A stretch of 64,000 nucleotides of DNA from Tyto alba. Lineage: Eukaryota; Chordata; Aves; Strigiformes; Tytonidae. Below are positions 1 through 64,000 of this stretch, piece by piece. The position numbers were made by a program, and so were the translations under genes. Position 1 is the first letter of the stretch. Each line of letters begins with the position of its first letter. Where the stretch lies: NCBI RefSeq assembly GCF_018691265.1, contig NW_024881324.1, positions 961,230 to 1,025,229 of the forward strand. Reading direction: 5' to 3'. The notes beneath the pieces are model-generated. The model ran no database searches. It was not told the origin of the DNA and saw only the letters and a list, made by a program, of their open reading frames with translations.

Positions 1-3000
1 GACTAGACTTTGGAAAATAGGTAGAACATCTTGGATCATAATATCTGGGATTGTGTTGAGGATGAGTTATTTGAGAACCTGTGAAAGTGACTATTTGATT
101 AAGTAACTTGGCAATGAAATGAACTTTTAAAGTATCCTGAACTGAACTACCTTAATTATAACACTAAAAAACAGGCCCGCAGGCCCAAAAGACCCCTTCC
201 CAGGTCAGGACCCTTCCAGGGAGCATGCATAGCAGTAGAAGTATTGTGTAAGCTGTATTAGAATTTTATGCTAATCACTAACCAATCAGTATCTAGCAGG
301 TGTGTTTGGAAAAGTACTAACTTCTGATTTTTGTGTATGAAAGAAGCACCAACACCTGCTATTAGGTGTGTTTGATTTGTGGAAAAGTCCACCAAGCACT
401 CAGGCCTGAATAAATACAACATCTCTTCTGCATATGTTAAGATTGGCTTATTGCGTGCCGGGCATGAATCCACTTTTCAGGTAATAATTTCAGCATACAC
501 CATATCCACTACTTTCCTTTGGAGAAGGGTATTATTTTCTGAAGTGCCCAAGAGATTTAATAGCATGCAATTTTACTAGGTAACTCAACCGAGCAGTTTA
601 AGCACCCTTCTGTGTCATCCTCTCAAATGCTTCACAAAATCTCCCTGTAGGACTGAGGTATCTTCTGACTTTAGACATGTAAAAGATGACATGTCTTTTC
701 AATTTTTTTTGGAAGTGACAGACACTCTTCAGAAGCAATTTCTCCCACTTGTTATCCTACTGATCTTGGGACATCCTGTGGCTAGGCAAAAATTCATGTT
801 TGTAAACTTGTTTACATACACAGCAAATGTGAGATTTAACTGGATACATTTACCTTTCTCGTTTCAGAGAGGCCAAAGTTGATTTAACAACCCTTCAAAT
901 AAGGGTCGAGTATGTATGTTTTTCATATAAGGTACAGCTGTGCTCCATTTCATCCAGTACAACACTTCTGTTGCTGTTTTCAGTCTTTCCTGTAAGATTT
1001 TGGGGAGGGCAACCAGACATTGTCATTTCCTCTGTAATCACAATTGCTTTTATGCTCACCGAAGACCTCTTGCACCAGCACACCTCCCTGTGATGAAGGG
1101 CACATTAGTGTTACACTCACATCTGTGTCTGGGCTGTGAGGACGCTCACAAAAAGCACAACATGCCACCTCATGCTGTTTAGCTCCTGTGCTGGAGTTTG
1201 GAATGCAAAGCAGCAGTGCAGGGATAACTAATGTTTTAGTTTAACGTAACCAACCTTTTTGATTTTAAAAGACTTTTGGTTTAAGAAGAACTCCACCACA
1301 CAACAGGGAGGGACCTACTACCAAAGCTCCAATACATACCAGCCCCTCAAGCTACCTTCCTATTCTTCTGCTGGTGTATGTTGCATTTAATTCCACGTGC
1401 TGATTCCTGCCGCTACAACAGTATTGCACCTCCAGAATGGCACTGGCAGTATTCATGTAGGAGAGCCTGTATAGGTGCAGAGGACTCCAAAACACTCATT
1501 CTCCTTGAGCACACAATCTAGAGACATCTGTTCAGGCCCACAACCAGTACTCAGGGCCGCAACGAGTTTTAAGATAGCCCCCATGTTACCTGATTACCTC
1601 AGGTGCCTGCACAGGCCTGGATCCTTCCTTGAGTTCCTGCTACGTACAGATACCTACAATACCCTAAACCATTTTTGATGAACAGGACAAATTTTCAGTC
1701 ATCAATAAGCTGCATGCAAAAAAGCCTATGTGAGCATTTAGAGGAATCACCTGAGGTTTACTTTGGTTTATTTTTTGCTTGGTTGTTTGGGTTGTTGTTG
1801 TTGTGGTTTTTTTTTTTTTTGTTTGTTTAATTTGTTTGTTTTTTGAAATGCCAAGCTTGATATGCAACAGGACATTTCACAGTCCAACTAGAAATGGGAA
1901 AGCTGCAGCCACACCGCTGTATCAGAGCGACTGACTCAGTCAGACCATTGCTTACTGTCACTTATATTGCTCAGAGTTTCAAAAGTGCAGAAGACACAAA
2001 CTCAAGTAAATAGAATAAGGATTCCACCCTGGGATCCTCATTTAATTATACAGGTGCTCAGAGTGCTCCTACATGATATATCTTGAAAACTCTGGCCTAC
2101 ATTCACCTATTGAAGTGGTTTAGATGAGGTGCTCATGGTGCCCTTATATTATAACATCTTTCCAACTTGACACACAGATGTTGACATACAGTTATAGTCT
2201 ACAAGAAGATATAAGCTATTGCTCCTCCTTCCCTCTTTCTTTTTGTTTTAAAACAAGAAGAAACTGTTTTTTACATGGGTTTTGCCCTTCAGAACAAAAG
2301 GCTTGTTGTTGACGGTGTTTTGGTGTTTTCCACTTCTACTGCACCTCACTCATTTAGAAGTGATATTTTCCTTAACAGAAGACTTTGCAAATAATTGAAA
2401 AAAATGCTGGTTTCTGAATTGTTTTCCCTTGGATCCTCCTTACAGCCAAGAGAATCATACACAATTAATATATCTGAAGAGTTACCATTAGGCCTACAAT
2501 CAGAAGATTGCAAATTCACCTTCACTCTCCCCCTATTACACCACAGATCCCCAAAAATCTGTATGTGCGCTCACAAACATGAAAGAAAATATTTTCAAAA
2601 AACTCACACAAGTCAAGTGATGTGTACAAGGTTAGTTTGCTACAAAATTCACTTGTTTGGCACACAAATGCCTCCGAGCTTGCTGGATAGACTCAGTGTC
2701 TTGAGAACAGATCATCTCACTTTAACCTCACTGGAACCTTAATAAGTGCTTGTTTTTAAGAGTCTGAAGTGAAAGTTGGCCCTCAGTCCATGACCTTGGA
2801 AATAGATACCTATCTAATGCTCTGGAGACATCAGGCTCAAAACACAGACCCCACTGAATTTATTAGGTAAATTCCTGCTGGTTTCAATGCAACCTTAGTC
2901 TCACCGTGGCACAGGCTCTGCTGCTCAGGGCTGCCATGTGGGCTCTGGCAGATGAGCAACATTTATCTCCTCCAGCTCCTCCATTTTGCTGGAGATTAAG

Positions 3001-5946
3001 ATTAACACCAGGAACAAAAAGTGCAACAGGAGCAAGCATGCAATGTTTCTTTGGCTACTGCAAGTTCACAGCTCTAACATCCCGGACTGTGCTAGCCAGC
3101 TGCAAGTGGGCGGCATTTGTTTGCTGCTTTTGCTGTGATGATAACTTCCAGCAGAAGGGAGACAAGAGCTACAGGTAGTGACACCTTCTACCACCGCAGC
3201 TGAATCCCACAGACTCCTCAGAGCATCCTAACAGGCACCTTCCAGATGGAAGGGAAAGCAGCAGGCACTGAGACACTAAAATAGAAAGATAGCTACTTGA
3301 AGGCTGTGTTTGCCTGGATCTATCAAAACCAAAAGGGCCAGGATAGGAGAGAAAAAAGAAGCCATAAGCTCAATTCCTTTTTTTCAGGAACCCCGGTCTG
3401 CACAAAAGAACACCTTCAAGGTCGGGTTCAGCCCTACCAAAATTAAAGCATGCTTACTGACTTCAGTGAAGCACCAGCACCCTTTTGTGCCTTCTGAAAA
3501 ATAAGTTATTTGCTAGATCCTGGTTGACACACTTTGGCTTTGTTTGGATTTTAAAGTCTACAAATAACTGGACACAGACATCACAAAACTACCACAGAAT
3601 CTGCCAGAACAGACAGATGTAACACAAAATGGTCCCAGAAGAAGGGGCAGGGATAACCAGGGAAATTGGTTTTTCACTGAAGCAGCTCCTGACACACACA
3701 AACTTTCTCTGGAGAGAGTGGAGTTAAGCCTGTGGATGCCAGTTAATCTCTATCTGTATTTCTTTTAGGAATATTGAAAAGGTGGAAAAGTTATTTTCCT
3801 CTTGCAAAGCTGGTTTATAAGCATCAAAAATTTTCACTGCAACTATAACTTTATTTGTCAATTCCCTCCAGGCATTTTGTTCTGAAGTTTTTACCAACAA
3901 CTTTAATAACTTATTTCAAATACAGTCAATAAAATTAGATTAAAAGAGAAGATTTCAGCTGGTTGTAATAACAGACTACATACCTGCAAGTCAAGACCTG
4001 AGAACTGTTACTAGCACTAATATATAAAACCAAAGCAGTGCCATATATCACATTTACTTCTTATCTTGCACTAGCAATGCTTTATATTTTTGGAAGTCCA
4101 TCTTGAATTTCATTTCCCTTTATTATAGCCAGTTGCTAGCTTAGAGAGTTTTATCCTGAACACAAATAAGGAAGCATTTAGGAAGGGTGAGTGTATAAGC
4201 CCATAGTATGTGTCTGAGGAACAAGAGACTGCTAGGCTCTGCAGATGATAGTTTTATACCATCCACAATTTGCACATGAAAGAAAATATGCCAGTCTGAG
4301 GAAAAACTGTCTTCAGCTGGTAATTGCATTTAATTGATCTCATTAAGAACAAAATTAAACTTCTCTATTGGCCAGCTCAGTGCTGATCCGATACTCTAGT
4401 ACTGAAGGTATGGTCATGGAATCAAAGGAGTCTTATGGCTGCAAGGAAGGAAATTTCAGCCCTGTGTCAAGGCAACGGGAGCCACGTTCTCAGCTCCATT
4501 CCAGGATAACATTACAAAATTCTGCTATTGGAAGGAATTCCTCCACAACGGTGCTAGGTCTTCAAGGCTACATCTTTAGGGCTAAACAGGGCTGCAGGTG
4601 GGTTTCTTGTCCTGAAGCCAAGTGCTGCCGGGTGGGCTGTGATCTCCCCTAGGACCCAGTGGCCCCAGGACATACCCGGGTTGTGATCCAAACCTGGGCC
4701 AGTCTCACCTTCCCGCCTGGTGACAATAGTCCCTTGGTTGCCACTGCTCAGCCTCCTGCAAGGGAACAATTCAGAAGAACGGGTGAGCGGTGCTCGGGCC
4801 CCTTTGTTCAGCAGTACGGGTACAGCCTGGGGACTTTGGGTGAGGAAGTAGAGCACTGAGAAAACCCCGAATGCCAAATTAGATACCGCACATTAGTGAC
4901 ATTAGTGCTACTCTGGCTGTAGAGGTCACATAGCAAAAAAAGCCTCCAGATGAGAGAGGTCCCATGGCCCATGCCAAATGAGCATCTCCAGCAGCTTTGC
5001 TTCTCCTCTAGGCAGTTGGAACAGCCCAAAAGGAACACCAAAACCCAAAATCTGGACGATTATATACAGGGCATGGGAGAACATCACATGCTGAAGCATG
5101 AAATTCCATCCAGGAATTAGGAAAAGCCTAGGAATTAGGAGGGAAGATACTTTAGGCTACATTAGCAACAATATAATAGCTGCAGTTGTATGTGCCAGCT
5201 ATATGTATTCACACTTACAGTTAATAATAACTATCAAGTTCCCATCAAGATCCACTGCAATGAGTACTTAATTACAGCTCAGAACAATAATCTTTAGTCA
5301 TGGCTCACATTGTAAAAATCCCAGCGTCAAGCTTTCATGTAATTGCACCCTTGATAAACATATGTGAGTCACAGACATTGACAGCAACTAGGGAAAAAAA
5401 AAAAAAAAAAAAAAAATGTTCCTCTTCACGGTGGCAAGGCCAAGCAGACCTAAAGGACCTCCGTAATTTAGAAGAAGAAACAGAAGTGGATGAGACAATA
5501 CAGACACAGAAGTATGCCTGTAACCTTTCTCACACAGTTTTACAAATTCCACTTGAAGGAAACACGTAAATCCAATACAGAAAGAAAATCCCCATCCTCA
5601 ACCTGTTACCCCTCAATACTTATTCCTGACAGTGAAAGCTCAGTTACAGGTGACTGCACTGGTACATGTGCTGATGTAAGCCAGTCTCATCACCTGCTTC
5701 CCCTTCCCCTGCAGACCAAAAAGATTTCCCTAAGACAACACAACACATGAGGCACTGTAGTAAATCAGCCCAAAGGTCCATAGTGCTCTGTACGTGGCCT
5801 GCAGAAGTGGCAAAGCCCTCCCCAAACAGGCCATAGTTGCAGAGGTGCACAGCTATCATGTCCTCTGAGCAGCTCCCCAGCATCCAGTGTGCTTTTCCTA
5901 CCTGCTGGAAACTAATTTGAAAACAGATCACAGAAGTGAAATAGAA
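1..5946. other. Gene-free intergenic sequence
   Basis: I see no supportable gene here. The open frames are short, overlap on both strands, and show no conserved domain or splice pattern. Simple-sequence tracts are present: a T-rich run near 1798-1840 and an A run near 5394-5416. A GC-richer patch at about 4560-4870 is open on both strands for roughly 100 codons, which suits GC-rich repeat-derived DNA better than a gene. An exon of a distant gene cannot be excluded by eye. Confidence 0.5.
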
Positions 5947-6240
5947 TGGGCCTTGTTTACTTGAGGAGATTAACAGACTCTGATTTATGACCCTTACAGA
6001 GTCACCAAAGACCTTTATTGCCGATACAAGTGCGTTTATATATCTTCCTATCAACTGATCACACAAACAGAAGGCTGGATTGGTTACATGCATTGTCCAC
6101 ACACTGTTCACACGCCTAAGACTAACGTTTGATTGGTCACTACCCTCTGTCCATAATACACCAGACAATTCATTGGCTACAAGTTAGTTAGTGCTATCCT
6201 AAGCCAATTGGTTAATTAAATCTGACAAGCACAAACACAA
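5947..6240 (-). mobile_element. Possible old LTR (class II-like)
   Basis: Read on the minus strand, this stretch has the layout of a short retroviral LTR. Four CCAAT-box-like motifs (ATTGGT/ATTGGC on the plus strand, about 6075-6212) are followed by a TATA-like element (plus-strand TTTATATA near 6036) and then, about 20 nt further, an AATAAA (plus-strand TTTATT near 6014). The order and spacing resemble the ERV-B LTR at 24744-25105. I found no clean target duplication or TG...CA ends, so the boundaries are guesses and the element may be a promoter-like coincidence. Confidence 0.28.
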
Positions 6241-8949
6241 TGTTCTATACACTTTTAGCTCAAGGTAGAAAACTTTCCACTGTTTAAGAAACAGCCAGAT
6301 GTTTTCTTTAACTGTTGCCTTGCATGTTTTCTTCAGACAAAGCTCAGCACCCTTACCTTGTTTTTCTACATTACTGTTGCTGCTCCCAAGGCTTCTGGTC
6401 GAGCAGTGTCAAGATGGCCTCATCATTCACTAGCTGCACAGCACTCCCAGTTCTTCTTCCCAGCTGTCCTGCTACATTTACTCAAGGAGGAGACTCAAAT
6501 GTTTGATTACAAAAATGCAGAGGTGCAAGCATTACTTTTACAGTTACGCTGGGCACACACAAACTATGGACCTGCCTGCTCTCCAAAACCTTAGTCAGAA
6601 TAAAGCTAAATTTCCTGTCACAAGAACACATTTAGAGCTGCTGCAACTTGCATCCAACCAGCCAGGTCATTTTGTAGTCCTTGGGAGGAGCAAGCATTTG
6701 AATATAAACAAACGACGAATGGAACCCCACTGCACAGATAATGAGCAGAGTGCTATTTGCATATTTACTAGAGTGAAATACTCTAGTGTTTGTTGTTTTG
6801 GCTCACCAACAAGAAAAAAAAAAGTACAACTGTCACAATTACACTGGCAGGGATTTTGTTATTCATTTCCTCTGGGTTTTTAAATAAATTCAAACATTTA
6901 ATTAGACTTCAATGCCTCCAAACTTTGCCAGTGGAGTGCTGGGTGAGCCTTGTGACATCTGTGTCTTTTCAGAATGCACAGAACAGCTAAATACAGATCT
7001 CATGAAAAAGGTAAATAAGTCACAAAATACATAATTAAAACACCTGTCACCCTCACAGCTCAGCCTTAATTCCACACCATCATACTCTGACAATAGTCAT
7101 TAGCAGTGTCTGTATTGCTTCTGAAAGCTTGAATTCACCATCAAGAAGAAAAGGTGTATTTTAGTTTACCAATAAGGCATTGGAATTATTGCTCATGAGC
7201 AAACAATAGACATCACTCAGCCTATTTCTGCTCAGGGCTTAGCAGAACCTCAAGAACATTTTCACTCCAGGCCAGGGGCACCTTGCCCCCCTCCTGCCCC
7301 TGCAGCAAGCAGTTTCTGAGAACTGTATCTCAGGAATTGGAGACAAGGAAAAAGATGCCATGAAACACAGAAATAGCATCCCGAACTGGCTCTTAGGCCT
7401 TGAAGAACCCTCTCCTCTGGGATTATCTGGTCATCCCCATGGAGGGCACACCTGTGCCGGGTAGCCTCAGCCAGGCAGCCCGCACGGTGTGAGACCACAT
7501 ACTGCGCTGACTTTGTATTTGGGTAACACAGCTCCCAGTGTGATCAGCCCAGCCTAAGATAATCAGCCAAGCACACTTGATTCTGGGGTTGTTACTGCAC
7601 ACAGAACCAGCTTAAGCCTCTCAAGCCTTAAAAGACAGACTTCCCTTAAGCAGTATTTATCTGCAGTCTCCAACCTATCCAAGTAAGGGGGATGCCAGTA
7701 CTTCCAATAGATTTCATAATTCAACTATTTTCAGATCTTTGTGCTAAACTAGAGATCTTGATTTTCCAAAACATTGTTTCGGAAAAAAAAAGAAAAAAAA
7801 AAAACAAAACACAACAACCAACCTCTCCTCACCCACCCAGGAAAAAAAAAAAAAAAAGAAAAAAAAAAAAAACTCTCACCAAAACAAAAACTTCCTGCCA
7901 TCATACAGACATAACAGGGCTTATCTAAACTGCTTTGCCCCAGCTCTAGAAACAGGCTTAAAGATTGTTTACCAGTCCAAGCACAGCAAGAGCTGGTACT
8001 CCTCACAGAATGGGGAACTCCAGGCCAGCAGGACCCATCTCACCACCCCAGGAAGGCAGCAGGGGAGCCCCAGATGTGGCTACAAGTCCAGATCACCAGG
8101 CAAGCCCATGGTGACAACACAGATCCAATACCAAGACAGGAAGTTAAGTCAGGATCACGTTCAGCCAGTGTAGCCGAGGTCAGACACAGCCCATGGTGGC
8201 CAGACAAGTCCACAGTAACAACACAGCCTGAAAAACAGCCAGCACACTGGGGTCTACAACACGCAGAGCAGCACACCTACAGCACTGCTCAGAGAGAACA
8301 CGATAGCCTCAGTTTAAATGGAGCTCCTGGGCTTTGGGCAGGGTGGCTGGAGACACCAGGAGAAGCTGATCAGGATAATTAAGGTTGTTACTGCCCTGGG
8401 GGCCCTGGTACTGAAGGTTCCCTGCAGAGGAGAAAAAGTATTTAAAAAAAATCAAACAAATATTCCTATTTAGCTATGAGGAAGGTAACCCTACTTTATA
8501 TAATGGGCACTGGATACTGTATACTGAACTAAAATCAAATGTACAACATGAAATCTCCCTCCTACTAATCCCGAGGCCCTTGCTTGCTCAGACAGCTTAA
8601 GATCATTTCCAAATCCTGCAAACGTGTGAGAAGGACCCCTATTCCCTCTCACTTCACATCCCCATGCAAAGTGGCATGCCTAAAGAAAGTACTGGCAGGT
8701 CAGCACCCATGAAAATCTTAAGCAGGGAATATTTTTTCACCAAGCTTTCAGGAGTCACTGGAGGAAATTGCCTGTCAGTTTTGAGTGCTCAGAAAATGTG
8801 GGATACCTTTAAAGTACAGATTAAACATTGCTCAGAGAAGTACAACGAGAGGACTGGTTGCATTCATCTTACAAAACACTCCTGGTCACCCAGTGCTTTC
8901 TCCTTAATCCACTTGGAGCAAAGTGGATCTTTCCGCTAAGCTCAGGTGA
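6241..8949. other. Gene-free sequence with A-rich tract
   Basis: No gene is recognisable. An interrupted A-rich tract occupies about 7783-7873 and generates spurious lysine-rich or phenylalanine-rich frames. The segment at 8030-8390 is somewhat GC-richer and may be an old repeat, but I cannot classify it. Confidence 0.5.
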
Positions 8950-9523
8950 TTTAATAGACCATAACTGCACCTGGGGAGGAACAACCCCAGGCACCAGTGT
9001 ATCCTGGGGGCCACCTGGCTGGAAAGTGGCTTTGTAGAAAAGGACCTGGTGGACACCAAGTTGAACATGAGCCACCGTTGTGCCTTGGCTGCAAAGAAGG
9101 CCAATAGCATCCAGGGCTGCATTAGGAGGAGTGTTGCTAGCAGGTTGGGGGGGCAGGGGTGATCCTTCCCCTCTATGCAGCACTGGTGAGGCCACAGCAG
9201 GAGTGCTGGGTCCAGTTCTGGGATACTCTGAACAAGAGAGACATGGACAGAGAGAGTCCAGCAAAGGGCCACAAAGATGATTGAGGCACTGGGGCATCTC
9301 TCCTATGAGGGAAGGCTGAGAGAGATGGAGCTGGGCAGCCTGGAGAAGAGAAGGCTCAGGGGGATCTTGTCAATGAGTAGAAGTCCCTGAAGGGAGGGTG
9401 CAAAGACAGTGGAGCCAGGCTCTTTTCAGCAGTGCCCAGCGACAGGACCAGAGGCAATGTTCACACACTGAAACAGAGGTTCCCTCTGAACATCAGGAAA
9501 TAATTCTTCACTGTGAGGGTGAC
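8950..9523 (+). mobile_element. CR1 LINE, 3' part (left piece)
   Basis: The sequence reads like the 3' coding end of a CR1 LINE in plus orientation: the segments encoding the final reverse-transcriptase region, for example around 9061-9120 (ACCAAGTTGAACATGAGCC and what follows) and 9181-9360 (GCACTGGTGAGGCC, then GGAAGGCTGAGAGAGATGG). It carries frameshifts and stops, so it is a dead copy. It is interrupted at 9523 by a solo LTR and resumes after 10092. The 5' boundary is approximate. CR1 is the dominant LINE of bird genomes. Confidence 0.85.
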
Positions 9524-10087
9524 TGTTGTGGTATGAGACTGGTCGGCAGCCAAACACCATGCAGCCGCTCACTCACCCTCCCCCTCCACCTGGGAATGGT
9601 AAAGGGAGATTCGCAGGTTGAGACAGAAACAGTTTAATAATGGTAATAAAATTAAAACAATGACTGCAATAGAAAATGTAAATGGGCAATGCACAATGCA
9701 ATTGCTCAGCACCCACTGACCAATACCCAGCCCATTCCTGGCTAGCAATCCCAAAATACCAAGATCCCACAGTCGCAATCCCGGAAGCGAGAGCTCCTTC
9801 CCGACCACCCCTCCTCTATACAGTGAGCATGACATTCCATGATATGGAATAGTTCATTGGCCAGTTAGGGTCTGGTGCTGTGGCTGTGCTCCCTCCCTGC
9901 TTCTTGTGCACTTGCACACGGGCAGGACTTGGGGAGTTGGCGAATCCTTGAAATCTCAGCAGCAGCCAAAAACATCAGTGTGCTATCAGCACTCTTCTCA
10001 TACCAAGCCCCATGCTGAATCCAAAACACAGCACTATTCTAGTTACCAAAATGGAACATTAACTCTATTCCAGCCCAAACCAGGACA
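9524..10087 (-). mobile_element. Solo LTR, ERVL-like, inserted in CR1
   Basis: This 564-bp element has TG...CA ends (plus strand starts TGTTGTGG and ends CCAGGACA). It is flanked by an exact 5-bp target duplication, GTGAC, at 9519-9523 and 10088-10092. Read on the minus strand it begins TGTCCTGGTTTGGGCTGG, the start of the widespread avian ERVL LTR type. The flanking CR1 is continuous once the element and one duplication copy are removed. No internal retroviral sequence is present, so it is a recombined solo LTR. A 5-bp duplication fits class III (ERVL) elements. Confidence 0.87.
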
Positions 10088-10092
10088 GTGAC

Positions 10093-10267
10093 CAAGCACT
10101 GGCACAGGTTGCCCAGAGAGGATGTAGAGTCTCCATCCTTGGAGATATTCAAAAGCCATCTGGATGTGGTCCTGGGCAACCAGCTCTTGGTGGCCGTGCT
10201 TGAGCAGGGGCAGTTGGACAGGATGGCCTCCAGAAGTCCCTTCCAACCTCAACCGCTCTGTGATTCA
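10093..10267 (+). mobile_element. CR1 LINE, 3' terminus (right piece)
   Basis: This continues the CR1 copy from 9523: CACAGGTTGCCCAGAGAGG, then GATATTCAAAAGCCATCTGGATG, ending with CCTTCCAACCTCAACCGCTCTGTGATTC. The last part is the typical CR1 3' end with its short ATTCTGTG-like terminal unit. The element stops where the ERV-A target duplication (10268-10273) begins, and no CR1 resumes beyond ERV-A. Confidence 0.82.
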
Positions 10268-10273
10268 GAACAA

Positions 10274-10806
10274 TGTCACGGTCGACGCGGACAGAATTAC
10301 GGTCGAGACGGATAGATTCTTCGTTACAGCAAGTTAACAGCAAAGCCACAAACAAAAAGCTTTTATTTTCTCCTCCTTTGTTCCTTTATACTTTTTCTAC
10401 AGGGTGTACAGATTTTCCAGACCACCTACCGACCCGCCCCTTCACGTATGTGTTCATACATCGCATGTCCATGGTAATGAACCCTGGCCCTTCCCAGGGT
10501 GGAGAAGTTAATATGCATAAGCTCATCATGCAAGCGTAATAATATAGAAAGTTCAAAAGTTCAGGCTCCCAAGCTTTCTAGTATCTCTATCCACCTAAAA
10601 CTAGTTCCAAGTACGGGGTTATCAGTTCTTCTGATGTGTCTCTTTTCTTACTGGTTCAGAGTTGTTATCCTCTCTTACTGCGGTCGATAAGCTTGCTCAT
10701 CTTGCAGCTCCTCTTGTTCTTGTTTGCTCTCTCGGGGGTAGTCTGGAATCCTTTCAAGGTCGAAGCCGTTCCTCCCCAGGGCCTCAGTCCAGCTGAGGTC
10801 CCCACA
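10274..10806 (-). repeat. ERV-A 3' LTR
   Basis: The left LTR, with TG...CA ends. On the minus strand there is a TATAAA (plus-strand complement at 10385-10390) and about 20 nt later an AATAAA (complement at 10362-10367), marking the U3/R and polyadenylation region. It differs from its partner at 14405-14939 by scattered, mostly transition-type substitutions and two small indels. Confidence 0.93.
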
Positions 10807-10819
10807 ATTCCCACTTTTT
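10807..10819 (-). promoter_or_regulatory. ERV-A polypurine tract
   Basis: On the minus strand this reads AAAAAGTGGGAAT directly before the U3 start TGTGGGG. Its position and composition are those of a plus-strand-priming polypurine tract, slightly degraded by a T. Confidence 0.8.
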
Positions 10820-11528
10820 GTATTTGTGCTATGAAAGTCGCCCATGTTGCCTTCTGCAGGGCCCTTTGCATCAGGTACATTAAACATGGCAACATCAGTA
10901 ACACAACTACACTTACAATCAATACCAACATTCCAGTCTTGATCAGTGCTAGAATCCAACCAAACAATCCCCAACCATGAAAGAAGTTATTTAACCAATC
11001 TCACACATCAGCAGTCTGAAGCTTCTTCACTCCTTCCCTAAACATTTGAATACTCTCATGAATTGATTCTGAGTGATCTGACAAATTCATACAACACATT
11101 CCTTCAAAGTCTTCACATCCATGTCCTTGGGCTAGCAACAAAAATCAATTGCGGCTCTATCTTGCAAAGAAGCATATCTAATGCTATCTACCTTGCAATG
11201 TAGCACGTCTAAGCTAACAACATCTGTTAATAATCCACTTAATACTATTATCAGCACATGGCTGTGGGCTAACACAGGGGCCCACATTCACAGGGTTGGG
11301 CCAGGTGTCTACAGGCAGCCCAACCAGGCAAGTGAAAAAAGGGTTTCCAGGGAAGGCAGAAGAAAGGTGCATTGTTTTTTGTTGTGTTATGTTTGCCAGC
11401 GTTACCCATACATTCGCTTTGGGTTGTGGCACCATCCATGCTTCATTATCTTGTGCAGCAGTCCACAACAGGCCAAACACAACTCGCAGGAATCCATTGA
11501 GGTCTGCTATCTGTGGAAACAAAAGCAT
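10820..11528 (-). pseudogene. env: ERV-A env remnant
   Basis: The 5' part (about 11214-11528) encodes the N-terminal surface-subunit segment with residues NVWVTLANIT and a following GNPF.TCLVG motif. This corresponds to the NIWVTIANKT and GNPFRTCLIG segments of the intact ERV-B Env. Downstream, the transmembrane subunit resumes abruptly near 11160 with the immunosuppressive-like helix region and the C-x6-CC cysteines, in shifted frames. A hydrophobic membrane anchor follows at about 10850-10967, and reading continues through the polypurine tract into U3. Most of the surface subunit, including any cleavage site, is deleted. Stops and frameshifts make it non-functional. Confidence 0.85.
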
Positions 11529-11539
11529 ACCCTCTTCCC

Positions 11540-12552
11540 CATGTCAACAGTTCACATGGAGAGGACCATAGACCTGTAATCAGATCCCTTATCTGCACCT
11601 TGACCCCTGGTTTTACGCCAGAGGTAGATGTCAGGGATCCAAAATGCCGCAGCATTGGTGGCTGTGGTGAGTCATCTGTTACCTGCAAAAAATTTAACAC
11701 ATATGTGGCTTTATTAAGGCGTGATTCTGGACATTCTCAACCCATTCCCCCTTTTTGTTTTTGAAGCATATGCTTCAGGGTGCCATGGGCACACTCCACA
11801 ATAGCTTGTCCTGTGCGAGAATGAGGAATACCAGTCACATGCTGAATTCCCCAAAGAGATAGAAACGACGCCACTTTTCTAGACTTATATGCTGGGCCGT
11901 TATCAGTCTTAATTTGTTGTGGCACACCTGTGATTGAAAGCGTGCGTTGCCAATGTCGAACAACTTCCTTCACTGATTCCTGAGTGTGCGCTGTAGCATA
12001 GCAGAAGAAAAAGTGTCAATTGAGACATGCACATATTTCATGCGTCCAAAATCTGACACGTGAGTAACATCAGTCTGCCAAACTTGTTAGGCTTGTAACC
12101 CACATGGATTGGTTCCATAATACTGAGGAACATGCTGTCCTTGACAGTCTGGGCACACTGCAACAATGGCCCAGGCCTCCGTGTTGGATAGACGAAACTC
12201 AATGCTCGATGTCCTTGATGAAAAAAATCGATGGGACTCAAGGCATTGGCCCCATTGCTACGCCTGCTACAGCAGCATTGGCTCGAGCATTACCTTCAGT
12301 GATAAAACCTGGCAGCTTCATGTGACTTCTAACATGCAAAACATAATATGGATGCTGTCGCTCTTGAATCATAAGCCATAATAATTTTAGTACCCCAAAT
12401 AATTTCTCATTTGTCACATGACCTAGCACAGACTTATCCAATCGTTGGACCAAACCAGAGACGTATGCAGAGTCAGTGACAATATTTAATGGCTCATCAA
12501 ACTTTTGAAAAACCATCACCATGGCTCGGAGTTCCCATTGCTTGTAGGGACT
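11540..12552 (-). pseudogene. pol: ERV-A pol remnant: RNase H and integrase
   Basis: In order on the minus strand: an RNase H domain (about 12240-12552) with the TDSAYV motif containing a catalytic Asp; the integrase zinc-binding region (about 12040-12240) with a His-x3-His pair and degraded cysteines; the integrase catalytic core (about 11737-12060) with KTDNGPAY and the SRTGQAIVE segment carrying the final acidic residue; and the integrase C-terminal domain (about 11560-11680), ending RPQWIPASCVWP. The frames are broken several times. RT, protease and dUTPase are absent because the RNase H frame is fused directly to gag at about 12550. The integrase end overlaps the env start, with no spacer. 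Confidence 0.87.
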
Positions 12553-14247
12553 GCGACAGCCCTCCTTTTTTGTTCTTATCGGGACACTCGGCTTTTCGGT
12601 GGCCAGCCTTGTCACAATTAAAACATTTCTGGTTCTCCAACCAGAGAGCCGACATGGCTGTGGCAAGTTCTGACATTTTACTGACCCTGCTTTTGCACAG
12701 GCAGTGACCATTTCCTCTACAGTTGGATCGCCTGGCATAGCTTCAATAATTTTCCGGCAGTCCTCATTTACATTATCACGAGCTAGTTGCTTTACCAGCA
12801 TCTGTCGCAAGGTGGGGTCATAGACTTGTTTTTCAACAGATGCCATTATTTTTTCTACAAACGGTAGAAACGGCTCTTTAGGCTCCTGCCTTATGATAGT
12901 ATATCGAGGTTTCGGCTCTGAAAGTTCCGCAGTCCTCATAATAGCCTCTATACCTATCGCTTTCACTTGTTCCAACACAAGCGGATGTCAGCGGGCTTGT
13001 GCCCGGGCATCCCTATGCTGCCCTAATCCCATGAGTGTTTCCATTCCCACCCCAAATCTGGGCTCCTGCTGATCTAACTGCCAGTTTTTGCTGTCTGTAC
13101 ATCAGTGCACTGCCTCCAAACATTGTGAAATACTGCGTTTTGCACTGGCTGAAATATAATTTGCACAAGTTGATTTATGTTGAAAGGGACCAACTCATCA
13201 GTGGCTACCAAACGTAATAATTGCATGACTGCAGGAGAATTTGGACCGTGCTGGGTAGCAGCCTTCTGCAAATCTTATATTGCTTTCCAGGCAAATGCAA
13301 CATACTCATCGGCCTGGCCCTGTGGCGTGGCACGAATTACTGGAAACGCCAAGGGCCCAGTGGACAACTTTTTGGATCGTAATGCGAGTGTCTCACAAGC
13401 CAGGTGTCTGGATAGCCTTGGATAAGTCCCTCCCAATTCCCCTCCTCCATGGCTCGCTTCTTCACCTCCCTCCAAAAACTAACAGGGTCTCTGGGGAGGA
13501 CTGTTAGCTCAGTGGGAGGTAATGTCCAGGGCCGAGGAGGCCCAGGGCATTCCACTCTCTCTCTTAAGGGTGTTTTAAAATCAGTTGGTGGGGTTCCTCA
13601 CCATCCCCCCAGTCATCTCCCGGTCCTTCAGGTGATGGGGGGGCACCCCTCGGAAACCTCCAAGTCTGTACCCACTTCCCCCACTGCCCCTTCCATCCCC
13701 TGTGGTAGTGGAGGTGCGGAAGATTCTATCTGAGCCTGTTTCACTAGAGGAGGATACAGTACATTACCCGTATCCCGAGGACATAGATATTGCTGAGGCT
13801 TTATAGTCTCATCGGGCCACATATATTTCCGTGGTTACGCAGTGCCAGTCAATTTTGAGGGGGTGTCTTTTTTATCAGGAGAGGGGTTTGACGACCCCAC
13901 GGCTCCCGCCGCTTTGTCCAATCCATCCTTTGTGTCACTGTTGTTATTCATTTTTTCGAGCTCATCTTGATTTTGCTTAAGGGCTTTTAAAGTGTCTAAT
14001 AAGAATCACCATGTAGTTAAATGTCCTAATGCTTTCTTGTCACTCCACATTGCGCAGTCTATTAACTTTTCTCCTGTTTGCTCCCATACTGTAATGCAGT
14101 TTCAGCGGATTCTGGCACTCCATTACGTTTACCTCACACCAGAATCCTCTGTAACATTAATTCGTCCATTTTCAGTCCCAGATTTTTCAATATTGCTTCC
14201 CATATGTTCAGCACACTAGCCTCCTCTTTTGTGAGTGTTGTGACCAT
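12553..14247 (-). pseudogene. gag: ERV-A gag remnant
   Basis: A likely start codon is at 14247, followed by a matrix-like region with several stops. A proline-rich region and capsid follow (about 13075-13560, residues such as WTLPPTELTVLPRDPVSFWRE and VKLVATDELVPFN-like stretches). The capsid C-terminal major homology region is at about 12680-12980 (EPKEPFLPFVEKIMASVEKQ, then DPTLRQMLVKQLARDNVNEDCRKI). A single nucleocapsid knuckle of C-x2-C-x4-H-x4-C type, now out of frame, is at about 12560-12620. Just after it the sequence jumps to RNase H, so gag is 3'-truncated by an internal deletion. Confidence 0.83.
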
Positions 14248-14384
14248 GTTCCCAGTGATTCACCTGGTATGTTAGTGTGTCAAGTATTGGTCTGCGGACT
14301 TAGCAGCTCCACCGCCGCTCTCAGCTTCACTGACCTCTGTCTCCACTGCGCATCCAGCAGCCAGTCTTTTCTCAGTGTTCCGTT

Positions 14385-14402
14385 CGTCGGTCAGGGTCAC
14401 CA
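14385..14402 (-). promoter_or_regulatory. ERV-A primer-binding site
   Basis: Two nucleotides inside the right LTR, the minus strand begins TGGTGACCCTGAC. The first 13 bases match a tRNA-Trp-type primer site except for one C-to-T change; the remainder has drifted. The position identifies the right LTR as the 5' LTR. Confidence 0.72.
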
Positions 14403-14404
14403 AT

Positions 14405-14939
14405 TGTCACGGTCAACGCAGACAGAATTACGGTCGAGATGGACAGATTCTTCGTTACAGCAAGTTAACAGCAAAGCCACAAACAAAAAGCTTTTATTTT
14501 CTCCTCCTTTGTTCCTTTATACTTTTTCTACAGGGTGTACAGATTTTCCAGACTGCCTACCGACCCGCCCCTTCACGTATGTGTTCATACATCGCATGTC
14601 CATGGTAATGAACCCTGGCCCTTCCCAGGGCGGAGAAGTTAATATGCATAAGCTCATCGAAGCAAGCGTAATAATATAGAAAGTTCAAAAGTTCAGGCTC
14701 CTAAGCTTTCTAGTATCCCTATCCTCCTAAAACTAGTTCCAAGTACGGGGTTATCAGTTCTTCCGACAGTGTCTCTTTTCTTACTGGTTCAGAGTTGTTA
14801 TCCTCTCTTACTGCGGTCGATAAGCTTGCTCATCTTGCAGCTCCTCCTGTTCTTGTTTGCTCTCTCGGGGGTAGTTTGGAATCCTTGCAAGGCCGAAGTT
14901 GTTCTTTCCCAGGGCCTCAGTCCAGCTGAGGTCCCCACA
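14405..14939 (-). repeat. ERV-A 5' LTR
   Basis: The right LTR, 535 bp, TG...CA, partner of 10274-10806. On the minus strand the TATA box (complement at 14516-14521) and AATAAA (complement at 14493-14498) are retained. The duplicated host hexamer GAACAA follows at 14940-14945. Confidence 0.93.
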
Positions 14940-16976
14940 GAACAATACCCAAACGGGTGAGATGTCCATGCCTGGGACACAGGAAACAACAGCACCCAGG
15001 TTTGTCCAGTGGCTGTTGGATGCCGCACTTGGGCTGCCTAGGGTGTCCAGAGTTGTGTCCTAGAGGGGTCTGCGCACTGTGAGTGTTAAATTATAAAGCC
15101 CGTCTGAAAGGTCCTCAGAGCATGGGGACCAGTCCAGAGGTCTTCAGAAAGGGAGAGAAGTTCCCTACCCAAGTATTTTTTGTGCAAAGAGAAGCAGCAC
15201 TGACCTGAAAACCCTTGGTCTACTACTTCCATCTCCTCCACTGGAAGGTGTTCAATATTTCTTTTTCATCCCCACTCTCTACTCCTATAACTATATATTA
15301 TTTATAACATTGATTGTAAGTATCAGGGGATTTTTAAGTGAGAAACTGGGAAGAACTGGCAGAGTATAATATTTAAACACAAAACTAATCTATTTAAATT
15401 CTGCCTTTTAGACTATGTGCTTTCTCAAACTATTATTCTAACCACAACCTTTTCTACCAACAAGATAAAATGTGAGCTTCCTGATAACCACTGTAATCTT
15501 TTCTATAAGCTTGTCAAATATGTTGTTATACATAAATTATTAATGTAACCAACTACCACAAGTGTGCATCTCACATTCTCAAAAGGGTAATAAAGTTTTG
15601 TACTGCTGTGTTAATTATTCCATTGGCTGAAATATTGGAGGTCTGTGCTTTGGACCAGAAGGCTTGTGAGCACACCAACCATTCACTAAATGGGATGTTT
15701 TCTGAAAATCCCTTATTAGCATTTTGGCAACATGCCCCCATTTAGTTTTTCACAGCAATACCTTGGCCACGTATCTATCAAAAACATTTGGATCAAATCT
15801 GTATTTTACTGGTTTCACACATTTTCAGCTAGTTAAGATGGACTGGATTCTGACCTTTCATATTTTGTAGCAGTAACCACATTGCTAGCCAGTAATTAGC
15901 AAGCTTTATCAGCACTGCATGCTCTTACCCTGAAACAGTCCCCAAGAGCCTAGTCTAGAGACATATATCTCACTTGTTTAATACAAATTTAGCTTCCTAA
16001 ATTATTCCTTTTTCCATAAACAGCCAGCACTAGTGCCCTGAGGCACCATAAGTATGTAATTAATATAAATGTATTTTTAAATTATTTTTGTATGCACCTA
16101 TAGACAGAAGTCTGACACTTTCTGTAGATTTGCATTCATTATGAGATACAGTTCTGGATGTCTTCAAAAATGTTGATGAATGAAAACAGTACAGAAGTAG
16201 ACAAAAATAAAAAACAATCAATGAAAATCCATGGAAGGCACATAGTATGCAAAAAATGGCAGGTGTCTGGCAAAATGTTGTCTGTTAACAGAGCAAGGGC
16301 TCCAAAGTTCTCATCCTGAAGAATGCTAGTTCCCTAAAAGTCAAATTAAAACCTCTCAGTATATTTGCTGATCTTAGGAAATCGTTTTGTTTGCTTATGC
16401 TTGCAGCTCAAATCCCCCAAAAGTCAAAATGCCCTGCCACCCTCGACTCATTTCTCCTTTCCCCTCCTGTTTTCTCAGTGATACTGGATATAAATCACAC
16501 CTTCAGCTAGTAGAGATAATGAAGTGGCTAACAGTGTCAGAGAGGTCAATGGATGAAAGCATGAGGATAGAACTCTCTCTTATCTTCCTATAATGGGCCT
16601 TTAGGACTTTGAAGTGATGCCCATTGTTCTAATGTGTGTATGAACAACTCTAGGTTAATTAATGTGCCCCACAGATTAGATGAAATGGTTTATGGATTAA
16701 AAAAAAATATCCAAAACAAATATATGGCATATCAACCACAGACAACAGACTCCCAAGAACACTAATATTTCTAAGTAGCCTTTTTCATTAACCTAGCAGA
16801 AGGGTCTGCCACTGACGCACTCCCACACTGCCTAAAAGGTGACTAACCAGAACCTCACTAATGCCTGTGCTCTCTGACTGTGGGGACTGCGACTGTTTGG
16901 CACCTGGGCAGAGAAACCAAGCAGCTCACTGAGTCCTCTCACCCTTCATACTCATTGAGGTTAATGTGTTGGGTTC

Positions 16977-17465
16977 TCGTTGTTTCATGGAGGAGGTGGG
17001 AGGTGTAACATTTGTGACGGGCCATGAAGGACCAATTTAACATCCAAGGGCCCTATAAAGGATGCTTAGGTTGCTAAGAAACGTTTGTTTGCATGCTAGC
17101 CATGGAAAAGAGCACTCTTGCTGCAGGTAGACTTCTCAGGTCCTTGATTGAGGGCCAGGAAGAGGGCTCTGAAGGTATCAGAGAAACTAGTGACTGGCGT
17201 TCAAGTTAATGGAAAGATAGCAGTAAATCAGTGGGGAAAAGCTGGAGGCCAAGCAGTCATTGATAAGGATATCAATGAATCAGTTTTTCAGTAAAAAGTT
17301 CATGCACTTGAGGAAGAATGAAGGAGTTAATTCATAAGTTTTTAGCACGAATTAATAACTGATGGCTTGACTGTTTTCCTACATTTATCTTTGTGTGGTA
17401 ACAACTGGCTGGTAACTCATGTAATTTAGACAGACTGGTGTGCTCTGTCAGAATAAACTTTTTTC
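16977..17465 (+). mobile_element. Possible degenerate LTR
   Basis: A slightly GC-richer block starting TGTTGGGTTCTCG contains a CCTATAAAGG TATA-like box near 17051 and, about 400 nt later, a GAATAAAC polyadenylation-type signal at 17452-17457 followed by a T/C-rich stretch. That order fits an LTR in plus orientation. I could not find a target duplication or a defined 3' end. Confidence 0.22.
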
Positions 17466-20400
17466 CTCTATCGTCTGAGGCTTTATGAACAAAAAATTTC
17501 ATTAATTTATGCCATTTATCTTATTCCTATACCACACTCTAAACAGATATATTCTCCCTGCAATCATAGTCTCATAATGCAATTATATGCATACCGTAAG
17601 ATACGCAAATGATTACATTATGATGCTGTGACTTACAGATTAGGCCTTAAGAACAATAAAACCACTAGGAGCCACTTTGCAAACTGTAGCTGAATTATAT
17701 TTTGCTCTTAAGTGGATGAAAATGTTCATAAGTGGAAAGATCACATGCTGGTACTTGTAGCATTTCAGGATGAATTGTATCACACCCGTTCTTTGACAGA
17801 TGTGATGGGAACCAAGGAAAACAGCAGATTTCATTTCCCACCATCCCTGTACCCATGCTCCCCAGAGCTCAGGAAACTACCAGACAAGTCCCTTGAGGCA
17901 TGGTGTCTCCAGGAACTCCTGTAAGAGTACCACATCTCTGCTCTGCTGATGATTCAAGCCCAGGCATCCAACTTAGAGGCTCAGTTTTAGCAGGCAAAGC
18001 CCAGTCAAGTCAAATAGCTCCTGATTGTCTTTTGGTCCCCTTCAGTGAAACTCAAACAATCTGAAAACACATTATCTTGTTTAAGGGTTTGATTTCGCAG
18101 TCAGCATAAGGCATCATTCCTAAGTTTAACTATATGGCTTACAACATAAGTGAGGAAATCTAGTTCCTATTATGTTTGACATTGCTTAGCTAACATTTGT
18201 ATATGTTCCTTGAATAAGCAAGAATACCTTAAAAATATGCTTCAAGTGGCTGGAACAACAGGAAGGGTGATATCATTGTTGAGAATAACAATCTTGAGAA
18301 ACATTTAGACCTAGAAATGTGCAGCTAAGCAACACCAAACACCCTGGGAATGTAACTATTCCTTTGGAAATATCGTCAGCAGACCACCAGCTCAAGGCTT
18401 AGCAGAGCAATCACTCTTAACTGAAATGACTACAACACTGGTCACACACTTTAGCAAGAATTCAGAGGAAAAAAAGAAGTGCTGAGTGCTCTAAAATCTA
18501 TTTTAAGGCCAAATTAATCCCTTCAACTCAAATCCCAGGTAAATGTCATCTAGACCCGGTGTAAAGAAGAAAATTAGATCTAGTAGATTGCACGTTCCAG
18601 TGTAGGTACTCTCCTGGAGAGTGAAGAGTTACAAAGCCTAACTAGAAAAATCCTAATGGCAAATTATTGTTATCAACCACTATCGTTACATCTGCCTTAA
18701 GGGATGACACTATCTCAGGATCTGGCTATATCATTGTGAATTTTTAAGGAATTTGTGATGTTTGCATTACAAGGCTGATCATGTATCACGTGTATTGCAC
18801 TGAAGACATAATTGCAAGGTTTGAAGTGAAAAGACCAATGGGTCAGTAACTTAAAAAGAATTGACAGGACATAAAGACAATTGCTCCAACTCACATAATG
18901 CCATAAACTGGAGATACTAAAATAGGAAGAAAGGAGGAATGGTACGAAAGGAAAAGGTCAGCACAGTCAAGCCTTCTCATGAGAGATGCTGCACTTTAAA
19001 GTGAGGATCCACACTTTGCATTTACTAGATTAGTAGCCTTAAGCTTTGTAAATTCATTGATTTCAAATGATTATGTGCGTGGTCTAAAGAGTAGACACAA
19101 GAAGAGAGCCTCATTAAACAATTACACTCCCCTACCACCTATTATAAATAGAGGTGTATGTACAAGAGAAAGTTGATGTTAAGCACCATAAAAAGCAGGT
19201 TATTTACTCCCTCCAGCACGTAAATTTTATTTCATATGAGATTACACCCCTAGTTTGCTTTGCAACTTTTTAAAGATTTTTTAACCCATGCAGTATCCAG
19301 ACTTATTACTCCTGACTGAATAAAACACACCGATCATCTTAGATCACCCAACAAGTGCAGCGCGCTGTATTGATACCCAAGGACAGCGATGGGAAAAGTT
19401 TTGCACAGACATGAGCAGTAAGACTGGAAATCTGAGCTGGTAACTTTTGACCCAGAGGAAGCAATCACAAACAGGCAGCACCAGGGCATTTACCGTGTTT
19501 GTGCATGACCCTGTAAACCAGGTATGATAAAACTTCACCAGGGCAGTGCAAGTTGCAAAGGCACTTCAGTACCCTCGTAGTATGGGATGTGGTATATATT
19601 TCCTTAGATGATTAAAATGACAGTAGAATATACAGACCTTCCTGAGCATATTGTCTCTGTTCCTTCACATCACCCTTCAGCAATACCAATCAGCAACACA
19701 GAAGAAACAACCAGGCTCATCTGTATGAAGAAGAAAAGTCAAACCACTGCAGGCTGTTACCCCACTCCTCACGTGGAAAGAAGCCTCCACCTTCCCCAGC
19801 AGTTCTGCTCCTTAGAGCTGAGTGCCGCCGGCTGCTTCTCTCCCCTCCTGTTAGGCTCTTACAGCCTGCTCATTCCAACCCTCTGCAATTGTTAAATGCT
19901 TTTTTTTTTTGTTGTCTCTGTGGCTCTACATGTATTTTCTTCTTGATTCTCCTCGCAGGGAAGGCAGTTTCAGCACAAAGTAACACATCGGGTTGAAAAC
20001 GCCTTGCTGTCTAGGCGTGTTGCTTGATCAGGAAGGACTTTCCATAAGCACAAGGCAGAACTGGAAACAGAAAGCATTAGCCCTTATTATAGAACAATCC
20101 CATCTCCCTATTTTCCTCAGTTTTGGTGTGTCATAAGGGAAAGTTTTATTTAAATTGTCATTTAAAAAAAAAGAGAATACTTTAAGTTGAAGGAGTAAAA
20201 GTAATGATGTACAGCATTGTATAATTAAGAAATACAGGCACAAAATTTTAAGAAATGCAAGAAACTTGCCAGCCCAACATGAAGCCACATTGCACACAGG
20301 CATTGTAATTCCATCTTTAACTGCATGATCCTATGCATGTTGGGTTTTTTTTGGGTTTTTTTTTTTTTTTTTCCCCCTTTTTTTTTTTTTTTTCCTCATA

Positions 20401-23400
20401 GCATCACCAGTAAGGATACAGGATTTTCCATACAGTCCTTTCAGACAGCTACAGACACCTACTACACAAGCCCTGCACACACAGCCTAAAGAATAACATG
20501 TAATTTGTTCCTGAGTTGGGCCATCTCAGATTTTAAGGGGGTACAAGAGAAAGACTCAGTTTTGGTGAATCACCTGCTCAAAGCTGCCTTACAGTCATGA
20601 TGCCAACACAATGGCAGGAGCAGCTATTACAGAATCAAGGATTGAGAGTAAATTATTTTTATGAAATGCAAAGTGGGTGAAATTGGGGTCTGCCACAAGA
20701 TGAGCTGAATTGTTTCCAGCTCTGCCTGAAATGATCTTCTGTTGCTGTATTTCAGCCTAAAGGAAAATAATGCTTATAGAATCACTGACTTCCTTATAAT
20801 TTAACTCCTGATCAGATTTGTCTGAATCTAAGAGGGTAAAGTGCTCACAGATGCAAAGCTAATGTAAGTTTCCTGAAAACATTTGTAAGTGACAAAAACT
20901 CCTCTCCACTGTGGGAAAGACTGCAGCATTAGCTTATTTCTTACCAGGCGTCAACCTCTAAATTCAAGTCCCAAACTGGCAGGAAATGAGGCTTCGTGAG
21001 CTCATGGAACGGTTCATGTTAGGGATACCTGCCTCCCTCTATCCAGCTGCCAGTGTTGTGCTGTCTCACAGAGGACACATAAACCAATACACACCCAGGA
21101 GACAATTAAAATGCTTGGAAGATTTTTAGAGAATTGACAGAAGAATAAATAACCAAAGAGGAACAAAGATATACTGCAGTTTTGCCTTTGGATGTTTTCC
21201 TACTGCATTCTGACAGATGTTCATATTATAAAATAAAGCTGTTGTAGTTTTGTCTTCCTGAGCTTCCCATTCTTTGTGAACTGTGAAATATCGCTGAAAA
21301 ACTGAAATATCATCCTAATGTTATGCTATGATACTGAAAAAATGCCATAATGTAACATTCTGGTAGTATTAGTGGATTAGTGGATTTTCCTTTGAAGAAA
21401 AAAAATATTTAAGGTGTTGGACGTTCGAGCTCTTCTGCAAGTTCAGAATTTCAGCACTAATTTCTCCAAATATTTACTGTATCCAGCATTGAGACATTTG
21501 AAATCCTGTACACAGAACAATTCTAATAACTACCTAAGTATGTGAATGTTAGCTATACATATACATCAAAAGTGTACCCACTATGAACAGATCAGAGAAA
21601 TTCAGCTACTTCTTTACACTTGTACAGCCATGATGTACATTTGGTTCATCCCTAATCATTAACAAAGTAAATAACAGTCAAACTAAGTTTGATTTAGTAA
21701 TTGCTTGGCACAAATCTTTTTCAATGCATACTGGAGTGCAGACTGAATAACAGTTCCCCTTGCCTTAAAACCTACTAAATTTTCCATTTCAAGATTGCCT
21801 TGTTACTTGATTTTTGATATAAGCTAAATGGGAGATGAGGTAGGAAAAGCAGTAATGCAAGAGAGACTTAAACCAACAGACCCATCCGCTTTGTCACTTA
21901 GGACTACTGCCATAGTGAAATGCTTTTTACAAGCAGCAGCCTAAGAAACACATGGCAATTATTTGAATTAAAGTGGACATGCTGTGCCTGAGCACTCATG
22001 ACACCATCCTATCCTCCGGGAGACTCCACCATGTCAGAAAAGTAGAGAAAGATGGAGAAAAGAAACATCAAAATCAGTAGCAAGTAGAGCATCGTCTCTT
22101 GTTTGTCAAGCAGGAACACAGATTGAATTAAAACAGCTCTTCCCTAGAGCTTCATGTTCACAGCTCTGACCAAGGTTCCAGAACCGTTTTTTGCCCTTGA
22201 TCCCACTCTTAGTGCAGAGGACAATCAGAATTTATCAGAGAACAATAGCTTACTTTCAGCTACATGTTTAACATGAAACAGAAAACATCGTCAAGGGTAA
22301 CTGAGAAACATCATTCTTGTAAAATTACTCTCAGGTAAGTTTGGTTAGTATAGAAGATTCACTGAATTTGTTTGCTTTCCTTTAGGTTAGCATGGGTCCT
22401 GCAGCTAGCATAAGGCAGAGAAGTTTGTAGTATGGACAGCTACTCTCCCTAGGAGTAATTCCCTTTTAATCTCCAGGGCAAGCAACTTTTCCCCAAGGTA
22501 CAGTTAAACCTTTGAAACGGGAAACTATTAGCTTTAAATTTGGTGTAAATTTCAACTATTTATAAGGCTTAACAGTACCAATGACTTCACCAGGAAATAA
22601 TGAAAGATTTAAACTTTTAAAGCTGCTTCTGCTGTTTGCAAACTGTTAATCCAACCTTGGATCAAGAAATACATGTTTTTATTACATACCTTAGAAAATG
22701 CCTGTTCACTTAATGTGACAAATACCTTCCCTTTTTATCCAATCTGAAACTTTAAGAATAGGCACAGTGGATTTTTATGTGAAGACTTGACTTCAGTTTA
22801 ATATTAGTTCCTTTTGTGCAATAATAGATTCTTCCTTGCTTATGTGTTTCATTTTGCTAAGCCTTACTGAGAATTCACATCTTGTGAGGAAAACAGGTGA
22901 TTTGGAAGTATCATGGATTTCTGTTACAGATACTTCCTGGCAAAATTCTCCTGCCATGGTTTTAGGGGTAAATTATAATTCCATGCCAGATATCATTTGG
23001 TTCTTGTGTTATGAAATATTAATTTCAACTTACTGTCCACAATTTCTACAGGACTGTGAAGTATGATTAAGCACTAGATTTCTAAGAGAGGATAAACAAA
23101 AACCACCATAACTTGCTTATTCAATTGAAAAGCTGCACTTCCAAAGCAAGAGGCTACAGGAATACTGAATACAAGGCAAACCAAACCCATCGGGAGTACT
23201 TGAAATTCTCTGCTCAAAGATATAAATCTTTCACATTATAAAGGATTAACATTTAGATGCACAGAAACTGTCTTTAGAGTGATGTCTGCAGACCTCTGAG
23301 TCACAAATTAAAATGTCTTCCTGAAAGGTAACTGTTAGAATTTCATCTGGAGGGAGTGAAGAAAACACAACCATAGGAGGAAATGAGGCAATATCAAGTT

Positions 23401-23639
23401 CTTTTTCTTTCTAGAGGTAACAAAATCCCAAGAGAGTAAGATGTTTGTGCTGTCAGAATAAAAATCCCCAAAGAAACAACCTAGTTTACCTTTCCCCTTG
23501 AAAGGTTGCTTTTGAGACAAGATCTGCTCTTTTTCTCTCTCAAGCATGAAACCTCTCTTCAGTTTAGGACTGTTCCCAAAATACTGAGTGAAGTAGAAAT
23601 GAAGTGCACATAGTGGAACATTGAAACAAAAAAGGCCCA

Positions 23640-24262
23640 AACAATAGGCCTCAAACCAAAGTTGACTTCTGAGTGAATTCCCCGACCAGCAACCAGCATC
23701 TTATCAGCAGACTGAAGCAACCAGCATCTTATCAGCGTGAAATGCAACCCTGGGAAGAATGCCTGAAAACTCTAAGTAAACAACAGGAAGTAACTATAAA
23801 TCCCAAATGTAAAGAAAAACAGAAACTCCTCAGACGTGCCCGGATCCTGGCCAGATCCGGACACACCCGAGCGAGGCACGTCAATCTACCAGCTATCTCC
23901 CGTGCATTTTGTATGTTTGTTTGTTAAACTGTATAACAGCCAGGCCCCCTCACAGCAAAGACAGAGACCTCACCTATGAGCGGATGCCCTGCGTGGGACT
24001 TCCCAGCTGCCGGGAAAGGCTCTGTGACTCTTTGCTGGGACGGGGCTCCCCAGCTGATGCACGGGTTGGGGTGATGGTAAAGTAGGAGGGCAACTGGTGA
24101 TGGATCTTTCTTAATCACTATAGCCAGCTTTATGTAGTAATGACTAGGTGCGTTACCTTGCTTACTCTTTCTGCTGCTTTAAACTAAAGTAAAATAAGCC
24201 TATTTCTTTAGCTTGGTGTCTGTGTCCTTTGTGTTAACCCTGTCAACTGGCAAAACAAACAT
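23640..24262 (+). mobile_element. Possible LTR-like segment
   Basis: A GC-richer block within AT-rich DNA. It contains a 20-bp direct repeat (GCAACCAGCATCTTATCAGC at about 23690 and 23717), a near-perfect palindrome at 23840-23860 (CCGGATC...GATCCGG arms), and a 3' part reading AGTAAAATAAGCC followed by a GT-rich stretch (TTGGTGTCTGTGTCC), which resembles an R/U5 polyadenylation region. The ends and target duplication are not resolved, so the assignment is tentative. Confidence 0.3.
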
Positions 24263-24734
24263 GTAGAGAGTGTTTTTTTTAATAAGTCAATAATACTACA
24301 CTTGCTAGAAATCTGTCTGTCCTTACTTGCCAAATACTGTAACAGTGCCTTTACTGCAAGATAAGTGTATCGAGCAAGCTAAAGAAGTCCAAGAGAGTTG
24401 AACCCCAAGGGCAGCAGAACATCAGATTTGTCTACGTTGAAGAGCTTCCAGAATTCTACAGACACAGACCAAAGCAGTGTTTAAATGAATGATCCAGCGT
24501 AGCACCTGCCTATACTCCAAAGAACAGCAATCTTTTGGCTCATGACTTGTGTTTTATATAGACTTGGGCCATAAGCAAAATGCAACAGATGTAGAAAAAT
24601 TTAAGACTGACAGCAACTGCAACATAACTACTATTTTTCCATTCCATCAACCAGTTATAAAACTACCTACTTAACTTGTGCACTGTGTGTACTGCGTACA
24701 TAACAGAACACAACGACTAACAAAAGAAAAGCCT

Positions 24735-24740
24735 TTTATT
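24735..24740 (-). promoter_or_regulatory. Displaced LSM5 polyadenylation signal (AATAAA)
   Basis: On the minus strand this is CTGAATAAAAGG followed by a U/GU-rich stretch (CTTTTCTTTTGTTAG, then TTGTGTTCTG), the arrangement of a vertebrate poly(A) site. The first half of the hexamer lies within the ERV-B target duplication (24738-24743). Before insertion it would have stood about 285 nt after the LSM5 stop codon. The copy of the duplication on the LSM5 side (30939-30944) is followed by LTR, so AATAAA is not recreated there. Confidence 0.72.
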
Positions 24741-24743
24741 CAG

Positions 24744-25105
24744 TGTCGCGGCCGAAGACGGGGAAGCAAGACACATCAATATGATGAGTAAATCAGCTTC
24801 GGTTTATTCCATGATATGTTCTCTTTTTATAATGTCCTAATGTTCCGTACATGCAATCACGCGCCTTGTCAAGCAAGCTCATTGGCTTATCACTACTGTT
24901 CACGCGACAAACACAAGCATAACATACATTCTGATTGGATAACAAGTTTTGCATACTTTGCAATACTTCAGCATTTTTGCGGTAAGCACATCCCTGTTCA
25001 ACATCCTGTTTTTCACAACTTTAAGCAACTTCCCTGTTTCAAGGACAGTATGTCCTTCATATCTTCTGATACACATTTCTTACTGTTAATACTCCGGCCC
25101 CAGCA
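24744..25105 (-). repeat. ERV-B 3' LTR
   Basis: 362 bp with TG...CA ends. On the minus strand U3 holds two CCAAT boxes (complements near 24890 and 24939), a TATAAAAAG box (complement at 24823-24831) and an AATAAA (complement at 24803-24808). The last 49 nt of the env coding frame lie inside U3. Confidence 0.96.
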
Positions 25106-26406
25106 TCTCCCCCTCTTTTTTCAAAAACTGCATGGGCGATGTCTGACAGCCGCTGAGTTAAGCAACTGATTAAGCATGGCCCAAACAGGAGGCAGAACCC
25201 TATGAGCAATAAGGGTCCCAAACAGGTTTTGATCAGATCCCTTAGCCAACCTCCCAATCCCAATGAGGCTAACCATCCATCTAGGCCATCAGCTTCCTTC
25301 AAAGCATGCAATCCATCTTTCAACTGTTGCAGTTTCCTATGTAAAGACTCTCCAGGTCCTGTCAAATTCATACAACACATCCCTTCAAACTCTTCACATC
25401 CGTGACCATGGGCTAATAATAAAAAGTCAATTGCGGCTCTATTCTGCAGAACTGCGTGGTTTACACTTTTTACATCTTTAGTTAGTTCGTCCAAAATACT
25501 GGATGTTATGTTTATTTCATCACAAGCCCAGCAACCTAGCTGTTTGGCTAAGGTTAGTGCTTTTGCTGCCGCCAGGCCGGGCAGGAGTGTAGAAGCGGCC
25601 ACTCGTCCAAATTCTCCCCAAAAATGAGGCTCTCCTACCCCATCACATGAGAGTTCATGCAGGGCTCTCCTTTGTCTACTGCTATTATTCCTGGCCCACC
25701 TCATCAGCATTGATATGTTAGGATGAAACAATGCCAATTGACCTAAATAACAAGGACCTCCTGTTGGCCGCCTCGGAATACCGTTCCATGCTCTGTCTCC
25801 ACAGATCAAAAAGATTCCTTCAGGTAATCTACGAGGCTCGGTTATGTTACTACCATTGCATTGCGTATAGACTAACGAGTTGATCTCATTAGTATCAAGG
25901 CTCGAATCTAAAGTTGCCCATAGCTTCCTGTTTGCATTCAACTCTCCCCGAGTTAGTGGTTCAAACGATAACCATCCACCGTCGGATCCATTAGTGGTAG
26001 CATTCATACAGCCAAATAGGTCCAACTCTTCCGGGTCCGACTGAAGGGAGGTATTAAGGGCATGAATCAGTCTGCACTGCACTTCCCCATCTTGCTGCTG
26101 GGCAGTAAACCCTGACGTATGGCTACTGGTGTTGTTAATGCTTTCATACTTAAGGTTGGTTAGGTTTACCAGTCCTGAAAAAGCCGAAGCCGTCCAAGTA
26201 GGTACTCCTATAAGGCAGGTGCGGAATGGATTACCCACACCTCCCAAAGCAAGGCACATTGACGATTGATTTGTTTTGTTAGCAATGGTTACCCATATGT
26301 TGTCTCGCGGGCTGATGGAGGTAATCCCGTAACTTGCCTGACAGAGAACCAAAATTCCTATGCACATGCCCATTATCCTACCAATAGACTCCCCCATCCT
26401 TGTCAT
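25057..26406 (-). CDS. env: Retroviral envelope glycoprotein, intact (ERV-B)
   Basis: An uninterrupted 449-codon frame with an ATG start. A hydrophobic signal peptide covers about residues 12-27. The surface subunit runs to a furin-type site RQRR (244-247). The transmembrane subunit has an internal fusion-peptide-like stretch (about 268-285), a heptad/immunosuppressive-like helix region (about 318-335), the C-x6-CC motif (Cys337, Cys344, Cys345) that covalently links subunits in gamma/alpha-type Envs, and a membrane anchor (about 396-416). About a dozen N-glycosylation sequons are visible. The surface subunit, about 220 residues after signal removal, is short for the type. The C-terminal tail is encoded across the polypurine tract and 16 codons into U3. 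It overlaps the preceding cysteine-rich frame by 29 nt. Intactness reflects youth or selection; the sequence alone cannot tell. Confidence 0.93.
   Translation of the reverse strand: MTRMGESIGRIMGMCIGILVLCQASYGITSISPRDNIWVTIANKTNQSSMCLALGGVGNPFRTCLIGVPTWTASAFSGLVNLTNLKYESINNTSSHTSGFTAQQQDGEVQCRLIHALNTSLQSDPEELDLFGCMNATTNGSDGGWLSFEPLTRGELNANRKLWATLDSSLDTNEINSLVYTQCNGSNITEPRRLPEGIFLICGDRAWNGIPRRPTGGPCYLGQLALFHPNISMLMRWARNNSSRQRRALHELSCDGVGEPHFWGEFGRVAASTLLPGLAAAKALTLAKQLGCWACDEINITSSILDELTKDVKSVNHAVLQNRAAIDFLLLAHGHGCEEFEGMCCMNLTGPGESLHRKLQQLKDGLHALKEADGLDGWLASLGLGGWLRDLIKTCLGPLLLIGFCLLFGPCLISCLTQRLSDIAHAVFEKRGGDAGAGVLTVRNVYQKI
25106..25121 (-). promoter_or_regulatory. ERV-B polypurine tract
   Basis: On the minus strand AAAAAAGAGGGGGAGA directly precedes the U3 start TGCTGGGG. 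It is a perfect 16-nt purine run that primes plus-strand DNA synthesis. It also encodes part of the Env cytoplasmic tail. Confidence 0.92.
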
Positions 26407-26986
26407 GACGCTTACACTGCTTCTGATATCTAGTACCCAACACCTGTGTCCTTTGTGCTATTTCTACAACCGTTACCAACTTTTGTAACCTAAAGGCCGT
26501 GTGTGCGAGTATAGCTTCTTCCTCGCTCTCAAACAGCGCCCTTAGCTCGTGCTGAGAAGCACCCTCCTCATTAAGCCATACAGCAAGCGCCTGGTACAGA
26601 TTAATAATTGAAGCACACCTGCAGTCTATACAACCTCGCACTGCAGCATGCTGTCGTTCATGACATATACGACCGCAGCCTCCACACCTTATAGTTATAA
26701 GTATTAAATTCCTACATCTACATCTACAATGAGTTAGCGGAAACACTTTTGCAGCAACATGTGTGCATAAAAGGCTATAAATAAGAGAAAAATCTAACTC
26801 CTCAGGATCAGAGTCACTTAATATGTTCCTTGGGAGATTTAACGCTTTGTCTATTTTCCTGCAGAGAGGTCCGAGTCTTTGGGAGCTCCTGAATCGCCTT
26901 CGCTCTTCGGTTTGCTCAGCCACGGTCGTACCCACTTGGCCGGAAGCCACCTTGGCACAGATGCCCCTTGAGGGAGGACTGTCCAC
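26378..26986 (-). CDS. Cys-rich open frame between pol and env (candidate accessory gene)
   Basis: 202 sense codons without a stop. The first displayed codon is GTG, and no ATG occurs anywhere in the frame, so it would need a non-AUG start, splicing, or a -1 shift from pol (it is in the -1 frame relative to pol, overlapping it by 136 nt). It overlaps env by 29 nt at the other end; about 444 nt are unique. Visible parts: a basic/polar N-terminus (residues 28-50), an acidic patch SDSDPEELD (57-65), a cluster CRCRC (87-91), two CxxC pairs (101-104 and 119-122) separated by 14 residues with a His at 109, then a helical acidic segment (135-175) and a basic end. This suggests a small zinc-binding protein, but I recognise no family. 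ERV-A has no counterpart: there the integrase end directly overlaps env. A plausible splice acceptor (CCTCTCTGCAG|G) lies at 26859-26860. Whether it is expressed is unknown. Confidence 0.5.
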
Positions 26987-27453
26987 TCATATCGTTGGGC
27001 TGGTCTTGCGTTGTTAACAACAGGAACCGTGAATGCAAACTTTTCAGTATCTTCCGGATGCAGGGGAATTGAAAAGAAACAGTCCTTCAAATCAATAATT
27101 AACAGTTGCCAGTGTTGGGGTAACACTGAGGGGGAAGGTAGGCCTGGTTGGAGTGCTCCCATGGGCTGCATGACCGCATTCACAGCGCGCAAATCATGCA
27201 GTAACCGCCACTTTCCAGATTTCTTTTTAATAACAAAGATTGGAGTGTTCCAGCAGCTCACTGATGGTTTTATATGTCCCAATCGGAGCTGTTCCTCCAC
27301 AAGTTCCTGCAAGGGCTGAAGTTTTTCCTCGGGGAGCGGCCATTGGGCTACCCACACTGGGTTATGAGAAGTCCACTGGATCTTCAGGAGGGGCAGGCCT
27401 TGCTCCCCAATGGCCGCTGTCAAAAAGGTGTGTCTCCTAAGGTAATGCCCCAC
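26851..27453 (-). pseudogene. pol: ERV-B pol, RT N-terminus fused to integrase C-terminus
   Basis: A 200-codon frame overlapping the protease frame by 34 nt, in the -1 frame, as expected for a second ribosomal shift. Residues about 25-163 are RT fingers and palm: the [16 protein letters not shown] segment, DLRAVNAVM, the motif A Asp in [12 protein letters not shown] (Asp121), and LPQG (160-163). At about 26964 the sequence changes to [14 protein letters not shown], which corresponds to the integrase C-terminal end (compare ERV-A, RPQWIPASCVWP). The YxDD active site, RNase H, and the integrase zinc and catalytic domains are all missing. The fusion is in frame. No polymerase or integrase activity is possible. 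Confidence 0.88.
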
Positions 27454-28253
27454 TGGCTCATTATGTCTCTGCCCAAAATCCAGAGGTTCGTATACATCAC
27501 ATAGGGCTTCACTGTCCCCATATGTCCCTCCTTGTTATCCATGAGTGTGCACCACTGCGCACTTTGACAGGTTGTCGCTTCTCCACCAATCCCGGCTATT
27601 GCTGACCTCGATGTTATCAGGGGCCACGTCTTCGGCCAATACATCATGGGGATGATAGTGATATCTGACCCAGTGTCCAACATGAATTGTGGCGAGTTGC
27701 CATTGGGTAACTTTAGCTCCTGTGGTGTCGCCTCAGCCTGTGACACCCTTACTGTCCTCATTGGCCTGTCTCGTGAGATAACCATTGAAAAAAGGGACAA
27801 TACTTTATTGTCAGTGATGTTGGTACTGCCAAATCCCCCTGTTCCTCTTTCCTTAGGCAGGGCCCGGGGTACTTGGGGAATGAACAGGATTAATTGTGCA
27901 ACTCGGCTCCCCTTTGGTACTGTCATGGACGGTTGCCATGCCTTTAGCATCACTTTAATAGTTCCAGTATAATCAGCATCAATTAAGCCAGGCAAAACGA
28001 ACAGTCCTTGTCGTGTAGTGGATGATCGCCCAATCAGTAAAGCGGCTAGACCCCCACCCAGCGGGCCTGAAGTTGTTGTTTCTGCTAGGTGCACATCCGT
28101 GGTATCAATTGTTATTGTGTTTGCCAGGGCCAAATCAACTCCTGCGCTTCCTCTAGTGGCAGCGGGTAGTTCGTGGAGGCAGCCATGCTGCGCAGAGGCT
28201 GTGGGCCTGAGAATTTGTTCATCGCGCTCAGGCCGCGGCTGCTGTAGTTTCCC
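27420..28253 (-). CDS. pro: dUTPase-protease (Pro frame, ERV-B)
   Basis: The frame is open from the GGGAAAC slippery site (28247-28253) to 27420 and is read by -1 shift from gag. Numbering from 28133: a dUTPase-like domain at about 5-105 with the motifs [19 protein letters not shown] and GTGGFGST (the last two matching trimeric dUTPase motifs 4 and 5), then an aspartic protease at about 125-237 with the active site DTGS (153-156), a Gly-rich flap near GIGGEA and the C-terminal GRDIMSQWG motif. A dUTPase N-terminal to protease in the same frame is a betaretrovirus hallmark. The frame has no stop or shift, so a functional protease and dUTPase are possible, although they could only be made as a Gag-Pro product, and gag is broken upstream. 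Confidence 0.92.
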
Positions 28254-30420
28254 TGGTCAAGGGGGGTACCATCCTTTTTAAATCGTGATCGGCACTCCTG
28301 TGCCTTATGTCCATATTTCTGGCATCGCTTGCATTCACCTTCAAATCCTGATGGCTTATGGGGCTGCTGCCATCGCTGTTCCGGACATTGCTTCTTAAAG
28401 TGCCCTTGTTGTCCGCATAGGTAGCAGGCAGTAGTTTTTGGCCCTCGATCTCCTTTTCCTTGCAGATTTTGGCGTAGGGCTACAGCAAGAGCGGATGCGT
28501 GGATGCGTGCTTTCGCCTTTTCTTCTTCCCAAGGAGCTCGAGCACACGCCTCTACCATCTGAATGAGAGTAGCCGAGGGGGCTAAGGTGGCCAAGAGGCG
28601 TTTGCAAGCATTATTGGCGTTTTGTGTAACCACCTCCTTCACCATGACATCTTTGAGATCCTCTGGCACATTTGGGGCGGAGTCCACAGCTGCCTTGACT
28701 TTGTCTACAAAAGACAAAAATGATTCTGTGTCTGCTTGAGTGATCTTCATATACGGCGGATTGATTTTGCCAATTTGCGGCAGGGCCATGAAGGCTTCCA
28801 GGGCGCATGCTTTTGATTGGGCCAACACACGAGGCGAAAGTGCCGCCTGCCGTTGAGGGTCTCTATACACCCCGGTTCCTAAAAGCTGAGCTTGTGTGGC
28901 AACACGAAGCGGATCTCCAGCTGCACGTTTTCCAGTTGTTTTTCCTCCACCCTCTCCTGCCATTTTGCCAGGAACAACGTAAAGGTAGTTGGTCCCAATA
29001 TCATTTCAAACAGAAGGCGAATATCCGTGGGTATCATATCTGCATATTTTACAAACGCCATGACCTGCTTCTTTACAACAGGGTTATCTAGGCCATAAGC
29101 CATGACAGACTGCTGCAGTTTGTTAATCTGGTTCCATTCAAAGGGCCTCCACTCTGGCCCATTAACGGTTGTAACCACCGGTGCTGATACCAATGGTGTA
29201 AAGGTAAAGTCCCCTGACAGTTGGGCATTGGTAACCACTCCATGCCATCGTTTTGACAAGTCAAAGGAGGGGTCTCGTGGTGGCTCCTTGGCTGGGGCTT
29301 TTGAGGATGATGGTTCTTCAGTTGGTACTGGCACCTTTCTAGGCGCAGCAGACCCATATTCCCTATCCCTCACATCTGGATCCAATCCCGCTTCGCGAAG
29401 CTGGGTTCTCCATTGTAAAATGTCTCGTCGCTCAGCTTGGGTCAGCCCTTGCCCTGACCCATAATTAAGCCTGAGATGATCACTGAGTTCCTCAATTCCC
29501 ATTTCCCCGTTTCCAGCATATTGGATCAGATTGAGTCTCTGGGCCTTAGACAACGTCTTAGGCAACTCCTTTGTGCCCGCCTTAGTTTCAGTCCCTTGAC
29601 CCCACTCCTTCAGCTGTGCCTCTATGTTCGATAGTCCATCCTTAATAGCGTCGGCCGCCCTCTGATACGCAAAGGCGCGAGTCTTTTTGTGTGCCCCGCC
29701 GTCCAATCTTTTCATCTCCTCTAACAGATTGGTCATAACATTCTTTTGCGCCTGCAAAAGTTTCTCTATCTTCGAGTCATCATTTGACAACTCTTCCTTG
29801 GTGCCAGCAACACCGTCATTATTTTTAGGCGGGGATGTGACCTGGGTGTCCATTGGCTCAGGCGGCTCAGGAGGGGCACTCGGTACAGCAGGGGACGCGG
29901 GCTCCCATGGTGGAATCAGGTCATCAAATGCTCCTCGAAACCCTACCGGGGCAGCGACTGGGGGCATGGGAGGTGCAAAGGGACCCCAGTCCAGATCAGC
30001 GTACCCTTTCTCCCGTTCTTCCTCTTGCATAGCTGCATCTAAGGTGCTTTCATCACCGGGAGATAGCTCGTCCTCTGGATCTTTTACAGCAGGGGATGTG
30101 ATTGCCGTTTGTAAGGCACGAGCTATATCTGCATCGGCATGAACCTGGTCCATCATCAACCGTACCTCCCGATAGGTTCTTGCCATAGCTTTTGCTCCTT
30201 TCATGCCCGTCTGCACACTCTCCCATAGTTCTGACCACACTGTTTTCCAGGCCCCTGGGTCAAAAATCTGATCGGTCTCAGTTAAATGACCGCACCGCCT
30301 GCACCAAAACAACAAGCCCACCAAATCGCTGCGGTCTATCTTATGACCCGTTGTGGACGCAATCTTCATGAGCCCGTCCACTGTGGCTCGCTCCAGGGCT
30401 GTCATAGCAGCATTCCCCAT
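28112..30420 (-). pseudogene. gag: ERV-B gag, broken by one frameshift
   Basis: ATG at 30420; the first residues MGNAAM give a myristoylation-type Gly2. The first frame runs 513 codons to 28879. It covers matrix-like sequence (1-110), an acidic and proline-rich segment (115-200; APPMPP, PPEPPEP), a charged helical, probably coiled-coil segment (208-275), an extra helical block (285-355), and the N-terminal part of capsid (about 385-493). The capsid C-terminus and nucleocapsid continue in the -1 frame to 28112. The break lies near an A5 tract (complement 28939-28943) and fits loss of a single base. Two intact zinc knuckles of C-x2-C-x4-H-x4-C type are at about 28315-28440. The stop at 28112 follows the GGGAAAC shift site by 45 codons. 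The total coding length, near 780 codons, is long for a Gag. Confidence 0.9.
28247..28253 (-). promoter_or_regulatory. gag-pro ribosomal slippery heptamer GGGAAAC
   Basis: In the gag frame the codons read ..G GGA AAC, the canonical X XXY YYZ heptamer. The -1 frame is open from here into dUTPase-protease without a stop. Gag continues to its own stop at 28112. The same heptamer is used by several betaretroviruses at gag-pro. Confidence 0.88.
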
Positions 30421-30445
30421 CCCGAACCAGACCTCGGTCTGCCTG

Positions 30446-30452
30446 ACTCACC
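30446..30452 (-). promoter_or_regulatory. ERV-B leader splice donor
   Basis: On the minus strand the leader reads GACTG|GTGAGT, a consensus 5' splice site, 26 nt before the gag start codon. It would donate to env or other subgenomic messages, so spliced messages would not carry the gag ATG. Confidence 0.65.
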
Positions 30453-30556
30453 AGTCAGCCGTAGCTACGCTGGTTTCAGTTTTCCGCAAGTTTTCGTCCG
30501 CCTCTCTCGGGCGCCGGGATGGCCGTCTCCTCTCTCGTCCGCGCTATAGCCTTTCC

Positions 30557-30574
30557 ATCACGTCGGGGTCACCA
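30557..30574 (-). promoter_or_regulatory. ERV-B primer-binding site (tRNA-Trp)
   Basis: Two nucleotides inside the 5' LTR, the minus strand reads TGGTGACCCCGACGTGAT. This is the 18-nt tRNA-Trp primer site characteristic of avian alpharetroviruses. Confidence 0.9.
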
Positions 30575-30576
30575 GA

Positions 30577-30938
30577 TGCCGCGGCCGAAGACGGGGAAGC
30601 AAGACACATCAATATGATGAGTAAATCAGCTTCAGTTTATTCCGTGATATGTTCTCTTTTTATAATGTCCTAATGTTCCGTACATGCAATCACGCGCCTT
30701 GTCAAGCAAGCTCATTGGCTTATCACTACTGTTCACGCGACAAACACAAGCATAACATACATTCTGATTGGATAACAAGTTTTGCATACTTTGCAATACT
30801 TCAGCATTTTTGCGGTAAGCACATCCCTGTTCAACATCCTGTTTTTCACAACTTTAAGCAACTTCCCTGTTTCAAGGACAGTATGTCCTTCATATCTTCT
30901 GATACACATTTCTTACTGTTAATACTCCGGCCCCAGCA
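30577..30938 (-). repeat. ERV-B 5' LTR
   Basis: 362 bp, matching 24744-25105 at all but three positions (by-eye count). The TATA box complement is at 30656-30664 and the AATAAA complement at 30636-30641, followed on the minus strand by a GT-rich stretch (TTGATGTGTCTTG). It lies about 280 nt downstream of the LSM5 stop codon in the same orientation, so it can supply a poly(A) site to LSM5. Confidence 0.96.
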
Positions 30939-31220
30939 ATTCAGAACAGATTAGCACATCTTTACAAGAAAGCCATGATTTCAACTTACAAAGTCAGTAT
31001 TATCATAAGTAATGCACCTTTCCTGAAGAGGAAATCCTTGTCTTTTATCAAATGTCAATTGCAAGCGTGTATAAACAAAACAAAACAAAACCAAAAACAA
31101 CCAACCACCAAACAACACACACCAAAACCCACCCATATCCCAAACCCTCTATTTAGATTATATATATACACATACAGATAAAAAAAGAAACACTTCTTCA
31201 TAGATGACAACTGCATCAAT
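30939..31220 (-). other. LSM5: LSM5 3' untranslated region, truncated by ERV-B
   Basis: The sequence between the LSM5 stop and the ERV-B 5' LTR. On the minus strand it holds a TG-rich stretch (31070-31140) but no AATAAA or ATTAAA; the best variant is a GATAAA near 31040. It ends with the target-duplication copy CTGAAT, immediately followed by LTR. The host 3' UTR therefore has no canonical signal of its own before the provirus. Confidence 0.75.
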
Positions 31221-34200
31221 TTATACTTCAGGTCCTTCTCCTCCAGGAACCAGCTATAAAAGAATAAGATAATTTTGTGTTAGTGCCATAGATTTGAGTT
31301 CTACAAATCCATTTGTGTCAGTTCTTGCATTACAAGATTATAGCAGATGAAGACTTCATCGCAGATGACAAATGTGGTTTTTAGATTCACTATTATCTTC
31401 CTCTCCCAACAGAGGAAGTCAGTTACTGCCAGAGAAGCACACGCAAAAAAAAAAAAGTCTCCAAAATATGGAGAATGTTTAACAAAACACAAAGGATATC
31501 CCAGATAACACACATTTTGGGTTTTGTCTTTGCTACTCACTTCAAGATGATTCTGTCTAGAAACACCTGAGCACATTTTTAAAAGGACAAAGAACACATT
31601 TCCTTTCATGAAGTACTTCTCCAATTGCTGATTCTTCCCCAGACTGCCACTATAGTGGGGAAGTTGGCTTCCTCTCTCCAACTTCTATTGCTAAGCACAG
31701 CCCAAAAACTAACAAAGAGCCTGAACCCTTCAACAGGCAGCAGGGAATAAGTCAGCATAGAATTTTCATGGGAAGAAAGTAAGGAACTGAAGAGGAAAAA
31801 ATACAAGAGAAAAAACATGAGTAAAGGAAAAAAAAAGAAGAGAATAACTATTCCTTTTACTCACAAATACTCTTTTTTAATATATTCCTTCTTAAGCATT
31901 TTAACCATTCATTTTCCTATATTCTTAATAAATAGCTGAGCACTTCTAAAGACAAAGAGCTTTGCTGCTTTTGGGACAGAAGTAGGAAAGTCTAAAGCAT
32001 AGGCTTCCTGATGTGGGAAGATGTGTCCCCAAAAGACAGAAGACCTAATACAGAAACATATCTATGTCTTGCTGAAAATTTGCACTCTAAGAATCGCAGG
32101 CTGATTCTTCAAGGGCAGCATACCACTAGTTTAACAGGATGGTTGTAATTTTACCTTGCGTAAGAAATCACAACATGCACTATCCTTTAAGGATGAAGAA
32201 CAATAACCACAGCAGAAAAAGGCTTTGAAATTAAGGCAAGATGACACTTGCTCAGACACACAGTAAAGAGGTGCAAGGTAGGTAAGACAGCAAAATAGAG
32301 ATTATTCCTCATTCACCTAGAGCCAATTTAGGCTCAAGTCAGTCATCATCTCCTCCCACAAAATTAGGAATGCCCTTATATAGGAAATCCAGTGTCCTGG
32401 GTTGAGTGAGTGGTGGGGTTTTTTGGTAGCAGAGGAGGGGGCTATAGGGGTGGCCCCTGTGAGAAGCTTCTCGAAGCTCCCCCAGCTCCAAGTCAGTTCC
32501 ACCTCTGCACCAAAACTGAGCCCATCAGCTGCGCCTCTGCGATAACGTATTTAAGAAGGGACGTGGTGAAGAGCAGTGGGACTGGTGAGGAGGAGCTGTG
32601 GCAGCTGCGTGAACACCAAGGTCAGTGGAGGAACGGAGGAAGAAAGGAGGGGGGAGGTGTGCCGGAGCAGAGACCCCCCTGTATCCTGTGGGGAGACGGC
32701 AGGGCGGCCCCCCCTGCCACCCATGAAGATCTACGGTGGAGCAGACACTGATTTATGGCCTGTGTTTTTTTGCCTGGTTGATCAAGGTGCTGTGCCCAAA
32801 GAAGGCCGGGGTCTTGGGGGAAAAGGCAGCCCCACTGCTGTAATTCAGTGCTGGGAGGATTGCAGCATGCAGGGGTGTCCCACGCCGGAGCAGCTCGGGA
32901 AGGGCTGCAGCCATGGGAGGGAATCCAGTCGGAGGAAGTTACTGACCCATGACGGAGCAGTGTGGGGAACGCTGCGGCCCATGGGAGGGACTCATGTTGG
33001 AGGAAGTTTGTGGAGGACTGTCTCCTGTGAGAGGGGGACCACGATGGAGCAGGGGGAAGAAGTTCCAGAAGCTCCCCCCACCAAAGATGGAGGAAGTGGC
33101 AGCACTGACTGTACCCCCCATTCCCTGCCCCTGCGCCACTGGGGGAGGAGGTAGAGATATCGGGAGCAGAGCTGAGCCTGGGAAGAAGGGAGGGGGGGGG
33201 GAAGGTGTTCTCAAGATGTGGCAATGCTTCTCACTGTCCTACTCTGTTATGTGTTGTTAGTGTCTGTAATAAACGTATGTTCTTTTTTTCTTCCCCTAAC
33301 GAGTCTGCCTTTTGCTCGTGCTCATAATGGGTGATTTTTTTTTCCCCCATCCCAGTCCTATCTCGAACCCCAAGCCTGGCTCATCTGTCCCTTCTTATTG
33401 CCAGAAGAGAAGAGAGAGAGAGTGGCTGCGTGGTGGTTGGCTGCCGACCAGGCTCAAACCACAACATCCAGATTTTATTGCCATCTACGCAGGCAAGAAA
33501 AAACTACTGTGGGTCTGCTTTTGTAGTATTTAGGAAATAGCAGAATTCAGCAATTGCAGAATTACAATATTTAAGTACGTTTTCAGTACTGATCTACATA
33601 CACCAGCAAGTGATAAAATGAAAATCATAGTGCTTCTAATTTGGTATAATCCAAGAGACCTCCAGATTTTTTTTCACAGCACATAAAGGCCCAGCTCCCT
33701 GGGCATCACGTGATTACATAGTTGCCAAATGATTTGACGAGCTTGTAAGTATCCAAACTGCTGCAAACACATTTATACAGAAAATAATGGATGAAATGTA
33801 GATGTATTTCACCCTACATACTCAAGCAGGCAAACACTCAGGAGTTAAAAGGCACTGTATGAACCAGCCTACAGAGCAGGCAAGAAAGCCAGCGATTCCC
33901 TTGCACACCTGAAGACCAGAGATGCATTCACCAGTATATAATGAAGGCCATGCTCTTCTCATGTTTCCTGTAACATCTACCAAGCAAGGCAATAAAATCA
34001 CTTTTCCAGCATCATTCATATACATATATACCCCAGAAGCTACTTGAAAGTAGCTTATGTAACAGAACTGTCTGGAGAGCTCAGCTTGAAGTGTCAAATT
34101 CAATCACTGACCAATTCAGAGGTACAGAAAATAAATCCATGCAGCCTCTTAACAATGATGACTTACCATTGTTATGTTATTTCCATTTAGCAAAATCTGG

Positions 34201-35741
34201 TCTAGCTTTGTGATTCTTCTTCCCTCAGGTGTAATCTCACTGAAGCAGCAACAGAAAAAGTAAGAACGAACACATAACCGGAGACAGTGATTCCAGTTTT
34301 GATTACAGACCTGACATAAATGTCTACATTAAGATGACATTTGTTGGAACTAACAAATAAATTAGCCACACTGCAGCGTAATCTTGAAAACTGATCACCT
34401 AGGTAGAGGAAGCTACCTGGCAACTAATAAGATCCATTGTACTTTTCTGCTCAGTACATACAGATTTGCCCTCTAAATCTTGGCAATTTCCTGAATACCA
34501 CCAATCCTCAAAATAGCTTTCAAATAGCAACATGGCATAACAAAATAATATATACTCATCCTTAAGTCTGCCAGATTTTTAAATCTTTGCCTAGACCTTA
34601 AGGAAACGTAAAAGCAAACAAACAAACTATTGTAAAGTTTGTTTACACAACCCATGCAAAATTAAGGCTACAAATTAGGAACCTGATTACAAGTCCAAAT
34701 CATGCAACAGCTACTCTATGGCATGGCTGTCCAGAATAAATCACCAAGTCCAAGATATAAAGTCCAAGATATAAACTATTCAGTTGGCAAGTATTCAAAA
34801 ATTATAAAATCACTTTGCTCATAGATCTTGTGCAGAATTTTTTCTTCAGGAAACCAAAGATTAAGTAGCAACAAGAGGTAGAAATAATACTTACAATTCT
34901 GTAACATCTTCTAACACCATATCTGAAAATCCAGTTTCAAGGAAAATAAGGCCCAGAGTTTTAAAATCAAAATAGTTAGAAGTTATTTTCATTTTATACT
35001 GAACTGTGATTTTTATCAGTTAAATAAAGATATCAGAACAATACAATTAATCCATACAAAAGGGTTCTATCCAGTGGACTCAAACCTCTCAAAAGCAATA
35101 AATGGAGCTGAAGAATAAAGTGGACAGCCTTAAACATTTCCATCGGAGGATACTGACAAAGTCATCAAACCCTAGGAGTGTTCCAACAATTTCCTTATCG
35201 CTCTTCATCACAATATGAATGCGTGAACCTATGCATTTGTCCACAAGTTCTGCCGATAAAATCAAACAAGGTTGAAAGGTACGAGACATTGTTTTGTAGA
35301 AGGTATATATATATTTTTATTTCAGAGCAAAATCCCTGACGTTCTGATGGCAAAAGAAAAACAAATAAAACAAATAATTGTCGCAGACACCGGTTAAAAA
35401 GAAAACAAAATAAAACAAAAAAACAACACACAAAAATAAGGGGAACAAAAAAAAGGATTCATTAGACAGACCGCGGTGGGGGTGGGGGTTGGGCTAGGAA
35501 GCCGCCGCGCGCCGCCGCTTAAACTTCCCGCCGCCCCGAGGGCCCGGCCGGCGGCCCGGCCACCCCTGCACCGCCCCCCCGGCCGTAGGACAGGAAGGGA
35601 AAGGGAAAGAAGAAGGGAAAGAAGGGAAAGAAGGGAAAAAAGAAGGGAAAGGCCGGGCCCGGGCCCGGCGCCCCCCGCGACGCGGCGGCCGTTACCGAGC
35701 GGCAGCAGCTGGGACGGGTTGGTGTTGACGTTAGCCGCCAT
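31221..35741 (-). CDS. LSM5: LSM5, U6 snRNA-associated Sm-like protein (5 coding exons)
   Basis: Coding exons on the minus strand: 35696-35741, 35154-35249, 34895-34922, 34167-34239 and 31221-31253. All introns begin GT (gtaacg, gtatcc, gtaagt, gtaagt) and end AG, and phases join without a shift to give 91 residues, the usual LSM5 length. The product starts MAANVNTNPSQLLPL, followed by the Sm fold: Sm1 in exon 2 with ELVDKCIGSRIHIVMKSD and GTLLGFDDFV, then exon 3 NMVLEDVTE, and Sm2 in exon 4 with LDQILLNGNNITM; exon 5 gives LVPGGEGPEV. LSM5 is a subunit of the LSM2-8 ring, which binds the U6 snRNA 3' end in the nucleus, and of LSM1-7, which acts in cytoplasmic mRNA decapping. It looks functional. 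Its last intron carries a solo LTR, and its 3' end is disturbed by ERV-B. Confidence 0.97.
32393..33466 (+). mobile_element. Solo LTR (1074 bp) in LSM5 intron 4
   Basis: TG...CA ends (TGTCCTGGGTTGAG to AAACCACAACA) and an exact 5-bp target duplication, TCCAG, at 32388-32392 and 33467-33471. In plus orientation there is a TATA-like GTATTTAAG at 32547-32555 and an AATAAA at 33268-33273 followed by a T-rich/GT-rich stretch. It is antisense to LSM5. A second copy with the same architecture is at 62988-64000. The 5-bp duplication suggests a class III (ERVL-type) element. The open frames across it on both strands are by-products of its GC-rich sequence. Confidence 0.9.
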
Positions 35742-35840
35742 GTTAGATTCAGACCCGACCAATCGCTACCCTCCGAGGGGCCGGCCCAGCAGCCCCGACG
35801 AGCAGATGGCAGAGCCATCGCTTCTCCCCATCCCCCCTTA
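35460..35840 (-). promoter_or_regulatory. LSM5: CpG-rich LSM5 promoter and first exon
   Basis: The only strong CpG-dense block in the window, surrounding the LSM5 start codon (35741). On the minus strand a CCGACC...ATTGG-type CCAAT motif sits at about 35757-35762, just upstream of the start. No TATA box is evident, as expected for a housekeeping gene. G-runs at 35474-35493 (GGTGGGGGTGGGGGTTGGG) could fold as a quadruplex. Confidence 0.8.
35592..35652 (+). repeat. 61-bp uninterrupted purine tract (GGGAAAGAA-type)
   Basis: Sixty-one consecutive purines built from GGGAAA and GAAGAA units with mirror symmetry, at the start of LSM5 intron 1, beginning 43 nt after the splice donor. On the transcribed-sense (minus) strand it is a pure pyrimidine tract. 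Such tracts can form triplex (H-DNA) structures and are prone to length change. Confidence 0.9.
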
Positions 35841-35999
35841 ACCCCCTCAGCCCGTTTTCCTGGAAATAACCTGTGAGCCGTGCGTGTTGGGTGCGACCAG
35901 GTAGCGATTTAAGAGGAAACACCCTTTCTGCTTTTCCTCCTCCAGCCGGCCCCGGTACCCTCTTCCTTTTATTTTTTTTTTTTTTTTTTTTTTTAAACC

Positions 36000-36768
36000 C
36001 GATCCCTGGCTGCTCAGAGAACTTCTATGTACTCCTCCCGGGCTATCTGTCCTTGCTTCCCCTCTCTGTAGGCTTCCTTGTTCTGTTTTAGCTTGCCCAG
36101 GAGCTCCTTATTCATCCATGCACGCCTCCTGGAATTCATACCTGACTTCCTCTGTGTGGGGGTGCATCTCTCCTGAGCTTGGAGGAGGTGATTCTTGAAT
36201 ATCAACCAGCTTGCTTGGTCCCCTCTTTCCGCTGAGGCTTTATCCCATGCTACTCTGCCAAGCAGATGCCTGAAGAGGCCAAATTCTGCCCTCCTGAAGT
36301 CCAAGGCAGTGAGCTTGCTGGGCTCACTGCCCAAAAGATCTTAAGCTCCGTAATTTCATGGTTACTGCAGTCCCGGCTGCCCCCCAGCTGCACAGTCCCC
36401 ACCAGCCCATCCTGGTCAGTGAGAACAAGGTCCAGCACAGCGGCTCTCCTCCTGGGCGCCTCTGTCACTTGGAGAAGGAAGGTCTCATCAACGCACGCCG
36501 GTCCCCTCCTGGGTCGCTCCTCACGCCCTGCTGGGTTCTCCCTCCCAGAGCTGTGGGGGTGGTTGAAGTCCCCCGTGAGGGCCAGGGCTGGTGAACGTGG
36601 GGCTGCTCCCACCTGTCCTTAGAGTGCCTGATTCACTTGTCCTCCTGGTCGGGTGGCCTGTGGCAGACCCCCACTACAATGTCCCTCATTCCTGCCCTCC
36701 CTCTAATCCTGACCTGCAAGCTCTCAGTCGGCCCCTCATCCATCCCCTGGCAGACCTCCATAAGGTTG
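36000..36768 (-). mobile_element. CR1 LINE fragment, ORF2 endonuclease region
   Basis: On the minus strand, broken frames encode the end of a CR1 APE-type endonuclease: VVGVCHRPPDQED (about 36635-36675), TGDFNHP (about 36550-36570), LDLVLTDQDGLVG (about 36410-36450), and the SRDCSNHEI region in place of the usual SDH motif. The linker toward RT follows (FRRAEFGLFRHLLGRVAWD, about 36245-36300; RRAWMNKELLGKLKQNKEAYR, about 36060-36130). Several frameshifts are present. The piece ends at a long T tract (35967-35994) on the left and at GGTTGTTTTG on the right. Confidence 0.85.
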
Positions 36769-39700
36769 TTTTGTTTTGTTTTGTTTTTTTCCATTGCTAT
36801 AAATATGTATTTCATATGGATGTGTGAAGGGAAGTATGAGAAAGAAGTCTTCCCTTGGCACGTTCTTGTTTATGGAAAACAAAATATTGTGATTGTTAAC
36901 TCTAATATGAATGAAATGTAAAAAACTACACATGCTTATAACCAGAAAACAGGTGTAAAATCAACTCCCATTAGTTATGTTAATTCACTGATTTATGAAG
37001 GCTACTCTGCAAAGTCAAAGAAACATACAAGGATAGATGGGTAATCATGTTTTCGTAAATTGGATGTTTTCACCTCTTAAGTTTTTTACATTGTTAAGAG
37101 CAAAAGGAGAAAGATTTCTAACTTTCTGTATCATTGTTGTGTGTTTCAAGAAGAGTATGTTTTGTCACTTTTTATTGATGTCAGTTCATATAAGGGAAAG
37201 GATATAGTGCTAGTTAGGAAGTAACATTGATTTTTAGCGTATCTCACATCCAGGATAGATTTTAGGATTCAGGGCTCTCAAAGATACACTAGGGAGTATT
37301 ATGGGAAGTTATGAAATGAAGGGAGAAACTGAAAGGAAACATTGAAGTCTGTTAGATTTTGATCAGTTGTTTCACATTCATCTCAAGTTCTCTAAATGAA
37401 GCTGATTCAAAATAAAATTAGGTAAATACCATAAACACCAAAGTTCTGGTTTCAGTCCCAAATGTGAATCCAGGTTGCTTCATTCATTCATTCAGGTTCA
37501 AGCAAGTTTCTTAAAAATTCTGTGATGCCAGAGCATAGCAGAGGTTGCCTTACAACATTTTTAAAAATCTTTCCTTGGCGCCTATTTTTCAAACTTTTCG
37601 CTGCAGTTATTTAGGCCAGAACTTCCATTAAATAATCAAAAGATCCTTGGGAACTGAAATTCTAAGATCTAAAATGTTTGGTCTCTGTGAAGAAAACATT
37701 GCGAGAATCCATTTTTACACACTAGATATGGCAACCATTGCTATCTGACTTGTTCATAATTGGTAGTTAGTAAGGACTGAGTTTTCAAGTATTTAAGTTG
37801 TCTGTTTCCACATTTTTTCTTATTCTTTTTAGTTTTATTCACTTCTTACATATAATCTTCAGAGTGTGGTAAGGGTCTCTCTCAGTCTTGAGTTCATGCC
37901 CAGAGCATTCCAAGATGTGCTGAAGGCTCCTTATGAACCCAAAAAAACAGATTTTCAGAAGGGATCCTAGATGTGGTCCTAAAATTGATGAAAGAATATA
38001 AAGTTAGCAGTCGCAGTTCTAGTCCCTAGCATTAAATCCATATACAGTCCTGGGCTTCATCAATTCATGTTGCCAGTGTGGCCCATTAGCAAGGCATTTC
38101 AGGACACTGGATTGTCATAAGATTGCACTTATGTAGCCTTCAGTGTGTGTCATTTAACACTGGTGAAATCTAAGCCATGCAAAGATTCTCACAATTAGTT
38201 ACAGGTCATACATAGTATGAACATTTTATTCCTTCTTTCATTATATGAAAAGAGTAATTGCTTTAATATATTGTGTTAATCTAATCTATTCCTCCTTAAG
38301 GAAAAATAACCAAGCAGCTTTGTTTACACAAAGTTGATGCTCTTTCACTGCAAACCTAAGAAAACGCTTTTTTTATTCAGTATTCATAGTTCTCTCAGGC
38401 TTCTGTTAAACCTCTATGGAAGAGCTGGGGAAACTGAATGTAATGCTTAAGATGAGCACAGAGCTTTTGGTATTTTTTAATATCTCCTCAGTGTTGGTAA
38501 ATAGGAAATAAATAGTATTTCTTGTCCTTTTAGAAGGCCATTAATAAAGTATTTTAATACAAATGGTTTTAGTTTCATTTTAGTTTCATTTAAAATAAAT
38601 TTTTAAAATTGTGAATAAGTGATAAATTGTCAGGTACAAACTGTATATTAGCAACAAAGTGATGATAAGGAATATTTACTTCTTTAGTGGTTAAATAGAG
38701 AAAAAAAGCACAACCAGGCTTGGGAGCAAACAGCATCTCTAAATCTGTGAAGTACTGTGGGACTGCTGCCATCTTCTGGGACATGAAACTAAAATGTGTC
38801 AATACTACACAATGAAATACTTCTACTTGCAGGAGCAGGAGAGGTTTAGCTTTTCGGGTATAGAATAATCAGAAATTCTTGAGGGCTGGCTCAGTTGCCC
38901 GTGGTTTCTTGTATATAGTATAAGACAGTTGCTCACTGTTTTCATATTTGACTTATAAAAACTAGGTTAACATCGTTTTATAAGTGCAGCAAAATTATAC
39001 TCCTATAATTTAGGCTGTGGGGAAGATGCTTATAGGCACTTGTTGCATTCTACTTCTGAGACTTTTCTCAGAGTAATTGCACTGGAATAGTGTCATTTTT
39101 TTCATTTATGTCATGCTGATTGAAGTGTCTTGTTATGCTGTTTAATGCACATACCTGGTATTGAAGGAATACAACGCTTCTGCCTGCTCTCTTAAATATT
39201 GGCCTGTGTCATACATAAACCTGGGATGTTTTCATTAGTTTTACCAGTTTCTCCCCATTCTCTCTCTGCTTCAAGCTGGATGTCTCTCAGCCAGAAATTT
39301 TGATTACCTTCTGGGCTTCTTTTTTGGGACAATGCAAGCAAACAAATGCAAAATATTTCCCGGTCAAAAACTCTACCCACTGGGTGTGTGTGGTAAGAGA
39401 AAAACTGCAGCTGTCTAGCCACAGTACAGCAAGATAAATGTGATCTGGGGTGGCCTTTGGGACAGGGCTACCAAATGCATGTCATGCAAGTTGTTTAATG
39501 CTTGGCACCCTGCCTTGGGTTTATCTTTACTGTTGATACTGGCCATCAATCTTGTTGCTCCTGAGGCTGACTTCCTGTAAGAAACTACTTTACTCCTGCC
39601 CACTCACTGCCTCTCACTCATGAAAGATGATTTTATCTTCTTGGTGCAGCTTAGAACATCCACCGGTTGGGTCAACTGAAATAACGCCAAATCTTGAAGA

Positions 39701-41479
39701 GGTCCCTCATGCTCAGGTGTGACAGTGGAGGAAAACCGTTGCAGAGTCTGAAGGCAATCTGGGGGTGAGTTTGTGATAACTGGTCAGTGGAATACACTGC
39801 TCTGTAATAATGATTAAAAAAAAAATAATCTGGGACAAGGTCTGTGCAACATTTAACTGTTAGTAAGGTCCCATTTTGTTAAAAGTCCCCATACATTTCC
39901 TTATCATACCTGCTAAAACGAGCTACAACCTGACAGTTCTGAGAGAGGTAGTTTATTAGTTATGTGATGCAATTTCTAGAGCTGTTATTCGTGATATCCC
40001 AGGGTTATGTCAAACTTTGATGAAAATAACTTAAAATTTTATTACTATGAAAATCCACAGAAAACAAAATCAGTCTTCTCTGCTTGTCCTTTTGGCACAC
40101 TATTCAATACAAAATTTCTTTAATATTTATAATTCTGCATTTATACTACTTGCTCCATTTTTAACTATGTTAGACTGGGATGGTTTAACATGAGAAACTT
40201 GACAAAAAGGGAAAGTGCCCATCAGTTTTTAGCTTAAGCACTAATTTTGTTGTAGTGAACAGTATTGTGCAGATCATTGTTTCTGTAACTCTATGGAGAC
40301 TATCTGTCATCAGCGTTATCCAAGTTAAGTTGTGACCCTAAGAAACATGAAATACAATTCAAATAAATATAGCAGTATAAATTATTTATTGACTTGTTAC
40401 CTTTGAATCTTATGCAAAACTGTTCTGTATATTCTTGTGTTAATGCTTTTAACAGTTATTACTATGTTGGCACCATTATTAGTTACAGGGAGGAGAGGAG
40501 TTTACTCCCTCAGGCTGTCTCAACATGTTCTCTTTATAGTAAAGCAACATTATTTCTCACTCTGCTTCTGTTTCCACATGGAAGATGTAGAGTCTATGAG
40601 ATCATTTAGAGATTACCTTTGAGCTGTTCATAGGAGTACAGTGCATAGCAGAAGTGTGCATAAATGTATGCCTATTCCTAGAAAGCTCTCTACTCTCTAA
40701 GAATACCGAGATATGCATTTAATAGAGTAGTAGAGAAATATTTATGGTCTTTCTTTTATTCAAAATTGTATACTCAGTACTGGAATATCAATTAATTAAA
40801 ATTCACTGAATAGATCACAGGAGCTCAGAAGCAGCAAATCCTCAGGAGTGCCACCCCTTACTTGTCTGATACCCCACAGAAGTAGTTGTACTTGATAGGG
40901 ATGGTCTGGCAGATGGACCCTGAGCTGCTCTTACAGGACAGGGGGTCCCAGTCCTGCTTTCCCTCCAGGGAGTCTCATTGTTGCCAGAGGATATCATGCA
41001 GGCAATATGAGTCATGTTCAGGGAGTGTTACAAGTTCTCCTTTTGGTTTACATGCTGGAATGGGAAAAAATAAAAAATCAAGGGAAAAAGGGAGAAAAAT
41101 AGATATAGTGGTTTGTGTGTGGTTTTTTTTTTTTTTTTTTTTTTTGGGGGGGGGGGTTGTTTGTTTGTTTGTTTGTGGGTTTTTTTCAGATTTGCATATC
41201 TGATAAGTTCCAAACGAGGTATTTGTTTAGAACAAGGTATTCTGAAACAAGAAAAATATTCCATTTAGGAAATGTGCCATAATCTAACTAAAGTTCTTTT
41301 TTGGTTTTAACAAACTAAACATAAACTTTTATTTGATTCTAAAGTAGACATTTTTTAAAAAAATGAAGGAAATTCTGAGAACACCTATTTAGATACTTCT
41401 AAAAAATACTTTAATGAGACATTATGTTTATAAGTCATTCTAAATATAATCAAAGTATAAATGTATTGCCCTTCAGGTT
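36769..41479. other. Gene-free AT-rich sequence
   Basis: No gene or clear repeat is recognisable. Open frames are short. A T run followed by a G run lies at 41121-41157. No coding exon of a neighbouring gene is apparent. Confidence 0.5.
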
Positions 41480-42625
41480 ACACGATAAAAGCTCCCTGTG
41501 CACACTCGCAAAGGAGCAGAGGGAGGCAGCGGTGGGTGGGGGGACCCCAAATAATACCCTGCCGGGTTGTGCCCATCGAAGGCCCAACTCCACAAGCCCA
41601 AGGGAGCACGGGGGGGACACAAAGGCAGGCAGGAACCCGAGGAGCTGTGTGTTCAGAGGAGGGGACACCCTGTCTGTTCCCCCCCAGGCAGGCGTGACAC
41701 CCACCACCACGGGGCAGCCCTGGAGCACCTTTTGCACTGAGAGAGGTGCTGCCAGGGGAAATGGGACACATTATGGCATGTAAGGCAAGAACATTTGGGG
41801 ATTGCGCAGGACTTCTTATGGGATGCTTAGGGGAGAAAAAAGTGAGGGATTTAGATGATTTGGGGAGGAACAAGCGTGGGGAAAACAGATAATAGCTGGT
41901 TGCATGTATTCTTGTCTGTCCATGCCCTGCTCCTGATCAGTGCAGTCTGTCCTATATTCTTACTAAATACCTTTTTAATGCTTTTTCTGGATGAGGGACT
42001 CTCCATTTGGTACGTGGCAGCGGGGAGAGTCTGGGTGGCAGTGACCGGAGCCAGACCATGGGTCAGAGATGTCCCTGCGCCTGCGTGCCAGCCACTGGAG
42101 AGACCAGAGTGACTGAAACCAAGTGCCAGCCCCTGGAATGGGACCCCAGGCCACAGGGGTGTGTGTTCCCCCAGTGCCGGCAGCTGGACTGAGCACGGGT
42201 GTGTCTCTAAAGGTGAGACCACTCCAGAGTGGGCTGCTGGGGACCAGGAGAGCCCCAGCCAGCTTCTGGAGAGACTTTAGGGCCTGTGGGTCCCTAGGGA
42301 TGAGACCCTTATGCAGGCGTGTGCCTACTGCAAGACCAGGGCAGTCCTGGCCAGCTCTCATGTGTGCTGGTGAAATAGTCCGTACCAGCAACCGGAGCGG
42401 GGCCGTGGCCTTGAGGTCTCTTGTATCCAGGTGCTAGCAACAGGGGAGACTGGGATCCAGGGGCCAGCTGCCAGGCTGACTGGGCATCTAAGCCCAGCTG
42501 CTGGGGAGATCCACCTTGCACACATGGGTGTACGTACCAACAGTGGATCTCCATCCTACTCGGGACAAACGGCCGACTCCTGCTCCTCACCTAGTGCTTC
42601 TCCTTCCACTGGTCTTTTGAACTCG
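41480..42625 (+). mobile_element. GC-rich LTR-like block with degenerate internal repeats
   Basis: A compact GC-rich block in AT-rich surroundings. The first half (41490-41880) is open on several frames, as in many avian LTRs. The middle (41930-42010) has a CTATATT and ACTAAATACC stretch followed by CTTTTTCTGGATGAGGGACTC, resembling R/U5. The second half (42015-42560) contains a degenerate unit near CCAGCCACTGGAGAGACC repeated at about 42088, 42258, 42428 and 42490. I take it as a repeat-derived, probably retroviral LTR or leader remnant. The ends and target duplication are unresolved. Confidence 0.35.
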
Positions 42626-45600
42626 TTATGCTAAAAAGCAGTGCCCTGTTTAGAGTGATGATGGCTTAGCAGGCCAGTTAAAAAAACTGAGTCTATCCAA
42701 TTTTGTGGTCTCGGAAGAAATTGAAGCCTTCCTGCTCTCTTCCCACTAGAGGTCTCTCCGGGTAACAATGAGAAACGTCTGAAATAACTTTGCCACTGAC
42801 AGTGGCTGCTGCTGTTTCTGTTCCTATGCACACAACTGCATGCAAGACAGTTGCTGTACTACTGCTTATAATCGTAATGTAAATAGGTCCAATTCCTCTA
42901 ATATTGATAGGTAGTAATGTTTAAATGGGACTGACTGCTTTTTGTGATACTGCACCAGGTGGGGATCTCAGCTGGTGTCTGCAGTTAAAAGGACCAGTGC
43001 CAGTTTCATGAATATATGAAAACCAGAAGGACCAAACAACAGCCACTCTTAAACATTAATAATGAGACATATTTGGTTTCCTAAGGACGTCCACTCTAAG
43101 AACAAATCCCTTGCCCTTATTAGATCCTGATTTTGCTATTTTTAAATTCTGTTCATTTTAGCAGAGTTTCTTGTGACTCGAACAGGATTTACTGGGGGGG
43201 TCTTCCCTTTCTCAGACTTGTGTAACTTCATTTGTTTGTATGATGCCTCCAATATGGCTAGCCATGTGTGACAAGTACCTGGCATTGTACACACTCTAAC
43301 TTCATTCACACGTATTTAGATAATTAAGCCTGCTTTGCTTAGAAGAATGTTATAAGGTGGAGCATGGGCACAAACAGGAATGGGCTCCTGCATACTTCAA
43401 GAAGATGGACTAATCTTTCTCTGCAGAACTGAGATTTAGATTTCCTATTTATTACTGCATGCAAATATTCTGTTTCTGTTTCAATTTCCAGAACTTACTA
43501 CTTTACTAGATTTTCTAGACTGTCCCTTGAATTTAGGATTGCTAAGTAAGCAGCAGAAATGAGCACGTTCTGCATAAAAGGGACAGAACAATGCTCTAAG
43601 AATATAACAGAGGGACAAATACTAGAGCAAAATTTCTGAAGGACAAGTAATTTGCAAAAACTCTTTGGCTATTGTTAAAACAGAAGTCTGCTGTTCTGAC
43701 TTTGCACACAACTAACAACTGGTGCATTTGATCAACCCCGTGCCGTGTCTTTTCTGCCTTGGTTTCCACTGGAAGAAGGTTGGATATGTAGGCTGAGGAC
43801 AGATGGACCTCAGGAGCCCTGAGGGAGGCCATGGAGCACATCCAGTGATCAGGTTTGTTGTAGCTTTGACACTTCTGAGGCAACTGCAGAGAAGACAAGA
43901 AAAAAAATTCCTTTCTAATACAGCATCAATCTAATTAATGTTGTGGAGGATTTGGGCAGTGAGTAAAGAGGTTAGATACAGGCACACAACCTCCTGTGGA
44001 GTCTGTGATTGCAGAGCAACTCAGAAAGAAAAAAGTCCTCACATTTAGATACTTTCAGCAAACCTCAAGAGCTAGTACTTTGTGAGCAGGGTCTACTGGA
44101 GGAGAGGACGTGACCAGAATACAGTGATATGAGTCCTGGGGCTGCAGGGTTTCTGAGCACACACTGCAAATGAGTTAAGTTGGTCTACCCCAGTGAAGAA
44201 TAAAGAAAAACTCTTTTCCAGATGGTCAGACTTCTTTGCTGCCTCTGGTTCAGAGCTTGCAGTTTCAGGTTTCCTATCAGTAGGATATTCTGAGTTACTA
44301 TGAAGCACTTTTCCTACTTTGACATTAAATGTGTTAAAGTTACTCAGTGACTTCCAGCATCCTTTTTTTTTTTGTTTGTTTGTTTTTTTTTTTTTTGTTT
44401 GTTTGTTTGTTTGTTTTTTGTTTTTTGTACAGTTCTGTAGAGAAGAAATCCATCATGTTTCACTTGCCAACAAGGACCATAGAAATGTATCACATGCTTC
44501 ATTTCTGTAGTTGTAGCAGCCTTTCTGTTACTAAATGTCTAAATGTTACTACGTTCTGGAAAGTTTAGATATAATTTGTTCTTGATAGAGTTGAGAAATG
44601 TCAGTTGAGCCTTGTGCCAGAAAGGGTTATGGGACTCAAGGGAACTCATCCTGCCTAAAAGATACACGTAAGCTCGTTTTGTCCGTCAGAGTATCTGCTG
44701 GGTTAATAGAGCCCTGTGGAATATGCGTATGGAGGGTCCTGGATGACTCCAGTAATCTTCTTCATCCCCAGAAAAGTCTAACCAGAAAAAGTCTAGGCTT
44801 AAGGCTGGGGATAAATTGAAATTTGCCTGGAGTGGATTCTTTCAGTTTCCTTATTGTCATAGCTCTAAATTAAATAATATTTATGAGTATTTTACAGTGA
44901 TTATCAAGTGAAATCTCAGAATTTCTTATGGGCAGTTCATTTATTCAAGTATTACATAAAAGAATAAAAGACAGCCATTGCTGTCCTCCAAGTCAAACTG
45001 AGCCATGCTGAATTTAATGTAATTGCAAAGACAATTACAAGTGAAAGTAATTTCATTATTAAATGATGGTGTATTTTATATGCTGATTCAGCAAGATATT
45101 TAAAGCTAATTTTAACTAAAACCAGTTGCCTTGTTCCACTGGATACCCACAGCTTTAAAGTTAAATGTGGTTTAAATATTATTCTGAAATACAGCCGCTG
45201 AGCTGCATCTATGCACTTGAAAAGGATGTAGCCATTTTTGCAAATAATAGTAAATTGATTTGAAAATGTTGAAGTTGCGTTAGATTGCCATGTCAGCTAA
45301 TTTTGAAATATCTTATTTAGAAAGAATTATGCAACATCTGATATAGAGAGTGAATCCTCTTGTAGCAATAAGCAACATTTCTCCATTTTAAATATATATA
45401 TTCATATTACCCTTTATATATGTATGCACCACATCTTTCTTCTCATTAATGAAGTTTGACAATTTGTGACAGGACAGAAAGGGAATTCATTATATTTAGT
45501 AATAGAAAACCCATTTCTCATTTTTCTAGCGCCAAGCAGCTGCAATGAAATTGCCTAAACCACTATATCACAATTCCCCACCTTTGTGGTTCTTAAGGTC

Positions 45601-48600
45601 ACCCTCAAGGGTCTTCAATTTCCTTATGTTCACAGCTTGGTACCTGGTAATTTTCAGAATCAGGAAATATAAGGAAGCTATGTATTTTTATTCTAAGAAG
45701 GATTTTTTTTTTATTTGAGAAGAAATAAATCTGTCAGGTTGAAAATATTAAAAACCAGAAGCTTGACTGTAATAATCACAGCAATGTCAATGCCAATTTT
45801 GTTTCGAAAACTTTGGAATGAAAATTTTCTGCATGACAAAGAAAATTCCCCTCTCCTAGAAAGGAATTGTCAATATGTAAGGAAATAGAATGTTTATTTC
45901 AATAATCAATTGAATTTAAGAATAATTTATGCTAATAAGACTGAAAGCCACTCAGCATTACTTTTCCTTAAAATGTTGCTCAGTATTCTTGCTGCTGCCA
46001 ACTTCCGTAGGCTATATCAGCTAAAATGAAAGAATTTTAGTCTTTTAGACTAAATTTTGAGTAATTTTCTCTATACATAAAATAGTCACATGATTTGTAT
46101 ACCAATGTTAATTATTGAGGGAATGCAACAATAGGCAATAGTACAGAATTCAACTGATGTCTTTAAGGATGTCTTCGGACAGTCTCCAGGCTAATAAATT
46201 CCAGTAGCATAAATATTCCACCCGCTTACGATTCTTATGAAAAGCTGAAGCAGCGTGCCCATGTGTCCTACTTATCAGAAGTGTTAAATTGGCATTGAAG
46301 TGCTGAGAACTGTCTTCCGTGTAAGTCTGTAGCTATAGCGATAATCAGCTATCAGAATAAATAGCAGGTAATTTCTTGATATGAGTTTTTATTCTGATAT
46401 TATCTGTGAATATCTAGGTTTATTGTGTTCATACTGTGTAGGAGTTGCCAGTATAAGCTATTCTTAAAAAACATCCATTTTGAGTTTGGGTTTTGTTCTA
46501 ATACAAATGGTTGGTTTTCAGTCCAGAGTCAGGGATGTGATTATTTCATGAGTTGAACAAGTGTTTTAATCCTTCTGGATGTGCCCCGTGTCTTTGAGAT
46601 TTGCTTATATTGAAATCTGCCTGTAGCACCCATACATAACTGCAAGGCGGCCAGTTATCAGTTTAGGGCAAACACATTCACAAAGAACCACTAGCCGGTG
46701 GGTTGTTGGCTTTTTTTAATACTACACTGAAGGTGTGCAAGAGAAAGCTAGCTTACCATAACGGGGCCAGCCAGCCTGAGTGGTTATCTCATTATTTCCT
46801 ACTCAGTCACAAGCTTCCTGGGTGAATTTGGGCAAGACCCTGAGATTGTCTCTGCCCTGCAAAACAGAGTATGAGGTGGCAATGCCCAGGCTGGAGAGAT
46901 GTATGCTAGTAGCAACATGCAGTACATCACAGCTGCCCAGATATTCTGCCATTTATGCTATGGTGTGGCTTTTCCAGGAGTTGTTTCCTAAATATGGTGG
47001 TGTTCTGATTATTTTTTTGTCATAATTTCTGTCTGTAATGCTAGTAATATGAATTATGGAGGTATTATCCCATGCATATGCATAAAAAAAAGCTGAAATT
47101 AGAAGCTATCATTTCGGCTGTGTGTGTTTTTTTTGTTGTACAGCTTGCTGAAGGGAGCAATCTCAATGAACAGCTCTTGTTTCCTTCACAGTGCAAGTGC
47201 ATTTTTGGCAATATCCTTTGAAGATAATCCTTTTGTGACAGGCATGGAAGTGGATTTTATGGGACGTGCTATTCATACTGCTATAGAAACAGAAAAACCA
47301 GCATCTTCAAGATGCACCTATAGATTTACTGGAGAAGCTGGTTTTAGCCCCTAAATTACAAAACAACAAATATATATAAGCACATGTATGTCTTTGTAAA
47401 CTTCCTCTAAGGCTATAAAAATAAATCTGTCCTCATGTAACCAACATCTTCTAGAATGTACTTTTTATTCTTGTAAATGGTCAACTGGTTCTCTTCTTTA
47501 TTTATTTTATTATGTTACCATAATAACTTTGTTTTATTCTGAAAAATATTAAAAGGCTATTTTGATATCACTCTGGAAATAGTATAAATGCAGATGTTAA
47601 TGGTTTCACATGACTGATACTAATATTTTTTTTATGTTGGTGATATGTGGCCTTTTTTTTTCTCCAGGTAATATTCAGTTCAAGAGCATGAACTAACAGT
47701 GATTTTTATGATTGTTATTGTATTTGTGTGTCTACAGTTTTGAATTTCTAGTGTTTCACTCATAAAACCTTAGTTCAGGTAAGTTACAATGCAGACTAAC
47801 TACTCTGATTTTTATCAGTTTGAGATGCAATAGTTCTTGCTTTCAGGAGTATTAAAAAAAACCCAAACAACTATTTAAAAGAGAACTTTAAAAGAGAACT
47901 GTATTTCAGAGTTACTGCCACACTGAGCATCTGTGTAGTTTGGTGGGAAGCTTTTGCCACTAAATGTATCATGATTTTAATGGTCATTCTGCATGAATCA
48001 TGAAGGTGGTGATTAGTGCTAATATAAATCCAGATTTGGAGATGGCATTGTAGATGAGAAGTGTGGCAATAATGACTAAATCTTTGCAACATTTAATTTT
48101 GAAAAGGTTAATTTCAGAATTATGTGGTTAAATTTCTGCTGTTATTTTGGATGCTGTCCCACCAAATCCCCAGGTCTACTATTTTCTAGCGAAGACAGCT
48201 GTACACCTGCACACTTTTAAACCTCTTCAGATCCTCGGTAACTCTCTAGCTCCTCCGTGCATGGAAACAGCTAAGCATGTAAAAATATATCACATCACTA
48301 GATGTCCTCCTTCCACAAAATTTCTTCTCTTCAGTTAACAAACTGATAATGTCTTAAAAAAGACCTGGAATCGTGTTCAGCACTAACAGATCGCCAGTGC
48401 AAACTCACGTAGCAAAAAATGACCTGCTCCTGAAAACCAGCCTGAAGGTAGGTCAGAGCTCCGCAGTTATGACGTGTTTTATGGCACACATCTTGTGCCT
48501 TTAAGGACTGTGGATGAATTTTCTGTCACTGCAAGTGTTGCAGAAGCAGGGCTAGCCCCTTTCTGGTGACTTACAAAAACCTGGAGTGCCTAAATATCTG

Positions 48601-51600
48601 ATTGTTTCCTAAGTAATGTTTTGGTTACCTCTGTGCACTGGTTGTATTGTGCTCTCTGTACACAGATGCATAAACTCTCGAGGTAATTCCCCACTCGTGT
48701 GTTGTGTGGCTGCTGTCCTGTCTGCTTTTCGTTGCTGAGGAAGTACAGGCAGCCTTAGCTGGTGTTTGGTGCTGTGTAAACACAGCTTTTGGTTTATGAC
48801 AGTTTCCCAGGGTGTGCTGTAGGAATGCAGCCATCCCCGCTAGTGGAAGTGGATCACTATCCATCCTCAGTGGAGGTGAGCAAGCTGCAGGGCCTGGGGC
48901 AGTTCCCCTGCTGTGACCCAGCCAGGTGCCTTTGTGGCCATGGTGGTGGCTCCAGCTGCTTCTGGTAACTGGAAGGGGTAGGGTGTGGAATGGGGAAGGG
49001 TGGGATGCATGGTGGAAGGCAGTGGGGAGGAAGGGACGATGAACACCCGTGTTGTTTTTCCCAGGACCTGCAGCGGTTCCCGACTCCCTTGCTACACGCC
49101 ACTGAAATCACACGTGCGTCTTGAAAACTGATGCTCTACTCAAAAATGCTTTTAAATGCTGATGACATTAGAGACTACCAAAGCAATAGCTGTGGGATAT
49201 GCTGGTTGTGGAACGGTATAGTTTGAGAAGTTGAAGAGTGCCATGGACCTGGAGGAAAAGCGATACTTAAAAGGGGTTTTGCTATTTCTGGAACACATGT
49301 GCTGCGGGCTGGGATGTTGCTCTGGGTCACTGGACAAACAGGATTGTTAGATTTTCTCTGAGAGCTAACAAGACATGCATTTCAGCATGATTAAAGGTGT
49401 TAAAGTAGATGGGATAGGTGACAAAGTTAGCAAAGTTTCTGAACAGAAGAAACATTTCCAGCGTGCTTCAAGAGTCACTTCTTTGTCCTCTCCAACATGT
49501 CCCAGAGAAAGCTCTTTCAGCAGATGACATATATGCAAAGCCCAGTCTAAAATACTGTGGTGTGAGTTCATAGCTGAGCTTATGTCCTTGTCGTTGCTGC
49601 TTTCTGAGGACTCACTGGTACCTTAGCAGCCTGGAGGGATGGTCAGCTGTGAAAAAGCTTTTGTGGGTCAATTTAGATTAACTGTAGCTGGAGAAAGGGA
49701 AGGTTGATAGCTTCTGCTTTAAGTGGTGTTGTAATGAGAGCCCTCTATTGAATCTGTCTCATGGGGAGGAATGAAAAGGTGTGTAACGTTGGGAACTGTA
49801 TGATTTTTTCCAGCTTGTACCTGATCTAGTGTCGCTTAGAGTTGAAGGATTTCAATCTTTTTCAATGGACATGGTACAGAGGTTTTTTTATGTTAGTGAA
49901 GAGCTGTATAATTATCTAGCTGTAGTGGCTTTTTTTAAGATTTCAGTGAGTTGCTGAATTTTGTTGAGATTCCAATAAAAATGCAAGATTTTACAGGGTT
50001 TTGCTGGGATGTGATTTTCAGACCATTATGTATAGTTCCATTAAGTTTCCTAATACACATCTTCATAGCTCACAGTCGTCAGCAACAGGTAATTAGACAA
50101 TATTGCGCTTTATTTTGGGTAGAGATGTATTCTGAAGAGATTGAACAGCTTAGAGCCTACAAATGAATGAACCAAGGTAAAAACATCAATTGTGATTCAG
50201 GAACTTCTGGAAAAAGTATCCACTAGTGTTAAGAAATGGTAAAACTGTTGAATTATGCAACGTTTTATTCAGGCTTTTATTCAGGATCACTGTAGTGACC
50301 CAAGAATAGGAGGGAATAGACATTCTCATTATCATCCAGGAGAATGTTCCCTGGAAGGAATGGGAAGGAATGGGAAGTAGTCTGTGTAAATTTGAGGATG
50401 AGAGATAAAATTAATTTGAAGAATCACAAAGGTTTTATTAAAAGAAATTAGCGTTTTGGTGATGGGACACTCATCTTTGGGGGCTATTAAGACACAATGT
50501 ACAGAGTATGGCTTTAAGTAAACTCAATCAGAATGAGTCTTCTTACCCTAAATATAGTACTAGTTCCTGCACCGTTACTTACCAATATCCTGTGAAATAC
50601 ATGCAATGAAATATAGATCCTGCAGCATATAGCTCCACAGCCATTTCAATGAACCTCCTATGGACCAGAGATGAGCCATGAGAAGGTATTAGAAGTTAGC
50701 TGTTCAAAAGCACAGTGTATGTGTGTTATAATACACAGTTCTGTGTATTATCGCAGGTTTTGGTTTTAAATCCCATTTTTTAGTTTTAGTATATTCTATT
50801 ATTTCAGTCTACTCAATCACTTGTATTTTACCATGTCCCTCACTGCCAGATTTAGGGATCCACATGCTGACGTTCTGTCAGCACTGAACATCAGTCTTTG
50901 CTTTGAAGCATTAATCATTACCTTATTAATTATAATGAGAGTGGGGAATAAAATCTGTAGATTGTTGTAACAATAAACAACCCCAGCAGTGCTGGAATTG
51001 AGCACTGAGCACAGTGAGGCATGAGTGTAATGTCATGCAGAATCGTGTTATCAGCTTCCCTACCAGGTTTGAGTATTTTAGCTTCTTCTGTCTCAGTTGT
51101 AGTCTTCATCCGTTCCTGTCTTTTCAGTCTTTACGAGTAATTAATCACACAACAGCCATGGTCTTGTGTGGTCCCTAGTATCTCTGCTTTTTCCCAGACC
51201 TTCAAGGTTCTTAGGTGTTTCTGTAATGCTCCTAATGCTCCCTAACTGGAGGTGGTTTCCTTCTGCCCACTCTTTATGCTTTAGAACAAAGTTGTTTCTT
51301 GTACCAAAGGGTTCAGATGTTTCACAATGAACATAAAACCTAAGAGGGAAAAAAAAAAAAACCAAACAAACTCACACAAGGTGATGAGAACAATATCATA
51401 TTTTGGGATTTTTGTGAATAATCAAAGGGTTGGTTTGTTTTTGGCTTTCACTACCCATAGGCTCAAACTATTTGTGGAAGATTTGAAATAGTTGGAAAAA
51501 CATAAAAATTCACTTATGCCCATAGCATTTTGCTGGAGATGAAATATGTCTCTTGCCTTCATTCTACTCTATTGTTTTAATATCGATGACATGTATCTCA

Positions 51601-53412
51601 GAAGGCACAGGAAAACAATGTTGGCTGTGAGTCACAAGTGACAAGTGGCTCCTTTTCAACAGGGATTAGAGAAGTTGGAGGCAACTCCTGGGATCTTTTG
51701 GCACACAGGGTGGTGGCTCCAAGTCAGACCCTGGTCCCACCACGGCTGCTACTAGGGATTGTCAGAGCTGCTCTTTCCTCGGCATGGAACCGCAGCAGTG
51801 TGGGTGCGGAAAGACAGGAGCATTTTAAGCTGTTTTCTGAAAGACCCTTTTCAGCTCCATCAGTGTAGTTTTCTGGATTTTGTTCTCAAATCACACTGCT
51901 CTACATCAAGAAGAAATTCCACTAATACCTGTTTTTGTGGTCAGGCACACTTGCTGGTTTAAAATAAAGCTATTGCTGTAATTTGGTAGAGTCACAGCAA
52001 CAGAAGTTTCCTCTGTCTCTCTGTGTTGGTGAACTACTGAAAATTGCTTTAGTTAGTTTTCATTTTAATTTTTGCTCTGTTTTTGTCATCTCAGCCACCC
52101 ATTGTAAATTGGCCAGTTCATTTTCTGAGTTTCGACTTGTTCCTATTTAATAGAATCATGAAACAGTTTTACAAAATGTCAGGTCTGCAGTGCAATAGCT
52201 CTGAACAGTCAATTTACGGGAATTAAGCAACATAAGTAGCATTGAAAAACACATCCCCCAAAATTGCTAGGGTTGTTGTATGACTTAGTTCACTAGTTTT
52301 ACCTTGTTGAGATATGACAGCATATTTACAAAGTCAAGGTAAATATTTTTGGCAAAGAAGCAGAGTATTCTGATTGTAAAAGCCTTAAAATGAGACACTG
52401 CACTGAGTGTAATTTTTTAAAAATTTCAGACACAGCTTTTATTTTCTGATCATGTTTCTCAGTTCATTAGCATTAACCCTTTACGCCCCTTCATTTGCTC
52501 ACCCATCCCCTCTTTCGGTGCGCATGCTGTAACATCACCCGCCTAACGAGAGGCTCTGGCTGTGGTTACGACTCCCATGCTGGCTGGTGAAACTGGGGGG
52601 TTACAACGGGAGGGTGCTGGGGTGCTGCTGGGGAGCACCTCACCCTCTCAGCAAGGGGGGTGCCCCCTCACAGGCACCTACATCCAAGTCCGTTCCACCC
52701 CTTTCAGCTCCGTGCTATGAGAGTTATTAGTAACCAGAGAAATTTTTATCTTCCTTCTGTTCACCCACCTCTCCTTCCCTCCCTGCTTCCATCCTTTCCT
52801 CCTCCGCAGATCACAGACACAGTCCTGTGCTTGCTCACAGGCCTAAAATTTCAACTACATTCTTCTTAAATAGTGGAGAAGGGATGAGAATCTTAAGGTA
52901 CATAGCCATAATTGTTTTGCTCAATAGACTAATACCATTGACATCCCTTAAGAACAACAGTGAAGTGCTTTTCTCACAGGCACAAACAATTTTAAGTGTC
53001 TTCTGTTTTGTGGAACAAAACCTTATTGTTTTACTTGCCCAAATGTTTTGGGGGACGATTTGACACTTTAATACAAAATATTGAAGTAATTCCTGCCCTT
53101 TTAAGTGCAAGCATTTGCAAAAAAATCACTTTTCAGTAATAGAGGCAGTAATGTGTGAATAGCTGGTTAGCTAATCCTACTAAAATCATGTTTTGTATTC
53201 CAGTATAGAGAACCGATATGCTTAGTTTGAGTTTATCACTTAATTTTTCCATGTTGCTTATGTAATTTTCATGATATACTTAATTTCCCATTTCTCATTT
53301 GAAAAGTATGAACTTAATAAGGTAATTATGTCTAGCTCTGTGAAGAAATATGTATGCAGATATTTCTCAATCTAGTAATAAAATGGTTATTTTAAACAGT
53401 GGCAATAATTAA
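42626..53412. other. Gene-free AT-rich sequence
   Basis: About 10.8 kb without a gene I can support. T-rich tracts lie at 44364-44427. A 54-codon frame at 47192-47354 follows a good splice-acceptor-like sequence (TTGTTTCCTTCACAG) and ends in a stop. It is protein-like, but I cannot assign it, and an alternative frame is also open for much of it. Patches at 48840-49110 and 52550-52700 are GC-richer without structure. Confidence 0.45.
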
Positions 53413-53709
53413 TTAATGGGGAAAGTTTCCAGGAGCCAGATAGACTTCTTCACTGGGTAAGGACTTTAACTCAGTTTGAAGTCTTTCTAAAGGATCATCT
53501 CCTTTAGTTACAAGTAATTTTGCTGGTGGAGGAATTGCTGGGTTAAATTTTATTTCTTTGTTATCTAGGGAGTCCAAGGGAATGAGCACAATTCCAGTCT
53601 TCAGAACCATAATGAGTCTTTGCTTCTTAACAAAATCAATTGCACTTCTGCAACCTTTTTGATAATGAAATAAAAGGTTTTTTTCTTCCGTAGGTGGAAC
53701 AGATTGCAA
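53413..53709 (-). other. Unassigned 98-codon open frame, possibly an exon
   Basis: A minus-strand frame with protein-like composition: an amphipathic segment (AIDFVKKQRLIMVLKTGIVLIPLD), then a proline-rich turn (FNPAIPPPAK) and an acidic, helix-prone end (DDPLERLQTELKSLPSEEVYL). The displayed start is a CTG-like position rather than a true ATG, and the frame extends a few codons upstream, which would suit a terminal exon or a processed-gene fragment. I recognise no family. On the plus strand a strong acceptor-like sequence (TTTTTTTCTTCCGTAG) lies at 53677-53692, an alternative reading of the same DNA. Confidence 0.3.
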
Positions 53710-53849
53710 CAGAGCAGAATAATGACAATTACAGCCCTCCTTCCCCCTTTTCCTTTTAAATGGTGTGTGCCACTTACATCTATTACAGGTACAATCAAAT
53801 AGAAGAGAGGAATCACTGGAGAAAAATCAAAATATATTGAAAACACTTT

Positions 53850-56800
53850 TCCAATCCATGACAGAAATCAATTACTCTAATGCTGGCTTTCCCCTAACAT
53901 CATGAAAGACTTGTTGCACTTGTGGAGACCAGTCTTCATTGAAGTTTTGCTGTAACTTAAGTGGTGGCAGGGATATGAAAAAGTAGGAGTAAGTTTTGCT
54001 ACAGTAGAAAAAAGACCTTGGTCTGATGCCTTGGAAAGCAGAGGTGTGTTCCAAGTCACGCTACGATTTCAGTTTACCCTCTAAAATATTAAGTGCACAT
54101 GAGTGTATATGCCCATGGTAGCAGGCATAAAGCTTTAGCAGTATTGCTAGTAAGTGGCAACAGAGGTATGGACCCACACAGTTCAGTTTCTAGGCTGGAA
54201 CAGAGTCTTTCTGCAATTTCTTTGAACATATATATAAAAAGCACTTTTTTAGATGTTGGTGAAGAATAACAGACAGTGCTAAGAAAACTTTTTAATTTGT
54301 GCTGAAGTGCTCTTTGGGAATTGCCTGAGCTGGTTGTGGCAGAACGTGGCTGCAGGTGGGAAGAGCAAGTTGTGGGCACTGGCACTCGGGCGTCTTGGCT
54401 GGCATTGCACTGGGAAGCTGAGTTACGGCCACGCAGCACCTATAAACCTTATCCTAAGACTAAGCAGGTAGTTAGCCAACAAAATGAAGGAAGTGCGGGG
54501 GGAAAAGGCTGTAATTCTGCTGCGTTGCCATTTGTTCCACTCATGGAAATTAAAAAAACCACAGCAAACATTGTGCTTGTTGGGAAGGTGGCACAGAGTC
54601 CTCCTCTTTCCACGACCATACAAAGACTGACATGCCCAAACCAGGCAAGGGTGCAGCGTGTGCTGAGGCCTCTGAGCAGCTTGGCTGTTGCCCATCCAAC
54701 TTACTTTCCAGCTTTTCTGGTACAGTTGGGAGTGTGATGTTGTTAAATCCTCAGTAGGAGGTTTCATGCTGTGCCCATTAATGAGGGAGCTGCTGGTCCC
54801 TTTCATAACATTAGTTGTAGTTGAGTTTCACCATAATTGAAACTCTCCCGGCTGTAGTGCCTTTCAGGCAATGGACAGTTTAAGTCCATATAATGCACAT
54901 TTTACTGCAAGAATGAATTTAGCAACCCTTCAGGAAAGCAGAGCATTAGCCCTCACTGCAGTATTGTGCAGCGGGTGAGCTCAAAGTGCCAGCCCTTTTG
55001 GCCACACATCTGCTTACTTTTTATGTGTTTTCCGAGAGCTGATAAATCATAGTGATATTAATGTTACTGTGGCATGTAAGTGCTTCTGGATTAAACTGAT
55101 GACTGCGCTACTTGGGTTGGTTTTGAATTTGTACCGTGAAAATGCAGACGATGTGTGACTCCACCACACTTTGCACAGGGCACCAACAAAAGCCTGCAAA
55201 GCTGCTGTTCGGTGTGGTTGTGGCTGGGGTAGTTTGTTGTGTGTCCAGATTGATGACCTGGAGAAATTAAAATTACGAGAATGAGTATGAACAAGGGTTT
55301 ACAGTCAGCCAAAAGCTGATGGTGAGGCTTCCAGTTCTGGGTGTGTGTACCCTCAGTAGGAGTTAATGGGGCATTTGGCTATTCTTACCCCTTTTAGGAA
55401 TAGAGGTACTGTGATCTTTTAATTATATTCAGAGCATATGTCTGTGACAAAGCTGCTTTAATTGTTCAAATGGATGGTGTCTATTCATTTGATACATTTA
55501 TAGTTTCTAAAGTTAGCACTTTTTAAAGGGCATTGTACCGCTGTGGTAGCTTGTATAGCATTAATTGATTCTGTTGTGTACTACAGCACCAAGTAGGGCT
55601 CTTGATTTACCAGCCAATGTGTAACCTTTTCTGCTGGGATATTCAAGTTTTTGTTGGACTTCAGATCGCTATGAAATGAAATAAAAAGTCCAAACTTTTA
55701 TTGTGATATAATGGTTTTCAGGCAACAGCCCTCTATATGCATGTAGACTCGATGTACTGTGTCTGCTGCAAGGATGTATAACAGATTTTTTCCAAGTTTA
55801 TTACTACTCTTTTAAGTAGATTAAATGTTTGTCTAATACATTTTTTGGGGAAAAAAGACCCTTACTCTTTCTCTATTGAGTTTCTAGGCATTTTCCTCTT
55901 TCCTCTTCCATTTTCCTAAGGATATTCTAATTGTTCTCGATTATGTTTTTGCTTGAGATTTACAAGAAAGAAATCTGTCTGCAAAGGTGTGATTGCATTG
56001 CAGACACAACTTTTCTGGGAAAGGCTAAGAGCAGAAGGCCAAATAATCACAGTAGCAGTGTCCTTGCAGCCGTTGCAATAGTCTGTAGCAGTTAGTTTTT
56101 CTGCAACTGGAAGTAATCATTCTTTTATATAGTCAGTTAATGTTTTTACCTTTAAACATTATGATGAAGTTAACAAGAAGAATTATGAAGAAGAATTAGT
56201 TAAGTGTGAAGAATTATGTACTCATGAAGCCCATGGATCAATTGGCAAAGAGAAATGAACGGAAAGACTTTTTTCAGACCTCTGAAGTACCTATGATTAC
56301 TATAACACTTGTTCAGTGACACATTGTATTAAACTATGCATGAATGAACATATTTTAATATTTTTTCCTACAAGTAGCCTTTCCAAAAAACCACTTTGAA
56401 CTGGGGAAAAAAGTTTCTTATCTCAATGTTACTGCTTAAGCAATAATGATAAAAATTAGATCTACTAGGAAAACGCTTTTTAACCTTTATTCTTAGCATA
56501 AATCAAGAGGCTCATTTTTCACAGTCTCTTTCTATAGAATTCAATTAAAGGTCAGATTTGTAATGGGGGATCCTAATTATTAATGTATTGCCTATTTTGA
56601 ATTATTAATGAGTTGACATATTTGCATAATGGGTAAAGAAAATGCCTAAGAACAACTTTTAAAGCATATGAAAATCTTTCAAAAATATTTAATCAAAGTC
56701 TGTCTTCATGTCCTGGAGGTAATTTAACTTTTTATCATTATGTCAATACTTAGAAAATAGATTCAAAATATTTTACAGTTAAAAATTAGTGTAGTTATAT

Positions 56801-59800
56801 ATCACTAAGGAGAATTAATCTTGTTTTGAGTTACCATACCAGTCATAAAGTGGGAAGCTTCAGACTGGGCAGATCTGTGAAAGGAAGATGCCATCATGTG
56901 CTGAATTAAACATTTTGGGTTTTCTTACAGAGGGCAACAGTAGTTTAAGAACAATAGAGTTTGCAGGGCAATGAGAATGGAGACAGTCATGATAAGCATT
57001 AGCCCAATATTTTGTCAACAGTGATTTCAGTGTACTAAAACAGTGATGGACTTAATTTGATTGACTGAGGCCTAGGACTGGAATCATCTCTACACTAGCT
57101 ATTTAGTGATGACAGTAAATTTATTAGAGAATGATGAATGGATCATAGATTTCACTGTGGAAATAAGTTTACTACATTCATGCACCAAAAGCTTTCCAAA
57201 AGTGTCAGGTTGCACCACCATATCAACAATCAATGCTTGCATGGTTAAAATGATGAAGTGTATGGTATTTCCTACCTGGGAAATTATGCAAGTTATTATG
57301 TGGAGTGAAGGGTATATTTCTATGATAACTGAGTACATATTTTGTTTATTGGCTTGCTGGAAGATAGGCTGTTGTACGGACAGGTCAATGTTTGTCCTTG
57401 ATTTTTGCTTTTATGACTCAATATACCTCAATAGATTATTGTTCCTAAGGCAAAATTGGACTCCTCACTTTGCATAAAGGTTTTCCTGTCATATAATGGT
57501 GTTGGGGTAAAAAAAAAGAAGAATTTATGATTGAGTTCTTCCTAGGCAGAATGTTTTCTCTATTTATACAACTGAGACATTAATGTATGTTTGATCCATG
57601 GACAAAACATTTTAATACACTTTACTGTAATTTCTCAAAGGAATGCTTTGCAGAATCAAAGACACTTTGCAAGATCAAAGATACTTCTAGTGTAGATTTT
57701 TCTTCTTATTTCAAACTAACAGAAATGCAAAATCTCAGATTTTTTCACCCATATCTGTTATCATTCCATTCTAACCATTAGCTACTGAGTAACACTCTGG
57801 CTTGAAGCCACTGGGAAGATCCTGTTTTGCGGTTACTGCTACCACAAACCACATTATCACTAAATGCTAAAGTCTATCTACAGGTCAAGGTCAGGCCAGG
57901 GAGATGATTGGGAAAGAAGGTAACTGTCATGGAGCAGTCAGAGTACTCATTTGTATTATATCGTCAGAGAAATCAAGTTGAAGGATGGAACTGAAAAAAC
58001 CCTCTATAAAATGTAATGGTGATGTATAATGAAGGAGTCTCGCTTCTAATCATGTGGACTCTCCATTAATGTTTAGTAATTGGTAGAATTGCAATACTGT
58101 CTCCTCTCCACTCATGCGTTGGCAGATATCTTGCACATCAGGGCTGGTGTGATCAAATAGCACCTTTTGCACCTGACCTTGCATAAACAAGGTACATTTC
58201 ACAAAGTGGACAGCATAGGGTGTTTTATAGATGGCATAAAACCTGTTCAGTTTTCACTTCAGAAGGCAACAATTCAGGATGTAATTGTCACTTGACATAG
58301 GTTTCAGCCATAAAGAAAGAACATTGGAGATAATAGGAAACAGATCAAGGAACTCAGTGACATCAAATCTGTGCATGTCTTGTTATTGTACTTCTTCCAG
58401 ATAGTAGTGTTCTGTAACTTGTAGACTACTGACTCTTTCTGGGCAAGAGTCTTTCTATTATTCTCCACTCTTCTGTTTCTTATATTGTCATCTGAGGACA
58501 TTGTTATGACAGCTTAAGTAATATTCACTGCAAATGGGTCATCAGTTCAGTCACAGGATGGGACATGGTGAGAATAGCGATGTCAACGAAACCTTTGTTT
58601 TATGCAAATCTCAATGACTGGAATGGTGCTGTGCCAGTTTGTGCTATATGAAGCAGTTTTAATATAAAAGAATTAGAAACCATGTTTTCAATTACCCCTC
58701 TTCACAGAACAGAATTCTACCTCTGTTCCACTTAGGGATTGTGGAAATCAGCTCTGCAAATTTCTGTCCTACCTCAGGATGATTCAATGGAGCAATTCTT
58801 TGTAGCACTCTGCCAAACCACACCTGATGTGTTTCATTTCATGAACTTCACAAGACTATTCCATAGGTCTCAGTGCTATGTAACTTCAGTTACTGACACT
58901 TAGCAAATTCTTACACTCAGCTGGTGGTGTGAGGTGATTTAATCTGCTTGCTTTTAATTACATCCTGTATTCCAAATGAAGTCTTATGTTTTCTTTTTTG
59001 TCCCTCCCCTAATGTCTCCTTTTACAACATGTCAATCCCACTCTGCTTGGTAGTTTCCATAAATTTCTCTTAACTCCTGCTGACTTGTCTGATTCCTCAG
59101 GTTATTGAGGTTACCAAACCAATAAAAGGGACAGGGAAAAAAAAAGAAAAAAATGTTGACACTGATGTCTGGAGCAGGCTTCTGCAAAAGAAGCTGCTTC
59201 AACTCCCTGAATAATCTTGAATATAACATCAAAGATTTTCTGTAACAGACCTCAGTTCCTGTGTTAGTTTACAGCTGCAGAACAAAGTTGGAAAGACACA
59301 TGGAAGGAGTAAAAGAAAATAATAAAGTTCAGAATGAGAAGATGATATTCAATATGTTTAATAAAGCAAATAAAAACTCCCCAAGACAAGTGGCTTCCTT
59401 TCATAGAGCCTGTACTGCTGGCTCTGTATGGCTTTTGCCTGTATTCTCAGGAATGGAAAGAAAATTTAGAATGTTTAGTTCTCAACACAAAAGATCATTG
59501 CCTTGGTTCATATTATTAGAATTCTAAGATTCAGTACAAAGTTCCACAAAGTAGTAATTAACCCACTTTGAGACCAAAAGCCTGAAGGATAGGGAAGATT
59601 AAAAAAAAAAAAAAAAAAAAGTGTGACTGTATATATATTGTAGATATTAAATAAGCAATTACAGCTGAATGAAGGGCCCAGATGGAAATACCTGATTTGT
59701 GCTAGAATAAAGCTGAGAAAAGATAAGAAGTATTTCAGCTATATCTAAGTGAGTGCATAGTTTGAGCTAAAATTGCAGTGATCTAACGTCTGCAATTAGC

Positions 59801-62800
59801 TGGGGTTTCTCTTCTTTCAGTGACTTTTTACAACTCCTCCTGCCCTCCACAAGAAGGAGAGAAAAAAAAAAAAAAAAAAAAAAAAAAGAAGGGAAAAGGA
59901 AAACTTGATATCTCCGGAAAGGAAAATGATAATGATATTACCTCCTGGTGGAACTTATACCACCTTGTTATACTTGCATGGTAAATATATTCCATTGCAA
60001 GAAATGTTCCACCAAAGAGTATTCACTTCAGAGAAACGATAACGATCTCAAAAAACCTGGTCAGTGACAAACATGCTCTAAAATCCCGCAGCACTGAGCT
60101 GCTGCAGTTTCATTTACACTTGCTGCCCATCAATAGTGAATGTGCTTCAGTTAATCACCTACCCCCCTTGATGAGGGTGGTTGCTATTTCATAACTGTTA
60201 TAAAAGTGAAAGGGAATAGTTATTAAACTGATTATTTTTCTTGTGTTTTGTTAACTTTGACCTTGTTAGGTGAGAACAAACATTGACAGGGAAAGAGAAA
60301 CAGAAATGCTTCCACATAGCATCTTTCCATAACAAAGCCCTGTCCTATAAATGCCGGTGGAACCACAAGAAACTTAAGCTGGTAGAGTAGCACTCGCAGA
60401 GTGGCTATCAGTAAATGACTTGTTGAAAGTTTAATTCTCTGAATGTATCATGTGGTTTAGGCGGACAGCATATTCTAAAGCGATCCCCCTTGCTTATGCC
60501 ATTTCTTTTGGATGGCAGTACTTGCAGCTGTGGGGCTTTGTTTGCTCTGGGTGCTGCTGAGCCTGAGCTCATGGAGGCTGGAAGCTGGTGGCATTATGAG
60601 GACAAGAGCTCTTGGTGGAAGCAAGATGTACAAAAATTGTAGAGTGATTGGCAGGTACCTTTAAAGTTTAAAAAAATATCCCAAACCCTGTCACATAAGC
60701 GATGTACTTTTCTAAGTAACCAGATGGGCACTTGTGAAAAGTAAGGAGTCAGCATAACAAGCCCAAGATATATACAGACTTTGTAGCTCAGGTTTAACCC
60801 ATGCAAAGGGCTTGTGGTTTGGGAATTAGCTAGGATTAATATCCAGTGGGCACTTCTTGTGTTTGAAATCAGCAGTAACATTGCTCATTAGCAATATTGA
60901 AAATGACTGGTTTAATGATATTCACCTTTCCTGCTAGGCCTGTGATTGGTGCCACCAGATATAAATCAGATTATAATTTGCTGATCATTTTCAACAACCA
61001 GCTTTCTATCTGTAATTCTGTTTTGCCTTTCTTAATCCTTTTGTGCTTTCTCTTCTTCAACAGACCTGCTTGTGACAGACACTAAGATTTATGATCAGTG
61101 AGTACTAATGCAATTCAGGACTTGGGAGTTGTAGAACAACACAAGAGGATAATGGGGTGGGTTTAAAAAGTCTCTATGATAAACAACCCAATCTCTTAAC
61201 ACTGGTAATTATTACTTTGGTAATGAATGAGTTGGGATAGAAGAGAATGTTATTTAGCTGCATTCCAAAACTTAATTGTGCAGAGTGAGAGGTGTAAGAA
61301 ACAACACCTTTCAAAAACTAGAGAACCAAAACTGTCTACCGAGTATTCTCAGACTGGGTATCTTATGCTTCTTACAAAATGTGTTTTCTCTGCCATTTTA
61401 AGTTCTCATATGAATTTTTAAAACACAACTTCTTGTTTGTGTTTAAAGCACATTTTGGTTTAAAACTATATCTGAAGAATAGTCAACAGTCATTCCATCA
61501 TAAAGCTAGGGACAACTTAAGATTCCAACTTGAAACTACTCAAGCTTCTGGAAACTTTTCTAGCACACCCAAATCCCGGGTTCAGATCCATTTAGACCTG
61601 ACTAAAGGAATAAACCTGTTGGAGACAAACTACTCTTGATTGTGCAGTGAACAAAAACAGGATCTGAATTTCACTCATTTTGAATATCACAACTTTTGTA
61701 TTAAGCAAAGTTAAACAGATGCAGTGTCCTTACTGATTACACTTCTGCCCTTTTTTCACCAGTTAATAGCTTCCCCTACCAATTGTAGCCATATTGACGT
61801 GCAAATCACGGTTCAGCAATACAGTTCCTTAAAGTGGGTGTTGTAGAGGCAGCAATGTTTTAGGTACAAGCAGTCAGTTTTTGAAGCATCTCACAACTTC
61901 ATGTGTTTTTCTTATCCTAGCCACTAGAGGGCAAAAGACGTAGAAGTAACTTGAACACGGCATTAAGGAAAAAAAAAATCCTTTTATATAGTTTTAGAAG
62001 TACTGAAAGTTAAGAGTAAAGCAGACACTAGAGTAGTATATATAAGGTTTTTTTTTTTTTTTTTTTTTTTCTGTAGATGGACTTCAGGTGTCTTATATGG
62101 GACACAAGTTTGCTATCTTCTCATAAGCTGAAAAGAGAAATAAGTAATATGTTTTGTACACACTGAACTACATTTTACAGATGATTATGAGTTCAACACT
62201 GTGGGTGAAAATGCGATTGCCAGTAACATAAGACTGTGGTCTCTTCCAAATGCAAACAGGTTTTCTGAATCTTCTTTGATAGCTGCCTCCAGAGGTGTGT
62301 GTGATACCTACCACCTCCATGCAGCTGTCCTGCTTCCGTGAGCAACCTGAAAAACACTGGCAAAAGTTGCAACGAATTTTCAGTAATTGGTTAGCAAGTA
62401 GTTTTTGATTTCTGCCTATCCAGTGATAACATGTAAAGCTTCTGCAGCTCGCCAAATACAGCTCTTGAAAGCATGGCTTTGAACTCTCCAGGCACTTCAG
62501 AATAATCTTTCACCTGCTAATATAACCAGTGACTTGATGTTGAAACATTTGCTTCCTATGCAGGTTGTTATTTATTCTCTTGTAGGCATGCAAACTGCAG
62601 GTGGCAGCTTTCCTCTCAAGATTTAAATCACTCCACCCCCTACCCCCCCATGTTTTTTTTTTTTTTTTCTTAAATAATTATAGTGGATTCTGTAGAAAAG
62701 AGAAACCTTAAAATTCTGCAGAACATCTGCATTACAATATGCTACTCCCTAAGGTCAAGAGAGGAGAGTCCAGATTTCATGCCCCACCACTCCCGCCCCG

Positions 62801-62987
62801 CGAGTAGAGATGTGCTTTTTAATAATTTCTATTGTGCATCAACATCATCTTACAAATTCTATTTTTCTCTTTTTTCAATTTGCTAAATATAGCTGAAAGA
62901 TCAGAGAACCACAAATACCTAAATAGAGAAGTCCAGATGTACCTTGAAATGAGTTTAAAAATAACATCGTAAGAACTTCTAAGCCTC
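53850..62987. other. Gene-free AT-rich sequence
   Basis: No gene recognised. Homopolymer A or T tracts occur near 59600-59620, 59861-59887, 62046-62070 and 62652-62670. A 138-codon plus-strand frame at 54321-54737 overlaps comparable frames on the other strand and has no recognisable domain. Confidence 0.5.
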
Positions 62988-64000
62988 TGTCCTGGGTTGA
63001 GTGAGTGGTGGAGTTTTTTGGTGGCAGGGGAGGGGGCTATCGGGGTGGCCCCCTGTGAGAAGCTTCTTGAAGCTCCCCCAGCTCCACGTCAGCTCCACTT
63101 CTGTTTGGGAAATTGAGCCAATCGGCTGTGCCTCTGCGATAACGTATTTAAGAAGGGACGTGGTGACGGGCAGTGGGACTGGTGAGGAGGAGTTGCTGCA
63201 GCTGCATGAACACCAAGGTCAGTGGAGGAACGGAGGAAGAAAGGAGGGGGGAGGTGTGCTGGAGCAGAGACCCTCCTGTATCCTGTGGGGAGACGGCAGG
63301 GCGGCCCCCCCCTGCCACCCATGAAGATCTACGGTGGAGCAGACATTGATTTACAGCCTGTTGTTCCTGCTCGGCTGATCAAGGTTCTGTGCCCGAAGAA
63401 GGCCGGGGTCTCATGGAAAAAGGTAGCCCCGCTGCTGTAATTCAGTGCTGGGAGGATTGCAGCATGTGGGGGAGTCCCACACCGGAGCAGCTCGGGAAGG
63501 GCTGCAGCCGTGGGAGGGAATCCAGTCGGAGGAAGTTGGTGACCCATGACGGAGCAGTGTGGGGAACGCTGCGGCCCATGGGAGGAATTCAAGTCAGAGG
63601 AAGTTTGTGGAGGACTGTCTCCTGTGAGAGGGGGACCACGACGGAGCAGGGGGTAACAAGTTTTGGACACTCCCCTCACCGAAGATGAAGGAAGTGGCAG
63701 CGCTGCCTGCACCCCCCATTCCCTGCCCCTGCGCCACTGGGGGAGGAGGTAGAGATATCGGGAGCAGAACTGAGCCCGGGAAGAAGGGAGGGGTGGGGGG
63801 AAGGTGTTCTCAAGATGTGGCAATGCTTCTCACTGTCCTGCTCTGTTATGTGTTGTTAGTGTCTGTAATAAATGTATGTTCTTTTTTTCTTCCCCTAACG
63901 AGTCTGCCTTTTGCTCATGATCATAAAAGGGGGATTTTCCCCCATCCCAGTCCTATCTTGAACCCCAAGCCTGGCTCTCTGTCCCTTCTCATTGCCGGAG
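62988..64000 (+). mobile_element. Second copy of the ERVL-type LTR, cut by the window end
   Basis: Starts TGTCCTGGGTTGAGTGAGTGGTGG, as the 32393 element does, and follows it along its length with scattered substitutions: TATA-like GTATTTAAG at 63144-63152, AATAAA at 63867-63872. The window ends roughly 60 nt before the expected 3' end. It could be another solo LTR or the 5' LTR of a longer element continuing beyond the window. Confidence 0.88.

Follow-up and report, generated by a model that had tools for sequence, protein, structure and literature searches.

A young provirus splits a probable polyadenylation signal of LSM5 and carries the next canonical signal in its 5' LTR

What happens to the messages of a conserved gene if a retrovirus integrates into the very hexamer that probably directed their polyadenylation? 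This question is raised by a locus of Tyto alba, where an endogenous provirus is located downstream of the coding sequence of LSM5. We have analysed the locus within a stretch of 64,000 nucleotides (the window), whose features of interest are compiled in Table 1.

LSM5, which is an RNA-processing gene with roles in splicing and mRNA decay and which is essential in yeast, is found here as a gene of five exons with GT-AG sites at all junctions, encoding a product of 91 residues in a frame that is open throughout. The number of exons, the uninterrupted frame and the intact splice sites rule out that the locus is a pseudogene. On the 3' side of the coding exons and in the same direction as the gene resides a provirus of 6195 bp (24744-30938, minus strand). 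Its LTRs, both of 362 bp, begin with TG and finish with CA and constitute the near-identical pair that characterizes a provirus, with three differences that are all transitions, the number already counted in the initial annotation. The flanking copies of the CTGAAT duplication are identical in all 6 bp, as expected for a target site. A third copy of the LTR was sought in the window at E 1e-3, where the only matches were the two LTRs themselves.

Table 1. Coordinates of LSM5 exons, hexamers and proviral features in the window.
Feature	Position	Strand	Remarks
LSM5 exon 1, coding part	35696-35741	minus	joins exons 2-5 in open frame
LSM5 exon 2	35154-35249	minus	
LSM5 exon 3	34895-34922	minus	
LSM5 exon 4	34167-34239	minus	
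LSM5 exon 5, coding part	31221-31253	minus	LVPGGEGPEV and stop (31223-31221)
TATAAA variant	31220-31225	minus	across stop codon; U-rich follower; 8 downstream motifs
AATAGA variant	31148-31153	minus	ahead of the tract with the highest GU content in the UTR; 12 motifs, 97.5% G+T, 2 UGUA
GATAAA variant	31044-31049	minus	poor downstream element; 1 downstream motif
Target-site duplication CTGAAT, LSM5 side	30939-30944	minus	at its end the AAT half of the split AATAAA
5' LTR	30577-30938	minus	362 bp, sense to LSM5
5' LTR AATAAA	30636-30641	minus	23 nt past start of TATAAA (30664); GT-rich follower 30610-30600
Primer-binding site	30557-30574	minus	2 nt internal to 5' LTR
gag	28112-30420	minus	two overlapping ORFs (28879-30420, 28112-28963); frame broken within p24 region
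dUTPase and protease ORF	27420-28133	minus	Pfam
Partial reverse transcriptase	26851-27453	minus	Pfam
env ORF	25057-26406	minus	449 aa; avian gp85 and TLV_coat TM; Pfam
3' LTR	24744-25105	minus	362 bp, 3 differences to 5' LTR
Target-site duplication CTGAAT, far side	24738-24743	minus	
Native AATAAA	24735-24740	minus	intact only here; then U/GU-rich 24730-24704

Pfam comparisons of the provirus identified Gag_p24, Gag_p24_C, zinc knuckles, dUTPase, RVP, a partial RT, gp85 and TLV_coat, and neither RNase H nor integrase was matched among its six minus-strand ORFs of at least 120 aa. A dUTPase next to the protease is a betaretroviral arrangement, which together with a betaretrovirus-like Gag p24 marks class II (ERVK) elements, and both features are present here. 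The env ORF in turn contains a gp85 domain (PF03708, E 2.6e-16), as found in env proteins of the alpharetrovirus type. Judged by this domain content, the provirus is a defective class II (ERVK-type) element carrying a gp85-type env. In database comparisons, 249 of the 7,990 scored candidates were hits of env, with the top score from Zonotrichia albicollis (55% identity), and the named matches among the best 120 of the 249 come mainly from birds or from the avian leukosis and Rous sarcoma viruses, besides a single one from a tortoise, which points to a bird as most likely host. The Gag piece has seven hits, including an ERVK-8 Gag-like entry from Lonchura striata and an uncharacterized one from Myiozetetes cayanensis, and no relative was found in viral_contigs. 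The primer-binding site, which we take to be of the tRNA-Trp type, resembles that of RSV and ALV, whereas the dUTPase beside the protease and the largely missing pol distinguish the element from these viruses. Further likenesses to RSV and ALV (PMC12789967, PMC9143442) are the gp85-type env and the position of the hexamer in U3, before R, which is our assignment for this LTR. That a class II backbone is combined with such an env agrees with the env exchange that PMC3758190 describes. Despite the frame-broken gag and the mostly missing pol, env has remained open over its 449 aa, and its ORF enters the 3' LTR by 49 nt.

If bird rates per site and year are assumed to be 1.9-3.3e-9, three differences over 362 LTR positions correspond to an age of 1.3-2.2 million years, with a Poisson range of 0.26-6.4. 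So few differences are compatible with an insertion that is possibly still polymorphic.

The relation of the insertion to 3'-end formation became apparent upon joining the host flanks by script after removal of the provirus and one copy of the duplication. On the minus strand, CTGAAT is then followed directly by AAAAGG (in the wider sequence TCTGTTCTGAATAAAAGGCTTTTCTTTTGTTAGTCGTTGTGTTCTG), and the junction contains an AATAAA that starts 279 nt and ends 285 nt past the LSM5 stop, a few hundred nucleotides being an ordinary length for a 3' UTR. The hexamer site in its predicted intact empty-site form is CTGAATAAAAGG. In the assembled allele, the AATAAA is missing on the LSM5 side because the LTR follows the duplication, so that CTGAAT runs into the element and only AAT is left, and the native copy is now found about 6.2 kb further on, beyond the provirus. 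The 282 nt separating the stop from the LTR contain neither AATAAA nor ATTAAA, and the first canonical sense hexamer past the stop is the one in the 5' LTR (30641-30636), at a distance of 579 nt. The initial annotation had described this arrangement correctly, from the AATAAA restored about 285 nt past the stop upon excision and the U/GU-rich stretch behind it, to the destruction of the hexamer on the LSM5 side with its survival 6.2 kb downstream, the lack of both canonical hexamers before the LTR and the sense signal within the 5' LTR with its GT-rich follower. When viral_contigs were searched with a 23-mer of the empty site and with a pattern of LSM5 exon 5, no match was obtained for either. 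A 17-base empty-site pattern had 88 matches in genome_contigs, which we take as chance: the best 80 of the 88 all have bacterial or archaeal titles, none of the 88 extends by the 21 bases on the 3' side, and the two bases on the 5' side are present in 10, compared to 5.5 expected (1 in 16). As a separate observation, the region of the native AATAAA (24735-24743) abuts the 3' LTR, where it could catch readthrough transcripts that have begun in the provirus or in this LTR.

By itself, a hexamer is weak evidence of a poly(A) site, and a first-order model of the LSM5 UTR yields one within 400 nt with a probability of 0.19. The surroundings of the ancestral site were compared to those of the 103 AATAAA on both strands of the whole window by counting U/GU-type 4-mers 10-50 nt downstream, by the G+T fraction, by the best 25-nt G+T run and by UGUA in the 80 nt upstream, measures that were picked after the site was seen and that do not amount to a trained predictor. 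The ancestral AATAAA is followed by nine downstream motifs, a number that is matched by one of the 103, namely the surviving copy at 24740 with its same downstream bases, and that is reached at 2.2% of 20,000 random minus-strand positions. Its G+T fraction of 0.65 is attained by six and its best run of 21 by two of the 103, with the surviving copy included in each. It is also preceded by at least two UGUA (8/103), and motif count and UGUA taken jointly are equalled by no AATAAA of the window (0/103). Such surroundings are suggestive of a genuine poly(A) signal, which before the insertion was probably the main one of LSM5.

Variant hexamers have remained in front of the provirus. The initial annotation had named GATAAA as an example of an upstream end, which we reject as leading candidate in light of its single downstream motif, and had overlooked both TATAAA (31225-31220) and AATAGA (31153-31148). 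The motif counts of AATAGA and TATAAA are reached at 0.9% and 3.3% of the random positions (n=20,000), respectively. With a best G+T run of 25/25, AATAGA equals or exceeds the ancestral AATAAA in all four context measures, the hexamer alone being weaker. These two sites underlie the main rival to an end in the LTR, which holds that LSM5 messages terminate at TATAAA or AATAGA in both alleles and that the insertion affected a distal site of minor importance, with little change. Such a reading gains from the 12 motifs and high G+T content of AATAGA and the 8 motifs of TATAAA, set beside the 9 of the ancestral site, and from the two upstream UGUA that AATAGA has in common with the latter. Variant hexamers are, however, far less used than AATAAA, and the reconstructed empty allele offers a canonical site in good context 212 nt past AATAGA. 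We regard an unchanged proximal end as unlikely, although it fares best among the alternatives.

An end in the LTR depends on the hexamer that the provirus has brought along. The arrangement found here, with a sense LTR that contains a canonical signal downstream of the LSM5 coding exons, is that of an LTR-supplied poly(A) site. The context of this signal is ordinary among the AATAAA of the window: it has four downstream motifs and one upstream UGUA and, itself included, its levels are reached by 21/103 for the G+T fraction, 31/103 for the best run, 18/103 for motifs, 33/103 for UGUA and 6/103 for motifs and UGUA jointly. Its TATA-AATAAA pattern had no match in viral_contigs. Deeper in the provirus there are five further sense AATAAA or ATTAAA, one of them in the 3' LTR. 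With ordinary spacing between TATA and transcription start, RNA synthesis would begin at or just after a hexamer located 23 nt past TATA. Because the TATAAA starts 23 nt before it, the LTR AATAAA is predicted to reside in U3, just ahead of the start of the viral RNA. A poly(A) signal in U3 is ascribed to RSV, AMV and MMTV among others in PMC12789967, according to which retroviruses with a signal in R must suppress the 5' copy. Among the ends that transposable elements (TEs) contribute in human cells, those from sense LTRs see the greatest use and rank below canonical annotated ends, and 25% of the ends derived from LTRs surpass a maximum utilization of 90% in one or more cell types (PMC3517506).

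In the mechanism that we propose, a sense provirus integrated in the middle of the AATAAA, with the 6-bp duplication leaving AAT on the gene side. Since its apparent position in U3 keeps the LTR hexamer off the 5' end of the viral RNA, no suppression would be needed there, and a polymerase arriving from LSM5 would meet a usable and unsuppressed signal. Most messages would be cleaved about 600 nt past the stop, near 30610-30625, yielding a 3' UTR that is half host UTR and half LTR, whereas a minority would end upstream at TATAAA or AATAGA, or read through. On the basis of the sequence features described above, we assign a probability of about 0.55 to the reading that the insertion split the likely main signal and that most LSM5 messages from the carrier allele end in the 5' LTR. 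The earlier proposal that LSM5 messages end in the LTR is in this way upheld with respect to the split hexamer and to the LTR signal as next canonical one, whereas the end in the LTR itself stays a prediction and has two variant signals persisting upstream.

The same LTR might also be leaky. In this case, polymerase would mostly pass the 5' LTR, and messages would end within the provirus, in its 3' LTR or 6.2 kb downstream at the native AATAAA; alternatively, splicing of exon 4 into the provirus would lead to loss of exon 5. LSM5 output from this allele would be diminished. An allele of low output should be disfavoured for a gene that is essential in yeast. The ordinary context of the LTR site and the native signal directly adjoining the 3' LTR favour leakage, as does the readthrough of about 15% given for ALV poly(A) sites in PMC9143442, but even at this level most ends would remain in the LTR, and the top rank of sense LTRs in use among TE-derived ends of human cells (PMC3517506) argues for termination. 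A predominantly leaky LTR appears to us quite improbable, clearly more so than an unchanged proximal end. We give least credence to a coincidental hit in AT-rich DNA, by which LSM5 would never have used the AATAAA and its 3'-end choice would be unaffected, as a chance hexamer is expected in 19% of 400-nt sequences but the joint motif and UGUA count is matched nowhere else in the window and the distance from the stop is ordinary for a 3' UTR.

If messages do end in the 5' LTR, the locus would plausibly be another case of a known phenomenon, in which LTRs supply host poly(A) sites. Work by Mager in 1999 reportedly found that endogenous retroviruses provide the primary poly(A) signal of human HHLA2 and HHLA3. 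What LSM5 would share with these genes is a poly(A) signal of retroviral origin; the LSM5 insertion differs in that it lies in the 3' UTR, where it has also split the native hexamer of a conserved gene, and in that use of its LTR is predicted. According to PMC3517506, where sense LTR elements act as strong host 3' ends, 5,747 human genes have ends in TE-derived sequences, which number more than 9,000; those ends were mapped by sequencing, whereas LSM5 is one young locus predicted from its sequence. In mouse ETn/ERV mutations, a sense ERV similarly halts host transcription at the LTR signal, but the ETn cases discussed in PMC1794541 are intronic, whereas the LSM5 insertion is located past the stop codon and keeps the protein intact. 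The titles among the matches listed from the open-licence literature, one of them on mouse LINE-1, do not name this LSM5 insertion.

An end in the LTR would turn the locus into a clean natural experiment, with one insertion removing a canonical signal and supplying a substitute 300 nt on while the protein is untouched. Such a locus would reveal how an essential gene copes with an exchanged 3' end and whether retroviral signals of the U3 type are efficient in host genes. A farther-reaching view, which we consider doubtful, is that LSM5 now owes the formation of its 3' ends to a young and possibly still segregating provirus, that output depends on the LTR since the duplication of the provirus has split the native hexamer, that LTR silencing or small RNAs matching the LTR could regulate LSM5, and that natural carriers and non-carriers would allow the replacement of a poly(A) signal to be tested between alleles. 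If the LTR is not used, the element would be no more than a common type of sense ERV within a 3' UTR, and if the species uses TATAAA or AATAGA, the insertion would alter little.

The window contains other repeats. A repeat of about 1 kb is present in two copies of 91% identity, one in LSM5 intron 4 (32393-33405) and one at the right edge of the window (62988-63999), and three ORFs scanned in these copies showed no Pfam match. A second ERV (10274-14939), which is more diverged and degraded, is bounded by LTR-like repeats (10274-10806 and 14405-14939) that are 95.7% identical. Over 90 bp, its segment 11078-11166 is 86.7% identical to 25359-25448 of the LSM5-side provirus. Within a single frame, its minus-strand ORF 12238-12978 matches both the C-terminal domain of Gag p24 and RNase H, which suggests an internal deletion.
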